Source: Sulfurovum sp. (lineage in GTDB: Bacteria; Campylobacterota; Campylobacteria; Campylobacterales; Sulfurovaceae). Taken from it: DNA of 64,000 nucleotides. Within the stretch, counting starts at the first letter, position 1, and each line of letters begins with the position of its first letter. Positions 1 to 64,000 of this stretch are shown one piece after another. A model generated the notes under the pieces. The model searched no databases, had not been told where the DNA came from, and saw only the letters and a list, made by a program, of their open reading frames with translations. Made by a program: the position numbers and the translations under genes. Location: positions 1 through 64,000 of the forward strand of contig JAJPEU010000004.1 in assembly GCA_021166685.1 (NCBI GenBank), read 5' to 3'.

Positions 1-82
1 CTAATGCTCCATCAGCACCGCCGATACTTTTACCGGCTTTAATGTCTTTAGCAAATTGCTCTACATCTATTTCTATTTTCAT
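1..82 (-). CDS. Transposase N-terminus, IS256/Mutator family-like (partial)
   Basis: Only the first 27 residues are visible, beginning MKIEIDVEQFAKDIKAGKS and continuing IGGADGAL. A short acidic/aliphatic helix followed by a GK-x-GG-x-DG-x-L segment is what I associate with the start of IS256-type transposases, just before the conserved helical region. The rest of the gene, including the DDE residues, is outside the window, so activity cannot be judged. The start is the ATG at 82-80. The gene lies just inside the putative element end, as expected for a one-gene IS. Confidence 0.5.
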   Translation of the reverse strand, partial: MKIEIDVEQFAKDIKAGKSIGGADGAL

Positions 83-141
83 TTCTGTGTCCTTGGGTAT
101 GTGTTATTTTACCCGATTGACACAGAATTTTGAACGGTCCC
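1..141 (-). mobile_element. End of an IS256-like insertion sequence (cut by window start)
   Basis: A reading frame on the minus strand leaves the window at position 1 and starts at 82. Between it and position 141 is a sequence (about 117-141, gattgacacagaattttga followed by acggtccc) of the kind found at IS256/Mutator-type termini. The junction at about 141 falls inside a small membrane-protein frame, which supports an insertion boundary. The other end, the full inverted repeat and the target duplication are outside the window. The family assignment rests on recall of the N-terminal pattern and end sequence, not on a search. Confidence 0.5.
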
Positions 142-244
142 GATTTGTTGGTCTAACTCCCCCACGTTCAAATATTGTTCCTACATAAATTGTCAGACTT
201 CCAAAAAAAACTGTCGTTAAAAATAAAAACCAACTCGTTATCAT
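104..244 (-). pseudogene. Small membrane-protein gene truncated by the IS
   Basis: An ATG at 244 with a purine-rich Shine-Dalgarno stretch (AAAGGGGAT) opens a frame of 46 codons. The first 34 residues hold one hydrophobic segment (ITSWFLFLTTVFFGSLTIYV) and a charged tail ending near GGVRPTN. The last 12 codons read through the putative IS terminus (RDRSKFCVN...) and stop at 104. The natural C-terminus is therefore probably lost, and the gene may have been longer. It follows the next small membrane gene by 12 bases in the same direction, so the two probably formed one transcription unit. I do not recognise the family. Confidence 0.5.
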
Positions 245-256
245 CTCTTATCCCCT

Positions 257-463
257 TTAATTTGTTATTAAAATACCTGAAATACCTAATAGAACTAATC
301 CAAGGATAATGAATAACCAACTAAATTTTATATGTAAAGATTCAGTATATTGAGGGTTTACACCATAATCTTTATAGTTAATTTTATCTTTAAGAGTACC
401 AATACCCATTTTGAGAAATCCAAGACCTACAATTCCTAACACTATCGCTATTATCACAACCAT
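257..463 (-). CDS. Small two-helix membrane protein, unknown function
   Basis: The gene encodes 68 residues. One hydrophobic helix lies at about 1-18 (VVIIAIVLGIVGLGFLKMG) and another at about 47-66 (WLFIILGLVLLGISGILI), joined by a polar loop with KDKINYKDYG. An AGGAG Shine-Dalgarno sequence (471-475) sits seven bases before the ATG, which supports real translation. It is followed at once by the IS-interrupted small membrane gene. I see no recognisable family motif. A toxin-like or immunity-type small membrane protein is possible but unsupported. Confidence 0.6.
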   Translation of the reverse strand: MVVIIAIVLGIVGLGFLKMGIGTLKDKINYKDYGVNPQYTESLHIKFSWLFIILGLVLLGISGILITN

Positions 464-479
464 TACTACTCTCCTAAGT

Positions 480-959
480 TTTATAGTTTACATAATTGCT
501 CTATATTTATTATTTTTCCAAAATTCTTATGTCTGCTTGTAATTCAAGAAATACATTAGTTATTATTATACTATATCTATAGCAATATAATAATATATGT
601 AATTTTAAAATAGATATAATAAAAATTATTATCACGTCAATTACTAATGTATTTCTTTCATACGTTATAGTGCTAGGTAGATTTTAGTAACTACTAGCAA
701 ATAACTGTTATTGAAAATATTAAAAAAATGTCAGAGGTTATTTATACGATAGAAGTTTCTCATTTACCCCCCTCCACGAAGCACCTTTCAATTAGAGTTA
801 ACAAGTTAATTTATTTGGAAGTGATACACATATTGTTACACAAAATAGCTTTTTATCATTGGTAGTAAAATATGTTATAATATAAATTAAAATAAAAAAT
901 TGTATTACTTTAAATCGATTAAATATGTATTTTTTAGGGTTTTAAAGCTCTAATTATAG
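480..959. other. AT-rich intergenic region without a convincing gene
   Basis: About 480 bases separate the small membrane gene from the tRNA. The stretch is very AT-rich and holds an inverted-repeat element at 546-657. A 45-codon frame starts at 728 (MSEVIYTIEVSHLPPS...) but has no ribosome binding site and no recognisable content. I see no RNA gene here. Confidence 0.6.
546..657. repeat. MITE-like element with 15-bp terminal inverted repeats
   Basis: The sequence AAGAAATACATTAGT at 546-560 is repeated exactly in inverted orientation at 643-657 (ACTAATGTATTTCTT). The 82 bases between them are AT-rich and partly self-complementary (TATATCTAT near 574 against ATAGATATA near 611), so the whole unit could fold into one long imperfect hairpin. 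It contains no open frame. The size and terminal repeats fit a small non-autonomous element, but no clear target duplication flanks it. Confidence 0.4.
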
Positions 960-1036
960 TGGTAGCAAGGGGGGAACTCGAATCCCCGACCTCCGGCTTA
1001 TGAGACCAGCGCTCTAACCAGCTGAGCTACCTTGCC
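960..1036 (-). tRNA. tRNA with CAT anticodon (elongator Met, or Ile2)
   Basis: A 77-nt cloverleaf is readable on the minus strand. The acceptor stem GGCAAGG pairs with CCTTGCT, with a G-U first pair. The D arm is AGCTCAGCTGGTTAGAGC. The anticodon loop CTCATAA has CAT at its centre, the T arm is GGGGATTCGAGTTCCCC-like, and CCA is encoded at 962-960. The anticodon stem lacks the three G-C pairs of initiator tRNA and the first pair is not the C-A mismatch, so this is not tRNA-fMet. Elongator Met is most likely. Ile2 (CAT modified to lysidine) cannot be excluded by eye. Confidence 0.93.
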
Positions 1037-1053
1037 ACTAATGAAGAGCCGAA

Positions 1054-1082
1054 ATTTTATCAAATTTAACCTTTAATGTCAA
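1054..1082 (-). promoter_or_regulatory. Sigma70 promoter of the tRNA
   Basis: On the minus strand TTGACA (1082-1077) and TAAAAT (1059-1054) are separated by exactly 17 bases, ending 17 bases before the tRNA 5' end. The -35 is a perfect consensus. Confidence 0.75.
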
Positions 1083-1130
1083 TACTGTTTTATCTATTTT
1101 TTTATCATAAATTAAAATATATATTTTTCA

Positions 1131-1167
1131 TTAAAATACTTTAGTCAATATGGCTAAAGTATTTTAA
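1131..1167. promoter_or_regulatory. Perfect 14-bp inverted repeat upstream of groES promoter (candidate operator)
   Basis: TTAAAATACTTTAG (1131-1144) and its exact reverse complement CTAAAGTATTTTAA (1154-1167) are separated by nine bases. The repeat ends 18 bases before the groES -35 box. The inverted-repeat-N9 architecture is that of the CIRCE element bound by HrcA, but the sequence is not the CIRCE consensus (TTAGCACTC-N9-GAGTGCTAA), nor the HspR HAIR site. It could serve a heat-shock repressor with a diverged site, or a regulator of the divergent tRNA. A terminator role is unlikely, because no gene ends here on either strand. Confidence 0.5.
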
Positions 1168-1185
1168 ATAATTTTAAAAAAGGTG

Positions 1186-1214
1186 TTGACATTTTTTTTA
1201 AAAATCATTAGAAT
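1186..1214 (+). promoter_or_regulatory. Sigma70 promoter of groES-groEL
   Basis: TTGACA at 1186-1191 and TAGAAT at 1209-1214 have a 17-base spacer, and the groES ATG follows at 1248 behind an AAGGAG ribosome binding site. The -35 matches consensus and the -10 has one mismatch, consistent with a highly expressed operon. Confidence 0.75.
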
Positions 1215-1247
1215 ACACTTCATAAAACTACTATAAAGGAGATACTT

Positions 1248-1514
1248 ATGAATTTTAAACCATTAGGTAAACGTGTTCTTATCAAAAGAGAAGAGGAACA
1301 GAAAACAACGGCATCGGGTATCATTCTCCCAGATAATGCAAAAGAGAAACCTTTACAGGGGACAGTTGTTGCCCTAGCCGATAAGGCTGCCAAAAAAGGG
1401 ATCAAAGAAGGCGATAAAGTCATTTTTGGTAAATTCAAAGGCACAGAAATCACAATGGATGGTCAAGAGTTGTTGGTTTTGGAGAGTGACGATATCTTGG
1501 GAATTCTAAACTAA
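1248..1514 (+). CDS. groES: Co-chaperonin GroES (Hsp10)
   Basis: This 88-residue protein caps the GroEL folding chamber in the cytoplasm. It starts [18 protein letters not shown], the usual GroES N-terminus. The mobile loop region at about 16-33 ([19 protein letters not shown]) carries the hydrophobic GIIL that contacts GroEL. The end [11 protein letters not shown] is typical of the family. The length is shorter than the usual 95-97 but normal for Campylobacterota. The start is fixed by AAGGAG eight bases upstream. groEL follows after 34 bases with its own AAAGGAG site, so the two form one operon. Confidence 0.97.
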
Positions 1515-1527
1515 AGAAAACATTTAA

Positions 1528-3177
<1,650 letters not shown>

Positions 3178-3183
3178 CCTTCA

Positions 3184-3210
3184 TTTTCAGAAGCATCCTG
3201 CTTCTGAAAA
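3184..3210. terminator. Hairpin between convergent groEL and xseA
   Basis: TTTTCAGAAGCA (3184-3195) and TGCTTCTGAAAA (3199-3210) form a perfect 12-bp stem with a TCC loop. The A and T runs are part of the stem on both strands, so one hairpin could stop transcription from either side. There is no separate long T tract. Confidence 0.6.
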
Positions 3211-3274
3211 ATAAAATCTTCGCACTAAAATTTCATTCAAGATAACTATAAATTTTTCGAATTTAGTACCGATT

Positions 3275-4540
3275 CTACAAATGATATCTCTTTTTACTCA
3301 AACATACCGCTTCAATTTTAACGTTCGCATCTTCCAGGGTGAATTGCTGATCAACCATGAGACTTTCAGGCTCGATCAGCTCCCCCTCACAAGAAAGCTG
3401 CACCCATCCTTTTTTACACTGCAATGCCGGGTTCTTGATTTCCAGCTGCCTGCCTAGGCTGATATACTGTTGCTCTTTTTGTTTTAGAACAAAATACATA
3501 TGCTGCATAAAACTCTTTTCAAGTTCAGGCAGTATGCCTTGAAAACGCTCTACTTTGTGAAATATTATTCTAAATAATTCTTTTTCAAGACGCTTAAAAT
3601 CTTCACCAAAATCTCCCAAATATCTTGAAGGCGAACTTCGCTGAAACATTTCTTCAAAATGCTTCAGCAAACGTCTCTTTTGTTCCAGCTTTTGCTCAAG
3701 AGCCTGCTTATACCGTTGAACATAATCATCGAGCATAAAAAGTATCTCTTTTGCATCGGGCAATATCATCTCAATAGCTGCGCTAGGGGTGGGTGCACGC
3801 AAATCTGCCACAAAATCACTAATCATCACATCTACTTCATGGCCCACCGCACTAACAACGGGGGTTTTCATACTATAGAGAGTATCCGCCACAATTTCAT
3901 CATTGAAACACCAAAGATCTTCTGTGCTTCCGCCCCCTCTTCCCAGAATAACCACATCAACATTCAGTGTATCAGCATATTTTAGGGCTCTTGCTATTTG
4001 TGAGCCCGCAGATTCTCCCTGCACCAACGTATCAACGATCGTTACCTCAACCAGCGCCCACCGTTTATCTATAATTTTAAGCATATCGTACAATGCCGCA
4101 CTTTCTTTGGCTGTTACCAAAGCTATTTTATGAATATTTTTAGGGATCGGTTTTTTCCGAGCACTGTCAAAATACCCTTTGTTTTTAAGTTTTTCTTTGA
4201 GCTGCTCATAGGCTAAAGCCAGCGCCCCCTGTCCATAAGGCTCTATATGTGCCGCATAAAATTGATACTCTCCTCTTGGAGTATACACTCCCACTGAACC
4301 TTCCACCACAATATGCATTCCATTTTCCATACGAAATTTGAGCTTATTGGCATTTGATTTAAAAATGACGCACTTAATCGCACTCTCCTTGTCTTTAATA
4401 GAGAAGTACACATGTCCGGAGGTATGATAGGTAACAGAAGCCACTTCTCCTTCTACAAGGATATGCATAAATGTGGCCTCTAGAAGAGATTTTATTTTAG
4501 TATTGAGGGAGGTTACGCTCATCATGGATGAAGACATCAA
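3275..4540 (-). CDS. xseA: Exodeoxyribonuclease VII large subunit
   Basis: XseA is the catalytic subunit of exonuclease VII, which degrades single-stranded DNA to oligonucleotides. The 421-residue protein has an N-terminal OB-fold (about 8-100, with VEGEVASVTYHTSGHVYFSI) and a central catalytic domain with VILGRGGGSTEDLWCFND near 195-210. Next come SAVGHEVDVMISDFVADLRAPTPSAA-type residues and a coiled-coil C-terminal part. The ORF begins MMSSSMMSVTSLN. I kept the first ATG because it follows a weak AAGGGAT site, but MSVTSLN seven codons in is also possible. It lies 7 bases after ubiE. No xseB small-subunit gene is visible here. Confidence 0.93.
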   Translation of the reverse strand: MMSSSMMSVTSLNTKIKSLLEATFMHILVEGEVASVTYHTSGHVYFSIKDKESAIKCVIFKSNANKLKFRMENGMHIVVEGSVGVYTPRGEYQFYAAHIEPYGQGALALAYEQLKEKLKNKGYFDSARKKPIPKNIHKIALVTAKESAALYDMLKIIDKRWALVEVTIVDTLVQGESAGSQIARALKYADTLNVDVVILGRGGGSTEDLWCFNDEIVADTLYSMKTPVVSAVGHEVDVMISDFVADLRAPTPSAAIEMILPDAKEILFMLDDYVQRYKQALEQKLEQKRRLLKHFEEMFQRSSPSRYLGDFGEDFKRLEKELFRIIFHKVERFQGILPELEKSFMQHMYFVLKQKEQQYISLGRQLEIKNPALQCKKGWVQLSCEGELIEPESLMVDQQFTLEDANVKIEAVCLSKKRYHL

Positions 4541-4547
4541 TCATCCC

Positions 4548-5270
4548 TTATATTTTTTGTGCAACCAAAAGAGTTGAAATTCCTAAAGAAAAAGATTTTG
4601 TATACTTCATCTCAAATCCTGCCTCGCGAAGCTCTTTTTCTAGCATTTTTGTTGTCAAAAACTCTTCGATAGAGTTTGGCAAATAGCGATAGGCAACATA
4701 GTTTTTAGAGACAAATCCTCCTATAGCAGGAAGAATTTTTTTCATATAAAAATCAACGATCTTGGAAATATATCCACTTTTCTCCTGCTTGGTAAATTCC
4801 AAAATAACAACCATACCGCCGGTCTTTAAGGCCCGATTGAATTCCTGAAGTGCCTCTGCCCTGTCTATAACATTTCGAATGCCATACGATATAGAGATAA
4901 TATCCGTGCTCTCATTCTCAATGGGAAGCGCTTGTGCCTTTCCCTCCAGAAAATCAGCAAAATCAACTTTTTCTTTGGCCACTTCAAGCATTCCCACCGA
5001 TGGGTCCACACCTATATATTTGTTCACCTTTATCCCGTGTTTCAATGCTCTGTCGCGCCAATAAAGCAACAAATCACCTGTTCCGGTGGCTACATCCGTT
5101 ATTTGTGTCAACTCTTTTTTTCCCAAAAGTTCATAAGCTTTATCGCACCCTTTTTTACGCCATTGTTTATCAATACCAAAGCTTAATACTCTGTTGGCCA
5201 GATCATATGTCGAAGCGATATCATTAAACATATGAACTATATTTTGTTGTTTTTGTTGTTTTTCAGTCAA
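4548..5270 (-). CDS. ubiE: Menaquinone/ubiquinone methyltransferase UbiE/MenG
   Basis: This SAM-dependent C-methyltransferase (240 residues) acts on demethylmenaquinone in the last step of menaquinone synthesis. The first SAM motif DVATGTGDLLLYW is at about 59-71. The UbiE signatures FNDIASTYDLANRVLSFG (15-32) and YGIRNVIDRAEAL (about 129-141) are both present. Campylobacterota generally use menaquinone, so the menaquinone role is the more likely one (inference). The start overlaps the end of ribD by 8 bases, indicating translational coupling. Confidence 0.94.
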   Translation of the reverse strand: MTEKQQKQQNIVHMFNDIASTYDLANRVLSFGIDKQWRKKGCDKAYELLGKKELTQITDVATGTGDLLLYWRDRALKHGIKVNKYIGVDPSVGMLEVAKEKVDFADFLEGKAQALPIENESTDIISISYGIRNVIDRAEALQEFNRALKTGGMVVILEFTKQEKSGYISKIVDFYMKKILPAIGGFVSKNYVAYRYLPNSIEEFLTTKMLEKELREAGFEMKYTKSFSLGISTLLVAQKI

Positions 5271-6255
5271 TTCTCTTACTCCATATTAGTAAATCTACAT
5301 TTTTTTTGGCTTGATGCAGAAAATTTAAATTCATATCGATATTATAGGTTAAATTGTTGGCAGAGAGCTTAGGTGTTTGATAGATTAAAACCCAATCAAT
5401 CTTTTCTTTAAGAGCCAAAAGCATTCCCTCTCCTCCTTCGACAAGCACAAAAGAGGGTTGATTTAAAAAATGCAGATTATTGCCGATTTCCACTTTTCTG
5501 TCCGGAACATCAAACAAGGGAATTGATTTATCAAAACTATCTTTTTTGGAATAAATTATCACATCAGGGGCCTCTTTGGCAACAAAACGGCAATCTAATG
5601 TTGGCCTATCTATACGTACGGTATTGCCTCCTATAAGCAGTCTGGAGCAAACGCTTCTTAAATGATGCACATGCTCTAAAGATGCCTTTGAACTTAAATA
5701 TCCGCCGCCGATTTTTCCATTGCTCGTTTGTGCAATCTTAAACAGCACAAAAGCTCTTTTTTGCCATAGTTTAAAAGGCTCAAGAAGGGCCTCTGCCTCT
5801 TCTTGAAGTACTCCAAAGCATACATTTTTGAGCTGATTCAGTCCCCCGCTATGCTCTTGTACGGGATCACAGGTTGCCACAACGATGCGGTGGAGATCCA
5901 ACGCGTAAAGCAAGCTTGCACAGGATGGTGTTTTTCCTTCATGAGAACAAGGCTCCAGCGTAACATAGATAGTACAATGGCTAAAAAAACCGGGGGGAAG
6001 ACTTAAAAGAAGAGCGTGTGCCGCGTGTGCGTCAAAAAAATCAATTTCGATGGACGTTTGACTTATGCTTTCATAGGCACATAAAAGCGCTAACACTTCA
6101 GCATGCGATGTTCCGGCTTTTTGGTGAGCCGCAGCAGCAATCACTTTACCGCCTGCAGTAATCACTGCACCCACTGCAGGATTAGGATACGTTAATCCTT
6201 GATATTTCCATGCTTCATCAAGCGCAAGCCGCATACACAATGTATCCAGATCCAT
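5263..6255 (-). CDS. ribD: Riboflavin biosynthesis deaminase/reductase RibD
   Basis: This bifunctional enzyme of riboflavin synthesis deaminates and then reduces the pyrimidine intermediate made by GTP cyclohydrolase II. The zinc deaminase motifs are HAEV at 51-54 and PCSHEGKTPSC at about 102-112. The segment between them carries an extra hydrophobic stretch compared with E. coli RibD. The C-terminal reductase half (about 170-330) is shorter and more diverged but retains LLIGGNTVRIDRPTL and VLVEGGEGML. At 330 residues it is somewhat shorter than the usual 360. It lies directly upstream of ubiE. Confidence 0.9.
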   Translation of the reverse strand: MDLDTLCMRLALDEAWKYQGLTYPNPAVGAVITAGGKVIAAAAHQKAGTSHAEVLALLCAYESISQTSIEIDFFDAHAAHALLLSLPPGFFSHCTIYVTLEPCSHEGKTPSCASLLYALDLHRIVVATCDPVQEHSGGLNQLKNVCFGVLQEEAEALLEPFKLWQKRAFVLFKIAQTSNGKIGGGYLSSKASLEHVHHLRSVCSRLLIGGNTVRIDRPTLDCRFVAKEAPDVIIYSKKDSFDKSIPLFDVPDRKVEIGNNLHFLNQPSFVLVEGGEGMLLALKEKIDWVLIYQTPKLSANNLTYNIDMNLNFLHQAKKNVDLLIWSKRID

Positions 6256-6298
6256 AGACAGATCTCCCCCTTTCTGTCAAACGGCCCAATATTGGCGC

Positions 6299-6733
6299 CT
6301 AATTGTTCCAGTCAAAATAGGTTTTAACGCTTCCTAACTGTGCATAGGCCAAAGAGACGTCACCCTCTTTAGTTTCTACTGTGATACCGTGGTCATCCGC
6401 ACTTCTAAGAGTACCTTTAAAACGTTCTTGACCCGGTATCTTTATTTTTACTTTTTCACCTATGGCATTTTTAAAATGTATGGGCTTGGTTAACTTTCTT
6501 TCAATTCCTGGAGAACTTACTTCCAGACGGTATTGTCCGCTTACAGGAGGGTGAACATCAAAAAAAGGAGACAATTCATTTGAGATAGCAGCACACAAAT
6601 CTAAGCTTACGCCTCCTATTTTTGTCACATAAATACGAAAAACGGTCTCATCAAATTCTGTTACTACTTCCGTATCATAGAGTGCCGCACCGTTAGCTTC
6701 TATAATTTTTGCTATTTGAGATTCAAGATTCAT
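6299..6733 (-). CDS. rimP: Ribosome maturation factor RimP
   Basis: RimP helps assemble the 30S subunit. The N-terminal domain holds the conserved YRLEVSSPGIERKL segment at about 75-88, followed by a small SH3-like C-terminal domain (GTLRSADDHGITVETKEGDVSLAYAQLGSVKTYF). The open frame extends five codons further, to 6748. I place the start at 6733 ([10 protein letters not shown]) because GGGGAG lies eight bases upstream, whereas the upstream ATG has no such site. It overlaps rbfA by 11 bases and belongs to the ylxR-infB-rbfA-rimP translation operon. Confidence 0.92.
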   Translation of the reverse strand: MNLESQIAKIIEANGAALYDTEVVTEFDETVFRIYVTKIGGVSLDLCAAISNELSPFFDVHPPVSGQYRLEVSSPGIERKLTKPIHFKNAIGEKVKIKIPGQERFKGTLRSADDHGITVETKEGDVSLAYAQLGSVKTYFDWNN

Positions 6734-7109
6734 CTTGTTGCTCCCCATTTTCTTTGCTTTTTAAACTTGCGATCTGCTCAAAAAGCTTTTCAATGCGTGT
6801 GGCTTTTTCTAGCTGATCATCAAATTCAAAAGTTAAACGCGGGGCCTTAAACCACCCCTCGCTTTGCTTGCAGTGATTTTGAATATATCCTGCAACAATA
6901 CGTAACTGTTTTAAGGCTTCATTTTGTTCTTTTTCATTTAAAAACGAAGGTTCGAGATAGACTTTTGCGTCGCTTCTGCCTTTTGAACATACCACGTCAG
7001 TTACCAGCAATGCATTAATGCGTTCATCGTCCAGCGTGGCAAGTGCTTCTGGAATAATCTCTTTTAGCACTGATTCTACACGGTGTCGTTTGATCTCTTC
7101 ATGCGTCAT
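6723..7109 (-). CDS. rbfA: 30S ribosome-binding factor RbfA
   Basis: RbfA is a small KH-fold protein needed for late 16S rRNA processing and 30S maturation. The 128 residues begin with the typical helix [23 protein letters not shown] and contain [10 protein letters not shown] and [24 protein letters not shown], the usual RbfA core and C-terminal helix. Its ATG overlaps the infB stop (ATGA arrangement at 7106-7109), and it overlaps rimP at its own end, so the three are translationally coupled. Confidence 0.93.
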
Positions 7110-9745
7110 AGCGTCACTTGTTCCTCAACATTTTTGAATGTCTCAATCACATCGCCTGGTTTCATGTCATTGAAGTTTGCAAGCATGATACCGCATTCAT
7201 ATCCGCTTTTTACTTCTCTCGCATCCTCTGTAAAGCGTTTCAAGGAAGAGATGGTGCTTTCATGTATGACAACACCGTCGCGAATAAGTCTGGCTTTGCT
7301 TCCCCTGGTGATCACGCCTTCAGAAACTTTACACCCTGCAATCGTGCCAACTTTTGCCACCACAAATGTTTCACGTACATCTGCTTGTCCTGTCACCTCT
7401 TCTTTGATCACAGGACTCATCATGCCTCCAAGAAGTGCCCTGACATCATCAATCAAGTCATAGATAATAGAATAAGACTTGATTTCTACACCGAGCTCTT
7501 TGGCCTTTTTCTTCACTGCCCCTGTCGGACGTACGTTAAACCCTAGGACAACAGTATGTTCGCTTGCAGACGCCAGTGTTACGTCACTCTCTGTCACACC
7601 GCCTACACCCTCATGGATAATGTTAACCTTTACCTCTTCGTTTCTTAGTCTTTCTAAACTGCCTTTGATTGCTTCAAGCGAACCTTGAACATCCGCCTTG
7701 ATAATCACAGGCAACGCTTTAAGCTGTCCTTCTGCGATCAAAGAAGAGAGATCATCCAATGAAGCTTTCGTACTTTTAGAAAGAGTCTTTGCTCTGTCGT
7801 ATTCTGCTCGTTTTTCTGCAAGTTCACGCACCTCTTTATCCGTTTTCATCACAACAAGCGTGTCCCCGGCATCCGGCACATCATTGAGTCCCACAATTGC
7901 CGCTGGCGTACTCGGTCCAATCTCTTTTGCGTTAGAACCATCATCAAGTCTAATCGCTTTGATACGTCCGTATGTTTTGCCGGCAATCACATTGTCTCCC
8001 ACTCGCAGCGTACCATTTTTAATGATTACATTGGCAACCGGCCCAAATCCTTTTTCCAAGGAACTCTCCACTACCACTGCTTTTGCATCTCTTGTCGGAT
8101 CAGCTTTAAGCTCCATAAGTTCTGCTTGAAGCAGGATTGTTTCAAGCAATTCATCTATCCCCATGCCTGTATGGGCAGACACAGGAACAAATTCATGCTC
8201 TCCGCCCCAATCTACCGGCATAATCCCCAATTCAGATAGCTGAGATTTAACATTGTCTGGATTTGCACTCTCTTTGTCCATTTTATTGATTGCCACAATA
8301 ATAGGTACTCCGGCAGCTTTTGCATGCGCAACAGCCTCTTTAGTCTGAGGCATCACCCCATCATCGGCAGCAACAACAATAATAACAATATCTGTCGCTT
8401 GTGCTCCACGCGAACGCATCTCTGTAAAGGCTTCATGACCCGGAGTATCGACAAAAGTAATTTTTTTGCCATTTTTTTCAACCTGATAGGCACCCACATG
8501 CTGCGTTATTCCACCCGCTTCTTTGTCTGCAACTTTGGATGCTCGTATTTTGTCCAGCAATGATGTTTTACCATGATCAACGTGTCCCATAATGGTAATA
8601 ACCGGAGGTCTTTCTTTGAGATGCGCATCTTCAACCGCATCATAAGCTCCTGCATAATCTAATTCGTCAAGAGGGTTGACAGTCGTTACCTCCACGCCAA
8701 ATTCTTCAGAAAGAATCTCTATCTCGTCTTTTCCCAAAAAGTCATTTTTAGTTACCATCATACCCAATGCAAAAAGTACTTTTACCACTTCGCCGACACT
8801 CTTGTTAACCTTTTCGGCAAACTCGTAAACCCTTACGTTTTCAGGAATCTCAACAGAGGTTACCGCTTCCTTGCTTTCCTCTTTGATATACCTTTTGCGT
8901 TTTCCTCCGCGTCTGATGGAGCGGTTCTGCTGTCCTTGGAAAACATGTTTACCGCCTGCTCCTCCCTGTATTGCTTCTCTTTTTTTGACTTCTTCTTTGC
9001 GTTTTTGCTCTTGACGCATCATTTCTTCATAAATATTTTTATCAGAGAAATCTAAAAGCACCACTTCTTCTTCATCAAAGACACTGCTGATTTCGCCATC
9101 AAGGCTTGTATGACTGAAAATATCAAGCTTCTCTCCTCCGCTTCTTGCTTCGGCTACTTTTTTGGGTTTCTTTTTGGAAGCATAAGCCGTCTGCTCTTCC
9201 ATTGAAATTTTCGCAGCAGTTCTTACCGGTGCAGGTTTTGCTTTTTTTACAATTTTAATTCCGGTGCGAGAAAGTGTTTTTCTTTGAGGTTGCGCATCAG
9301 GAATTTTTTCAATTTCCTCAGCTGTATCTGATTCCTCTTTTTTGCTTACAACTGAAATCCCTTTGCGTTTTTTTGGCGCGCCGGATACAGAATGCAGCTT
9401 TTTTTCAACAGAAACCTCTACGGTTTCTGACTCTGCTTTTTGTTGTTGCGGTGCCGCTTCTTTGACCAAAATATCTTCCGATACTCTTTCTTCTGCCTTC
9501 TGCTCTTGGTCCGTTTTGAGAGCTGATTTTTTCACTACAGTCATTTTTGATTTGACTTTTGATTGTGCAAACTCTTTTGGCAATGTTCCGCTGATCGCGT
9601 AATCGACTAAAATGCCAGCATCTTCCATGCTGATGGTACTGTTGGCAGCTTTCACATCAAAGCCAAGCTCTTTGGCTTTTGCCAATAAATCTCCATTTGA
9701 CAATCCTGCTTCTGCTGCTATTTCTTGGATTTTAACTTTATCCAT
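7106..9745 (-). CDS. infB: Translation initiation factor IF-2
   Basis: IF-2 is the GTPase that delivers initiator tRNA to the 30S subunit. The 879-residue protein has an N-terminal IF2_N segment (1-50), a long lysine/glutamate-rich linker (about 60-300) and a second IF2_N-like module (about 300-350). The G domain has GHVDHGKT at 387-394, DTPGHE and NKMD. Domains II to IV follow, including a C-terminal tRNA-binding beta barrel. The linker is of normal low complexity for this factor. It overlaps ylxR by 8 bases upstream and rbfA by 4 bases downstream. Confidence 0.98.
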
Positions 9746-9980
9746 TCTTGATTAACTCCTTTAAAAGCTTAATAAACCGTTCTTCCTCTTGTTTAAAACG
9801 TTTAATTAAGCCTTTGATTTTTTTTTCATTTATACTACATTCATCACACAAATAAAAACTTCTTCCTTCATTGTCATATGCAACAATATTTTCCTTTGCT
9901 TGCTTAAGTCTAATCAAGTCTTTTTGAGGAAATCTGCTACGACAAGCGATACACATTCGTATAGGCTGTGACTTTTTCAT
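9738..9980 (-). CDS. ylxR: YlxR/DUF448 RNA-binding-like protein
   Basis: This 80-residue protein carries the YlxR signature [17 protein letters not shown] near its N-terminus and [10 protein letters not shown] at about 41-50, giving four cysteines that could bind a metal. YlxR proteins sit next to infB in many bacteria and have been linked to RNA binding and, in some Firmicutes, to RNase P or regulation. The exact role here is unknown. The lysine-rich C-terminal helix ([19 protein letters not shown]) fits RNA binding. It overlaps the infB start by 8 bases. Confidence 0.85.
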
Positions 9981-10015
9981 GGATATTATACCTAAAAAGA
10001 GATTAAGAGCACTTC

Positions 10016-10897
10016 TTAGTGCCTGGTTGTAACGCCATGGTTATCCAAAGCAAGAGTCAAAACCCTAAATTGTGGGAAGCGCGCCTGCAGTGCTTGTGCC
10101 ATTTTATCTGCGTCTTTATCATAACATAGATTAAAAAAAGTAGATCCTGAACCTGAAAGTGTACTCATTAGCGCCCCATGTTTAAGTGCAAGTTTTTGCA
10201 CATCAAAAAGTTCAGGCATCATCTTCATGCGTCTAGATTGATGCAGCTTGTCTTTAGATGCGATACGCAGCAAATCCCAAGATTCACTCATAAATAAAGC
10301 CGTCATGTAAGCAGCCCTTGAAAGAGAATAGACCGTTTCTTCTTTTTTGTACATTTTAGGCAAAATTGTACGGGATTGGGCCGTAGAAATAGTGCGGTTT
10401 GGGATTACAACAACCGCTCTAAGATGATCCGGCATGCGGCGTTTTTTGCTATACACACGATCTCCCTCCACGCAGGCCACGTTAAAACCGCCCATCACTG
10501 CCGGTGTGATATTATCCGGATGCTGCTCATAGCGAAGAGCATGGTTGAGTATCTCTCGTTTATTTGACTTTACACCTGCTGCTGTGTATGCAGCAGTCAA
10601 TGAGGCAACAATCACAGCAGAAGAACTTCCTAATCCTCTAGAAATAGGAATATTGTTATAAAATTCAAATCTAAAATTGTCTTCTTTACCGGTCAGCCGC
10701 TTATAGTTTTCATTAAAAATACTCAAGAAAAGCGTATTTTTTTTAATTTTTGGATTATCTGCCCCTTCTCCGTGAGTGGAGATGCTTAAAAACTTTGAGG
10801 GTTTAATAATGATTTCGTTTTTTAAATCTACAGCAAGACCCAAAGTATCAAAACCTGGTCCTAGATTTGCGCTGGTGGCAGGTACACTTACAAGCAT
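10016..10897 (-). CDS. thrB: Homoserine kinase
   Basis: ThrB phosphorylates homoserine in threonine synthesis. It is a GHMP-family kinase of 293 residues, a normal length. Motif 1 is [18 protein letters not shown] at 6-23, the ATP-binding GLGSSSA loop is at 88-94, and the C-terminal motif 3 is [14 protein letters not shown] near 240-253. It is separated from ylxR by 35 bases and may be co-transcribed with tsaB upstream. The gene order tsaB-thrB-ylxR-infB is shared, from memory, with Campylobacter jejuni. Confidence 0.95.
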
Positions 10898-10972
10898 TCT
10901 ATTCCTTCTTTTTAACCTAAACTATATACATCTAATAGAATAAATAATAATTTATTAACTCAATATGGTGCT

Positions 10973-11434
10973 TTAAACAGCGGGCAAAACATACTCTGGA
11001 ACTGATTCTTTATCTAAAACAATATCTTGTATATACTGCGGCAAAACAAATTGAGATAGGATTGGCTGTTCAATTTTTTTTGTAATTATAGTCTCTTTTT
11101 CCTTGATAAAATAGAGATTCCCTACAGCTTTTATAGGTTCTCTCTGATTTAGCTCAAACCCACTGCATCCTGAACACTTTACGCCTTTGCTAATTTCTAT
11201 TGTTTTGAGCATGATATAGGTCAATTTTATCGCCATATAGCTGCCCGGTCCTCGTGTATAGATAATATGAGAGATATTATATGTTTGCATACATCTATTG
11301 ACAATAGGCAAAAGTACTTGTGATGTTTGCTTTTGGTTTGAAATCGTTTCAATAAGTACGCCATCTTTATAAACGCCCACTAAGAGAGGCGATGCAATGC
11401 ATACAATCAAAAGTTCGTACTTATGGTCTCTCAC
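10973..11434 (-). CDS. tsaB: TsaB-like protein (t6A tRNA modification), short form
   Basis: TsaB is the scaffold partner of TsaD in making the universal t6A base in tRNAs. The 153-residue protein begins with the ASKHA-type strand YELLIVCIASPLLVGVYKDG and retains the RGPGSYMAIKLTYIMLKTIE helix typical of the family. It is much shorter than E. coli TsaB (231 residues), lacking most of the C-terminal half, which seems usual in Campylobacterota. It could be mis-annotated as a glycoprotease. Position between lpxC and thrB supports the call. Confidence 0.75.
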   Translation of the reverse strand: MRDHKYELLIVCIASPLLVGVYKDGVLIETISNQKQTSQVLLPIVNRCMQTYNISHIIYTRGPGSYMAIKLTYIMLKTIEISKGVKCSGCSGFELNQREPIKAVGNLYFIKEKETIITKKIEQPILSQFVLPQYIQDIVLDKESVPEYVLPAV

Positions 11435-11454
11435 ACTTTTTATCTCACAACTAC

Positions 11455-12339
11455 TTAAGCAAAGCTTTTAGCAAATGCTTTGCTTTGCAGCATTTCAACT
11501 GTTGCAAATTCATAATTTTTACTGTCAGAAAGCAACTTGGATGTAAGTTCAAAATTGAGCTTATGACTTCCGGCAAAAGATTCGTATTTTGCCAAAATGT
11601 TATGTCCTGCAACCATCATATCGCCCATCGCGTCAAGTATCTTGTGTCTGGCAAATTCATTATCAAAACGCAAACCTTCCGGATTCAGAATTTTGTATTC
11701 ATCAAGCCCGATTGCATTTTGAAGCGTTGCACCCAATGCAAGATTTTGACTTTTTAGGTACTGAATATCTTTGGCAAATCCAAAAGTTCTGGCTCTGGCT
11801 ATCTCTTCAACAAAACCGCTCGTGCTAAACTTAAAATACTCGCTTTGCTCTCCTATGGCAGGGTGATCAAATTTAATACTAAAATCAAATACTGCATACT
11901 CATGCGGCACAAGACGTACAAACTTATCACCTTCTCTTGCCTCAATCACCTCTTTGACTCGAATTATTTTTTTGGGGACATCCTGCATCTCTATGCCTGC
12001 TTCATCCAATAAAAGACAAAAAGAAATAGCAGAACCGTCCATAATGGGCATTTCATTTGCATCTACAATCACTCTCAAATTATCAATACCGTAAGCATAA
12101 ATCGCTGACAAAAAATGTTCAATAGTAGAAATAAATCCCTTTTCGTTACCAATAACCGTAGCCATACGTGTATCAATAACACTTGAAGGGCGAAGCGGTA
12201 TGCTTATTGCCAAATCTTCGCGATAAAAAACAATACCGGAATTTGCATCAAGCGGCTCAAGCCGAAGCCTGACCGGTTCACCTTTGTGTAAACCGATACC
12301 TATTACTTCTACAGGCTTTTTAATCGTTCTTTGCTGCAT
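11455..12339 (-). CDS. lpxC: UDP-3-O-acyl-N-acetylglucosamine deacetylase LpxC
   Basis: LpxC is the zinc enzyme that commits to lipid A synthesis. The 294-residue protein has the first zinc histidine in STIEHFLSAIYAYGID (His75) and the catalytic His/Asp pair in FDNEFARHKILDAMGDM near 225-240. The N-terminus QRTIKKPVEVIGIGLHKGEPV is typical. The start has an AAAGG site upstream. It is flanked by tsaB and the M23 peptidase gene, all on the same strand. Its presence fits an outer membrane with lipid A. Confidence 0.97.
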   Translation of the reverse strand: MQQRTIKKPVEVIGIGLHKGEPVRLRLEPLDANSGIVFYREDLAISIPLRPSSVIDTRMATVIGNEKGFISTIEHFLSAIYAYGIDNLRVIVDANEMPIMDGSAISFCLLLDEAGIEMQDVPKKIIRVKEVIEAREGDKFVRLVPHEYAVFDFSIKFDHPAIGEQSEYFKFSTSGFVEEIARARTFGFAKDIQYLKSQNLALGATLQNAIGLDEYKILNPEGLRFDNEFARHKILDAMGDMMVAGHNILAKYESFAGSHKLNFELTSKLLSDSKNYEFATVEMLQSKAFAKSFA

Positions 12340-12461
12340 ACCTTTTTCCTTTCATCCAAAAACAATACATACAACACTCCGCTTTTCCAATCTGCAATTA
12401 TAGTATAATCTTTCTCTTTTTAAAGGAAGTATACATTATTTGTGTGAATTGGCTGTGAAAT

Positions 12462-13856
12462 TTATTTTCCCTCTATTATCTTGTCTGCTGCTTTAAAAAT
12501 ATCATCGATATTAATTTTAATCCAACTCGCATCATACCACTCCATAGGCTGCACTTCCACGCCCTGTACCAAAACGCCAAAATGGAGATGATCCCCCAAT
12601 GCCAATCCTGTTGTGCCGGTTTTTCCAATATCCTGCCCTTCTTGTACCTCGTCGCCTTCTTTGACCATCATTTCAGAGCAGTGTCCATAAAGCGTATAAA
12701 GCCCCAAACCATGATCAATCATCGGCATATTGCCATAGATACCGTTATCTCCGGCATAAACCACTACTCCGGGATTTGATGTTTTGATGGTTGCCATTTT
12801 TGTACTTGCAAAATCATGCCCCAAATGATAAGAGCGTGATACTTCCTGTTCTTTATTGTCATAATAATAATGTCTTGTGTCGCCAAAACCGGCAACCTTT
12901 TGTCCATTTCTTAAAGGATAAAACTTTTTAATTTGCCAATTTTGGATCATTGCATCTGAAATTTTACGTCCCAGGGTATGAATTTTATCTTCATTTTTTA
13001 AACGCATTGTTTCATTGACTGCGCGAAATTTTTCTAATTTATCTTCTATGGCTGCATACTCAGGATCGCTTGAGATTAGATCTGTAATCTTTCCGTCAAT
13101 AAAATTATCTGTAGCCTGAATCCACGAAACCTTATATTGATGGGTTTTGACATACAATGGAACATGAGCCACCCGTACGTTGCCGGCTAGATCTGTAGCA
13201 ACAACTTCTGCTTTAAAATTGTCTTGATACAAGAAAGGCCATGCAATCAAAGCAGCATAATATCCCTTTTTTTTATAGGGCACTGCCTTAAAAGTCTCGC
13301 CTGCCGCCTTAATATGGAGCGTATTTAGATTTTCATCTTCCGCCTGGAAAACGACCAAAGCACTTCCCCCCTGCGTAATAGTACGTGTGTTGGCTAATAT
13401 ATCTACATCGGGGCTTTTATAGTCTACATGGATATCAATCGTTTTTTGCGCATGATTTCCTTTTAAAAAATTCCATAAACTGTCATCATTTACAGAAATT
13501 TGAAGCCTTAGCTGTGTTGCCTTGGAATCAAGGGTGTTGCTTTTTGGATAACCGACCTGTAAAATCTGTTCTTTTGTTGCTTCGCCAAATTCTCCTTTGC
13601 CTACAATAAGACTTGTTTTACCGTCGTTTAAAATAAGTTCAAAGTTTTTTAAGGCGACATTATCGGTTAATTTGATTTGTAGCGGGTTTTTTCGGTTCCA
13701 AAACAGACTTTCCTGTATCTCTATTTGGGGAGCTTGTCGCTCAAACTGCGGCGCTGTATATATATATCCTGCACCCATTATTCCCCCCACTAACAATAAT
13801 CCTGCCATAATTTTTATACCGCTTGTTTTATTTGCTCTTTTGGCTGCTCTTCTCAT
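12462..13856 (-). CDS. Membrane-anchored M23 (LytM-type) murein peptidase
   Basis: The 464-residue protein has a basic N-terminus and one hydrophobic helix (about 13-33, IKIMAGLLLVGGIMGAGYIY), so it is probably anchored in the inner membrane facing the periplasm. The middle region (about 40-300) has beta-rich domains of unclear type. The C-terminal M23 domain has the zinc ligands in SYHLGHDFAST near 340-350 and GDHLHFGV near 420. It should cut peptidoglycan cross-links. From memory, the C. jejuni gene at the same position (Cj0131) belongs to the cell-shape peptidase set, so a shape or remodelling role is plausible. It overlaps the next gene upstream by 29 bases. Confidence 0.85.
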   Translation of the reverse strand: MRRAAKRANKTSGIKIMAGLLLVGGIMGAGYIYTAPQFERQAPQIEIQESLFWNRKNPLQIKLTDNVALKNFELILNDGKTSLIVGKGEFGEATKEQILQVGYPKSNTLDSKATQLRLQISVNDDSLWNFLKGNHAQKTIDIHVDYKSPDVDILANTRTITQGGSALVVFQAEDENLNTLHIKAAGETFKAVPYKKKGYYAALIAWPFLYQDNFKAEVVATDLAGNVRVAHVPLYVKTHQYKVSWIQATDNFIDGKITDLISSDPEYAAIEDKLEKFRAVNETMRLKNEDKIHTLGRKISDAMIQNWQIKKFYPLRNGQKVAGFGDTRHYYYDNKEQEVSRSYHLGHDFASTKMATIKTSNPGVVVYAGDNGIYGNMPMIDHGLGLYTLYGHCSEMMVKEGDEVQEGQDIGKTGTTGLALGDHLHFGVLVQGVEVQPMEWYDASWIKINIDDIFKAADKIIEGK

Positions 13857-14820
13857 CTGTTAGTCCTAGTTTTTTTATTTTTTCTAAAATTATATTTACG
13901 GCTTGCTGCAATCCGCCTTGCTTAAGTGTAAATCCTGCGGCTAATTTATGCCCCCCTCCGCCAAATGCCAATGCAATCTTGGAAACGTCTGCATTTTTAC
14001 TGCGCAAAGAGATCCGAATACCATCCTCGGTCTGTATCGCGCATATCGCTATCTCGACAGTCGCCAAAGATTTTGCATAATCAACCACGCCCTCCATATC
14101 GGGCATTGTTGCGCCTGAAGCACTTATCTCATTTTGAGTGATCGTCATGCATGCGATAGTTGCATTTTGATATAATGTCAGACTATCCAAAGCTCTTTGC
14201 AATATACGCAAAGAAGCCAATGGGCGTCTTTGCGTAAAATGAGAAGAAATATCCGCAGCACAAGCCCCTGCCTTGATCAACCCGCTTGCTGTTTCAAATA
14301 CCTTGTGGTTCACGCTGCTTGTTGTAAAATATCGTGTATCCGAAAGCAATGCCGCGTAAAAACATGTAGCAGCCTCAGGAGTGATGGTGCGGTATGATTT
14401 AAATATTTCATAGGCCACCTGCGAACTTGAAGCATATTCTGGGATTATTATATTAACATTTCCATAGTGCGTATTGCTAGAATGATGATCTATATTGAGT
14501 ATATCTCTTCCCCCAACATCAAATCCAAGCCTGTCTGTATTTCCGCAATCACATGAGATTACTAAACTTTCATTATAATCCATTTTGTTTTTAATATGGT
14601 TAAAATAAGGCAAAAAATCAAGAAAACGCGGCAGTTCTTTTGATGCATTTACTACTTCTATTTTTTTATTTTTATCTTGACGCAGCAAGGCATAGATTCC
14701 CAATGCCGTACCCAAAGCATCAGGATCCGGATTGATATGCGACAAAATAGTAATGCCGGAAGCATTCTCTATAAGATGCTTCGCTTTTTTTACGGCATTT
14801 TGGAAATCTTTATGGTCCAC
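13828..14820 (-). CDS. DHH/DHHA1 phosphoesterase, NrnA-like
   Basis: The 330-residue protein has the DHH-domain motifs HINPDPDALGTALG (28-41), ISCDCGNTDRLG (about 88-99) and NIDHHSSNTHYG (about 108-120). The DHHA1 end is GGGGHKLAAGF near 290. This arrangement is that of NrnA-type enzymes, which degrade short oligonucleotides (nanoRNA) or 3'-phosphoadenosine 5'-phosphate. I cannot separate the two activities from sequence. It overlaps the M23 gene downstream by 29 bases and abuts nadC upstream. Confidence 0.85.
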   Translation of the reverse strand: MDHKDFQNAVKKAKHLIENASGITILSHINPDPDALGTALGIYALLRQDKNKKIEVVNASKELPRFLDFLPYFNHIKNKMDYNESLVISCDCGNTDRLGFDVGGRDILNIDHHSSNTHYGNVNIIIPEYASSSQVAYEIFKSYRTITPEAATCFYAALLSDTRYFTTSSVNHKVFETASGLIKAGACAADISSHFTQRRPLASLRILQRALDSLTLYQNATIACMTITQNEISASGATMPDMEGVVDYAKSLATVEIAICAIQTEDGIRISLRSKNADVSKIALAFGGGGHKLAAGFTLKQGGLQQAVNIILEKIKKLGLTDEKSSQKSK

Positions 14821-15638
14821 TATTCTACTTTCATGGACAAATCAATCCAGTTTGCCTGATGGATAACACTGCCGGAACTTATAGCGTCTACGCCTGTCAG
14901 TGCTATTTCTTTGATCGTATCCAGCGTCACATTTCCGCTAGCCTCAAGCAGAACATGAGGATAATGGCTATTGCGGTAAGAGACTACTTCCTTGATCTCT
15001 TTTGAGGACATATTGTCGCACATTACAATATCAGCGCCTGCTTTCATTGCCCTTTTTGCCGTCTCGATACTCTCAGATTCTATCTCTATTTTTGAAGTAA
15101 AGGGAATTTTTTGACGCACCTCTTGCATAAAAATATCCAGATTCTCAATCGTTTTCAAATGGGTATCTTTGAGCATCAAACAGTCATCCAGTCCCATTCG
15201 ATGATTAACGCCGCCACCGCACCGTACCGCATATTTTTCAAAATCACGTAACATCGGGCGGGTTTTACGCGTATCTAAAAGTTTGACGCCGGTTTCTTTG
15301 ATTTTAGCTACATATAAAGACGTAAGTGTCGCTATAGAGCTTGCGTGCAATGCGATATTCAAAATAGACCGCTCCAGCGAAAGCAATATTTTAGAGTCTC
15401 CTTCAAGATAAAGAAGAATGTCCCCTTTTTTAAACGGCTTGCCGTCATCTGTATGCCACTCCATATTTAAATCATATTTTTTGGCGAATATGTCAAGATA
15501 CTCCCTTCCGGAAAAAACCCCTTCACTCTTGGCAAGAATATACGCACGTATCTGTTTGGTTTGACCGATACGAGAAAAAAGGTCCCCCCTTCCAACATCC
15601 TCAGCTATGATTGCTTCTATAAATTTATCTTTCAGCAT
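14820..15638 (-). CDS. nadC: Nicotinate-nucleotide pyrophosphorylase (carboxylating)
   Basis: NadC turns quinolinate and PRPP into nicotinate mononucleotide in de novo NAD synthesis. The 272-residue sequence has LDTRKTRPMLRDFEKYAVRCGGGVNHR-type residues near 128-155, binding quinolinate, and the barrel strands IEIESES, DIVMCDNM and LLEASGNVTLDTI. It is near its family length. nadA lies five bases upstream on the same strand, so the two successive enzymes of the pathway are co-transcribed. No nadB is present in this window. Confidence 0.96.
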   Translation of the reverse strand: MLKDKFIEAIIAEDVGRGDLFSRIGQTKQIRAYILAKSEGVFSGREYLDIFAKKYDLNMEWHTDDGKPFKKGDILLYLEGDSKILLSLERSILNIALHASSIATLTSLYVAKIKETGVKLLDTRKTRPMLRDFEKYAVRCGGGVNHRMGLDDCLMLKDTHLKTIENLDIFMQEVRQKIPFTSKIEIESESIETAKRAMKAGADIVMCDNMSSKEIKEVVSYRNSHYPHVLLEASGNVTLDTIKEIALTGVDAISSGSVIHQANWIDLSMKVE

Positions 15639-15643
15639 AGGAT

Positions 15644-16639
15644 TTACTCTACTGCCAGCATTCGCTCAAGAGCCAAATTGGCATATTTTGCGATATCAGG
15701 GTCTACAGTAACTTCATTTACCGGTTCATTGTCTTCGATAGACTTCAATGTCTTATAGAGGTCCTCAAGTGTTGTTTCGTTCATCGTTGGACATTCAGGC
15801 TTTGTAGAAGAAAGGACATACGTATTTTTCTTTCTCATTCGATTTACCAAATTATATTCTGTTCCTACCGCCACTTTTTGCTCCGGATCAAGCCCGTTGA
15901 CATACTTGATCAATTGTGATGTTGAGCCGGAAAAATCTGCAGCCAGTACCACCCTGGGATCACATTCGGGATGTACGGCTATCTTGATGCCGGGGTATCT
16001 GTTTTTGTAAAATTCAATGTCATCCACAGTAAAAAGCTGGTGCACAGAGCAAAAACCGTTAAAACAAATAATATCTGCTTTTTTAGGATCACATTCTCCT
16101 TCACCAATGACACAGGATTTAAGTCCCATTTGTATAGCAAAATTTTGCCCCAAACATCGGTCGGGAACAAAAAGGATCTTTTTTCCGCTTGCCAGTCCTT
16201 TTTCAATAATCTTAAACGCATTTGACGATGTGCACACCATCCCTCCCATTTCGCCCACTTTAGCCTTGACCGACGCATCCGAATTAATATAGGTAATAGG
16301 CAAAATATCCTCTTTGGCTACTCCTCTGTCTGTCATATATTTGACGCTGTCGTCAAAATAGCTGCTGTCAATCATACGCGCCATCGCACAGCAAGCGAGC
16401 TTAGGCATCAAAACACGTTTTTCAGGTGCTATAATCTTAACGCTTTGCCCCATAAATCCTACGCCGCAAAAGACCACCCAGGGATTGCTGTCAGCTTTAC
16501 ACTTGCGGGCCAGCTCCAAACTGTCTCCGGTAATATCTGCTGCTTCAAAAACCTCATCACGCTGATAATAGTGGGCTGCCACTGTTACGTCAAGCTTTTT
16601 TTTCAGTCTTTGTATCTCGACCTTATAGTCTATATTCAT
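15644..16639 (-). CDS. nadA: Quinolinate synthase A
   Basis: NadA condenses iminoaspartate and dihydroxyacetone phosphate to quinolinate with a [4Fe-4S] cluster. The 331 residues include three conserved cysteine segments: ACCAMARMID, MVCTSSNAFKII and KPECPTMNETTLEDLY. The N-terminal AAHYYQRDEVFEAADITGDS carries the substrate-binding His/Tyr. It is the first gene of the nadA-nadC pair and is divergent from plsY. The 197-base gap between them must hold both promoters. Confidence 0.96.
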   Translation of the reverse strand: MNIDYKVEIQRLKKKLDVTVAAHYYQRDEVFEAADITGDSLELARKCKADSNPWVVFCGVGFMGQSVKIIAPEKRVLMPKLACCAMARMIDSSYFDDSVKYMTDRGVAKEDILPITYINSDASVKAKVGEMGGMVCTSSNAFKIIEKGLASGKKILFVPDRCLGQNFAIQMGLKSCVIGEGECDPKKADIICFNGFCSVHQLFTVDDIEFYKNRYPGIKIAVHPECDPRVVLAADFSGSTSQLIKYVNGLDPEQKVAVGTEYNLVNRMRKKNTYVLSSTKPECPTMNETTLEDLYKTLKSIEDNEPVNEVTVDPDIAKYANLALERMLAVE

Positions 16640-16836
16640 AATTTATTTATCCTCATTTTTAGTCATCTTTACGTCATTTTGGAAGATTCTTTATTGACCG
16701 CTTTGCTGCTTTAAAGCCAAAGCAATAGATCTGTATTGCAAAAGGCTCTAGGCTGTTTTGAACTCTTGCAATCTGGCTATTTTATCAAAATTCAGTTAAA
16801 ATTGCATATTTCTTATAAATTTAAAACAATGGAACA

Positions 16837-17463
16837 ATGATGGATATTCTACTCAATCAAAACATCTTACTTTATCTTGCGGCTTATCTGATCTCGGGGG
16901 TTCCCTTTGGGTATCTTTTGGCCAAAAAGTTTGCCGATGTTGATATCAAAAATGCGGGGAGCGGCAATATTGGTGCAACCAATGTCCTTCGTGTTGTTAA
17001 AGAAAAAAACCCGGTTTTGGCCAAAAAGCTAGGGGGGGCGACACTTTTTTTAGATGCGGTCAAGGGTGTTGCGGTCATACTTGTTGCCATATTTTTAAAA
17101 GCACCAGAAAGCGTACTTTGGACTATTGCAGTACTGAGTGTTATGGGTCATTGCTTTTCTGTCTTTTTGAATTTTGAAGGAGGCAAAGGTGTTGCCACAG
17201 GATTTGGAGTACTGCTTGTGATGATGCCGATACCTGCGCTCATTGCCATAGCCGTATGGTTTAGTGCGAGCCGGGGGCTGAAAATTTCCTCTCTCTCTTC
17301 CTTGATTGGTCTTGTCTCGTTTATCATTGCCTCTTATTTGTTTTATCCTGAAGTGCCCGGCATAGGGTCGCATGCCCCCATTTGGATTATTGCGCTTATT
17401 ATTTTTTACAAACATATACCCAACATCATAAGATTGATTAAAAAAGAAGAGGGAAAGATTTAG
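16837..17463 (+). CDS. plsY: Acyl-phosphate:glycerol-3-phosphate acyltransferase PlsY
   Basis: PlsY is an inner-membrane enzyme that acylates glycerol-3-phosphate, the first step of phospholipid synthesis after PlsX. The 208 residues contain about five hydrophobic helices and the conserved cytoplasmic loops SGNIGATNVLR (about 47-57), FLDAVKG, and EGGKGVATGFGVLL (about 112-125). The length is usual. It is followed three bases later by folB. Its partner plsX is in the same window near 51-52 kb. Confidence 0.95.
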   Translation: MMDILLNQNILLYLAAYLISGVPFGYLLAKKFADVDIKNAGSGNIGATNVLRVVKEKNPVLAKKLGGATLFLDAVKGVAVILVAIFLKAPESVLWTIAVLSVMGHCFSVFLNFEGGKGVATGFGVLLVMMPIPALIAIAVWFSASRGLKISSLSSLIGLVSFIIASYLFYPEVPGIGSHAPIWIIALIIFYKHIPNIIRLIKKEEGKI

Positions 17464-17465
17464 TC

Positions 17466-17804
17466 ATGACGATTCACATAGAAGCATTGACGCTTGATGT
17501 GATTATAGGTTTGTTGGACTTTGAGAGAGATAGGCCTCAGCGCATACGTATTGATCTGGAAGCTTCTTATCCGTATGAAAATGGGAACTTTATCGACTAT
17601 GCCGATATGGTTTTTCTTATTGAAAAAGAACTCAAAGAAAAACGCTACACGCTTCTTGAGGAAGCTCTATTTGGCATTAAAAACATACTCTCTTCCGCCT
17701 ATCCTCGCATTCAAACGCTTTCATTAAAAATTTCAAAGCCGGATGTTTTGCCAAAATGCAGCGTTGCTTTAAGTGAATTCTGGTCTTTTCTTCCCGATCA
17801 CTAA
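17466..17804 (+). CDS. folB: Dihydroneopterin aldolase-like protein FolB
   Basis: FolB cleaves dihydroneopterin in folate synthesis. The 112-residue protein starts MTIHIEALTLDVIIGLLDFERDRPQRIRIDLE. That is the usual FolB opening, with the conserved G-x-x-x-x-E-R segment carrying the catalytic glutamate. DYADMVFLIEKELKEKRYTLLEEAL and LSLKISKPDVLP match the second half of the fold. It follows plsY almost without a gap and is probably translated from the same mRNA. Confidence 0.85.
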   Translation: MTIHIEALTLDVIIGLLDFERDRPQRIRIDLEASYPYENGNFIDYADMVFLIEKELKEKRYTLLEEALFGIKNILSSAYPRIQTLSLKISKPDVLPKCSVALSEFWSFLPDH

Positions 17805-17822
17805 TGATTTTTTAAAAAAATC

Positions 17823-17851
17823 TTTAGAAACTCTGCTTTATATGTTATAAT
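17823..17851 (+). promoter_or_regulatory. Promoter of hsrA/cosR
   Basis: TTTAGA (17823-17828) and a consensus TATAAT (17846-17851) are separated by 17 bases, 38 bases before the gene start. The -10 matches consensus; the -35 is weaker. Confidence 0.55.
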
Positions 17852-17888
17852 TATTAAATAAATCTTAAAAATAGAAAGGCTTTGTGAA

Positions 17889-18563
17889 ATGAGGGTATTG
17901 ATTATTGAAGATGAAGTGGCCTTGAGTAAAACGCTTTCAGAAAAGCTGACAGAGCATGGATATCAAAATGATATTGCTGAAAATCTAGAAGACGGGCGGT
18001 ATTATATTGACATCAGAAATTACGATCTTGTGCTCTTAAGCTGGGAAGGTTCCGATACAACACGTTTGAATATTATTCAAGATATCAAAAACAACTCTCA
18101 TAAATCATCTGTTATTGTTATTTCCGGACAGAAAGACAAGGAAAGCGAAATCAAAGCGCTCAAGCTGGGTGCAGATGATTTTATACGAAAACCTCTCGAT
18201 TTTGATATATTGTTCGTCCGCATCGAAGCCAAATTACGTTTTGGGGCTTCAAATATTATTGAGATTGAAGACCTTATTATCAATCCCGAAGAAGAAAAAA
18301 TTATTTATCAGGGCAATGAAATCGAACTGAAAGGTAAACCGTTTGAAGTATTGACACATCTGGCCATGCATAAAGATCAAATTGTTTCCAAGGAACAGCT
18401 TTTGGATGCCATTTGGGAAGAACCCGAATTGGTGACACCCAATGTAATCGAAGTAGCCATTAACCAAATTCGCCAGAAAATGGATAAACCTTTAGATATT
18501 ACCACGATAGAAACCGTCAGAAGACGCGGTTATAGGTTTTGTTTTCCAAAAAAAATATCGTAA
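17889..18563 (+). CDS. hsrA: Orphan atypical response regulator HsrA/CosR
   Basis: The 224-residue OmpR-type protein has a receiver domain (1-115) and a winged-helix DNA-binding domain (about 125-220). The phosphorylation position is Ser51 (DLVLLSWEG), not Asp, while the acidic pair E7/D8 is retained. The C-terminal half, from KGKPFEVLTHLAMHKDQ through VRRRGYRFCFPK, closely matches what I remember of H. pylori HP1043 and C. jejuni CosR. Those proteins are essential orphan regulators of growth and oxidative stress that act without phosphorylation. No kinase gene is adjacent. Synteny with the ferredoxin and ppx genes agrees. Confidence 0.92.
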   Translation: MRVLIIEDEVALSKTLSEKLTEHGYQNDIAENLEDGRYYIDIRNYDLVLLSWEGSDTTRLNIIQDIKNNSHKSSVIVISGQKDKESEIKALKLGADDFIRKPLDFDILFVRIEAKLRFGASNIIEIEDLIINPEEEKIIYQGNEIELKGKPFEVLTHLAMHKDQIVSKEQLLDAIWEEPELVTPNVIEVAINQIRQKMDKPLDITTIETVRRRGYRFCFPKKIS

Positions 18564-18572
18564 TCCCAAGAT

Positions 18573-18601
18573 AATATTGTGGTCTTTTTTGCCACAATAT
18601 T
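18573..18601 (+). terminator. Hairpin after hsrA
   Basis: AATATTGTGG (18573-18582) pairs with CCACAATATT (18592-18601) around a loop containing six T residues. A weak T-rich tail follows. It lies 10 bases after the hsrA stop. Confidence 0.6.
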
Positions 18602-18714
18602 CTATCGTATTTTCAACACTCCCTTCAATATAAAGATACAAAATCATATTTTAAATAAAGCATAAGCTTTCTTCGGTTATAACTCCTATAAATAATATCA
18701 AAACAGAGGAAAAA

Positions 18715-18966
18715 ATGGCACTGATAATAACAGATGAATGCATAGCATGCGATGCATGCAGGGAAGAGTGTCCCAATGAAGCAATTGAAGAGAATGATCC
18801 AATTTATATTATAGACCCCGATCGATGCACAGAATGCGTAGGGCATTTTGACGAACCTCAGTGTATCGGGGTTTGTCCGGTTGATTGTATTGTTCCCGAT
18901 CCGGACAATGTTGAGAGCGTTGAGGAGCTTATGTTTAAGTTCCGTCAACTTCAAGAAGAAGATTAA
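18715..18966 (+). CDS. 2[4Fe-4S] ferredoxin (YfhL/Allochromatium type)
   Basis: The 83-residue electron carrier has cluster-I cysteines C9, C12, C15 with C58, and cluster-II cysteines C38, C41, C50, C54 with C19. The eight residues between C41 and C50 and the C-terminal helix (VEELMFKFRQLQEED) mark the Allochromatium/YfhL type. It lies between hsrA and ppx, as fdxB does in C. jejuni from memory, and has a GAGGAAAA ribosome binding site. Confidence 0.92.
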   Translation: MALIITDECIACDACREECPNEAIEENDPIYIIDPDRCTECVGHFDEPQCIGVCPVDCIVPDPDNVESVEELMFKFRQLQEED

Positions 18967-18974
18967 CAAACAGT

Positions 18975-20501
18975 ATGGCAAAACGAACCGCAATTATAGA
19001 TATCGGTTCAAATTCTGCAAGGCTTGTTATTTTTGAAAGAACAAGCCGCTACGGTTTCTTTATCGTTTGTGAACAAAAATCAAAAGTTCGCATAGGCGAA
19101 GGAGCCTATGAAAAAGAGGGATTTCTTCAACCTATAGGTCTTAAAAGGGCTTATCTGGCTTTAAAATCTTTTCTCCATACTATCCAAAAATACCAGACTC
19201 ATAAAACACTTTGCATTGCCACTTCTGCAATCAGGGACGCCCCTAACGGAAATCTATTTATCTCGTGGATTAAAAAGGAATTGGGGCTTTCTATAAAAAT
19301 TATAGACGGGAAAAAAGAGGCACGATACGGTGCAATAGCCGCGACCAATCTGCTTCCTTTGCAAGAAGGAATCACTATAGATATAGGCGGAGGCTCCTCG
19401 GATATGGCTTTGATAAAAGAAGGGAAAATTCTCGACACCTATTCATTGAATTTGGGTACCGTGAGGCTAAAAGAACTTTTTTTTGACAAACCGGTGCCTA
19501 TAGAGATCATCAATAATCAAGCAAAAGAATACATACAAAAAGAATTACAAAAACTTCCTAAACATTTTAAACATGCTTTCGCCATAGGCATAGGAGGAAC
19601 GGCCAGAACATTAAGCAAAGCAATCATGAAGCGATCCTCCCATCCTTTAGACAAACTGCATGCCTTCACCTATGCTATTGATGATTATCGTACCTACCTT
19701 CAAGCGATTCCTCTAAGCAGCGCCAAAAATCTTAAACGTTTTCTGCTCGACAAAGATCGGTATGACACGATTAGAGAAGGCACTCTGATATTTAAGGAAA
19801 TTCTTTACGCTATCGAGGCAAATTCTGTCATATCCAGCGGCGTAGGTGTCAGGGAAGGGGTTTTCTTGGAACATTTACTAAAAAATGATCATTTTAGATT
19901 TCCAAGCACACTTAACCCAAGTATAGTATCTATTTTGGATAGATTTCAACCTTTTGTCGCATCAAAAAGAAATAGAAAAAGCATACTCAAACTTGGCTCA
20001 AAGCTTTTTGATACACTCAAAATTAATTTAGATCAAAACGATAACTATCTTACCGAACTTCTTTATGCACTTGAGCTTTCAAGCATTGGAAATACACTTA
20101 CCATATATAAGTCCCATCAGCATGCTTTTTATATCGCCATGCAAGAATTAAGTTATTGTTTTACACACAGACAAATAACACTTATCTCGCTCTTGTTGCG
20201 TATGCATGGCAAAGAGCTGCTCCTTAAACCTCTTTATCAAAATTTTAAGATGCTGCTTCCTCCCAAAGAAAGCCTGCTTTGGCTGAGTTTTATCTATACA
20301 CTGACGATACTCTTGCACGAGGCCTCTAACGATGCAGACATAGAATTCCACTATGCCGCCAAAGTATTAACGATCACTTCCGATAAACCGCTCTATCTTG
20401 CCAAAGAAAAAATTAAAGCGCTTGAAAAACCTGAACCTTTTGCCATTATTGTCAAAGATGAAAATCATATACCAAAAAATAAAGCACTCAATATAATCTA
20501 A
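18975..20501 (+). CDS. ppx: Ppx/GppA exopolyphosphatase family protein
   Basis: The 508-residue protein hydrolyses polyphosphate and/or pppGpp. The ASKHA fold motifs are AIIDIGSNSARLVIF (4-18), TSAIRDAPNG (about 76-85), IDIGGGSSDMALI (about 134-146) and IGIGGTARTLSKA (about 204-216). The C-terminal HD-like helical domain begins near 315. I cannot tell Ppx from GppA by eye. It starts eight bases after the ferredoxin stop, so the two are co-transcribed. Confidence 0.9.
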   Translation: MAKRTAIIDIGSNSARLVIFERTSRYGFFIVCEQKSKVRIGEGAYEKEGFLQPIGLKRAYLALKSFLHTIQKYQTHKTLCIATSAIRDAPNGNLFISWIKKELGLSIKIIDGKKEARYGAIAATNLLPLQEGITIDIGGGSSDMALIKEGKILDTYSLNLGTVRLKELFFDKPVPIEIINNQAKEYIQKELQKLPKHFKHAFAIGIGGTARTLSKAIMKRSSHPLDKLHAFTYAIDDYRTYLQAIPLSSAKNLKRFLLDKDRYDTIREGTLIFKEILYAIEANSVISSGVGVREGVFLEHLLKNDHFRFPSTLNPSIVSILDRFQPFVASKRNRKSILKLGSKLFDTLKINLDQNDNYLTELLYALELSSIGNTLTIYKSHQHAFYIAMQELSYCFTHRQITLISLLLRMHGKELLLKPLYQNFKMLLPPKESLLWLSFIYTLTILLHEASNDADIEFHYAAKVLTITSDKPLYLAKEKIKALEKPEPFAIIVKDENHIPKNKALNII

Positions 20502-20634
20502 AAATTATTTTTTAGGAGCAAGTCCACGGTGGACAAATACGTAATATGCGTGAGGTATCGGGGAGAGTTTGATGCAATCAAGGATTTAATAAATACATAA
20601 ATTTTAAAATCCAAAAATAAGTTTGGAACACTTG

Positions 20635-20667
20635 TTTTTATTTCAGGAAAATCCTCCTGAAATAAAA
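20635..20667. terminator. Bidirectional hairpin between ppx and bamA
   Basis: TTTTATTTCAGGA (20636-20648) and TCCTGAAATAAAA (20655-20667) form a perfect 13-bp stem with a six-base loop, at the junction of two convergent genes. On the minus strand it is followed by an A-rich tail rather than a T tract. Confidence 0.65.
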
Positions 20668-20686
20668 TGACCTTTTTGGACCAATG

Positions 20687-22987
20687 CTAGAATTTAGATC
20701 CCATAGAAAACTCGAAGCTAGCCGTATCATCCCCCGGTTCCTCATCAAGCGCTTTTGCAAAGACGAGATTGATGGGGCCAAACATGGATTGCCACTCTAT
20801 CACCGCACCGGTTGAACTGCGTTTAATCTCATCAAAACTATCTTCGCCAATCATACCGTAATCATAGAAAAATGCCAAACGCATCTTGGCGGCTTCGGAG
20901 AGAGGAATACTGGCTTCCACGGATGATGAAGCGCTGTATTTTCCTCCGATACGTCTTGAATATGGATCATTCGGGTCAAATAGCGGTGAAATGGAATACG
21001 GGCTGTATCCCCTTACGCTTCCCAATCCTCCCAGGAAAAGCTTTTCAGCCGTAGGAATTTTTTCATCGTCTCCTGCACTAATCGCACTCATTCTTCCTTT
21101 GAGGCGCAAGATCATATCATAGTCTATCCAATCTTCCAAACCATAGTAAAATCCTACTTTGCCGCTTGTTTTGACAAAGTTTCCATATCCGCCAGGATAC
21201 TCCGTAAGATTCACGTCGTCTCCACTTACATTGGCCAATTCCGTCGTTACTGCAGCAAGCATTCCCTCTCTTGGGGTATAAAAATCGTCGGTATTGTCAT
21301 ACGAGAGACTAAAAAATATCGAACTTTTTTTATATTTATCGTTATAGAGCTCTTTGTAAACATCGTCCAGATAAGATGAATACAGCGAATCGTTATTGTC
21401 TGCGAATTCAGATTGGTTATCGACATATCCTACCCCCACAGAGCCATGGAAATTTCTAAGAAACTGCCGTCCAAGCATCAATGTTCCGCCAATCTGGTCT
21501 TGCGTATAGTCGATATATTCATAATCTTTCTTATAAAGATTGAGCCCCAAGCTGTATTGGCTGTCCCAAATTTTTGGGTTGGTAAAAGAGAGGTTGTAGC
21601 TCGTAGAGATTTCTGAGATTTCGAATCCTGCGCTAGCATCGATACCTGATCCAAAAATATTTCTATCCGATACACTTGTGTTAAACATCAAACCTTCATA
21701 ACTTCCATATCCCCCGCCTGCTGAGATGGTACCTGTCGCCGTCTCTTTGACTTTAACAAGAAGATTGATTTTGTCTTCAGAAACTCTTTGATTTTCGATC
21801 TCCACGCTTTCAAAAAATCCTGTTCTTCCTAATGCATTTTTAGAATCTTTTAAGTCTTCTGCATTATAAAGATCTCCCGGCGCAAGATAGATATACCTAC
21901 GAACAACCCTGTCTTTTGTGCTGTCGTTTCCGGAGATCAATACGTCATTAATGGTTACCTTCTCGCCAGGCTGAATCACATACTGAAGATTGATTATTTT
22001 TTCTTCAGCATTTTTATTCATTTGCGGAGAAACTTTAGCATAGGCATATCCAAGATTCCCTACGGCCTCTTCCAAGTATTTCATATCTTTTCTCATGCGG
22101 TCTATATTAAAGATTTTGCCTTCTTTGAGCGTAAGATCATCCAAAAGATCTTCGCTTTCAAGCCCTTCAACCTCTTGTGCTATGCTAATTTTGCCCACCC
22201 GGTATTGTGCGCCTTCGGCAACTTTATAATCCACTTTTGCATTGTATGAACCAAAATCCACCCGCATTAAAGGCTTACCGACATAGGCGTCCAAATATCC
22301 ATGCTGCATATAAACATCTTTGACCCTAAAAGCATCATACTCAAGCTGATCGACTTTTGCCACACCGTCATTTCTCCAAGGCATCCAACCGAGAAAATCT
22401 TCTTCTTTGTTTGCAAGAGGCAATTCAAGATCGCTTTGGTCTACTTCTGAGGCTCCCACAAAATTCATTTTTTTGATTTTTATTTTTTCGCCCTTGTTGA
22501 CATCAAACACCACCGATACGCTGCTTTCACCCACCGCTGAGGTTGTTACCTCAACGACAGTATCATAATAGCCCTCGCTTTCAAGTTTTGAGATAATTTC
22601 CTGTTTTGCTTTTTTAACACGTGTCTCATCGTAAAGATCACCTTTTTTGAGTCCAATACCCTGCGAGAGTTTATCTGCATCATCGCCGCTGCCGTAACCT
22701 TTTATTTCCAGATTGGCAATGGCTAGTTTTTCTTTAAAATGGTACACCAGCACGCCGCCGTTTTGATCTACCCATACATCCTTGAAATACCCTTGTGAAA
22801 AAAAGTTTTTAATTGATTCGTTTATCTTTACCGCGCTCATCTCATCGCCTACATGGATACCGGCAATTTCCATCGCAACACTCGGGGAAAGATGGGAAAG
22901 ACCTTCAAACTTGATCTGCGTTACTTTTTGTGCCAAAAGCAATGATCCTATCAATATCCACGAAAAAACAATTTTTTTCATCTTCAT
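20687..22987 (-). CDS. bamA: Outer membrane protein assembly factor BamA
   Basis: BamA is the barrel that inserts outer-membrane proteins. After a signal peptide (MKMKKIVFSWILIGSLLLAQK) come POTRA domains to about residue 345 and a C-terminal 16-strand barrel. The conserved L6 loop is GGLGSVRGYSPYSI and the terminal strand ends in SFEFSMGSKF with the expected final phenylalanine. The open frame extends to a TTG at 22993. I use the ATG at 22987 because AAAGG lies six bases before it. It is monocistronic and convergent with ppx. Confidence 0.95.
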   Translation of the reverse strand: MKMKKIVFSWILIGSLLLAQKVTQIKFEGLSHLSPSVAMEIAGIHVGDEMSAVKINESIKNFFSQGYFKDVWVDQNGGVLVYHFKEKLAIANLEIKGYGSGDDADKLSQGIGLKKGDLYDETRVKKAKQEIISKLESEGYYDTVVEVTTSAVGESSVSVVFDVNKGEKIKIKKMNFVGASEVDQSDLELPLANKEEDFLGWMPWRNDGVAKVDQLEYDAFRVKDVYMQHGYLDAYVGKPLMRVDFGSYNAKVDYKVAEGAQYRVGKISIAQEVEGLESEDLLDDLTLKEGKIFNIDRMRKDMKYLEEAVGNLGYAYAKVSPQMNKNAEEKIINLQYVIQPGEKVTINDVLISGNDSTKDRVVRRYIYLAPGDLYNAEDLKDSKNALGRTGFFESVEIENQRVSEDKINLLVKVKETATGTISAGGGYGSYEGLMFNTSVSDRNIFGSGIDASAGFEISEISTSYNLSFTNPKIWDSQYSLGLNLYKKDYEYIDYTQDQIGGTLMLGRQFLRNFHGSVGVGYVDNQSEFADNNDSLYSSYLDDVYKELYNDKYKKSSIFFSLSYDNTDDFYTPREGMLAAVTTELANVSGDDVNLTEYPGGYGNFVKTSGKVGFYYGLEDWIDYDMILRLKGRMSAISAGDDEKIPTAEKLFLGGLGSVRGYSPYSISPLFDPNDPYSRRIGGKYSASSSVEASIPLSEAAKMRLAFFYDYGMIGEDSFDEIKRSSTGAVIEWQSMFGPINLVFAKALDEEPGDDTASFEFSMGSKF

Positions 22988-23093
22988 TGTCAACCTTTAG
23001 TTAATGTATGTATTTTGTCAATAGTTTATCTTTTTTTCAATAAGAGGTTCATAAAATAATGCTATAATTTCCGCCACATCACAAAGGAATCGC

Positions 23094-23936
23094 ATGAGAG
23101 AAAAAACTATCGGTATCGTCGGTCTTGGTTTGATGGGAGGTTCTTTGGGTCTTGCGCTTAAAAACATCTCACCTCACCTGAAGATTGTCGGATTTGATCA
23201 CAATGCTTCTCATGCGGCGCAAGCCATAGAGTTACATTTGGCCGATATTGTTGTAAACAGCATGGAAGAGGTCACTGCTTGCGATGTTATCTTTTTAACC
23301 ATTCCCGTAGATAGCATTATCGCCGTAGCGCAGCAGATGAAAAGTTTAGACGAAGCGTGTACCGTCATTGACCTAGGAAGTACGAAAGAGAAGATATCAC
23401 ACGCCATTCCTTCTCATTTGCGCAAAAATTTTGTAACAGCACACCCTATGACGGGGACTGAAAAATTTGGGCCAACTGCTGCAATAGAAGGCCTCTATGC
23501 TGATAAGGTGGTCGTCCTGTGCGATATGGAGATGAGTGGCGCCCACCAACAAGAAGTGGCCAAAAGACTCTTCAAACAAATAGGAATGAAGCTTGTTTTT
23601 ATGGGCTCCAAAGAGCATGACAGGCATGCGGCATTTATTTCTCATATGCCTCACGCACTAAGTTTTTCTTTGGCAAACAGCGTGATGCAGCAAGAGGACA
23701 GAAATAACATTATTGCTCTTGCAGGGGGAGGTTTTAGAGACATGAGCCGGATTGCCAAATCTTCTCCAACCATGTGGGAAGATATCTTCAGACAAAACAA
23801 AACCAATTTACTCCAAGCCATTGAAGCGTTTGAAACAGAGTTGGATAAATGCCGCACGATGGTCGAAAATGAAGAATGGGACACCCTCAACAGATGGATG
23901 CAAGAAGCCAACAGGCTTCACCATATTTTAAGCTGA
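23094..23936 (+). CDS. tyrA: Prephenate dehydrogenase TyrA
   Basis: TyrA oxidatively decarboxylates prephenate to 4-hydroxyphenylpyruvate for tyrosine. The 280-residue protein has an NAD-binding GxGxxGGS loop (IVGLGLMGGSLGLAL, 8-22), DLGSTKEKI, and the substrate segment VTAHPMTGTEKFGPTAA near 111-127. Another conserved part is SHMPHALSFSLA. It lacks fused chorismate mutase or ACT domains. A TATAAT box lies at 23063-23068, 25 bases before the start. It is convergent with batD, leaving only 23 bases between them. Confidence 0.94.
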   Translation: MREKTIGIVGLGLMGGSLGLALKNISPHLKIVGFDHNASHAAQAIELHLADIVVNSMEEVTACDVIFLTIPVDSIIAVAQQMKSLDEACTVIDLGSTKEKISHAIPSHLRKNFVTAHPMTGTEKFGPTAAIEGLYADKVVVLCDMEMSGAHQQEVAKRLFKQIGMKLVFMGSKEHDRHAAFISHMPHALSFSLANSVMQQEDRNNIIALAGGGFRDMSRIAKSSPTMWEDIFRQNKTNLLQAIEAFETELDKCRTMVENEEWDTLNRWMQEANRLHHILS

Positions 23937-23959
23937 GAGTTCTTCTTTTCTCTTTTAAG

Positions 23960-25462
23960 CTATATAAATTGCTCCATTATTTCTTTGAGTACTTTTTTAT
24001 CTATTTGAATATTTTTATCTCCATTTTTCTTTGCATACAATTTGCGAACCATTTCTTCCACTTCGATAGATTTGCTTATATGCGGATAAAGTATTTTTAG
24101 CGCCTCGGAAGTTTTAAATCTATTTTTGCCGGCGGCATACTTCCATTTTTGCAATCCCGTCAAAAGTGTATACATGACTGTCAGCCCAAAGACAAAAGAG
24201 GCAACGAGCATCCACCAGGAGATGGTAAATTCATTTTGATCTTTATACTTAATCTGAGTCTTATCGCTGCTGCTGTTCTCTTTTTCTGCTCCGGTATCCA
24301 AAATAGTGTTTTCTTTTGGTGATTGCGGCGGCTTGACACTTTTGACTTTAATCTCATAGGAAGGTATTTGCAGCTTCTCTAAACGTTTTGTTTTTGGATT
24401 ATACATAGAAAACTCGCGAGAAGGTATAGTAAAATCATGATCACCGATAAAAGCAAAACTTTTAGTATAAATACTTTTGATACCGTTGCCTGCAGCATCG
24501 ATCTGTACTTTTGCGTCATTGCTGTATACAGTAACATCATCAATATCATAAGGTGATATTTCAAAGGTCTCAAGGCCTCCTTCGCCTTCTATTTTTATCG
24601 TAAGATTGACAGGCTTGTTTGCCTTTGCTTCATGCGTATCTACACTGCTTTTCAAAGTGAATGACCCTATCAGGTCGCTTGATTGCGGAGCAGGCATCAC
24701 CTTGATGGGGATCATGTTTGAAATCACCTTTGTCCATTCTGCATTCATGAATATTCCAAAGGGATCTTTTGTATTGCTGTCTTGCTCCGGAATGTTTACC
24801 TTAGCCGGACCTATCGTGTAATTGCCTTCCTGTTTTGCAGTCAATATATAACGAATCTCTTGTACGTTTTGATTGTCCTTTCTATACGTTTTTGGCTCCT
24901 GGACCTCTTTGACAAAAAAGCCTTCAAAAGTCGGCTTTTCATATCTGGGATTATCAACCAATCTCAATCCGTCTGCAAATAAAAAATAAACCGTTGCTAC
25001 AAAAGATTCGCCCACGGTTACTTCGCTTTTCTCAGCAAGCATTTGGAGTGAAAATTTTGCATTGTTTTGCATTTTTGGGGCAGCTGACTGCACTACTGCG
25101 ATCTTGATGGGTTTTGTCTGGTGCGTCGTGCCGTCCACAACAACAGCATAAGAAGGAATGGTCATATTTTGTTCTGGAATAAAGTGCAGCAGCAACGTAG
25201 TACGGTTTTGTCGGCTGCTTTTTCCGTTGACCGACGTAATTGAAACGCTGTCGGATCTTGATTGTCCTAAAATACGCGCATCTTCTATCTCCTGGATATC
25301 AGGAAATTCGGCCTGATCTCCTATCGCAGTTATTTGCAGCTGCACGGGATTGCCCTGGACTACCTTGGAGCTCGAAACTGTCGCTTCAACGCTTGCGCTC
25401 CATGCAAACTGAAATACAGCGATACTAAATAGAATGATTTTACCAAGGTTTTGCATCTTCAC
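23960..25462 (-). CDS. batD: BatD-like protein
   Basis: The 500-residue protein has a signal peptide (about 1-22, LGKIILFSIAVFQFAWSAS) and a long periplasmic beta-rich region typical of BatD (VEATVSSSKVVQGNPVQLQI and later repeats). One transmembrane helix lies near 415-437 (WWMLVASFVFGLTVMYTLL), followed by a cytoplasmic helical tail. Bat proteins are linked to stress tolerance and envelope functions in spirochaetes and Bacteroidetes, but the mechanism is unknown. It overlaps the TPR gene by 23 bases and is last in the MoxR/Bat operon. Confidence 0.85.
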   Translation of the reverse strand: MKMQNLGKIILFSIAVFQFAWSASVEATVSSSKVVQGNPVQLQITAIGDQAEFPDIQEIEDARILGQSRSDSVSITSVNGKSSRQNRTTLLLHFIPEQNMTIPSYAVVVDGTTHQTKPIKIAVVQSAAPKMQNNAKFSLQMLAEKSEVTVGESFVATVYFLFADGLRLVDNPRYEKPTFEGFFVKEVQEPKTYRKDNQNVQEIRYILTAKQEGNYTIGPAKVNIPEQDSNTKDPFGIFMNAEWTKVISNMIPIKVMPAPQSSDLIGSFTLKSSVDTHEAKANKPVNLTIKIEGEGGLETFEISPYDIDDVTVYSNDAKVQIDAAGNGIKSIYTKSFAFIGDHDFTIPSREFSMYNPKTKRLEKLQIPSYEIKVKSVKPPQSPKENTILDTGAEKENSSSDKTQIKYKDQNEFTISWWMLVASFVFGLTVMYTLLTGLQKWKYAAGKNRFKTSEALKILYPHISKSIEVEEMVRKLYAKKNGDKNIQIDKKVLKEIMEQFI

Positions 25463-26345
25463 TCCTTTGTGTTTTTTGATTATCCATCCGGTACATCAGG
25501 GTGGGCATCTTTTGATCTCCTAATTTTTTAAGCAGTCTTTTGAGTTCTTCGGCCTTAAGCTTCTCTTCTTGACTCAAGGGTGCCGAAGTTTTGGTTTGTG
25601 CAGAAGAGGCCTCTTCTTTTTTGTTGCTCCTGTGTTGTGCCTGCTCTTCCCTGGACACCTCTTCTTTTTTTTGGTTTTTATCTTGCTTTTGCTGATCGTT
25701 TTGTTTATTTTTATCTACGTTTTGCTGGTCATTGTTTTGGTTATTTTGCTGCTGCTTATCATTCTGCTCTTGATTTTTATTTTGCCGGTCTTGCTTTTGC
25801 TGATCGTTCTGTTTGTTTTTATCTATGTTTTTCTGGTCATTGTTTTGGTTATTTTGCTGCTGCTGGTTTTGATCTTTATTTGATTCGTTTTTGTCTGTGT
25901 CTTTTTGATCGTTTTGCCTGGATTTCTCATTTTTTTGTTGTTTCTTCTTCTCTTTTGCCAGCTCCAAATTAAAGCGCGTATCTTTGTCTTCTTTTATTTT
26001 TAAAACTTTCTCATAGGAGTCTATCGCTTTATCCAGATTATTTTTTTGAAAGTAGCTGTTGCCTATATTGTGCAGCCTTGCGGCTTCATCTATGCCTTGC
26101 GCCTGCTCATATGCTTTTATCGCCTCATCATATTTCTTTGCTTTATAGTAAGCATTGCCTGTATTATAAATTTTTTGAGGTGATTTTGCATCTAGACTAT
26201 TGAGCAAAACCGCACTTTTGCCGTACTCTTTGGCTTCATACGCCTCTTTTGCCTCTTGAATCGTTTTAAAATCTGTCAAACCTGCACTTAAAAACAGAAA
26301 ACATCCCATATTCAAAACAAAAAATACTTTTATTATTTTTTTCAT
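25440..26345 (-). CDS. batC: TPR protein with Q/N-rich repeats (BatC-like)
   Basis: The 301-residue protein has a signal peptide (1-22) and two to three TPR motifs (about 30-125: AKEYGKSAVLLNSL, GNAYYKAKKYDEAIKAYEQA, GNSYFQKNNLDKAIDSYEKVL). A region extremely rich in Q, N, K and D follows (about 135-240). That region contains a 36-residue tandem repeat (about 160-195 and 196-231), also visible in the DNA at 25682-25864. The C-terminus has a helical KAEELKRLLKKLGDQK segment. It probably forms periplasmic complexes with BatA/BatB. It overlaps batB by 4 bases. Confidence 0.85.
   Translation of the reverse strand: MKKIIKVFFVLNMGCFLFLSAGLTDFKTIQEAKEAYEAKEYGKSAVLLNSLDAKSPQKIYNTGNAYYKAKKYDEAIKAYEQAQGIDEAARLHNIGNSYFQKNNLDKAIDSYEKVLKIKEDKDTRFNLELAKEKKKQQKNEKSRQNDQKDTDKNESNKDQNQQQQNNQNNDQKNIDKNKQNDQQKQDRQNKNQEQNDKQQQNNQNNDQQNVDKNKQNDQQKQDKNQKKEEVSREEQAQHRSNKKEEASSAQTKTSAPLSQEEKLKAEELKRLLKKLGDQKMPTLMYRMDNQKTQRSEDAKPW
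25682..25864 (-). repeat. 108-bp tandem repeat inside batC
   Basis: Segments 25682-25756 and 25790-25864 are nearly identical (both begin cttgcttttgctgatcgtt), with a period of 108 bases, equal to 36 codons. The repeat encodes the Q/N/K/D-rich linker and could expand or contract by slippage. Confidence 0.8.
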
Positions 26346-27349
26346 TTTTTGCCTCCGCTGCTTGTTGCCGGAGATTTGCTGTCCGCTGTTTTTCTGGGTA
26401 TCGAACTTAATGCGATCAGCAGCAGCAGCAAACCAAGCCCCAAAGGATAATAAAACAGCTCCAAGCGCTCTTTGATTTTTACTTCGCCTTGTTGTTGATT
26501 TTTATATTTGCTTCGTATTGCGGTAACAAGTTTTTCTATGTCTTCTTTTGAGTTGCTCGCTACCGCGCCCATGCCTTCGCTGTTTTTGGCAACCTCTAAA
26601 AGTGCATCATTTCTCTGTGTAATAGCGATGGAACCGTCTTGCTGTGTTAACATTTTACCTTTTTCATCGATGACAGGTGCCCCTTTGGCAGTACCTACAA
26701 GCACTGCATAGAGATCGACATCATTTAATTTCAGAATCTCTGCAAATTCTCCAAGAGCCTCCTTGTCTCCGCCGTCGGTAAATACGATTAAAATCTTAGG
26801 AGATTTATGCTCCAAAAGTTGTACAGACAGTGTCGCAAGACTTTCAAAATCGGTCGAACTCATATTGATATAATTTTCATCAACCCCTTTTATTATCTCT
26901 TTGAGTGTTTTTTTATCGGCAGTAAACGGCGCCACCATAAAAGAAGAGTGCGCAAAGGCCAGCACGCCTATTTCATCACTCGGCATGGCATCAAAAAGCG
27001 ATTCTATTTTTTTCTTGGCAAACTCTAAGCGATTGGGATATTGGTCTTGGCTTCGCATAGAACCTGAAATATCAAGTCCTATCAGCACGTGCAAACCCTC
27101 CACAGAGACAAGCCGATCTCCTTTGTCTATCACGGGTCTTGCCATCGCCACTATCATAAAAAATAGTGCAGCAAACATCAACATATGACGCACTACAAGA
27201 GGAACGCTTCCTTGTGTTGCACTAAGCCTTTCAAGCACCTTCGCGTCAAAAATACGGGAGAGCCTTTCTTTGTTAGTCAGGATCAATGCAGCAAAAAGAG
27301 CAAAAGGAACAATCAGTATCCAAAACAGATAGGGATAGACAAAACTCAT
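26342..27349 (-). CDS. batB: von Willebrand A-domain protein BatB
   Basis: The 335-residue membrane protein has two N-terminal helices (about 8-25 and 52-70) and a vWA domain (about 88-280). The metal-binding MIDAS motif is intact (LDISGSM near 93-99), with a conserved Thr (SSTDFESL) and Asp (VFTDGGDKE). A C-terminal helix lies near 303-320. The vWA domain faces the periplasm in current Bat models. It overlaps batC by 4 bases and directly follows batA. Confidence 0.9.
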   Translation of the reverse strand: MSFVYPYLFWILIVPFALFAALILTNKERLSRIFDAKVLERLSATQGSVPLVVRHMLMFAALFFMIVAMARPVIDKGDRLVSVEGLHVLIGLDISGSMRSQDQYPNRLEFAKKKIESLFDAMPSDEIGVLAFAHSSFMVAPFTADKKTLKEIIKGVDENYINMSSTDFESLATLSVQLLEHKSPKILIVFTDGGDKEALGEFAEILKLNDVDLYAVLVGTAKGAPVIDEKGKMLTQQDGSIAITQRNDALLEVAKNSEGMGAVASNSKEDIEKLVTAIRSKYKNQQQGEVKIKERLELFYYPLGLGLLLLLIALSSIPRKTADSKSPATSSGGKK

Positions 27350-28267
27350 CTATACTCCTTTAATATTTCTAAAATAGATGAAGAGCAGCAAACTCAAAAT
27401 CCCCAAAAAAAGAGGGTAAACATAAAGATACGTATATTCTGCTGTCTTTTTGTCATCCATTTTGGTTACTTCGAGTTTGTCTATCTCGTCATAGATCTTT
27501 GAAAGCATAGCTGCATTGCCCGCACCATAAGCCTGACCTTTGCCCGCGTCGGCCAAAGCCTGCAAATAACGCCCGTCGTAATCATGTTGGCTGCCTATGC
27601 CGATGGTATAGAGTTTAATATCCTGTTTCTGTATCATTTTTAAAAGCTCTTCAAAAGATACTTTGCTTATATTTTCTATACCGTCGGTTAACAAAATAGC
27701 AATTTTGGATTTGGCTTTACTTCGAGAAAGCATGCTGTAGCTTTGCACAATTGCATCATTGATCGCTGTGCGCTTACCTGCCATGCCAAGCTGCTGCATT
27801 TGGATGATATTTTGCAAAAAATCTTTTTCAAAGGTCAAAGGGGAAGAGATAAATGCAACATCTGCAAATGTCACCATCCCTATGCGGTCATTTATTCGTT
27901 TTGCTACAAATGTACTGACCACCTCTTTGGTAACATCAAACTTATTTTTCCAAAGATCGCTTGCATCAAATCCGCCCTGACGCATCGAATCACTCGAATC
28001 AAGAATCAATACGATATCCCGCCCCTCTTTTTTGCTGCTCGTATAGCTTTTGGTGATGACAGGTGAAGCAAAAGCGACCACTGCCGAAACGATACCTACC
28101 CATTTGAGCCATTCGAGCAGGGAGTTTTTAGGAAGGTTTTGTACAATCAATCGTTCAACATGAGGAAAAAAAATTGCACGCGATCTTTGTTTGCACCATC
28201 GGGCACAGATGATAAACAACAGGATAGTCAAAAGTAAAAACGGATATTCAAAACTAAATTGATTCAT
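27350..28267 (-). CDS. batA: von Willebrand A-domain protein BatA
   Basis: This 305-residue membrane protein has helices near 7-22 and 52-67, a vWA domain with MIDAS LILDSSDSM near 85-93 and LLTDGIENIS, and a final helix near 280-297. The open frame continues 18 codons upstream. I place the start at 28267 (MNQFSFEYPFLL) because it follows AGGTGG and overlaps the preceding stop by 14 bases, and because the extra codons (MRWMMRRVINS...) read as the shadow of the upstream gene. Confidence 0.88.
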   Translation of the reverse strand: MNQFSFEYPFLLLTILLFIICARWCKQRSRAIFFPHVERLIVQNLPKNSLLEWLKWVGIVSAVVAFASPVITKSYTSSKKEGRDIVLILDSSDSMRQGGFDASDLWKNKFDVTKEVVSTFVAKRINDRIGMVTFADVAFISSPLTFEKDFLQNIIQMQQLGMAGKRTAINDAIVQSYSMLSRSKAKSKIAILLTDGIENISKVSFEELLKMIQKQDIKLYTIGIGSQHDYDGRYLQALADAGKGQAYGAGNAAMLSKIYDEIDKLEVTKMDDKKTAEYTYLYVYPLFLGILSLLLFIYFRNIKGV

Positions 28268-28808
28268 CGGCCACCTGCACAAAAAGATTGAATTGATTAC
28301 GCGTCTCATCATCCAGCGCATCTACTTCTTTTTTGTATTTATATTTTTCAAGCATCGTTTCAAGCTGAGAAAACAACTCTTTTTTGCGGGTATCTGTTGC
28401 CAAAAGCCTTGCATAATGCGTTGCTTCATAGGCTGATTTTTTGGCATCTTTCCACTCAATAGCTTTAAGCTTGGCAAGATAAATTTTGGCAAGATTTATC
28501 TTGCGTTGTTCCCATATTTTTTTTAAAAGAAAAAAAAGAATGCCAAGCAACAGCAAGCTTCCAAGACTAATCAAACTCCAATAAATATAATAAGAGTTGT
28601 CGGGTATCTCCAAAAGCGGTTTGATATCCCGAATCTGTACCGTTAAATTCTGTTCTTCTGCCTGCGTTGCAGTCATCCAAATAATGAAAAGTGAAAAGTG
28701 AAAAGTGAAAAATTTTAGATTATGCTGCAAAGCAGCACTTCCGTTCAACAAAAGTTTTTCAAAGAAAAACTTACCGGCATTCCTCATCCCTGCTTTCTCA
28801 TTTCTCAT
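28254..28808 (-). CDS. DUF4381-like membrane protein of the Bat operon
   Basis: The 184-residue protein has a possible signal peptide (about 26-48, KFFTFHFSLFIIWMTATQA). A short periplasmic segment contains VQIRDIKPLLEIPDNSYYIYW, one transmembrane helix lies near 71-92 (LISLGSLLLLGILFFLLKKIW), and a cytoplasmic helical domain follows. This matches the small protein usually found between DUF58 and batA genes. The first 45 residues are encoded by a low-complexity repeat (AATGAGAAATGAGAAA, a palindromic GCTGCTTTGCAGC and three copies of TTTTCAC) that looks like an inserted genomic repeat. AGGAG upstream supports the start. Confidence 0.75.
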   Translation of the reverse strand: MRNEKAGMRNAGKFFFEKLLLNGSAALQHNLKFFTFHFSLFIIWMTATQAEEQNLTVQIRDIKPLLEIPDNSYYIYWSLISLGSLLLLGILFFLLKKIWEQRKINLAKIYLAKLKAIEWKDAKKSAYEATHYARLLATDTRKKELFSQLETMLEKYKYKKEVDALDDETRNQFNLFVQVADESI

Positions 28809-28810
28809 TC

Positions 28811-29644
28811 TTATACTCTCCTCATCTGCCTCATGAGTTTCAATAAAGGCTCTTCATCGGTATAGATTTTTGTAAACCGTATCCCTCGCTTTTTAAACTG
28901 TTTGTAGAGCTTTTCATCATTCTCATGAAGCGCTTTTTTATAGTGCTTGAGTGTCTGCGCATCTATATCTCCTTCAAAACTTTTTTGATTTTCCATATCT
29001 ATAAGTCTCAAATACCCTAATTGGTCAGGATTTTCTTCAAACCTATCGCGTACAATCACGGCAAACACATCATGTTTTTTGCTAAGAAATTTAAGATCTA
29101 TATCTCCTACAAAATCCGATACGATAAAAAGAAGGGCTTTCTTTTTTACCCGTTTGACCAACATCTCAACCAAGGCAGCATAATTGGCTTCTTTGCCTAG
29201 CGGCTCAAAACGAACAACTTCCTCTGCCGCCTGATGAATAGCAAAATGTTTTTTACTCGGCTTGGCGACACTATACAAATCATCTGCGAACACGAAATGA
29301 GAAAAGAGATCACTATTTTTTACGGCAGAAAATCCAAGTATAGCAACCACTTCCGCTATCACATCAGATTTTTGTCTAACCGTACCAAAATAAACAGACC
29401 CGCCAAGCATCGAAACCACCACGACATTGAGCTCTCTCTCTTCTTTGTAAACCTTGACATAAGGTTTACCGAGCTTGGCAGTGGTTTTCCAGTCTATTTT
29501 GCGTACATCGTCTCCATACACATATTCACGAAGTTCTGAAAATTCAAATCCCTCACCTTGAAAAAGAGAAGCATTATTCCCAAGCATCTCTCCATAGACT
29601 TGCTTTTTAGTTTTGAGAATTATTTTTTTTGCCGCCAGATTCAT
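28811..29644 (-). CDS. DUF58 domain protein
   Basis: The 277-residue cytoplasmic protein has the DUF58 signature FSELREYVYGDDVRKIDWKTTAKLGKPYVKVYKEERE (about 35-71, in two conserved blocks) and a vWA-like C-terminal half with LFIVSDFVGDID. DUF58 proteins accompany MoxR ATPases in nearly all MoxR/Bat operons, probably as adaptors. It is separated from moxR by 148 bases that hold a low-complexity repeat, and it is followed by the DUF4381-like gene after 2 bases. Confidence 0.9.
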   Translation of the reverse strand: MNLAAKKIILKTKKQVYGEMLGNNASLFQGEGFEFSELREYVYGDDVRKIDWKTTAKLGKPYVKVYKEERELNVVVVSMLGGSVYFGTVRQKSDVIAEVVAILGFSAVKNSDLFSHFVFADDLYSVAKPSKKHFAIHQAAEEVVRFEPLGKEANYAALVEMLVKRVKKKALLFIVSDFVGDIDLKFLSKKHDVFAVIVRDRFEENPDQLGYLRLIDMENQKSFEGDIDAQTLKHYKKALHENDEKLYKQFKKRGIRFTKIYTDEEPLLKLMRQMRRV

Positions 29645-29792
29645 CGAAGCGCCTCTGATAAATCAGTGCTGAATGCTGATTTGTTTTTTTTCAAAAACCT
29701 TTTATTCTTTAAGATAAAAGCATTGCTATGCAATGCATTCAAAAATTCCTCATTCCTCATTTCCAACTCCTCATTTTCCATAATGCAGTGCA
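29645..29792 (-). repeat. Repeat-rich spacer between moxR and DUF58 gene
   Basis: On the minus strand this 148-base spacer has tandem AATGAGGAATGAGGAA-like units (near 29745-29768) and an inverted repeat GCATTGCATAGCAATGC near 29725-29741. Related units occur at the start of the DUF4381-like gene and before lptE. I see no gene here. Confidence 0.6.
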
Positions 29793-30740
29793 TTACGGAA
29801 TCGGTACTGCAGCCAATATCTTCTCTATGATTTGATCTTGCGTCACATCTTCTGCCTGTGCTTCATAAGAGAGAATCACACGATGACGCAATACCTCTTT
29901 GGCAATATAGGCTATTTCTATTGGCGAAACATAGTCTTTTTCTTTAAGATAAGCAATCGCCCGTGAAGCTTTATACATATCTATACTCGCCCTAGGGCTG
30001 GCGCCAAACTCTATATAAGAAGCAATCTCTTCAAGTCCATAGGCTTTTGGATTGCGTGTGGCTGTAACCAGTTCAACAATATAAGCTTCTATTTCAGGAT
30101 CAAGATGCACCTGCATGACTTCATCTGCAATACGGTTTAAATCTTCAACTGTTGCCACTTGCGCTATGCTTTCAAAGCTGTTGTTGGCTACGCGGCGCGC
30201 AATTTTAAGCTCTTCTTCTTTGGTATTGTATCCCACAACCACCTTCATCATAAACCGATCAAGCTGCGCTTCAGGCAGTTCGTAGGCTCCTTCTTGTTCG
30301 ACCGGATTCTGGGTCGCCATCACTAAAAAAGGAAGGTCGATCTTGAAGCTTTCATCTCCTATCGTTACCTGGCGTTCCTGCATCACCTCCAGCAATGCCG
30401 ACTGAACTTTTGCAGGAGCACGGTTGATCTCATCGGCAAGCAGCAGATTGGTAAACACAGGACCTTTTTTGATCTTAAATGAGTTGCTTGAAGGATCATA
30501 GATCTCCGTGCCGATAATATCGCTTGGCAGCAGATCCGGCGTAAACTGAATACGTTTGAAATTGAGTCCCAGGCTCTTTGCCAATGCATTCACGGCTGTT
30601 GTCTTGGCTAGCCCGGGAACCCCCTCCAGCAAAATATGGCCGCGACATAACAAACCCGCAAGCAATCCTTCGATCATCTTCTCTTGTCCAACCAAAACTT
30701 TGGATATCTCAGATTTGATATCATTGATAATATAACTCAC
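29793..30740 (-). CDS. MoxR-type AAA+ ATPase
   Basis: The 315-residue AAA+ protein has Walker [11 protein letters not shown] (about 40-49), Walker [24 protein letters not shown] (about 100-122) and sensor [23 protein letters not shown] (about 140-162), the MoxR hallmark. It begins at a GTG (30740-30738) behind CAGGAGAAAAAC. MoxR proteins act as chaperone-like regulators of vWA partners, here BatA/BatB and DUF58. It is the first gene of the operon moxR-DUF58-DUF4381-batA-batB-batC-batD. Confidence 0.95.
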
Positions 30741-30773
30741 GTTTTTCTCCTGTATATTCGGGTATATTGATAA

Positions 30774-30789
30774 CTAAAGTATACTTTAG
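30774..30789. promoter_or_regulatory. 16-bp palindrome over the likely moxR -10 region
   Basis: CTAAAGTATACTTTAG is a perfect palindrome. On the minus strand its centre is TATACT, a plausible -10 box 34 bases before the moxR GTG, so it could be an operator. The same half-sequence CTAAAGTA occurs in the inverted repeat before groES, but in the opposite arrangement. No convincing -35 box is seen. Confidence 0.35.
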
Positions 30790-31029
30790 CGAAGTTAATT
30801 GAAAGTAAATCAATGCAAGGCAGGACAAATGACAATAAAAAGGAAAATATCTTAAAAAATGATCGTTTATAAATCGTAAACGGTTCCGAATGCAACAATG
30901 CGGAATAGTATGCCGTGCGGTCTTTTTTATGTAGCAGATTTTGATAATCCGCAAACGATCCCCATCCCTTTTCTTGATCGGTTTGGCCAATCCATAAACA
31001 TTCGCTTTTTTTCCTTTCAATGAATAAAA

Positions 31030-32199
31030 TTATCGTTCATGCAATGCTTCAGAAAATGTTTTGATAATCGGCTTAGAAAGATAAGTTAAAACACTTCTGT
31101 TTCCCGTTATGATATCAACCTGTGCGGTCATCCCCGGTGTCAATTCGATTGCTCTGTCGTTCTTTGGTAAAAGTTCGGTTTGCTTCATTGCGATCAAAAC
31201 CCTAAAGTAGTATTTTTCATCCTTCTGGTTCTGTTCTACGAGGGCATCAGGACTGATGTATTTGACTGTTCCGTGGAAAATACCGTAAATACTATAATCA
31301 TACGCATCGAGTTTCACCGCTGCGGGCTGATCTCTTTTAACAAACGAAATATCCGAAGGGCTGATCTTCGCTTCTATGATCAGTTCATCACCCGACGGCA
31401 CAAGCTCCATAATAATATCTCCCGGACGGACTCTCGCGCCCTGCGTGGTAACAATAATATTTTTAACAACCGCATTCATTGGGGAAGAGATCGTTGTACG
31501 CTCCAGTGTGATTGTTCTATTTACAAGCTCTTGCTTTTTGGTTGAGAGCTCCTCTTCGGCTTTCGTCATCTCTGCTTGTGAATCTTGAAAATATTTATTT
31601 CTTGTATTTGAAATTTTACCTTTAAGATCTGCTATCTGCCGCTTCAGCCTGATAATCTCCGTAGCACCGATATCTCCGCTTTTGAGGAGAGGGAGATTCA
31701 GGCTCAGTTCCTCTTTTGCCAAAGCCAGCGATTCATTTAGTGCGGTGATATCATCGTTGAGTGCACGCTGACGTCTTTGGAATAGCGCTTTTTGGTTTTC
31801 TACAAATTCGGGATATTCTTTAAGTGAGTCATCAAAAACAAGCGGTTTTTCATAGACTTCTGCTTTCAATCTCTCCAAAGTCGCCTTGAGTGCTGCAACT
31901 TTTGCTTTGCTATCTTCGTATGCCGCTTGTGCCTGTGATTTTTCCAAAATAATCAAATGATCATCTTTTTTTACATGATCGCCTTCCCGTACAAATATCT
32001 TTTCAACAACTCCGTCTACCGCTGACTGGATCTCCTGTGTTTTGGCTGCGGCAATCACCTGCCCTCTGGCATGAGAAATCTGATCGATTCTGGCATACGA
32101 TGCCCAAATAAAAAATGGCACGATCACTATTCCCAAACTGCCGAAAATAATCCATAAAGGATTAATCTTTGTTTGATACGGATGTTTTGTCTGCTTCAT
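31030..32199 (-). CDS. HlyD-family membrane fusion protein of a type I secretion system
   Basis: The 389-residue periplasmic adaptor has an N-terminal transmembrane helix (about 12-30, PLWIIFGSLGIVIVPFFIWAS) and a biotinyl-lipoyl segment split around a long coiled-coil hairpin (about 65-230, ALKATLERLKAEVYEKP and AEEELSTKKQELVNR). A beta-barrel part follows, and the C-terminal motif GMTAQVDIITGNRSVLTYLSKPI is conserved in HlyD/LapC proteins. It links the ABC transporter with TolC. Its start overlaps the ABC gene by 4 bases. It is last in the adhesin secretion locus. Confidence 0.92.
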   Translation of the reverse strand: MKQTKHPYQTKINPLWIIFGSLGIVIVPFFIWASYARIDQISHARGQVIAAAKTQEIQSAVDGVVEKIFVREGDHVKKDDHLIILEKSQAQAAYEDSKAKVAALKATLERLKAEVYEKPLVFDDSLKEYPEFVENQKALFQRRQRALNDDITALNESLALAKEELSLNLPLLKSGDIGATEIIRLKRQIADLKGKISNTRNKYFQDSQAEMTKAEEELSTKKQELVNRTITLERTTISSPMNAVVKNIIVTTQGARVRPGDIIMELVPSGDELIIEAKISPSDISFVKRDQPAAVKLDAYDYSIYGIFHGTVKYISPDALVEQNQKDEKYYFRVLIAMKQTELLPKNDRAIELTPGMTAQVDIITGNRSVLTYLSKPIIKTFSEALHER

Positions 32200-34313
32200 T
32201 GCGCTCCTTGTTTTTTGGCCTGGACTGTCGGATTTAATTTAGCTAAAATCACTTCTTTTGGCCCATCCATCACAATCCCTTGAGGCGTTACCACTATTAC
32301 ACGGTTAACCAATCCAAGCAACGCCGGCTTATGTGTCACAACCACTAGCGTACTTTCAGGACTTAATTTTCGTTCTATCGCTTCGAGCATCTGTCGTTCC
32401 GTTCGTTCATCCATATTGGCAGTCGGTTCATCCAGAAGCCATGCTTTAGGTTTCATAAGAATCAAACGTGTTAATGCAATCATCTGTTTCTGACCCCCCG
32501 AGACGCTTTCGCCTCCTTCAGGGACGGGTGTATCAAGGCCTTGCGCCAAGACATTGATCAGATAGATCAGCCCCGTTTGCTTGGCAACTTCCAGTACCAT
32601 TTCATCATTAATCCCGGCAAGGCCGAGTAAAATGTTATCCCGAAGTGTTCCTGAGATCAATTTTATATTTTGCGGTAAATATCCGATCATTTCATTCAAA
32701 CGGTTTCGCGAAATATGTTGCATATCCATACCGCTGATAAACACTTTTCCCGGCTTCGGCTTATAAAGTCCGGCCAGCATTTTGAGCAGCGTAGATTTTC
32801 CTGAACCGATCATGCCCAAAATGGCTACACGCTCTCCGGGGGCAATGTTTAATTCTCCTATATTAACCGACGGCGCATTTTCCCCATAGCTAAACTGAGC
32901 ATTTTCAAGTCGAAAATGCGGTGCTATTACGGCAGGAGAAAGTGGACGCTCCACACCTTCATTATCACGCTCCAATGCATAAACCCTATCTAGATCCTCA
33001 ACCGCCATTTTGGTTTTTCCCCATTGAACAAGCAGATTTGGCAACATAGCAATAGGAGAAAGCACCCTGCCCGATAGGATTGTCGTCGCGATCAATCCCC
33101 CCATAGTCAAATTTTCCGTCGTACTCACCAAATATGCTCCCATCGCTACCAAAGAGATATAACTCAACTGCTGTAAAAACCCTGAAACATAGCTAGACAT
33201 TTCACTATAATGACGGATCTGTATATCATCGTGAATGGCATCTTCGCTCAATGCATTCCATCGGCTCAATAGTTTCCACCCGGCTCCGCTCGCCTTCACA
33301 TTTTCTGCATTTTCAACACTCTCAACAAGCAGTCCAAGCTTCTGATGCAATGACAAGGTTGAGGTTCTCGAAAGCTCCTCTACCTTCTTTCGAAAAATCA
33401 TACCGACAAAAATAGCGATGATTAAAAATCCTAGAACAATCGCCCCTATCATCCATCCTGCAAGCATGATAATGACCCCTAAAAAAATCATCGAGAAAGG
33501 AAAATCAATAAACACATACAACGCAACTGTGGAGATAAAAGCCCGTACTGTTGCATAGCTTTGCAATTGTCCGGAAAGTGTTCCGATACTTCTTGGCAGC
33601 GCATCCAGACGTATTTTTAAAAAACGATCAAAAATATGGTGCGAATAGGCGATATCCATACTCACAGCAGCCCGATCAAGGATATGCGAACGGGAAAGTT
33701 TGAGGATCATCTCCAAAAAAATAGCAATAAATACCCCCACGCTCAAAGCCGCAAGAGTTGATAGCCCCTGCGTTGGAATCACCCGATCATAAACCTGCAT
33801 ACTGAAAAATGATGTCGCCAACGCTAGAATATTGATGCTCAATGATGCGATTGCTGCATACCAAATGATCGGTTTTTGTTCTAATGCAATAGTTTTAAAC
33901 ATCTCTTTGGCAGACAATTTGTCAATGCTTTTACGTTCAGACTTGATTGAGGTAAACCATGTGCCTTTAGGAAAGGCCCCGCAACTTCTCAGCCCGTCTC
34001 TTCCTTCGCTTTTCCAGCTTCCCTCAGCTTCTTTTTCTATAACGATACGTATCCCTTCATCCGGAATCAATGCCAAAACAGGAAGATGGGCATGTGAGAT
34101 ACTTTTGCTCCATTGTGTATTTTTCAGCCCAAGATTCTCAAACAGGTGATCATAAAAAGAAAGGATACTCTTCTCTTCAATATCCACCAGTGTTTGCTCT
34201 AGTATCTCACGCTCATAAGAAGTCAGCCTCAAAACAGAAAACGGCGGAAGTGCGCATGCTTGTGTAAGCCACGCTATATCATGCCTTGCGCTTTCAATAT
34301 CTTGATAGAACAT
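32196..34313 (-). CDS. Type I secretion ABC transporter (LapB/LssB-like)
   Basis: The 705-residue inner-membrane exporter has three parts. The N-terminal domain (about 1-135) resembles a peptidase C39-like domain without the catalytic Cys/His set, as in RTX exporters. Six transmembrane helices follow (about 155-440). The ATPase domain has Walker A GMIGSGKST, signature VSGGQKQ, Walker B AWLLDEPTAN and H-loop VTHK. It powers export of the adhesin encoded upstream. It abuts tolC (1-base overlap) and overlaps the hlyD-like gene by 4 bases. Confidence 0.94.
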   Translation of the reverse strand: MFYQDIESARHDIAWLTQACALPPFSVLRLTSYEREILEQTLVDIEEKSILSFYDHLFENLGLKNTQWSKSISHAHLPVLALIPDEGIRIVIEKEAEGSWKSEGRDGLRSCGAFPKGTWFTSIKSERKSIDKLSAKEMFKTIALEQKPIIWYAAIASLSINILALATSFFSMQVYDRVIPTQGLSTLAALSVGVFIAIFLEMILKLSRSHILDRAAVSMDIAYSHHIFDRFLKIRLDALPRSIGTLSGQLQSYATVRAFISTVALYVFIDFPFSMIFLGVIIMLAGWMIGAIVLGFLIIAIFVGMIFRKKVEELSRTSTLSLHQKLGLLVESVENAENVKASGAGWKLLSRWNALSEDAIHDDIQIRHYSEMSSYVSGFLQQLSYISLVAMGAYLVSTTENLTMGGLIATTILSGRVLSPIAMLPNLLVQWGKTKMAVEDLDRVYALERDNEGVERPLSPAVIAPHFRLENAQFSYGENAPSVNIGELNIAPGERVAILGMIGSGKSTLLKMLAGLYKPKPGKVFISGMDMQHISRNRLNEMIGYLPQNIKLISGTLRDNILLGLAGINDEMVLEVAKQTGLIYLINVLAQGLDTPVPEGGESVSGGQKQMIALTRLILMKPKAWLLDEPTANMDERTERQMLEAIERKLSPESTLVVVTHKPALLGLVNRVIVVTPQGIVMDGPKEVILAKLNPTVQAKKQGAQ

Positions 34314-35584
34314 TATTTTCCTTCATTTTCAAACTCGATTTTTCCTGTTTGCAGTGCCAGTTTGTATGCGGATGTGACCCATACCGCTTTAAGTGTTGCC
34401 AAAGCGATTTTATTTTGTGTTACCTCTCGTGAGGTATTGACAAGATCGAGCCACTGGCGTTTTCCCGCAATAAAAAGACGTGTATATGATTCGAGAACTC
34501 TTTGGGATGCTTCGATTGTTTGGTGTATACTCTCTGCCCGGGCTGCGGCCGCGATAAAATCCGCATAGTCCACGACTAAACTCTCTTTAAGTTCCTGCTC
34601 TTTGACCTTAAGCTCATCTTGTGCCTGAAGCACCTTATATTTGGCACTTTCTATATTGGACATCGCCGAGAGTCCGGCGCCCGGGCTAAACGAAACAGCA
34701 ACATACATCGCCGTATCATCTTGTACCTCAGTATCGTAGATCGTTCCTCTTTGATGTTCTGCCCGCAATGATATATTTGGCATTATGACCGCATCTGCGC
34801 CTTTTTTTTCAGCATTTGCCATTGCGATTTTTGCTGTCAGTTTTTTAAGTACGGGATGTGTCTGCAAAAGTTCTTCCTCCATTTTTTCAAGAGACATTTT
34901 GCATCTCACGATATGGTCTTTTGTAAAACTGATGGCGCATGGCTCGGAGTTGCCGGTAAGCAGCTCAAGCTGAGAAAGCGCCATCTCATATTTCGACTGC
35001 GCCAACATCAGATCCGCATCGATCTGTGCGATACGTGCACGAAGAAGCTCTCGGTCTGATTCAGAAGAAACGCCCGCTTTGATACGCCTTTCGAGCATCT
35101 GGGCCAAATTTTCAAGCTGCTGTTTACCTTCGCTAAAACCTTTAATCTCACCGTCTGCTTGAATATAGTATTGTAAAACACTCAAAACCTTTTGGGCCAA
35201 TGCATAACTGGTCTCACCCAACGTATGTTCCGCCTCATCTTCACGCGCCGATGCCAGGTCACTGATCGCGTCAAGCTTTCCTCCTGTCCACAAAGGCTGG
35301 TCAAGCCGCAAAGTTGTCTCTCGTCGCCCCGACCTTTGCGAAATATCCACAGACGGCGTCGGAAAGTAATTCCATTTCGCGCTCTGCATCTGTGCATCGG
35401 CATCCAGGATCATCTTTTTTGAAACTTCTATGCTTGGATAATGTCCATAAGCTTCCTGAAGCAAAGAAGAAACCTGCTTAACACATGAACGCTCTTCTCC
35501 GACCGGACTATCGATGGTGATAAACTCAGCCTTTGCATGCACAATACACAAAGCACAAATGATCCATAAACGCTGATACCTCAA
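34313..35584 (-). CDS. TolC-family outer membrane channel of the type I system
   Basis: The 423-residue protein has a signal peptide (about 1-19, LWIICALCIVHAKA) and two long helical repeats typical of outer membrane efflux proteins. Markers are LRLDQPLWTGGKLDA near 93-107, and VAVSFSPGAGLSAMSNIESAKYKVLQA and AGKRQWLDLVNTSREV in the second half. The AGKRQWLDL segment is frequent in AggA/LapE channels dedicated to adhesin export. It is the first of the three transporter genes and lies 277 bases after the adhesin. Confidence 0.92.
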   Translation of the reverse strand: MRYQRLWIICALCIVHAKAEFITIDSPVGEERSCVKQVSSLLQEAYGHYPSIEVSKKMILDADAQMQSAKWNYFPTPSVDISQRSGRRETTLRLDQPLWTGGKLDAISDLASAREDEAEHTLGETSYALAQKVLSVLQYYIQADGEIKGFSEGKQQLENLAQMLERRIKAGVSSESDRELLRARIAQIDADLMLAQSKYEMALSQLELLTGNSEPCAISFTKDHIVRCKMSLEKMEEELLQTHPVLKKLTAKIAMANAEKKGADAVIMPNISLRAEHQRGTIYDTEVQDDTAMYVAVSFSPGAGLSAMSNIESAKYKVLQAQDELKVKEQELKESLVVDYADFIAAAARAESIHQTIEASQRVLESYTRLFIAGKRQWLDLVNTSREVTQNKIALATLKAVWVTSAYKLALQTGKIEFENEGK

Positions 35585-35655
35585 ACTTCCGCCTTTGTAA
35601 ACTATTTTAAAGAGCTGAATTCAACTCGCTATTGCAATACACCCAATCTAAATCC

Positions 35656-35760
35656 TTAAATTCTATCACAAAATACTTCGACAGGCGCTTTATATCCAAG
35701 CGTCTTCATTTGTGCTTTAACTATAATTATTTGCCATATGTTACTATCCGTTTTAGTGTG
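35656..35760 (-). pseudogene. Relic of an IS transposase C-terminus
   Basis: On the minus strand a frame ends QMKTLGYKAPVEVFCDRI then stops at 35656. The LGYK-x-P-x-EVF tail is typical of the last residues of IS30/IS481-type transposases. Upstream the frame (NGFIHTKTDSNIWQIIIVK) is degenerate and no catalytic region remains. The relic fills most of the gap between the adhesin and tolC and suggests a past insertion and decay inside the locus. Confidence 0.5.
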
Positions 35761-35779
35761 GATAAAACCATTCGATTTT

Positions 35780-35816
35780 GAAAAATAAAAACAACCCTTA
35801 CAGTCACAGGATAAGG
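35780..35816 (-). terminator. Possible terminator after the adhesin gene
   Basis: On the minus strand CCTTA (35816-35812) and TAAGG (35800-35796) form a short stem around an 11-base loop, followed by a T-rich tail (GTTGTTTTTATTTTTC, to 35780). It lies about 45 bases after the adhesin stop. A second stem (TGGCC...GGCCA) precedes it. Termination here could lower transporter expression relative to adhesin. Confidence 0.35.
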
Positions 35817-35861
35817 ACTGGCCAGACATCAAAAAGCATCCGGCCACATCCAAAAAGATCT

Positions 35862-38063
35862 TTACAGCACCCGAATATCCTGTTGTATCCAAATGTCAGC
35901 ACCAGCTGTTCCGCCCATATCATAGGTATTATAGATAACTCCGTCAACAGTGGCCGATCCTGTAAATGTTTCAGCAGAAAGCGTCACTGTGTCGCCTCCG
36001 TTCCCTGTAATATAAAGCGTATCACTGGTATCACTCAACGCAAGAAGATCGGTGTAATTTATCGCTAACGCGTTATCGCCATCTCCAGTAATATCAATTT
36101 TTTCAATCCCAACTATCTGAGTACCGGCAACACCTGAAAGATCAAGGGTAATATTGCTGCCTTGAATTAAAAGCGTGTCAATGCCTGTTCCTCCATCAAT
36201 AATGGAATCCATAGCGTCAAAAACAAGTATATCATTTCCCGCATCCCCATGCAGTACATCAATACCATCTCCTCCAATGAGGATATCATTTCCATCCCCT
36301 CCGTTTAGCAGATCATTGCCATCGCCGCCGCGAAGCAGATCATTCCCCTCTGCGCCCGATAATGTATCACCGCCTGCAAAACCATAGAGGCGATCGCTGC
36401 TTGCCGTACCGTTTAGACCGTCATTTCCTGAAGTACCTTCTTGAATACCAGAATCATCACTTTGAGTGTGAAGCAATCCGACATTGAGTAAATCGCTGCT
36501 GCTGTCCGTGCTCGATAACCCGTTCATATCGGTTGCGGTAATGCTCAATGTATCCAACACGCCCACGTCAAGCACGGTATTTTCGAAATGTATTGTTGTC
36601 AACAACTCATTCAGTTTCATATTATCAATAGGACCGCCATCGGTGGCCGTGATCGTAATCGTCGATGAAGCAGCCAACAATCCCAATATTCCAGGATTAT
36701 TCACAACCGATACAGTCAATCCCAATTCTGCCGCTAACACACTTGAAGCAGTGAGCTGATACGTAGACAGATTTACTAAACTCGTATATTTAACAGTAAC
36801 TGTTTTAATATTGCTGTTGGCATCCATCGCAAATACTGCCTGATTCGAAATATCCAGCAAACCTAATGCCTCCGCACCGACAAGCCCCAACAATGTAGAG
36901 TTATTGGCATTCACGATGGGTGCTTGGTTGACAATTGCGCTGTCACTGGAGCTCGGCCCGACATTTCCTGAGGCATCTCGGATAGCCGAGGTAACCGTTA
37001 GAACCTGAACACCTGTTGGAAGCGCAACACCGGATATTGTCTGAGTGGAACCGGCAGTCATTGTCGTACCGTCCACAATATAAGTAGCAATTACCGATCC
37101 GGTCAGATTATTCGTAACTGTGATAACATCGCCTATCTGCGCATCTGCCGGAATGCCTACTGCAACATCCGTCGTAGCGGCCCCTCCTTTTTCTGCTCCA
37201 TCGATGCTGCCGTCATTGTTTGTGTCTAGTACGATCTCGATGGATGCAGCCGTTGGGGGCGGCGTAGTGTCTGCACCAACGGTCGTGCCGCCGTTATTGC
37301 CTACATCGAGTGCATCAGTAACGGTGTGGCTTCCGAACGGATCGCTATAGGTAACCGATACGCTGACCGGTTTTCCTTCATGATCAGCCGTCAGGGTAAA
37401 GGTGCTTTGATCGGCATTCGGATTTGCTACTGCTGCTCCGTCCACAGACCATGTGTACACAGGCGTGCCTGTGATGCCGTCGGGATCGACAAGATCTGTC
37501 GTCAGGGTTTGTCCGACAACCGCTGATCCTTCGATCGTTACACTTCCCGCATCGTCTACGCCGCCAACGGTCGTGCCGTCTTCACCTCCGCCCCCGCCTC
37601 CGCCACCGGCGGCGGCAGCTATACCAATCAATGCGCCTGCTCCTGCGAGATATGCCCATATCGGCATATCATCTTTTTCACCCGGAACTCCAAGCATAGA
37701 GAGATCCTCTTGCCCTGAAGCTATTTGATTTAAGCTCACTATGTTACCGTCAGATTGAGCAACATACGAATAATATGTACCCGTTTCATCTATACCAATC
37801 ATATCGGTATTCGAGATATCAAAAAAGTTTTCTAAAATAAGATCAGGGGCACCATTATGGTCTCCATCTAGATTGACTTCTAGATTTTTACCAACTTTTT
37901 TGACCATTACTTTTATGGGTGCTGTGTTTGTAGTCATATCTTTTAGCTCATACTTAACACCTTTTTGTGCTTGTATCACTATTGGATTTGAAACAGAAGA
38001 GGAAACAGTCTGCTGCCCTATAACCTTAGCGCCAAGATGTTCTATAATTTTAATTTGTGCCAT
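35862..38063 (-). CDS. RTX/BapA-type secreted adhesin
   Basis: The 733-residue protein has no Sec signal. Residues 1-130 resemble the BapA prefix domain ([35 protein letters not shown]). A hydrophobic segment plus a polyglycine hinge (about 133-160, [18 protein letters not shown] then eight glycines) follows, as in cell-retained adhesins. Two to three Ig/Big-like beta domains lie at about 165-520. RTX calcium repeats of GGDGNDxLxG type run from about 555 to 620, and the last ~100 residues should hold the type I secretion signal. It is far smaller than LapA or BapA. It overlaps the OmpA-like gene by 14 bases. Confidence 0.88.
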
Positions 38064-38580
38064 AGCGGAATCCCCTTATTTTATTTTGTTTACCTTGAAG
38101 TATTATCTCAACTCTTCTGTCTGGAGCTAGGCATGCTATAAGAGCTGACCGTTTCATTTTATCACTGCAGCCTCTAGCTACCGGCTTTGCTTCTCCTCTG
38201 CCTCGAACTTTAAAGATACTTTGAACACCTTGTGACTTAAGGTAGGCAGCTACTGAATCCGCTCTTCTTTGAGAAAGATTTAAATTTTTGTTATAGCTTC
38301 CGATTCTATCGGTATACCCGGTGATATCAAAAGAGGCTACATTCAGTTTATTCGCTTTGATATTAGATATAAATTGATTTAAACATCGTTTGCCCTCCCC
38401 TTTCAGCTCTGCTTCATTGAATTCAAAGAGCGCATCCGTATTTAAGGTAATAGTAGTATTGAGCATTATTTTTTGTACTCTTGGGATAAAATATCCTGTT
38501 TTATCGGCCACACTGGTTGTGGAAATTATTGCTAACACTACAAAAAATCCTAAAATTTGTTGTATCCATGTAAGCTTCAT
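38050..38580 (-). CDS. OmpA-like C-terminal domain protein of the adhesin locus
   Basis: The 176-residue protein has a signal peptide (about 1-26, [21 protein letters not shown]) and an OmpA-like peptidoglycan-binding domain. The markers are [49 protein letters not shown] split over about 84-114, and [11 protein letters not shown], with DRRVEI near the end. No beta-barrel is present. OmpA-type genes accompany type I secreted adhesins elsewhere (for example the Shewanella BpfA locus, from memory), where they may support the channel or the adhesin. AAAGGAT precedes the ATG. It is the first gene behind the riboswitch-like leader. Confidence 0.9.
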
Positions 38581-38600
38581 TCGTCATCCTTTAAGTTTTT

Positions 38601-38623
38601 TATTGCTGAAATAATCAACAATA
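38601..38623 (-). promoter_or_regulatory. Leader hairpin between riboswitch and ribosome binding site
   Basis: On the transcript UAUUGUUGA (38623-38615) pairs with UCAGCAAUA (38609-38601), nine base pairs with one G-U and a five-base loop. It is followed by six A residues, not U, so it is not a classical terminator. It sits between the aptamer-like element and the AAAGGAU site and could be part of a translational expression platform. Confidence 0.4.
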
Positions 38624-38634
38624 CAATCGACAAT

Positions 38635-38698
38635 GCAACTCGGCAATCTAGCTGGAGACCCGTAGTTTTCCGTCCTACTCTCGCGGGTAGTTTGGCTT
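38635..38698 (-). promoter_or_regulatory. Cyclic-di-GMP-I (GEMM-I) riboswitch-like element
   Basis: On the minus strand the leader reads AAGCCAAAC, then hairpin CUACCC-GCGA-GAGUAG (38690-38675) with a GNRA tetraloop and one C-A mismatch. Next come GGACGGAAAACUACGGGUCU and a second short stem CGG/CCG, closing with GAUUGCCGAGUUGC. Order, tetraloop, the GGACG-A-rich-CUACGGGUCU core and the GAU-GCCG-GUUGC end match my memory of the GEMM-I consensus (GGCAAAC ... GGACGCAAAGCUACGGGUCU ... GCCGGGUUGCC). Deviations are AGCC for GGC, GGAAAAC for GCAAAGC and a short second arm without an obvious tetraloop receptor. It lies 55 bases before an operon for a biofilm-type adhesin, the expected target class. 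Confidence 0.68.
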
Positions 38699-38823
38699 TA
38701 ACGCGTGTTTGATTCGAATTTCTCCACTCTCTCCCAGATAAGGAAAAATTATGAACTATTACAGTGTAATGTTGCTTAAAATGCATTAATATAATATTGA
38801 GGCCTCTGAATAATGATCGTTTA

Positions 38824-38888
38824 GATCCTCTGTTTGGCTTAGGATGACGTAATTTTCGCCATTGCGGGCATGATTCTCTGTCTGGCTT
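38824..38888. repeat. Pair of 17-bp direct repeats upstream of the adhesin leader
   Basis: gatcctctgtttggctt (38824-38840) and gattctctgtctggctt (38872-38888) match at 15 of 17 positions, 48 bases apart. They lie between mfd and the riboswitch-like leader, in the 353-base gap that must contain the operon promoter. No gene is seen in that gap. The repeats could be regulator sites or remnants of a dispersed repeat. Confidence 0.4.
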
Positions 38889-38933
38889 GTAGTTTAATTA
38901 GGGTATTCGCTTGTATGGTTTTATTTGATTTAC

Positions 38934-41912
38934 TTATAAAGATGTTTTCAGATAGGCCATTGCCGTAGCGATGATGTCATCATCATCTTTGCTTGACGAC
39001 TTCAAAACCACACGCGCTTTGCTTTCCTCTTTAAATTCGATAAAAACATTCTCGCCGTATGAAGAAATTTTGGTAATATCTTTTTCTTTGGCAAGCACCT
39101 TCATGACCATGATATCGATAAACTGTCTTGTAATCCTGTCGAGTTTGCCAAAACGATCTGCAATCTCGGATTCGATCTCATACACTTCGCCTGCACTTTC
39201 ACAAAGAGAGAGCCGACGGTAAAGTTCCAGCCGCAATCTGTCTTCTTCGATAAGCTCTGCGCTCAGATAAGCATCTACTGACAGCTTCATATCCACATGC
39301 TGTTCTGCTTCTTTGTGTTCTCCGCTTAGTTCACGGATCGCATCTTCAAGCATGCGCAAATAAAGCGAATATCCGATCTGCTTGATGTGCCCGCTTTGTG
39401 CTTCTCCTATGATATTGCCTCCCCCGCGAATTTCAAGATCATGAAAAGCAAGCACTGCGCCGCTGCCAAGGTCTGAGTGGGATTCCAGCGCAAGCAGTCT
39501 TCGTTTGGCATTGTCGGTAAGACGCTCTTTGTCTGCAACCATAAAGTAGCAGTACCCTTCTTTGCCGCCTCGCCCTACGCGTCCTCTAAGCTGGTGAAGA
39601 TCAGCGATGCCAAAGCTGTCTGCCCCGTCCACGATCATCGTGTTGGCATGAGGCATATGAATACCCGATTCAACAATAGAGGTGGAAAGCAGCACATCAT
39701 ACTCCCCTTCTTCAAACTTCATCATCTCATCTTCAGTCTCTTGGGCTGAAATTTTAGAATGCAGTACCGCTATACGCATACTCGGAAGGATATGGAGCAA
39801 CTCTTTTTTCTTCTCATCAATGCCCGCAATGGAATTGAAGACATAAAAAATCTGTCCTCCCCGACGACGTTCACGCATCATAGCTTCCTTAATGATCTTC
39901 TCATCATAGCTTTTTACAAACGTGCGCACCCCTTTTCTCTCAATCGGCGGCGTAAGTATCTCTGAAAAGCTTTTGATCTGGGAGAGGGCAAGATTGAGAC
40001 TTCGTGGTATCGGTGTTGCGCTCATGCTCAAAAGATGCACATCAATAGCCATCTCTTTAAGCGCTTCTTTTTGCTTGACCCCAAACTTGTGTTCTTCATC
40101 GATCACCACCAAAGCCAGGTTTTTAAATTTAACTTTGAGCAATGCGTGCGTTCCTACGACCACATTGATTGTCCCCTCTAAAAGCCCTTTTTGTATAGCG
40201 CTTTTTTCTTTGGCAGACGTAAACCTGTCAAGCTTTGCCGTATTGATGCCAAATTCGTAAAAACGTTCTTTAAGGCTTTTATAGTGCTGAGAGCTCAGCA
40301 AAGTGGTAGGGGCTATCATCATGGCCTGGTAACCGTTTTTGACCGCGACAAACATCCCGTTCATTGCCACTTCGGTTTTTCCAAATCCTACGTCTGCGCT
40401 CAAAAGCCTATCCATCATACGTCCGCTGCCCATATCGATGAGAAGCTCATGAATAGCCCTTTCCTGATCTTCAGTATGCATAAAGCCTGCTTTTGCCATA
40501 AAAAGAGCATGCTCTTCCATGTCCGATCTTAAAATGATCCCTTTTTTTAGATGACGCTGGGCAGAAAGGTTAATAATTTGGGAAGCAATGGCAAAAAGCT
40601 TTTCACGTACTTTGGCTTTCAGGCTTCTAAAACTTGCTTTTCCAAGTCTGTCAAGAACAGGCAGCGCACCCCCTTCGGCTACATACCGGTCTATCACCTC
40701 AAGATTTGAGACAGGGATGAGAAGTGTATCTTCATTTTGGTACTGCATGACCACAAATTCACTTGTAGCGCCCAAAACCTCTCTTTTTTCAATGCCCTTA
40801 AAGATCCCCACTCCATGATTCTCATGTACGACATAGTCGCCCTGTTTAAGCTCATCAAGGATCAAAGTCGCTTTTTTAACACGTTTGGATTTAAGCGGTT
40901 TGTTAAGGGAGAGAATAAGTTTGTCCGGGCCAAGAAGATTGACTATTCCTTCCTGATAAACAAAAGTGATATTTTCAAAAAAATCCAATTGTGAACCGCG
41001 CACAATGCTCTCGTTTTTGGCAATAACGGTGATCTGTTTGTCTTTATGTGCATGCAGGAGCTTGTTGGGGTCAACCACTTCGAGATCACGGTATCTGCTT
41101 TGTTGAGAAATAACAGGAAGCAAAAAAGACTCATAGGGAATAAGCGGCTCGCTTAACTCGTAGATCTCCTTGAGTTCTTCCTCCAGATTGCCGGTATAGA
41201 TTGCAGAAAACTGTTCAAATACACTTTCGCCCAACTCTGCAAGATGCCAAAGCCCGAGGGAGTCAATATCTTTAACAAACGTATCATAGCTGCTCTGCTC
41301 TACCCTGTGCCGGAGCGCTTCGTGTTCTTTTTGAGGCAGTGCTAAAAATGCCGGAAGTATCGTTAGAGACTCCAACTCTTCGCTCAGCCTTTTTTGGGTT
41401 CCTTCATCATAAGGATGAATGGCTTCTATCTCTTCATCAAACAGTGAGATGCGATAAGGATTGGGTGCGTGAATAGGAAAAATATCTACTATGTCTCCGC
41501 GAAAAGAAACCTCTCCTCTGCTTGCTGCAATATCTGTAAAGTGATACCCCCAGCGGTATAGGGTATCTTTCAATGAATTTAAATCAAGGGTATCTCCAAA
41601 CGCAACCGTCCTAGAAGCAAACCACTGCGGTTTTGGAAAAGGAATAAGCAAGGTTCTTATCGGTGCGACAATTATTTTTTTATTTTGGCTCTCATGGTAT
41701 CCTGAAAGCTGGACAAAAAACTGTTGAATATCGTCAGTGTAGGTGCGCAAATCTTCCCCTACATTTATACGCAAATCAGGAAGCACAAACGTGTCATACC
41801 CCAATAAATACGCCACATCGCGTATCTTTACGGCTTCTTTGTCGTCTTTACAAATAAGAAGTTTATTTTCTTTTAAATTTTCCAGATATTCGTAGATATT
41901 ACTTTGATACAT
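38934..41912 (-). CDS. mfd: Transcription-repair coupling factor Mfd
   Basis: Mfd removes stalled RNA polymerase and recruits UvrA. The 992-residue protein has a UvrB-like N-terminal part and an RNA polymerase interaction domain (about 345-420, ELKQGDYVVHENHGVGIFKGIE). The RecG-like translocase has Walker A ADVGFGKTE, box DEEHKFG and motif VI QLRGRVGRGGKEGYCYF, followed by a C-terminal TRCF domain. It is about 150 residues shorter than E. coli Mfd, as is common in this phylum. It overlaps folC by 14 bases. Confidence 0.96.
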   Translation of the reverse strand: MYQSNIYEYLENLKENKLLICKDDKEAVKIRDVAYLLGYDTFVLPDLRINVGEDLRTYTDDIQQFFVQLSGYHESQNKKIIVAPIRTLLIPFPKPQWFASRTVAFGDTLDLNSLKDTLYRWGYHFTDIAASRGEVSFRGDIVDIFPIHAPNPYRISLFDEEIEAIHPYDEGTQKRLSEELESLTILPAFLALPQKEHEALRHRVEQSSYDTFVKDIDSLGLWHLAELGESVFEQFSAIYTGNLEEELKEIYELSEPLIPYESFLLPVISQQSRYRDLEVVDPNKLLHAHKDKQITVIAKNESIVRGSQLDFFENITFVYQEGIVNLLGPDKLILSLNKPLKSKRVKKATLILDELKQGDYVVHENHGVGIFKGIEKREVLGATSEFVVMQYQNEDTLLIPVSNLEVIDRYVAEGGALPVLDRLGKASFRSLKAKVREKLFAIASQIINLSAQRHLKKGIILRSDMEEHALFMAKAGFMHTEDQERAIHELLIDMGSGRMMDRLLSADVGFGKTEVAMNGMFVAVKNGYQAMMIAPTTLLSSQHYKSLKERFYEFGINTAKLDRFTSAKEKSAIQKGLLEGTINVVVGTHALLKVKFKNLALVVIDEEHKFGVKQKEALKEMAIDVHLLSMSATPIPRSLNLALSQIKSFSEILTPPIERKGVRTFVKSYDEKIIKEAMMRERRRGGQIFYVFNSIAGIDEKKKELLHILPSMRIAVLHSKISAQETEDEMMKFEEGEYDVLLSTSIVESGIHMPHANTMIVDGADSFGIADLHQLRGRVGRGGKEGYCYFMVADKERLTDNAKRRLLALESHSDLGSGAVLAFHDLEIRGGGNIIGEAQSGHIKQIGYSLYLRMLEDAIRELSGEHKEAEQHVDMKLSVDAYLSAELIEEDRLRLELYRRLSLCESAGEVYEIESEIADRFGKLDRITRQFIDIMVMKVLAKEKDITKISSYGENVFIEFKEESKARVVLKSSSKDDDDIIATAMAYLKTSL

Positions 41913-43080
41913 ATTTATTTTTATCCATTTTTTTAAGAAATGCTTCGACTACATGAAACGATCCAAATACAAGGTAATTTTCCTCTTTGTTGATCTTTCC
42001 ATTAAAATAAGTGTACTCCAGTCCCATTTTTTTGAGTGCTCTTTCTATCTGTTCAAGACCTGCGGCGCGCTCAGAATAGATAGGGATTATCTCTACCCGT
42101 TTCACTTTGGGTTTAAGTACACGCAAAACCTCTTCGTAATTTTTATCATTCAAACTGTTGTAAATAAGCACTGTCTTTTTATTTAAAGCTTTTTCTATAA
42201 CGCTTGCAGCCAAAGGATTATGCCCCACATCAATCCGTACATTTTCTCTCCAAAGATAAAAACGCCCGAAGAGTTCAAGAGATTTTAAATCATCTACATT
42301 GTAAGAAATGCTCAAAATATCCAGTGCCTGCAAAGAGACCAAGGCATTGTCTATAAGATAATTGCCCCAGGCTTTTTGCTTGGCAATCTCTTTTAGTTTT
42401 ATCAGTCTGTCATCTATGCGCATATCCTGGTTCAAAAAAAGTTCCGCCCCTTTTTGTTTGACAATCTTTTGAGCCACATCAACCACTTCTTTGAAAGGTT
42501 GGGGTGAGAGCAGGACCCGCTTTTGAATGCTTCGTATTTTTGTGCTTGCAATCTCTTCGACAGTATCACCCAAAAAAGCCTGGTGGTCTATGCCTATGGG
42601 CGTGATGACGCTCAGTGCTTTATCGCATATATTGGTTGCATCATGTTCTCCGCCCAACCCTGCTTCCAAAACGATCAAATCAAGATTTTCAAAAATAACC
42701 AAAGCTAAAAGCGTGGTGTATTCAAAATAGCTTAGGTTTTCACATACGGTTTTTCCCAGGATACCAAAAAGTCTTGCATGTGCCGTTTGAAGCGCTGCAT
42801 CTTGCACATCAGCTCCATTGATCCATATACGTTCATTGAATTTCATAATGTGAGGAGAGGAAAAATGTCCCGTCTTGTAGCCGCTTTTGTGAGCTAAATA
42901 AGCGATAATCCTGCCGGTAGAACCTTTACCGTTTGTTCCTACGATATGAACGGTTTGAGGGTGCTTTAGGTGTGGCTTTAGTTTTTTGTATGCTGCAAAT
43001 ATCCTGCTGTGATCGATCTCTTTATAATAAAGAGGTTTATTCGCTAAAAAATCTGTAAAAGAGGGTACCGTGCTATTCAC
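41899..43080 (-). CDS. folC: Folylpolyglutamate/dihydrofolate synthase FolC
   Basis: FolC adds glutamate to folates. Conserved features are HIVGTNGKGSTGRIIAYLAHKSGYKTGHFSSPHI (P-loop and SSPH, in two blocks near 45-75), LEAGLGGEHDATN and ITPIGIDHQAFLG. The open frame runs to an ATG at 43128. I use the GTG at 43080 (reading VNSTVPSFTDFLANKP) because it overlaps the lptE stop by 8 bases and the extra N-terminal codons are rich in charged residues typical of a shadow. The choice is not certain. The resulting length is about 393 residues. Confidence 0.88.
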   Translation of the reverse strand: MNSTVPSFTDFLANKPLYYKEIDHSRIFAAYKKLKPHLKHPQTVHIVGTNGKGSTGRIIAYLAHKSGYKTGHFSSPHIMKFNERIWINGADVQDAALQTAHARLFGILGKTVCENLSYFEYTTLLALVIFENLDLIVLEAGLGGEHDATNICDKALSVITPIGIDHQAFLGDTVEEIASTKIRSIQKRVLLSPQPFKEVVDVAQKIVKQKGAELFLNQDMRIDDRLIKLKEIAKQKAWGNYLIDNALVSLQALDILSISYNVDDLKSLELFGRFYLWRENVRIDVGHNPLAASVIEKALNKKTVLIYNSLNDKNYEEVLRVLKPKVKRVEIIPIYSERAAGLEQIERALKKMGLEYTYFNGKINKEENYLVFGSFHVVEAFLKKMDKNKYVSK

Positions 43081-43618
43081 TGCTTCCCGCTCTCGTTCCT
43101 TTGGCGCTTGCATAGGCCAAAAACTCATTCATAGCTTTTTCCAGTCCTCTGCGAATCGCTTGGATTCTTAGCGTGGAGGAGAGAAGGGAGCTGGCTTGAA
43201 TATCTCCTTCTTGTATCGCGGTAATAGTCTTTTTAAGTTTGCCTTGCTTGGTAATCATATCAAAAGTGACGCGAACATCGGCACGATAACGCGTTACATA
43301 TCCGTCTTTGTAGGCTAAAGGAGTAAAAGTCGTTCCGGCATACGAGACAATAATCTGGCTTTGGGCTTGCTTTTTAGGTACTATTTTGCCCTTAAAGCGC
43401 GTATAGACCATCCGATTCATCTCATCTTTAATAAACGGTGCATTTTCAGGCTCGGCCCTGTCAACATGTACTTCCACATACACGGTGTCGGAAAATATAT
43501 TTTCTATTGCATGAGAAGAGGGCTTATAGCCGCACCCGGTCAAAATGAATAATGCGTAATACATAATAAATAATTTGAGTATGTTTTTTTTAGAAAAATT
43601 TTTATTTGATCGTTCCAC
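43073..43618 (-). CDS. lptE: LPS-assembly lipoprotein LptE-like
   Basis: This lipoprotein would sit with LptD in the outer membrane to insert lipopolysaccharide. A basic N-region is followed by a hydrophobic stretch and a lipobox LTGC (ILKLFIMYYALFILTGCGYK). The rest (VYVEVHVDRAEPENAPFIKDEMNRMVYTRF, about 160 residues) fits the small LptE/RlpB-like proteins of this phylum. I choose the GTG at 43618 with AGAGAGG seven bases upstream. An ATG at 43648 is the alternative. The signal peptide region is coded by an ATTATG/TATTACG-like low-complexity stretch. The position between leuS and folC is conserved in Campylobacterota, from memory. Confidence 0.72.
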   Translation of the reverse strand: MERSNKNFSKKNILKLFIMYYALFILTGCGYKPSSHAIENIFSDTVYVEVHVDRAEPENAPFIKDEMNRMVYTRFKGKIVPKKQAQSQIIVSYAGTTFTPLAYKDGYVTRYRADVRVTFDMITKQGKLKKTITAIQEGDIQASSLLSSTLRIQAIRRGLEKAMNEFLAYASAKGTRAGSSE

Positions 43619-43693
43619 TTGTTTGCCTCTCTCTTCTTGCAAAAACATTGCAATGCATACCTCAATTATTACTCAGCGTTTATTCATTGTTAA

Positions 43694-46138
43694 TTAAATC
43701 GGCTTCACGGCAAGGTTCACCAGCTTGCCAGGAACCACAACTTCTTTGACAATACTCATTCCCTCAAGCCATTTGCTGCCGGCCTCTTTAGCCAAAGAGA
43801 GAATCTCTTCTTGGCCCATATTTGGATCCACTTCAATCTCGGTACGCTTTTTGCCTCCGATCATCACAACATACATGATCACATCCTGCACAAAAACCTC
43901 GTCTTTAATTTCAAGGATGGACTGGAGATTTTTGCGATCAAAAAGAACATCGCTTAACTCTGTTGCAATATGAGGAATGATCGGCTCCAAAAGATTAAGC
44001 ATAATATACATTCCCTCGGTCCACACCTCCGCATTGTCTTGTTTATCCAGCGCATTAAGCGCTTCCATGCATGCAGCAATAAGGGTATTGAATGCAAAAG
44101 TTTTTTCGTAGACATCCGTAGATTTTTGCAAAGCCTCATATACTTTTGCTCTTGCAGCTTTGGTTTCTTTCCCCAAAGCTTTTTGGTCTATATCCCGAAG
44201 CGCATTGTGTGTAACTTTTTCTTTTCTGTCATAAAGTTTTTTGATAAACCTAAATGCACCCTCAACGGCAGAATCATTCCATTCAAGTTCTTTTTGGGGG
44301 GGTGCGGCAAAAAGAGTAAAAAGCCTCGCAGTATCGGCTCCGTATTTTTCTACCAGCGCATCCGGGTCAACCGTATTGCCTTTGGATTTGCTCATCTTTG
44401 CACCGTCCATAAGCACCATTCCCTGCGTCAAAAGACGCTCAAACGGCTCATCAATATCATGATAACCCAAATCCCGTAACACTTTAGTAAAAAATCGTGC
44501 ATAAAGCAGATGCAAGATAGCATGTTCTATCCCGCCGATATACTGGTCCACGGCCAGCCAATAATTTGCTTCTTCTTTGTCAATACCCACCTCATTCCAT
44601 TTCTTAGGATTGGTTGCATATCGAAATTGATACCAGCTTGATTGCACAAAGGTATCAAGGGTATCCGTTTCGCGCAAAGCATCATTTCCGCATTTTGGAC
44701 AAATACAGTGTTTCCATGTGGGGTGATTCTCTAGAGGATTGCCTTCGCCTGTAATGTGGACATCTTCGGGTAACGCAATGGGAAGATTTTCTATCTTTTC
44801 AGGCACAAGCCCGCATTGTTCACAATGAACAAAAGGTATAGGGGCGCCCCAATAGCGCTGGCGGCTTATTCCCCAATTTCGCAACCTATAGTTTGTAGTT
44901 CCCTTTCCCTGTTTTTTTTCTTCGAAAAGCGCGATAACGGCTGCTTTGGCTTCTGTATTTTTCATTCCCGTAAAAGTTTCAGAATTTTCCAATATGCCCT
45001 CTTGGGTATAAGGAAGAATGTCATCATTTCCGTGTATTACTCGTTTTATGGGAAGATTGTATTTTGAGGCAAATTCAAAATCTCTCTCATCATGCGCCGG
45101 CACCGCCATTACAGCACCCCCGCCATAAGAAGCCAACACGAAGTTTGCCGTCCATACAGGGATCTCTTCACCTGTCAGAGGATGAATCACTGTGATACCA
45201 AGGGCGTATCCTTCCTTATCTGCTTGTGCTCTTTCTCTTTCTGTCATATTGGCGATAGCTGTAATTTTTTGAGCCGTATCCGCCTTGATCAGGCTATTTT
45301 CTATAAGATATTTTGCAATAGGATGCTCTGCTGCAAGTGCCGAATACGTCACGCCGTAAATAGTGTCCGGGCGTGTGGTAAAAACAGTGTATCTCTCAAA
45401 CTTTCCGTCAAGTTTTTTCTTACTCTCCCCGCTCAGTTCAAATTCAAATTCCAGACCTTGGGATTTTCCTATCCAATTGCTTTGCATTGTGAGGACCTGG
45501 GAAGGCCATTTGCCTTCAAGCTTTTCCAGATCGCTCAAAAGTTCATCTGCATACTTAATGATATCAATATAGTACCCTGGCATTTGCTTGAGCTGTACCG
45601 GATTATCACAACGCCAACAACATCCTTCTTCTACCTGCTCATTGGCCAATACGGTATGACACGTCTCACACCAGTTGACCGTAGTGGATTCGCGATAAAG
45701 CAATCCCTCTTGATACATTTTGATAATAAACTCTTGTTCCCATCTTGTATAAAGTTCATCACAGGTAGCAAACTCACGGCTCTTGGAGAACGAAAGTCCC
45801 AATGAAGCCAATTCTTTACGCATATATTCTATGTTTTCGTAAGTCCATTTTTTAGGATGAAGCTTATGTTTGATTGCTGCATTCTCAGCAGGCATTCCAA
45901 AAGCATCCCATCCAATAGGATGCAATACATTATACTCTTGCTTGCGATAATAACGGGCAAAAGCATCGCCTATAGCATAGTTGCGCACGTGTCCCATATG
46001 AATACGTCCGCTTGGATAGGGAAACATACTTAAAATATATTTTTTCTTTTGCTTCAAAGAATCCGAAGGCTCAAACGCTCCTTCATCTTCCCATGTTTTC
46101 TGCCATTTGGCTTCAATCTCTTTTGGATTGTAACTCAT
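43694..46138 (-). CDS. leuS: Leucyl-tRNA synthetase
   Basis: The 814-residue class I synthetase charges tRNA-Leu. It has the HIGH-type motif [15 protein letters not shown] at about 41-55 and zinc-binding CETCH...CWRC residues near 155-180. An editing CP1 domain with [12 protein letters not shown] follows, and the KMSKS loop is [12 protein letters not shown] near 585. The length is close to family average. It is the first gene of leuS-lptE-folC-mfd; lptE follows after about 45-75 bases depending on its start. Confidence 0.98.
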
Positions 46139-46218
46139 TTTTTCTCACTTGGTTGGTCTCTATTGCATAGACGGGATTATACCCAAGTAGTCATTAATTC
46201 CAACAAGACGATTGTTTA

Positions 46219-47103
46219 TCAAAAAGTATTGCACTCACGAAGGTCTCCGTTTTGAAAACCGCGCCTGAACCATTCTTCACGCTGCTTTGAACTCCCGTGT
46301 GTAAAGGCATCGGGTACGACATAACCCTGTGCTTTTTTTTGAAGAGTATCATCCCCGATCGCGCTCGCAGCCTTAAGCGCTTCTTCCACATCTCCGGGCT
46401 CAAGGATATCAAAACGCTTTTGTGCATGATATGCCCATGCACCGGCATAGCAATCCGCCTGAAGCTCTACTCTCACCTGCAGCGCATTTGCTTTGACGCT
46501 ATTGTTGCCCCATTGTTGTTTTGCCTGCTGCACCTTGTCGAGTGTTCCTTGGAGATTCTGGATATGATGCCCTATTTCATGTGCCAGAACATAAGCCTGA
46601 GCAAAATCGCCCGGTGCGCTGTGTCTTTTGGCCAGCTCATCAAAGAAACCAAGATCAAGATAAACTTTTTGATCAGCAGGACAATAAAAAGGCCCCATCT
46701 GTGCACTGGCAAATCCGCATCCGCTCTGGGTCGCATTACGGTAAAGTACCACTTTTGGCTCTTTATACCGAATGCCGTATTCTGGAAGCGTCTCTTTCCA
46801 AACCTCTTCAATATCTGCAAGCACCGTAGAAATAAAGGCAGCCTGACGGTCATCTTTTGCCTGATCGACGATCTGGGTGCTCCCCTGTTCACCGATTCCC
46901 AAGATCGAAAGGGGATTAAATCCGTTCATATAGGCAAGCACCCCAAGAAAGATCAGCACCCAACCGAATTTGGTTCTAAGCAAAGGTCTGATCAAGGGCC
47001 AGATCATCATAACAGTACCCATCGACGAAGTGCCTCCGCCTCCGGGAGAACTGCTGCGCTTATCTTCTACATTATTGCTTTGGCGCCGACCTTCCCATTT
47101 CAT
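46219..47103 (-). CDS. ypfJ: YpfJ-type neutral zinc metallopeptidase
   Basis: The 294-residue protein starts MKWEGRRQSNNVEDKRSSS, the usual YpfJ opening, then a glycine-rich linker and a transmembrane helix near 42-60 (FGWVLIFLGVLAYM). The zinc motif LAHEIGHHIQNL is near 165-176. Further conserved parts are ELQADCYAGAWA and FTHGSSKQREEWFRRGF at the end. It belongs to the family PF04228. The natural substrate is not known. It is divergent from dnaX and 80 bases from leuS. Confidence 0.93.
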   Translation of the reverse strand: MKWEGRRQSNNVEDKRSSSPGGGGTSSMGTVMMIWPLIRPLLRTKFGWVLIFLGVLAYMNGFNPLSILGIGEQGSTQIVDQAKDDRQAAFISTVLADIEEVWKETLPEYGIRYKEPKVVLYRNATQSGCGFASAQMGPFYCPADQKVYLDLGFFDELAKRHSAPGDFAQAYVLAHEIGHHIQNLQGTLDKVQQAKQQWGNNSVKANALQVRVELQADCYAGAWAYHAQKRFDILEPGDVEEALKAASAIGDDTLQKKAQGYVVPDAFTHGSSKQREEWFRRGFQNGDLRECNTF

Positions 47104-47230
47104 TTTTTCCCCTTTATAAAATAATGGTTTGCTTAGTCAATTATACCAATCAAAAGTAAAATTTCACTACAATATATAACTATCAAAATCGTTTAAAAAT
47201 TAAAATGAGAGTCAAAATGAAGGAGTCACT

Positions 47231-49063
47231 GTGTCTTTAGCCCTTGCCAGAAAATACCGGCCTGCTACTTTTGATGACCTGATCGGTCAAGAGGCGGTTT
47301 CTCAGACACTCTCACTTGCTCTTGACGGCGACAGGCTTTCGCATGCCTATCTTTTTTCGGGGTTGCGCGGAAGCGGAAAGACCTCGACGGCACGAATTTT
47401 CGCCAAGGCATTGCTTTGCGAAAAAGGAACAACTTCACATCCCTGCGGAGAATGCATTCATTGTGTTATGGCAAATGAAAATCGCCATATAGATATTGTT
47501 GAGATGGACGCTGCATCCAATCGCGGAATTGACGACATTAAAGATCTTATCGAACACACCAAATACAAACCAAGCTTAGGAAGATACAAGATTTTCATTA
47601 TCGATGAAGTCCACATGTTGACCACGCAAGCATTTAACGCATTGCTTAAGACGCTTGAGGAACCGCCGGGCTTTGTGAAATTTATTTTAGCCACAACTGA
47701 TCCGCTGAAATTGCCCGCAACGATTCTTTCAAGAACACAGCACTTTAGATTTAAAAAAATATCTCAGAACCTTGTGCTTGGCCATCTTGAGCATATTCTC
47801 AATCTTGAAAATATAGAATATGAAAAAGAGGCTCTAGAAATCATCGCCCGCAGCGGTGCAGGAAGCCTAAGAGATTCATTGACGCTGCTTGACCAAGCCA
47901 TTGTTTATTCTAAAAATTTTGTTGATATCGGTACGGTTACAGGAATGCTTGGCATTATAAACCCAAGCATTTTGGGCCAACTGCTTGAAGACATCCTGCA
48001 CAAAGACCGTTCAAAAATACTTACTTTTATCCGCACAGCATCGGGATATGAAGCAGAAATGATACTTGACGAACTCACTCTTTATCTTAAAGAGCTGCTT
48101 CTTGCACAAAATACAATATTTTCGGCAATGATAATAGAGCGTTTTTTTCGAGTGATTGCCGATGCAAAAAACTTACTTGCCCTGGGAAGCGATGGTGAGT
48201 TTGTGCTAACTTTAACGCTCTTTAAAATGATAGAGGCATTAGAAATTAAAGAGATTGATGCAATGATTAAATCTTTAAAAAATGAACTCAAAGGAGTACA
48301 AATCTCTGCATTGACATCTGTTTGTGTAAACGAAGAAGAAACTGCCGTTCCCGCCGAAGTTATTACCATTACCCAAGAAGAGATTGTTTCTTCTTTGCCT
48401 TCGAAAATAGAAATTCAAAAAACAACTGTCTTCTCTGAAGAAAAAGCAGAAAAACAAACAGACAGAACACTTGTTTCCGCCCAAACGGCATCTATTCCTG
48501 AACCGCAAGAGGCATCTTTGCCCTCTTTGCAAAAATCCAATAAACAATCAGCCCAAATTGCAGAGACAAATCCCTATCAAAATAATTTCGAGACACTTAT
48601 TGAAAAAATATTTGACCGAAATTATGAGCTGGGTGCATGTTTTGAAGCCAACATCACCTTCGAAAGTTTTCAAAACAATCAACTCACGTGGGCTTCTGCG
48701 GCAGAGGGGGATGAAAAAAAGTTTCTCATTACTCATTGGGGGGTTATCAATATGTTTGTTAAAGAACTGTTTGGATTTGAAACAAAAATTATCAATATCC
48801 CCAAAGAGAATCTGCCAAACCAGCATAACAACGAAATGAAAAAAAACATTACTCCATCTTCTGATAAAGAATCAGAAGAATGCAATAATTTTTCTTCCAT
48901 GATAGAAGAGATTGAAATGAAAAGCTCTTGTGTTTCTCCGGAAACCGGAGAAACAGAGGCAGCCAAAGAAAAAGACCCCTCCACTATCCTGGAAGAACCC
49001 ATGATCAAAGAAGCGATTGCGCTTCTAGATCCTAAAAAAGTACGCATTAAACTCAATTCATAG
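47231..49063 (+). CDS. dnaX: DNA polymerase III subunit gamma/tau
   Basis: DnaX is the clamp-loader ATPase. The 610-residue protein has Walker A GLRGSGKTS (about 44-52), a four-cysteine zinc module (C at about 64, 73, 76 and 79), DEVHMLT (Walker B) and sensor 1 TTDPLKLPATILSRTQ. The C-terminal third is of low complexity with a small conserved end. It starts at GTG (47231) behind AAGGAG. A heptamer A-AAA-AAG in the zero frame (48715-48721) preceded by AGAGGGGG resembles the E. coli frameshift site. Confidence 0.96.
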   Translation: MSLALARKYRPATFDDLIGQEAVSQTLSLALDGDRLSHAYLFSGLRGSGKTSTARIFAKALLCEKGTTSHPCGECIHCVMANENRHIDIVEMDAASNRGIDDIKDLIEHTKYKPSLGRYKIFIIDEVHMLTTQAFNALLKTLEEPPGFVKFILATTDPLKLPATILSRTQHFRFKKISQNLVLGHLEHILNLENIEYEKEALEIIARSGAGSLRDSLTLLDQAIVYSKNFVDIGTVTGMLGIINPSILGQLLEDILHKDRSKILTFIRTASGYEAEMILDELTLYLKELLLAQNTIFSAMIIERFFRVIADAKNLLALGSDGEFVLTLTLFKMIEALEIKEIDAMIKSLKNELKGVQISALTSVCVNEEETAVPAEVITITQEEIVSSLPSKIEIQKTTVFSEEKAEKQTDRTLVSAQTASIPEPQEASLPSLQKSNKQSAQIAETNPYQNNFETLIEKIFDRNYELGACFEANITFESFQNNQLTWASAAEGDEKKFLITHWGVINMFVKELFGFETKIINIPKENLPNQHNNEMKKNITPSSDKESEECNNFSSMIEEIEMKSSCVSPETGETEAAKEKDPSTILEEPMIKEAIALLDPKKVRIKLNS

Positions 49064-49068
49064 CAGCA

Positions 49069-49878
49069 TCAATCTATCCAAGCATCCGTAACGAACTTGG
49101 GCGCATTGTCATAGATCTTTATTTTTTTTGCATCCCTGCAGCGTCCCTCATCATCAAGCTCAAATATCACCATCTGCAAAAGTGATTTACAGGTCTCAGG
49201 TACACTAAAATGCCCTCCTAATCCCGTTAGAAACCGTTTGATAGGTACATCATGGTGCATGCCGATCACGCCATCCCTGCAGCCGGTAAGCCCTACGTCG
49301 GTAACATAACAACACCCCTCTACAATTTGCAAATCGTCTGTGCCTACGTGGGTATGCGTTCCGAGTATAGCGCCTACATCCTTTTTGAGCATATGTAAAA
49401 GAACCTGTTTTTCACTGCTCGCCTCAGCATGCATATCTATCACTATATGCTTTATATTTTTCATTTTAAGCCGGTTAATTTCTTGCAAGATCACAGTAAA
49501 CGGATTATCCACCATAGGCATAGTATAATAACCCATAAGGTTCAGTATGGCTATTTTTTTACCAGATACAGTAGTCTCATAAACTCCTTTTCCCGGTGTC
49601 TCTTGAGGATAGTTAATGGGACGAATAAGAGGATAGGTATCAAAAAGAGGCAAAACCTCTTTCTTGTCAAAGCTATGATTGCCGCCTGTCATCATATCTA
49701 TGCCGCAATCTAGCAATTCTACGCAGTTTTTTTCCGTGAGACCAAAGCCGTGACTTGCATTTTCATAGTTTGCTATCACGTAGTCAAGGGAGTACTCTTG
49801 CTTTAAGCGCTCAAGATGGTGCTTTACCATAAGACGGCCGGGCTTACCTACGATATCTCCGATAAAACCGATTTTCAA
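49069..49878 (-). CDS. ymdB: YmdB-family metallophosphoesterase
   Basis: The 269-residue protein belongs to the YmdB/DR1281 phosphodiesterase family (TIGR00282). Metal-binding motifs are FIGDIVGKPGR (5-15), ANYENASHGFGLT (about 36-48), GGNHSFDKKEV, DMHAEASSEK and GTHTHVGTDD. In other bacteria YmdB hydrolyses cyclic nucleotides or phosphodiesters and affects development and biofilms. The function in this phylum is not established. It is convergent with dnaX (5 bases) and follows fabH by 18 bases. Confidence 0.9.
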   Translation of the reverse strand: MKIGFIGDIVGKPGRLMVKHHLERLKQEYSLDYVIANYENASHGFGLTEKNCVELLDCGIDMMTGGNHSFDKKEVLPLFDTYPLIRPINYPQETPGKGVYETTVSGKKIAILNLMGYYTMPMVDNPFTVILQEINRLKMKNIKHIVIDMHAEASSEKQVLLHMLKKDVGAILGTHTHVGTDDLQIVEGCCYVTDVGLTGCRDGVIGMHHDVPIKRFLTGLGGHFSVPETCKSLLQMVIFELDDEGRCRDAKKIKIYDNAPKFVTDAWID

Positions 49879-49896
49879 AAACCACTTCCCTTTATT

Positions 49897-50916
49897 TTAC
49901 TGTTTGGCTTTCCCGGCAAAAGGAAGCAGGGCGCTCGCCCAAGTCAATCCCCCGCCAAAAGTATCCAGCAGCATCAAATCACCCGTTTTAAGTCTTCCCT
50001 CTTCATAAATATCATTGATTGCCATAGGAATAGAAGCGGCTGAAGTATTGCCGTATTTTCCCACTGTAAGAACAACCTGATCTTCTCTCATCTTCAAGGC
50101 ATCGCCTACTGCTTTGATGATACGGTAATTTGCCTGATGAGGAATAAAGTGAGGAATATCTTCGGCAGTTATGCCATTGGTTTCTAATATCTCCTGCACA
50201 TCTTTTGTTAATGTTTTTACTGCCAATTTAAAAGTTTCATTTCCCTTCATCTGTACAAACTGAAGCCCCTCGTCAATCATTTTTTGACTCACAGGGTGCA
50301 CTGATCCGGGTGCAGGAGTAACCAAAAAATCTGCATATGCACCGTCCGCACTGGCATGGATATCTATGAGAGCTTCTGCTTTATTTTCAGTAGCACAGAT
50401 CATTGCTGCTCCTGCACCGTCTCCAAAAAGAATACAAGTGCTTCTGTCGGTATAGTCTACAATTGAAGAGAATTTTTCAGCTCCGATAATCAATACATTT
50501 TTTTTCATGCCAGACTCTATAAATGCTTTTGCAACACTAAGCAAATAGACAAATCCGCTGCATGCAGCCGAAATATCAAAAGCCTGCACATTGTGAATAT
50601 CTAATTTATCAGATATGATGCATGCTGTTGAAGGCATATTAAAATAATCCGGCGTAACAGTCGCGCACAAAATTAAATCAATGTCTTCTTTTAAGACTCC
50701 TGACCTGTCTATGGCAAGCTGTGCAGCTTTAACTCCCATATCACTTGTAAATTCGTCTGCTGCTGCGATATGCCTCTCTTTTATTCCTGTGCGTTTTACA
50801 ATCCACTCATCTGTGGTATCTACCATTTTTTCAAGATCTGCATTGCTTAAGATCTTTTTGGGCACATAAGCGCCTATTGACCTGAAAGAAGCATATATCT
50901 GCTTTGCTTGTGACAT
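49897..50916 (-). CDS. fabH: 3-oxoacyl-ACP synthase III (FabH)
   Basis: FabH condenses acetyl-CoA with malonyl-ACP to start fatty acid synthesis. The 339-residue sequence has the catalytic cysteine in [12 protein letters not shown] (about residue 118), histidine in [10 protein letters not shown] and asparagine in [10 protein letters not shown], the full Cys-His-Asn triad. The length is usual. It follows plsX by 86 bases, after a hairpin. The cluster plsX-fabH with rpmF upstream is common in bacteria. Confidence 0.97.
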
Positions 50917-50980
50917 GATCGTCCTTGAATATAAAGTATGTTATTTTACCATAAATAGATAAAAGGGGAGTTTGAGGGCA

Positions 50981-51004
50981 AACCCAAGAAAGTTTTCTTG
51001 GGTT
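50981..51004 (-). terminator. Hairpin at the end of plsX
   Basis: AACCCAAGAAA (50981-50991) and TTTCTTGGGTT (50994-51004) form an 11-bp perfect stem with a two-base loop that overlaps the plsX stop codon. It may end or attenuate transcription before fabH. No T tract follows. Confidence 0.5.
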
Positions 51005-51992
51005 ATTTGTTTTCGTCCAGAAGAGCTTCTATTGTTTTGTTTACATTGGATTCAGTATATCTTATGGCTTGAAATATTGCATTTTTAATTGCTTTTGAGT
51101 TTGAACTTCCATGGCTGATAATCACGCATCCGTTTATACCCAAAAGCGGTGCTCCGCCATACTCGGCATAATCAACTTGTTTTTTCATATTGCCAAATAC
51201 TTTTTTCTTCATCATCAATGCACCGATTTTGGCAGGCAGTGATTTTCGAATATGCTGTTTCATCAATGCAAAAATAGTAGAAACAACTCCTTCGCTTGTC
51301 TTAAGCAAAATATTGCCGGTAAAACCATCACAAACAACAACATTGACATGGCCATTAAAAATATCACGTCCTTCGACATTGCCCACAAAACCGTTCAATC
51401 CCTTAAGCAGCTTAAAGGCTTCTTTTGTAAGAGCGTTTCCCTTGCTGTCTTCTTCTCCGTTGGCAAGAAGCCCTACTCTTGGAGAAGCGACCTTAAGTAT
51501 CTCTTTAGCATAAGCCTCTCCCATCACACCAAACTCATAGAGGTTTTTTGGTGTGCAGTCTACCACGGCGCCAACGTCAAGTACAAGCGTTTTTGTCTGA
51601 ATTACACTTGGCATCAATGTGGCAAGTGCCGGTTTTGAAATATGGGGCAAACGTCCTATTCTCAAAGTGGCCAAAGACATTGTGGCTCCGCTATGTCCTG
51701 CGGAAACAACTGCATCTGCCTCATGGTCACGCACCAATTCAACTGCCTTATAGATAGATGACTCTTTTCTTCTGAGTGCATTGGTCGCCTGGTCACTCAT
51801 TGAAATAATGTCCGACGATTCAACAATTTGGACTTTTTCATGATAATATTGTGGAAGAAGTGCGAGTATTTCTGTTTTTTTTCCAACGAGTATAGGAAGA
51901 AACTTTTCACTTTCAAGTGCCTGAACTACACCATCAATGATGGGCTCCGGACCGAAATCCCCACCCATTGCATCTATTGCAATTTTAATCAT
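51003..51992 (-). CDS. plsX: Phosphate acyltransferase PlsX
   Basis: PlsX makes acyl-phosphate from acyl-ACP, which PlsY (near 17 kb here) then transfers to glycerol-3-phosphate. The 329 residues start [21 protein letters not shown], the family signature, and include [20 protein letters not shown] and [15 protein letters not shown]. The length is normal. The ATG lies three bases after the rpmF stop, so the two are translated from one mRNA. Confidence 0.97.
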
Positions 51993-51995
51993 GCA

Positions 51996-52154
51996 TTACG
52001 CTTTTGTTTTATATTCACCGGTAGTCATATTCATATGGTGAGGCATTCTCCATGTACCATCTGCATCTTTTACCGGCATTGGTAGTGTCAGTTTATAATG
52101 TGTTCTTCTTTTTGCTGATCTTGTGTGGCTCACACGTCTCTTAGGTACTGCCAT
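51996..52154 (-). CDS. rpmF: 50S ribosomal protein L32
   Basis: A 52-residue protein begins [20 protein letters not shown] and continues [20 protein letters not shown], the standard L32 sequence. The zinc cysteines of many L32 proteins are absent, which is the usual C-minus form. It is located between yceD and plsX, as in many bacteria. Start ATG at 52154; the upstream sequence AAAGGATATACA is a good ribosome binding site. Confidence 0.95.
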
Positions 52155-52179
52155 TGTATATCCTTTTATGTAAATTTAT

Positions 52180-52554
52180 TTAAAATTCTACCTCAAAAAC
52201 TTCATCACTCTTACTGCATATGCTGCAATAATGATAAGAACCCTTGAGTGCATTAATTTCGCTTTCTAGAATGTAAGACAGGTCTATCTTGCCATCTAAA
52301 AATTCAATTATATCCAAATCATCTTTATCTTCCATTGCCTGATCACTAATCGTCAGCTTTAAGGAATTTTCCAGAGTGTGACCGAATGTACTGCCACACC
52401 TATCGCAATCCAATGTCACTTCCCCGCTTAGTTTTGCGTCAAGGATAACACGATGATAACCGCTTTTTTGTAAATTGCCTTCAAGTTTGGCATCTTCAAA
52501 CTCGACCTTGAATGGTTTTGGTGTAGTCCCTACTTTTTCAAAATCTATTTTCAT
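52180..52554 (-). CDS. yceD: YceD/DUF177 family protein
   Basis: The 124-residue protein has the DUF177 cysteine pair VTLDCDRCGSTF (about 66-77) and a second pair CSICSK near 112-117, which may bind a metal. In bacteria and plants DUF177 proteins are encoded beside rpmF and are linked to 23S rRNA and large-subunit maturation. The neighbouring rpmF (25 bases downstream) supports the call. Confidence 0.85.
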   Translation of the reverse strand: MKIDFEKVGTTPKPFKVEFEDAKLEGNLQKSGYHRVILDAKLSGEVTLDCDRCGSTFGHTLENSLKLTISDQAMEDKDDLDIIEFLDGKIDLSYILESEINALKGSYHYCSICSKSDEVFEVEF

Positions 52555-52669
52555 TAACGCCTCTTTTTAAAAAACAAATTTACCTAAACTTCTAACTCGC
52601 AAAAAGATCCATCGTCAATCCTCTATCAAGTCTTTTGGATGCTCTTTTACGGTATAAATAGATGGATGG

Positions 52670-53083
52670 TTAGCAAATCTCTCTTTGAGAAAAGAAGAAG
52701 CTAATTTCGTTTGCTGCATTTTCCAAAGAGTCACTTCCGTGAACCGCATTAGCATCAATACTTTCAGCAAAATCTGCCCTGATTGTCCCAGGAGCTGCTT
52801 CTTTAGGGTTGGTTGCCCCCATAAGATCTCGATTTTTAGCCATAGCATCTTTGCCTTCAAGCACTGTCACTACAACCGGGCCGGAAATCATGAAATCGAC
52901 AAGATCTTTAAAAAAAGGTCTTTGTGCATGAACAGCATAAAACGCTTCTGCATCCTCTCTGCTTAGTTTGATTTTTTTAGTAGCAGCGATTCTAAGTCCT
53001 GCGCTTTCAAATCTGTCAAGAATTTTTCCCACTACGTTTTTAGCAACTGCATCAGGCTTAATGATAGATAATGTTTGTTCCAT
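52670..53083 (-). CDS. ndk: Nucleoside diphosphate kinase
   Basis: Ndk balances nucleoside triphosphates by phosphotransfer through a histidine. The 137 residues start [16 protein letters not shown] and contain the active-site segment [20 protein letters not shown] with the phospho-histidine near residue 116. The open frame extends 13 codons further. I use the ATG at 53083, which has AGGAA upstream and gives the standard N-terminus. It follows the ferredoxin gene by 160 bases. Confidence 0.97.
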
Positions 53084-53212
53084 ATGATAATTCCTACACA
53101 CAAAATTTACTTTTGTCAGCAAAGATTTATTGCTTTTTGACGAAAAAGTATTCGGGGGGATTTTAGCAAAAAAGATATTAAAAGAAAATTAAGAATAACA
53201 AAGAAAGGGTGG

Positions 53213-53237
53213 ATTCATTGGGTAAAACCCAATGAAT
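53213..53237 (-). terminator. Hairpin after the ferredoxin gene
   Basis: ATTCATTGGGT (53213-53223) and ACCCAATGAAT (53227-53237) form a perfect 11-bp stem with a three-base loop, starting seven bases after the ferredoxin stop. The following sequence (CCACCCTTTCTTTG) has only a weak T content. Confidence 0.55.
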
Positions 53238-53243
53238 AAAGTA

Positions 53244-53606
53244 TTAGTCTTCAATAACCGGTTTTCTGGCCTGTCTGTCATCCATACTAACTTCTTTTCT
53301 GAAAGGCATTTCAGCATCCGCATCTTCTACGCCGTAGTTGTGCCCGCCCACATAATTTGCTCCCGAAAAGAAATCTTTATGTTCAGACGTAAAAGGCATA
53401 TCCCATGTGATACAGCCTTCTGTTGGGCATGCTTCCGCACATGCCGGTGTATCATGATAGCCTACACACTCAACACATTTATCAGGATATACATAATAAC
53501 ATTCTTCTCCTGTCGGATTATCATCCTCGTCTACAATCGCTTCAACCGGACACTCATCGATACAAGCTGCACAATTGATACAAAGATCAGTAATTATTAC
53601 CGCCAT
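53244..53606 (-). CDS. fdxA: Ferredoxin, 2[4Fe-4S], with C-terminal extension
   Basis: The 120-residue protein has the first cluster motif CINCAACIDECP (9-20) and a second, CVECVGYHDTPACAEACP (about 44-61), again with eight residues between the second and third cysteines. A 50-residue acidic C-terminal extension (HKDFFSGANYVGGHNYGVED...) follows. From memory, C. jejuni fdxA occupies the same position near ndk. It probably carries electrons in the cytoplasm, for example for pyruvate or 2-oxoglutarate oxidoreductase. It lies 63 bases after metK. Confidence 0.9.
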   Translation of the reverse strand: MAVIITDLCINCAACIDECPVEAIVDEDDNPTGEECYYVYPDKCVECVGYHDTPACAEACPTEGCITWDMPFTSEHKDFFSGANYVGGHNYGVEDADAEMPFRKEVSMDDRQARKPVIED

Positions 53607-53669
53607 TTTTTAACTCCTTAATTTTAAAGTTTACAAACTATAACCAAACTTATTTAAATTATTCTTTAA

Positions 53670-54827
53670 TTAGATATGAAAATAGGCTTTTATCTGGGGA
53701 ACTTTATCCAATTTTTCCCAAGTAAACCCTTCTTCTTCTCTGCCAAAATGTCCATAGGCCGCTGTTTTTCTATAAATAGGTCTAAGCAAATCCAAACTCT
53801 CTATGATTCCTTTTGGAGTAAGATCAAATAATGCCTTGACACATTCTGTGATTTTTGATTCTTCTACTTTTGCCGTCCCGTGGGTATCTATATAAATAGA
53901 AACGGGGTTGGCTATGCCTATAGCATACGCTATTTGAATAGTGACTTTATCGCAAATGCCCGAAGCTACAAGATTTTTGGCAACATGTCTTGCTGCATAG
54001 GCGCCTGAACGGTCTACTTTTGTAGGATCTTTTCCTGAAAATGCACCGCCGCCGTGCGGACATGAACCGCCATACGTGTCAACAATAATTTTTCTGCCTG
54101 TAAGTCCCGCGTCCCCCTGAGGCCCTCCGATGACAAACCGACCTGTAGGGTTAATGTGATAAGTGACGTCATCATTCATTAAATGCTCAGGTATCACCGC
54201 TTTAATAACCTCTTCAAGTACGGCTTCTTGCACTTTTTCCAAACTTACTTCAGGGTGATGCTGAGTCGAAACAACAATCGTATCAATCGCCACAGGTTTT
54301 CCGTCGACATACTTTACGCTTACTTGCGCTTTGCCATCCGGGCGCAGGAATGGTATTGTGCCGTTTTTGCGGACTTCTGCTAATTTTGAAGTAAGCTTGT
54401 GTGCCAAAGAAATAGGCAAAGGCATCAATTCTTTGGTTTCATTGCATGCATATCCAAACATCAACCCCTGATCCCCTGCTCCAATCTCGCCAGAAGCTTG
54501 ATCGACACCCTGATTAATATCGGGGCTTTGTTCGCCTACACCATTCAGCACACCTGCACTTCGATAATCAAACCCATAGTTTGCATCGGTATAGCCAATC
54601 TCTCTTATTACTTCCCTGGCAACTTCTTGCATAGGGCAGTAGGTATGTGTTTTTAATTCTCCAGCAATAACACAAAAACCATTGCTCAGTAACGTTTCAC
54701 ATGCCACTCTGGCCTGTGGATCATTTTCAATGATATAATCTAAAATTGCATCAGAGATTTGATCGGCCATCTTGTCAGGATGACCTTCGGTTACCGATTC
54801 ACTTGTAAAAATGTATTCGTTAGCCAT
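53670..54827 (-). CDS. metK: S-adenosylmethionine synthetase
   Basis: MetK makes SAM from methionine and ATP. The 385 residues include [20 protein letters not shown] (about 10-29), [16 protein letters not shown] (methionine loop), [21 protein letters not shown] and [20 protein letters not shown], given here as separate conserved blocks. The length matches the family. It is preceded by AAGGAAAAAA before the ATG. dxs lies upstream, separated by a strong hairpin. Confidence 0.98.
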
Positions 54828-54857
54828 TTTTTTCCTTTAAAATATTTGTTCACTGTC

Positions 54858-54902
54858 ACTGAACTTAAAAAAAAATCTGAAAGATACTTTTTTAAGTTCA
54901 GT
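54858..54902 (-). terminator. Terminator after dxs
   Basis: ACTGAACTTAAAAAA (54858-54872) and TTTTTTAAGTTCAGT (54888-54902) form a perfect 15-bp stem with a 15-base loop. On the minus strand the 3' arm begins with nine T residues. It lies 55 bases after the dxs stop and likely separates dxs from metK. Confidence 0.65.
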
Positions 54903-54922
54903 GTTTATCTCTATTGCGTTTT

Positions 54923-54962
54923 AGCCGGGATTCAAAACCCTAGACACAACCGCTGCGCTATA
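54923..54962 (-). other. tRNA-like fragment at the dxs 3' end
   Basis: On the minus strand TAGCGCAGCGGTTGTG resembles a tRNA D-arm and GGTTTTGAATCCCGGC resembles a T-arm, joined directly without an anticodon arm. The fragment begins at the dxs stop codon. It cannot fold as a functional tRNA and may be a deletion remnant or an integration scar. Confidence 0.3.
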
Positions 54963-56757
54963 CTATCTTTTTTGCCAGCTGTCCAGGTAAAATTCCCAAA
55001 GATGCTTCAACTTCTTTTGTATCGCCGTGCGCAATAAAAGAATCATTGTACTCAAAAGTAGTAAGCACTACATCTTGTATCTTGTTTTGGCTTAAAAACT
55101 CCAACAATGCAGAGCCTACGCCCCCATGTGCCGCACTATCTGAAAAGACATACCATTTTTTATAGGTGTGCGTCAATGCCAAAAGCATCTTTTCATCCAA
55201 AGGCTTCACAAAACGTAAATCCAAGATACCCACTCTTTGCTCAATCAAAGCTGCAGTTTGTTCTGCCCGCCCCACTCCATTGCCGTATCCGATAAAAAGA
55301 ATCTTTTCTCCTTCTTGCAGCAATTCTGATTTCCCCAGCTCAAAAGGTTTACTTTCCCTTTCTTTGGCCAAAAAAGCACCTCTGGGATATCTAAATGCGC
55401 AAGGCTTACGGTACTCTTTGGCAAACTCCATTACAAATTTCATTGTCGTTTCATTGCATGGGGCACAAAGCGTCATATTGGGTATCGCTCTAAGATACGA
55501 AATATCAAATGCTCCCTGATGTGTCTCTCCGTCTTCACCAACGATGCCGGCTCTGTCTATAGCAAATGTCACGCCAAGATCCATCAGTGCAATGTCATGA
55601 ATAACTTGATCGTATCCTCTTTGCAAAAAGGTAGAATAAATTGCACAAAACGGCTTAAATCCTTCTTTTGCAAGCGGCCCCATTGAAGTGACGGCGTGCT
55701 GTTCGGCGATCGCAACATCCCAAAAGCGGTCGGGATATTTTTCCATAGCCGCGCTCATACCGGTACCGCTTGGCATTGCCGCAGTAACACCGACCACTTT
55801 CTCATCTCTTTGCGCTAAAGACAGCAATGTTTCTGAAAAAATAGCGGTGGCTGATTTTGATGTGCTTTTTTTGATTGATTGGCCCGTCTTGAGATCAAAA
55901 GCACTCACTCCATGCCAATGCTCTTTATTGCCTTCGGCTATCTCGTAACCTTTTCCTTTTGTCGTTTGGGCATGAATAATTACAGGCTTTTTAAGATTTT
56001 TAGCTATTTTCATCGTTTCGATCAGCGAACCGATATCATGGCCATCCACCGGACCGATATACTCAACCCCCATCTCTTCAAACAAAATCCCAGGAGTAAT
56101 CAAACGAAACGACTCTTCAAATTTTTTTGCCATATAGCTTGCGCTCTCTGGAAAATGGTCCAATACCTTTTCGACTTTCAGCTTAAATTTTTGATAAAAT
56201 GATCCTGCCATTGTCTGAGAAAGCAGTTTGCTGATAGCACCTATAGGTTTGGCGATACTCATTTCATTATCATTAAGAATAATAACAACCGGATATTTTC
56301 TGTCTCCGAGTTCATTGAGCGCTTCATATACCATTCCTGCGCTCATACTTCCATCACCAATCAAAACTACCGGTATGCGGTCTTCTTTTTTTAGCGCGAT
56401 AGCTTTTGCCGCGCCTACTGCCAATGAAATTGAAGTAGAACTATGCCCTGCAATATAATAATCAAATTTTGACTCTTTGGGTTTAGTATAGCCGCTAAGC
56501 CCTCCAAACTGGCGCAAGGTATCAAAACTGTCCCATCGGCCCGTAATCAATTTATGCGCATAAGCCTGATGGCTGACATCAAAAATAAAAGGGTCCTTTT
56601 GTACATCAAAAACTTTATGCATAGCCACAATAAGATCGGTTGCCCCCATAGTTGAACTCAAGTGTCCCCCATTTTTACTTACCGTATACAATATCTTTTG
56701 TCTGATATCTTCAGATAATAATTTGAGCTCTTCTATAGAATAGGATTGTATATTCAT
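54958..56757 (-). CDS. dxs: 1-deoxy-D-xylulose-5-phosphate synthase
   Basis: Dxs condenses pyruvate and glyceraldehyde-3-phosphate with thiamine diphosphate to start the MEP isoprenoid pathway. The 599 residues contain GHLSSTMGATDLIVAMH (N-terminal), the ThDP motif GDGSMSAGMVYEALN and the second-domain DRAGIVGEDGETHQGAFDIS, in separate blocks. The length is slightly below the usual 620. In flagellated relatives fliH lies directly upstream; here a 71-codon gene does, 9 bases away. Confidence 0.97.
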   Translation of the reverse strand: MNIQSYSIEELKLLSEDIRQKILYTVSKNGGHLSSTMGATDLIVAMHKVFDVQKDPFIFDVSHQAYAHKLITGRWDSFDTLRQFGGLSGYTKPKESKFDYYIAGHSSTSISLAVGAAKAIALKKEDRIPVVLIGDGSMSAGMVYEALNELGDRKYPVVIILNDNEMSIAKPIGAISKLLSQTMAGSFYQKFKLKVEKVLDHFPESASYMAKKFEESFRLITPGILFEEMGVEYIGPVDGHDIGSLIETMKIAKNLKKPVIIHAQTTKGKGYEIAEGNKEHWHGVSAFDLKTGQSIKKSTSKSATAIFSETLLSLAQRDEKVVGVTAAMPSGTGMSAAMEKYPDRFWDVAIAEQHAVTSMGPLAKEGFKPFCAIYSTFLQRGYDQVIHDIALMDLGVTFAIDRAGIVGEDGETHQGAFDISYLRAIPNMTLCAPCNETTMKFVMEFAKEYRKPCAFRYPRGAFLAKERESKPFELGKSELLQEGEKILFIGYGNGVGRAEQTAALIEQRVGILDLRFVKPLDEKMLLALTHTYKKWYVFSDSAAHGGVGSALLEFLSQNKIQDVVLTTFEYNDSFIAHGDTKEVEASLGILPGQLAKKIV

Positions 56758-56766
56758 CTTTTTTTC

Positions 56767-56982
56767 TTATCTCTTTTGTTTGGTATAGGCTGCGAGAAGT
56801 TTTTTTGCAAATTCAATCTCCTCTTCTTTATGCACTAAACCCAATCTTTGTGCAAGTTCTTCCAGGTCTTTATTTTTAATATTTGACTCAAAAGACGTGA
56901 GAATTTTTTTTTGATAAAAATCCTCTATTGCGAAAGGTTTGGTTTTAATCTCTTGGGCTTTGACGACTTGAATTTTTCTCAA
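56767..56982 (-). CDS. Small helical protein of unknown function
   Basis: The 71-residue protein starts MRKIQVVKAQEIKTKPFAI, then is mostly charged helix (EDFYQKKILTSFESNIKNKDLEELAQRLGLVHKEEEIEFAKKLLAAYTKQ, in parts). It has no membrane segment. It overlaps hisC by 4 bases and precedes dxs by 9 bases, so it is translated with them. The position is that of fliF-fliG-fliH in flagellated Campylobacterota. I see no convincing FliH motif, so it is either an unrelated small gene or a much reduced remnant. Confidence 0.65.
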   Translation of the reverse strand: MRKIQVVKAQEIKTKPFAIEDFYQKKILTSFESNIKNKDLEELAQRLGLVHKEEEIEFAKKLLAAYTKQKR

Positions 56983-58073
56983 GCTATTATCTCTGTAAAA
57001 TACTTAAAAAAAGTATCATTTTGCTTTGCCGTTCCTATAGTGATACGTATGGCATTCATTTTATACGAGGCAAGATTGCGGATAATTACACCTTTTTTAA
57101 GTAATGCATCAGCAATTTTTGTTGAGTCAAATTTTTCACTGAATACATAAGTGATAAAGTTGGTATAACTGTCAATATATTCTATATTGTGCTCTTTTGC
57201 AAATGCCTCATAACGTTTGATCTGCTCTTGGTGCAACGCTACAGACTTCTCAACAAATGCCCTATCTTTGCTTGCTTCCAAGGCTGCGGCCAACGAAAGC
57301 GTTGTGACATTAAACGGGGGACGCATCTTGTGCAGTGCCCGGATCAAACCGCTTTGCGCAATACCGTACCCTATGCGCATACCGCCAAGCCCATAGGCTT
57401 TGGAAAATGTGCCTAAATAGATTACATTATCATACTCCAGCAAATCTCTAGGTGCAATTGCATACTTTTCTTCTTTTGCTGCAGCATACTCCATATAGGC
57501 ACCGTCCACCACAACCAATGTATCGCTATCAACCGCATTGATGATACGCAACACGTCTTCTTTGCTTGTTGCATCTCCCGTAGGGTTGTTGGGTGTGCAT
57601 ATATAAATCACTTTGGGATGATGCTCTTTGTATGCCTCAATAAACTCTTCCGGTTTGTGTGTATAATTGGATGTTCGTACTATTTTTGCGCCCACTTGCT
57701 TGGCGTAAATCTCATACATTGCAAAAGTTACTTGGCTCATTAACACACTGCTTGTTTCATTCAAAAGTGCATGAGAAATAAATTCTAATATTTGATCACT
57801 TCCTGCGCCAATAATAATATTTTCTGTCCCTACCGTATAAAGATTCGCAAGAGCGGCCTTAAGTTCAAACATGCTGTCATCAGGATAAAGGTGTGCTTTG
57901 GCAGCATTGCGCACGATCGTTTCGGCCACAGCAGGGTTGGTGCCGATAGGATTTTCATTGGATGCAAGTTTTACAACATCTTCAGGCGCAATACCAAATT
58001 CGCGAACCACCAATTCGATAGGTTTTCCAGCTTCATAGAGCTGGATATCTTCCAACGCTTTATTAAATTTCAT
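56979..58073 (-). CDS. hisC: Histidinol-phosphate aminotransferase
   Basis: HisC is a PLP-dependent aminotransferase of histidine synthesis. The 364 residues include LASNENPIGTNPAV (36-49), the CTPNNPTGD motif and the PLP lysine in TFSKAYGLGGMRIGYG (about residue 223). It may also act on aromatic amino acids, and the adjacent pheA fits that. It is preceded by pheA (27-base gap) and overlaps the 71-aa gene by 4 bases. Confidence 0.95.
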   Translation of the reverse strand: MKFNKALEDIQLYEAGKPIELVVREFGIAPEDVVKLASNENPIGTNPAVAETIVRNAAKAHLYPDDSMFELKAALANLYTVGTENIIIGAGSDQILEFISHALLNETSSVLMSQVTFAMYEIYAKQVGAKIVRTSNYTHKPEEFIEAYKEHHPKVIYICTPNNPTGDATSKEDVLRIINAVDSDTLVVVDGAYMEYAAAKEEKYAIAPRDLLEYDNVIYLGTFSKAYGLGGMRIGYGIAQSGLIRALHKMRPPFNVTTLSLAAALEASKDRAFVEKSVALHQEQIKRYEAFAKEHNIEYIDSYTNFITYVFSEKFDSTKIADALLKKGVIIRNLASYKMNAIRITIGTAKQNDTFFKYFTEIIA

Positions 58074-58100
58074 TTTATTCCTTCTTTCTGCTTGCTCTGC

Positions 58101-59183
58101 TTAAATATAAATATCCTCTGTTTGCTTTACATAAGAACCCAACACTTTAATCACATCTTTGTGTTTTTCTAAAATGGGTTGAATGTGCGCATCTTTCTGA
58201 TGTCCGTTAAACTCAATAAAAAATATTGATTTTCCTTCAATAATATGTGATTTTATTTTTGTCAAATTGACACAGGCCTCTTCAAAATCGTTGAGAAATT
58301 CCACCAAACTTCCTGGTTTATTTAGAAGTTTTACCAACAAAGACGTTTTATCATTGCCTGATGGCTGATTTTCAAAATTGCTAATGATAAAAAAACGTGT
58401 GCGGTTGTTGCTGCTGTCTTCTATGTTGTCAAAACGTATAGGCAAATTGTAAAGCTTCGCCGCAACCGCAGGACATATGGCTGCGGTTGTTTTGTCTTTC
58501 AGGGCGAGCTTGGCTGCTTTGGCTGTGGATTCTATGGGAACATGCTCAATCTCATCAAGACCCAAATCCTGCAAAAAGTTACGGCACTGCCCAAAGGCGA
58601 TATCTTTAGAGTAAATTGTTTTAATCTCTTTAATGTTTTCGCTTAATGTGGCAAATGCCAAATGAATATCTATAATAACCTCTGCTACAATTTTTAAAGG
58701 ATACTCATCAAGACAATTGATGGTATCACTGACTATGCCGTTAGAGCTGTTTTCAATTGGAATTACACCAAATTTTGCCGTTCCCTTTTCAACTTCTCTA
58801 AAAATACCGCGAATTGAATTCATGGGCAGATAAGTACTTGTCGCACCGAATTTGCTCTCTGCCGCCTGATGCGTAAAGCTTGCTTCAGGTCCAAGATAGG
58901 CAACCGCTTCGGGCAGCTCAAGATTTCTTGCTACCGCAAAAAGTTCCAAAAAAAGTGCGTCGATCGCCCCGTCCGTAAGCTTTCCGCCAACACTCTTGTT
59001 TTGCTGTTTTAAACGATTTAAAATAGCCGATTCACGTTCAGGACGGTAGATAGGCTCTCCGTTTGTATTTTTCAATTCGCCTACTTGATGTATGTACTCC
59101 ATACGTTTATTATACAATTTAAGCAACATATCATCAATACCGTCTATCTTTTTTCTCAATTCATCCAGTGTCATTTTTACCAT
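58101..59183 (-). CDS. pheA: Chorismate mutase/prephenate dehydratase PheA
   Basis: This bifunctional enzyme leads from chorismate to phenylpyruvate. The N-terminal chorismate mutase helices (about 1-88) include LDELRKKIDGIDDMLLKLYNKR and IYRPERESAILNRL. The dehydratase domain (about 92-270) has YLGPEASFTHQAAESKFG and the catalytic NRTRFFII. The C-terminal ACT domain (about 280-355) should bind phenylalanine for feedback control. Its 360 residues are normal. It follows lysA directly (0-base gap). Confidence 0.96.
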   Translation of the reverse strand: MVKMTLDELRKKIDGIDDMLLKLYNKRMEYIHQVGELKNTNGEPIYRPERESAILNRLKQQNKSVGGKLTDGAIDALFLELFAVARNLELPEAVAYLGPEASFTHQAAESKFGATSTYLPMNSIRGIFREVEKGTAKFGVIPIENSSNGIVSDTINCLDEYPLKIVAEVIIDIHLAFATLSENIKEIKTIYSKDIAFGQCRNFLQDLGLDEIEHVPIESTAKAAKLALKDKTTAAICPAVAAKLYNLPIRFDNIEDSSNNRTRFFIISNFENQPSGNDKTSLLVKLLNKPGSLVEFLNDFEEACVNLTKIKSHIIEGKSIFFIEFNGHQKDAHIQPILEKHKDVIKVLGSYVKQTEDIYI

Positions 59184-60395
59184 TTATTTCTCCAAATATT
59201 CGAGCTCTAAACGCACCTGATCTTCATAGCTTTCACGTTTTCGAATCAATCTGTCTTTTCCTTCTTCGATAGCTACTTCCGCACTTTTGTTTCGGGTGTT
59301 GTAGTTACTCGCCATTGTAAACCCATATGCTCCGGCACTGTGCACAACAAGGAGGTCATCATGTTTTAATGGGGGAAGGCGCACATCTTTACCTAAAAAA
59401 TCACCGCTTTCGCATACGGGGCCCACAACATCGGCAAGTGTTTTTTCACCTTCTGCGCCCACTGCTTCAATTTTATGATAAGCATTATAAAGGCTTGGCC
59501 GTATCAAATCATTCATTGCGCCGTCCACAATAACAAAACGTTTATGGCCATTTTGTTTTTCATAAAGCACTTTGGTAAAAAACGCCCCTGCATTTGCCAC
59601 CATGTAGCGTCCGGGCTCACACAGCAAAGTAACATCCAATCCTTTTGTTGCTTCAAAAATTGCTTGGGTATATTCTGTTGGCAATATGGTCTTTTCATTA
59701 TCGTACACGACACCAATACCCCCGCCCACATCAAAAAATTTAATCTCAATACCGATCGCATTTAAAGACCGTACCAAATCCGCAACAATATTACACGATT
59801 CCCTGATGGGGTCTAGGTTGGTTAGCTGGGAACCAATATGAAAATGAATCCCCACAGGATTGAGGAAAAGCGATTTTTTAGCATAGATATACATACGTTT
59901 TGCCATATCTATCTCTACTCCAAATTTATTTTCATGCAGTCCGGTTGAAATATAAGGATGTGTTTGCGGATCAATGTTTGGATTGACGCGAATAGAAATT
60001 CTTGCTTCTTTTCCCAACTCTTTTGCTATCATCTCCACGCGTTTCATCTCAGCTTCACTCTCTAGATTAAGCAATAATATATCGTATTCCAATGCTGTTC
60101 TGATCTCATCGTCACGTTTTCCTACACCCGAAAAGATTATTTTATACTTATCCACTCCTGCGTTGAGTGCTCTTTTAACTTCGCCGATACTTACGCAATC
60201 AGCGCCTGCACCGAGCTTTGCAAGATGTGCAATTACAGAAAGATTTGAGTTTGCTTTTACTGCATAATTGATCAATGATTTACGTCCGCTAAATGCTTCT
60301 TTGAGCATTTCATATCTATTTTTTATAAAATCAAAATCATATACATACAAGGGTGTGCCGTACTTTTGAACCAATACTCTATAGTCGATGCTCAT
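59184..60395 (-). CDS. lysA: Diaminopimelate decarboxylase
   Basis: LysA makes lysine from meso-diaminopimelate. The PLP lysine is in INYAVKANSNLSVI (about residue 47), with HFHIGSQLTNL, GGGIGVVYDNE, EPGRYMVANAG and CESGDFLGKD as further family blocks. The 403 residues match type III-fold decarboxylases. It is the first of lysA-pheA-hisC and lies 79 bases after lptG. Confidence 0.97.
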   Translation of the reverse strand: MSIDYRVLVQKYGTPLYVYDFDFIKNRYEMLKEAFSGRKSLINYAVKANSNLSVIAHLAKLGAGADCVSIGEVKRALNAGVDKYKIIFSGVGKRDDEIRTALEYDILLLNLESEAEMKRVEMIAKELGKEARISIRVNPNIDPQTHPYISTGLHENKFGVEIDMAKRMYIYAKKSLFLNPVGIHFHIGSQLTNLDPIRESCNIVADLVRSLNAIGIEIKFFDVGGGIGVVYDNEKTILPTEYTQAIFEATKGLDVTLLCEPGRYMVANAGAFFTKVLYEKQNGHKRFVIVDGAMNDLIRPSLYNAYHKIEAVGAEGEKTLADVVGPVCESGDFLGKDVRLPPLKHDDLLVVHSAGAYGFTMASNYNTRNKSAEVAIEEGKDRLIRKRESYEDQVRLELEYLEK

Positions 60396-60474
60396 CTCTA
60401 TTGTCCTACTTTTGCCTTCTTGTGGGGGCGATAATATTTAGAGGGATTTTATCTAAAAAATGATAAGAAGGCAG

Positions 60475-61548
60475 TTACGTAATTTTTTTTTCATCGGCAG
60501 TATAAACATACAGGGCATATATCCATAATAATGCGACAGGAAAAAGAGCGGTAAATTCGGGCAACACTATACCGCTTTGGCCTATTTGCTTTAATCCAAA
60601 CAGCATTCCCCACGTCACAAATGTGGCTCCCAACGAAAGAGAGATCGTCTTGCCGGCATGCATAAACCGTGCATGAAAAGGCAGCTTAAAAAATAAAATA
60701 AGCAATAACGCGGGAGCAAAAAGCGGCACAACAGTTTTCTCATAAAATACTGCACGTATTTTATGAGAATCAAGCTGTTGTTTTTGCAGCAATCTGTACG
60801 CATGGAAAGCATCAATAATATTAAGTTCTTCGCCTTCATAAAGAGATTGAATGATTTTAGGTTTATATCCCTGCAGCGTTTTAATAAGTGTTTTATGTTC
60901 AACGGCATATCTTTCTAATACACCATTTTTATAGATATGTGTTTTTAAGGTTGCATTATAGGCATTCCATTGAGTGCCGTCAAAACGTGCACTTTGTGCA
61001 TGAATAGTGTAGTCTACCTGAAAGCCGTTAACTCTAAAAATTGTGATATCCTCAAGCGTTTTAGTCACAGGATCAAGTTTTTTGATATAGACAAACGTAT
61101 CATTATATTTAAAAAAAAGATCATTAAGATTATACGCATGGATCTCATTTTTAAGCAAATGCTCTGCTTTCTCTTTAGCATAAGAAAATTCTGTGGTATG
61201 CAGTGCGACAAAAAGAAGATAGGTCCCAAACGCTGCCGTTACAAAGGGTACAGAAAGTCTCTTTTTGTCATATCCAAATGCATGCAATGCGCCCATCGTA
61301 TTGTTTTTTATCAAATGAAATTTTGTCACAATGAGAGCAAAAACAATGGCCAAAGGATAAAGCAGCCCCAATGCTTCCTGCCATATATAAAAAATATAAA
61401 GTACTTTATAATTGAAAGAGACGTCAAAATGTCGTATGTGCTGAAAATAATCAATAATGGCAAAAGAAAAAGAAAGGCCAAACAGTATCGCTAAAAGGTT
61501 TTTGGTGTAGAGTTTTATCAAATACCAAAAATAAAGTGAAGGCATCAT
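60475..61548 (-). CDS. lptG: LptG/YjgQ-family LPS export permease
   Basis: The 357-residue inner-membrane protein has two N-terminal helices (about 10-32 and 50-70), a third near 100-118, a periplasmic beta-rich domain (about 120-265) and three C-terminal helices. This is the YjgP/YjgQ (LptF/LptG) layout that feeds lipopolysaccharide into the Lpt bridge. LptF and LptG are hard to separate by eye; I use lptG because the C. jejuni gene between pth and lysA is annotated that way in my memory. LptE and LpxC in this window belong to the same pathway. Confidence 0.85.
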   Translation of the reverse strand: MMPSLYFWYLIKLYTKNLLAILFGLSFSFAIIDYFQHIRHFDVSFNYKVLYIFYIWQEALGLLYPLAIVFALIVTKFHLIKNNTMGALHAFGYDKKRLSVPFVTAAFGTYLLFVALHTTEFSYAKEKAEHLLKNEIHAYNLNDLFFKYNDTFVYIKKLDPVTKTLEDITIFRVNGFQVDYTIHAQSARFDGTQWNAYNATLKTHIYKNGVLERYAVEHKTLIKTLQGYKPKIIQSLYEGEELNIIDAFHAYRLLQKQQLDSHKIRAVFYEKTVVPLFAPALLLILFFKLPFHARFMHAGKTISLSLGATFVTWGMLFGLKQIGQSGIVLPEFTALFPVALLWIYALYVYTADEKKIT

Positions 61549-61552
61549 ACGC

Positions 61553-62125
61553 TTAAGCTTTTAAACTTTCTATTGACTTAAGACTGTATTTGGATTTTAT
61601 TTCATTAAAATCTTCTGAAAGCAAAGCCTTGCATGCTTGAGCAACATGGCTAATCAATGCGCTCAAATGCAATGCCTCATCAACACGAAAATCATGCAAA
61701 ACATAATCAGCTACTTGAGATTTATGACTGGGCTTGCCCACTCCTATTCTTACGCGTATATATGATTCTCCAATATGAGCATCAAGGGATTTAAGTCCGT
61801 TGTGCCCCCCATGTCCTCCGCCTTTTTTAAAACGAACTGCACCAAAAGGCAAATCAATGTCATCATGTACCACAATAATATTTTCTAAGTCTATTTTGTA
61901 GAACTGTTTGACCGCCTGAACACTTTTGCCAGAAAGATTCATGAATGTAGTTGGTTTTAAAAAAAGTGCTGAAGGAGCTTTGAAAAGCGTGCCCTGGAAA
62001 GAGGCTTTAGAGACATCCATGGTTTTAAATGTTTCGACCAGTGCGTCGATTACTTTAAAACCAATGTTGTGCCTTGTGTTTTCGTATTGTGATCCCGGAT
62101 TGCCTAGACCTACGAAAAGCATCAC
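61553..62125 (-). CDS. pth: Peptidyl-tRNA hydrolase
   Basis: Pth recycles peptidyl-tRNA. The 190-residue protein has GLGNPGSQYENTRHNIGF at 6-23 with the catalytic His20, LKPTTFMNLSGKSV, and HDDIDLPFGAVRFKKGGGHGGHNGL as separate conserved blocks. The length is usual. It lies between rplY and lptG on one strand, as in other members of the phylum. Confidence 0.97.
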   Translation of the reverse strand: MMLFVGLGNPGSQYENTRHNIGFKVIDALVETFKTMDVSKASFQGTLFKAPSALFLKPTTFMNLSGKSVQAVKQFYKIDLENIIVVHDDIDLPFGAVRFKKGGGHGGHNGLKSLDAHIGESYIRVRIGVGKPSHKSQVADYVLHDFRVDEALHLSALISHVAQACKALLSEDFNEIKSKYSLKSIESLKA

Positions 62126-62150
62126 GACTTTACTTTTATACTTATTTTTA

Positions 62151-62687
62151 CTATTTCGCTTTAATCACACCGCAAATAGCAACGTCCGGTCTGTCCATCA
62201 AACGACATCCTGCCGGCACCTGAATATCTCTAATTAAGATACTATCATCTCTATCAAGAGAAGATACGTCAAGATCAAAATTTGCAGGCATATTCTCGAT
62301 AGCCCCTCTTACTTTGATTCTTTTTTTAGAAATAATCAAAACACCTTTATTTTTAAGGCCTTTAGGTATTCCATTTGTTTTAACGGGTACAAGGAAGTTT
62401 GTTACCTGACCGGGTACTGCCACTCTTAAATCAACATGAGCCACATCTCCGGTTACCGGATGCAATTGATACGCTTGCACCACTACATTAAGTTCCTTAT
62501 CGCCAACTTTTACCGGGAATGCAAGTGTATTTTTGTTTCTTACTGCTCTTGCAAATTCTCCGCGCTTAAATGCAGCGTCAATATTTTCAACGCCGTTTGC
62601 ATAAATATTAGCGATTAGATAACCATCTCTTTTAAGCTTTTTTGCATTGCTCTTTCCGATACTCTCTCTAACGATACCTTCTAACAT
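62151..62687 (-). CDS. rplY: 50S ribosomal protein L25/CTC
   Basis: The 178-residue protein binds 5S rRNA. The N-terminal L25 domain (1-90) includes [23 protein letters not shown] and [13 protein letters not shown], and a C-terminal TL5/CTC domain follows, so it is the long CTC form. A TATAAT box (62767-62762 on the minus strand) lies 75 bases upstream with a long leader. An AAGGAAAC ribosome binding site precedes the start. It leads rplY-pth-lptG. Confidence 0.95.
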
Positions 62688-62849
62688 AATTTGTTTCCTT
62701 GTAAATAAATTCTTCTCACAAAAACTTCGTACTTGTCTTGGGATTTGTAAAATAGAGGGGGATTATATCGAATTTTTATTAAAATGATCTTGAAGAAAAG
62801 CACTCCCCAAACCTTGCCGTCCAACTCGCTTCTCTTTACTGCTTCCCAG

Positions 62850-62869
62850 CAGAAAACAGCTGTTTTCTG
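62850..62869 (-). terminator. Palindromic hairpin after pilT
   Basis: CAGAAAACAGCTGTTTTCTG is a perfect 20-bp palindrome, 10 bases after the pilT stop. A stem of about eight pairs with a four-base loop can form. No T tract follows on the minus strand. Confidence 0.45.
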
Positions 62870-62878
62870 TGATAGTGC

Positions 62879-64000
62879 TTACTCTACCTCTTTAAAATCA
62901 AATACTTCTGTTTTGCGCATGTATGCATTTTCATCTACGAGCGCGCCTTTTCCAACGCCTTGCATTTTCAATTTCAAATCAGACGGATTGCTGGCATATT
63001 CTAGTGCTGTCTCCTGAGAAATAGTATCAAAACGCACAAGATCCAAAAGGGCCTGATCGAACGTTTGTGTTCCATATATCTCTTTTCCCTCAGAGAGCGC
63101 ATCGGGAATTTCATAATCACGGTTTTCCATAATAAGCTGTTGTATTCTGGCTGTCTTTTTAAGAATTTCAATACCCGCAATCCTTCCCCCTGTTTTGGTG
63201 GGAATCAATCTTTGAGAAATCACTCCCTCCAGTACCGAAGCCAAAGACCCACGAATACGGTTTTGCTCATCTTTTTCAAACATACCTATGATCCTGTCTA
63301 TGGTCTCTTTGGCATCAAGCGTGTGTAACGTAGAAAAAACCAAATGGCCCGTATTGGCTGCATGCAATGCAATATCTATAGTCTCTAAATCTCTCATCTC
63401 TCCTACCAGTATGATATCCGGATCTTCCCTGAGCGCACCCCTGAGCGCGTCAGAAAAAGAGCGGGTATCCTGCCCTATGGATCGCTGATTGATCAAGCAT
63501 CCTTTGTCTTTATGAATAAACTCTATAGGATCTTCTATGGTGATGATATGTTTTTTTTGTTCATTGTTTATTTTATCAAGCAATGCCGCCAACGTAGTTG
63601 ATTTGCCACTCCCTGTGACTCCCGTGACCAATACCAATCCGCGCTGTATTTGCGTAAATGTTTTGATTGCCTCGGGCAGGTTTAGCTCGTCAAGTGAGGC
63701 TATTTTTACCGGAATTACACGGAAAACAGCACTCAATCCATCCATTTGATAAAAGAAGTTTACACGAAAACGATACTCTTCGCTTAAAACATAAGTAAAA
63801 TCAAGGCTTTTGTCCGATTTAAGTTTTTCATACTGCTCTTGAGTCATAATTTCTTGAGCAATCGCATCTACCGTTTGAGCGCTCACAGCTTCTTTTCCTA
63901 ATAACTTCAAGACACCATCTATTCGCACTCTCACTATCGAACCTGATTTTATATGAAGGTCACTTCCTTTATTGCTGATCATTGTACGAAGATATAGCTT
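62879..64000 (-). CDS. pilT: PilT-type ATPase (N-terminus outside the window)
   Basis: PilT powers type IV pilus retraction. The frame continues past an internal ATG at 63982 to the window edge (KLYLRTMISNKGSDLHIK), so the true start lies beyond 64000. Visible parts are the N-terminal PAS-like SDLHI segment, Walker A GVTGSGKST, the Asp box IITIEDPIEF, Walker B ILVGEMRDLETI and the His box NTGHLVFSTLHT. At least 373 residues are present. The extended C-terminal tail (about 40 residues after QALLDLVR) is acidic. No other pilus gene is visible. PilB-type function is unlikely because of its PilT-like length and motif set. Confidence 0.9.
   Translation of the reverse strand, partial: KLYLRTMISNKGSDLHIKSGSIVRVRIDGVLKLLGKEAVSAQTVDAIAQEIMTQEQYEKLKSDKSLDFTYVLSEEYRFRVNFFYQMDGLSAVFRVIPVKIASLDELNLPEAIKTFTQIQRGLVLVTGVTGSGKSTTLAALLDKINNEQKKHIITIEDPIEFIHKDKGCLINQRSIGQDTRSFSDALRGALREDPDIILVGEMRDLETIDIALHAANTGHLVFSTLHTLDAKETIDRIIGMFEKDEQNRIRGSLASVLEGVISQRLIPTKTGGRIAGIEILKKTARIQQLIMENRDYEIPDALSEGKEIYGTQTFDQALLDLVRFDTISQETALEYASNPSDLKLKMQGVGKGALVDENAYMRKTEVFDFKEVE

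Follow-up and report, generated by a model that had tools for sequence, protein, structure and literature searches.

A predicted c-di-GMP-I (GEMM-I) riboswitch ahead of ompA, RTX and type I secretion genes in Sulfurovum sp.

The leader of an OmpA-family gene in Sulfurovum sp. (assembly GCA_021166685.1, contig JAJPEU010000004.1, positions 1 to 64,000, a stretch of 64,000 nucleotides hereafter called the window) contains an RNA that resembles GEMM-I aptamers, which raises the question of what this RNA is, which genes it would control and in which direction. A sequence-only reading had proposed a candidate GEMM-I riboswitch of a type I secreted adhesin operon, possibly a new subclass or a decayed copy. 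The reading favoured here, with a probability of roughly 0.85, is that this RNA is a functional c-di-GMP-I riboswitch which controls the genes that follow it.

Identity of the leader RNA

The covariance-model check proposed for this locus came out in favour of the known class: with cmscan, RF01051 (c-di-GMP-I, GEMM-I) matched positions 38631-38706 of the minus strand at 53.7 bits (E 1.1e-7; gathering score 35 bits) and over the full model (positions 1-87 of 87), being the sole Rfam family above threshold in the window besides one tRNA. The interval originally proposed, 38635-38698, is nearly equal to the ligand core from G20 to C92, at 38635-38696 (-). The GNRA-capped hairpin reported earlier corresponds to P2 at 38675-38690 (-), which according to the Rfam alignment and the pair counts in 98 relatives has a GCGA tetraloop and one C-A mismatch in its stem, while the P3 arm at 38637-38667 (-), built from a 5′ strand at 38657-38667 and a 3′ strand at 38637-38648, has standard pairs at all ten consensus positions. 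A loose core pattern recovered the aptamer and one further site in the window, at 23672-23704 (+), where no Rfam family scored above threshold; in 60 dinucleotide-shuffled versions of the window it did not occur at all. The draft genome itself (1.80 Mb, 21 contigs, 94% complete) holds two RF01051 copies over the cut-off and two weak ones (16.3 and 13 bits); the second good copy, C17:40860-40934, scores 61.1 bits and lies 190 nt upstream of a 294-aa ORF with a lipoprotein-like start.

In regard to the binding pocket, Rfam positions 11-50 were converted to Vc2 numbering by adding 9, a mapping of our own under which all 13 residues that the available text of PMC3764141 names in this half fall on the expected base. 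That text gives 17 conserved GEMM-I positions; all but G90 could be mapped, and the 16 mappable ones are all conserved in the window (G20, C22, A23, A25, G32, A35, G42, C44, G45, A47, A48, A49, C59, G79, G83 and C92). Among them are the ligand-contact residues G20, A47 and C92, the interhelical residues C44 and G83, and the C59-G79 receptor pair on P3, present as C-G here and in 94 of the 98 relatives.

These relatives come from a sample of 397 Campylobacterota genomes, in which 43 genomes had a GEMM-I match at E <= 0.001 (42 over the cut-off), amounting to 107 matches, 105 of them over the cut-off. The 107 matches reduce to 103 distinct sequences, of which 98 are in register under a filter that requires G at position 20; five were dropped for shifted spacing, including those of G200 and G186, which keep the usual G-C form at 21-46. 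Pairing in P2 and P3 is retained in 88 to 98 of the 98 copies, with covariation of the pairs, and pair 22-45 appears as CG in 82, UA in 14 and UG in two. Together with the Rfam score and the conserved contact residues, this covariation upholds the GEMM-I assignment, and the RNA at 38631-38706 is, by its sequence, a standard c-di-GMP-I aptamer and a further member of the known class.

The features that had been taken as departures from the consensus, or as decay, fit this picture. AGCC in place of GGC goes with GACGG in place of GACGC, making pair 21-46 a C-G, and GGAAAAC likewise reflects a compensated pair. The same C-G pair is found in 96 of the 98 in-register Campylobacterota copies, and when the swapped form was sought by its exact pattern, at least 115 stretches matched, many of them in Delta- and Gammaproteobacteria (21 of the 80 stretches listed have Campylobacterota names, counted by eye). 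Because the swap is a compensated pair that is common in Campylobacterota and beyond, the variant is not a new subclass, and the swapped 21-46 pair was rejected as the mark of one. A short second arm is also common in the phylum, where many matches span 75-80 nt. At the base of the structure, P1 is weak in the window, with G14 opposite A93 and at most two pairs in the registers tried; A93, incompatible with the pair usually found at the apex of P1, occurs in 30 of the 98 in-register copies. The G14-C93 apex, absent here, is not treated as class-defining, because the Rfam model leaves P1 unpaired and the available text of PMC3764141 describes the conservation of the G14-C93-A95 triple as no more than moderate.

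Downstream genes and their conservation

Five genes follow the aptamer on the minus strand. The first encodes an OmpA-family protein of 176 aa (38050-38580; PF00691, E 5.6e-18) and overlaps by 14 nt the gene for a 733-aa RTX protein (35862-38063; PF00353, E 1.8e-15), a candidate adhesin-like substrate of type I secretion. These are followed by genes for a TolC-like outer membrane protein (34313-35584; PF02321, with TIGR01844 below its cut-off), a type I secretion ABC transporter (32196-34313; PF00005, PF00664), whose nearest NCBIfam model is LssB (TIGR03375; 607.7 bits, short of the 693.1 required), and an HlyD-family periplasmic adaptor (31030-32199; PF13437, and TIGR01843 at 300.3 bits over a cut-off of 208.65). 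The proposed type I secretion context is thus borne out by Pfam and NCBIfam matches and by a gene order that is kept in the sister genome described below. Since a gap of 277 nt (35585-35861) parts rtx from tolC, we only infer co-transcription of the exporter genes, and control by the riboswitch would have to reach past this gap into tolC, the ABC transporter gene and hlyD. The gap has a similar length in the sister genome, and a terminator or another promoter might lie within it.

The adhesin label held in part. A homologue search with the RTX protein (7994 candidates scored) returned 44 proteins, among whose names are Ig-like proteins for Sulfurimonas and Sulfurovaceae members and, for other bacteria, targets of type I secretion. 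Four homologues scanned with Pfam carried RTX repeats in all four cases, Ig-like domains in three and BapA_N in two, which favours the label, whereas the window protein itself shows RTX repeats only in Pfam; judged by its relatives, it is probably adhesin-like.

An OmpA match at E <= 1e-10 was found in 29 of 175 family genomes, the window's own genome counted. Of the others, only that in the sister genome G447 is close, being 91% identical over residues 1-166, and the next one is at 42%. G447 keeps the riboswitch (RF01051, 53.4 bits) and all five genes in the same order at 86-96% protein identity, so that the comparison of leaders suggested for relatives found both the RNA and its genes retained. 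Within this one genome pair, 1 of 62 sites differs in the aptamer core. Differences are more numerous in the upstream intergenic part (36 of 150), in the part running from CATTTTAAG up to the aptamer (6 of 87), in the 3′ spacer (6 of 54) and at the start of ompA (11 of 131). A DNA search with the leader over 78 genus genomes recovered the whole leader in G447 only, all other matches being parts of the aptamer. In two genomes of another genus of the family, G003 and G238, a GEMM-I match lies upstream of OEP, OmpA and a large open frame (no shorter than 1220 and 1265 aa; its Ig-type matches all stay below the cut-off), and this by its sequence looks to be a rearranged but similar gene set. When the window's five proteins were sought downstream of the other 106 matches (E <= 1e-6), the ABC transporter was found in three genomes and OmpA in one; with so few homologues there, the exact riboswitch-operon arrangement is rare.

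From aptamer to gene expression

The ATG of ompA, at 38578-38580 (-), lies 50 nt past the end of the aptamer match. The leader also holds a Shine-Dalgarno-like AAAGGA at 38587-38592 (-) and, between it and the aptamer, an AU-rich hairpin at 38601-38623 (-), with nine pairs (one of them G-U) in the folds and seven in G447 by alignment. Upstream, CATAAT at 38748-38753 (-) is a candidate -10 box that is identical in the aligned G447 sequence and was not called by the promoter scan; judging by the sequence, transcription may start near 38738-38742 (-). No terminator-like site was found on the minus strand between 38480 and 39000. Over the phylum matches, a simple script placed such sites in 8 leaders out of the 105 for which an ORF was called, ORF starts having been chosen crudely and two of the 107 matches having given no ORF.

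Forcing the aptamer to form in the folded leader costs 5.9-7.8 kcal/mol in a model that ignores the ligand and tertiary contacts. In the window, this raises the openness of the start codon from 0.13-0.14 to 0.45-0.48 for three leader lengths, the shortest leader going from 0.28 to 0.50, while that of the Shine-Dalgarno sequence drops slightly (0.75-0.79 without forcing, 0.69-0.73 with it). Forcing does not free the start codon of G447, whose openness moves from 0.43-0.57 to 0.26-0.55, and the Shine-Dalgarno sequence there opens slightly. An alternative helix in the window pairs the 3′ end of the aptamer (GAGUUGCAUUGUC) with the start region; the duplex reaches -9.9 kcal/mol, with 4% of shuffles as good, and in G447 -6.0 kcal/mol, with 9% or 28% as good depending on the type of shuffle. 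An opposing helix, between AUUCGAAUC and GAUGACGAAU, has about equal support.

The same calculation was extended to 82 of the 107 leaders, namely the untruncated ones with an ORF at a start distance of 20-160 nt. With the aptamer forced, the Shine-Dalgarno sequence opened in 9 and closed in 10 leaders, and the start codon in 11 and 15, respectively, with no difference from shuffled spacers; neither sign prevails, and general occlusion of the ribosome site was rejected. In 74 leaders, pairing between Shine-Dalgarno sequence and aptamer, between spacer and Shine-Dalgarno sequence, and three upstream pairings did not exceed cross-leader controls. Spacer-aptamer pairing exceeded all 2000 permutations, but long spacers dominate this result. 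Runs of at least seven bases complementary to the 3′ arm of the aptamer occur in 13 of 82 leaders, whereas 20 shuffles gave a mean of 7.55 and never more than 11. Spacer pairing with this arm may thus be employed by some relatives; in the window the run is five bases only.

According to the reading we prefer, the riboswitch occupies the 5′ leader of the ompA-rtx pair, ahead of tolC, the ABC transporter gene and hlyD, and would regulate at least the first genes in cis. At high c-di-GMP, the aptamer is predicted to bind its ligand through G20 and C92, with A47 between the bases of the ligand. The closed aptamer would then alter the leader, most likely raising translation, and the adhesin-like protein would be supplied at times that call for attachment. 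We consider translation a somewhat likelier level of control than termination, and for the direction we lean slightly towards an ON switch; ON at translation is preferred because no terminator was found, the start codon is close to the aptamer, the cargo is probably adhesin-like and Vc1 of Vibrio cholerae offers an analogy. Against this reading weigh the weak P1, given that a P1 mutant of Vc1 has lowered expression (PMC4744006), the energetic cost of forcing the aptamer, the slightly less open Shine-Dalgarno sequence in the window and the start codon that is not freed in G447.

It is conceivable, albeit doubtful, that the same aptamer acts as an OFF switch, in which closure joins the ends of the leader and stabilises the AUUCGAAUC/GAUGACGAAU helix, hiding the ribosome site and the start codon. 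This helix is part of the window's minimum-energy fold and stays there with the aptamer forced for three of four leader lengths. Its duplex energy is equal in G447, and about 3% of shuffles reach it in each genome, a weak figure given that the helix is one of two candidates picked by inspection. OFF switches are known among GEMM-I riboswitches, Cd1 being one according to the available text of PMC9262584, and the slight closing of the Shine-Dalgarno sequence in the window would agree with them. On the ensemble, however, the start codon of the window becomes less hidden, not more, when the aptamer is forced. Moreover, c-di-GMP normally promotes adhesins, which also speaks against an OFF switch.

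Two further explanations concern the aptamer itself. It could be a cGAMP-sensing or promiscuous GEMM-Ib variant, since Geobacter GEMM riboswitches prefer cGAMP (PMC8683041, available text), but the position described in the accessible part of PMC9262584 as deciding selectivity, G20, is G here and in all 107 Campylobacterota matches, taken before the register filter; c-di-GMP rather than cGAMP is therefore the predicted ligand, and such a variant is highly improbable. Alternatively, the RNA could be a relic that has decayed and no longer switches but keeps an aptamer-like score, which would account for the weak P1, for the C-A mismatch in P2, which is uncommon (CA in 4 of 98 relatives), and for a score below that of the genome's other copy. 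Against decay, however, no other part of the leader changes as slowly between the two sister species, and every mapped pocket residue is retained; a relic is improbable as well. A working c-di-GMP-I riboswitch, predicted to bind c-di-GMP, stays the preferred explanation.

GEMM-I in the genus and phylum, and known systems

GEMM-I matches over the cut-off are present in 72 of the 78 genus genomes, with a total of at least 531 matches at E <= 0.001 and a median of at least five per genome, counts that may be low as candidates were limited. At least 20 genomes have ten or more matches, and the maximum, reached in two genomes, is at least 21, in genomes of about 2 Mb; some of these aptamers precede surface or secreted proteins. 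PilZ (PF07238) exceeded its cut-off in none of the 78 genomes, one of which has two sub-cut-off matches; the search was positive in 5 of 14 control genomes, distant PilZ forms could escape it and some genomes are incomplete. In the window's own genome, profile searches gave no PilZ and no MshEN match, and five GGDEF and four EAL matches over the cut-off; the GGDEF motif is intact in one domain and degenerate in one. Tentatively, and with low confidence, c-di-GMP output in the genus could run mainly through RNA, with PilZ missing and adhesin operons switched in cis on the mRNA, not by LapD/LapG-type proteolysis. This would be a genus where RNA receptors may replace PilZ proteins as main c-di-GMP effectors, and the locus offers a concrete predicted c-di-GMP target, tied to probable surface attachment, in a little-studied bacterial group.

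Across the phylum, 97 first downstream ORFs were scanned, with long ones trimmed to 700 aa and distances above 350 nt excluded. Among the 25 of 71 families listed, surface and sensory domains recur and no single family is dominant (DUF11 in 8, PilJ in 6, PAS_9 in 5, SdrD_B, Big_9, CarboxypepD_reg and CAP in 4 each, DUF4382 in 3). GEMM-I lies 178-190 nt ahead of similar ORFs of 293-294 aa in three genomes including the window's own (L034, L066 and L075), and these ORFs are probably the three DUF4382 matches. PF00216 was found in two of the 97 ORFs, a HU-type DNA-binding protein being an unexpected target; at L102 847-1122 and L118 6573-6845, in two genomes with similar spacers, GEMM-I lies 155 nt ahead of a HU-type-like ORF. 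A tandem pair of GEMM-I matches 12 nt apart was observed at L090 (G225:C1:356375-356473 and 356486-356583), further close pairs occur in the genus (e.g., G445:C2:9006-9083 and 9143-9220), and runs of the core pattern, four at L174 7200-7502 and three at L171 5827-6264 on Desulfosudis and Desulfobulbaceae contigs, are possible multi-tandem GEMM-I arrays.

A literature search outside most subscription journals found no report on GEMM-I in Sulfurovum, Sulfurimonas, Campylobacterota or Epsilonproteobacteria. TPP is the only riboswitch reported for Campylobacter jejuni leaders in the available text of PMC3847290, and that of PMC7580541 describes expanded GGDEF/EAL families in Sulfurovum symbionts and mentions no riboswitch. 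The Rfam member list may already hold copies from the Campylobacterota group.

Compared with RF01051, the window aptamer shares the full-length match, the P2 GNRA loop, P3 and residues G20, A47, C92, C44 and G83, and it differs in pair 21-46, C-G against the G-C of the Rfam consensus, and in A at position 93. The cGAMP riboswitches of Geobacter, known as GEMM-Ib, have the overall class and fold of GEMM-I and carry A at position 20. The window aptamer shares this class and fold (PMC8683041, in the text available) but has G at the selectivity position, and the accessible part of work on G20A and cGAMP supports the A in GEMM-Ib (PMC6274999). In the LapA/LapD/LapG system, an RTX adhesin exported by type I secretion is under c-di-GMP control (PMC6890996, available text), and such control of a type I secreted RTX protein is also predicted in the window; here, however, it would act at the mRNA, and the window's own genome has no match to LapG (PF06035) in a search positive in 1 of 14 controls, nor to the N-domain profile of LapD, which matched none of the controls either, so that a LapD may well have escaped it. 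A parallel in mode of action may be Vc1 of V. cholerae, where, as far as the available text of PMC4744006 describes it, c-di-GMP raises gbpA expression, a P1 mutant has lowered expression and neither a terminator nor an anti-Shine-Dalgarno sequence is apparent. At both loci the leader that contains GEMM-I belongs to a secreted attachment protein, a candidate adhesin in our case, and shows no recognised terminator or anti-Shine-Dalgarno sequence, while the window differs from Vc1, as described there, in its OmpA/RTX/type I secretion gene set and in the shorter distance from the aptamer to the start codon.
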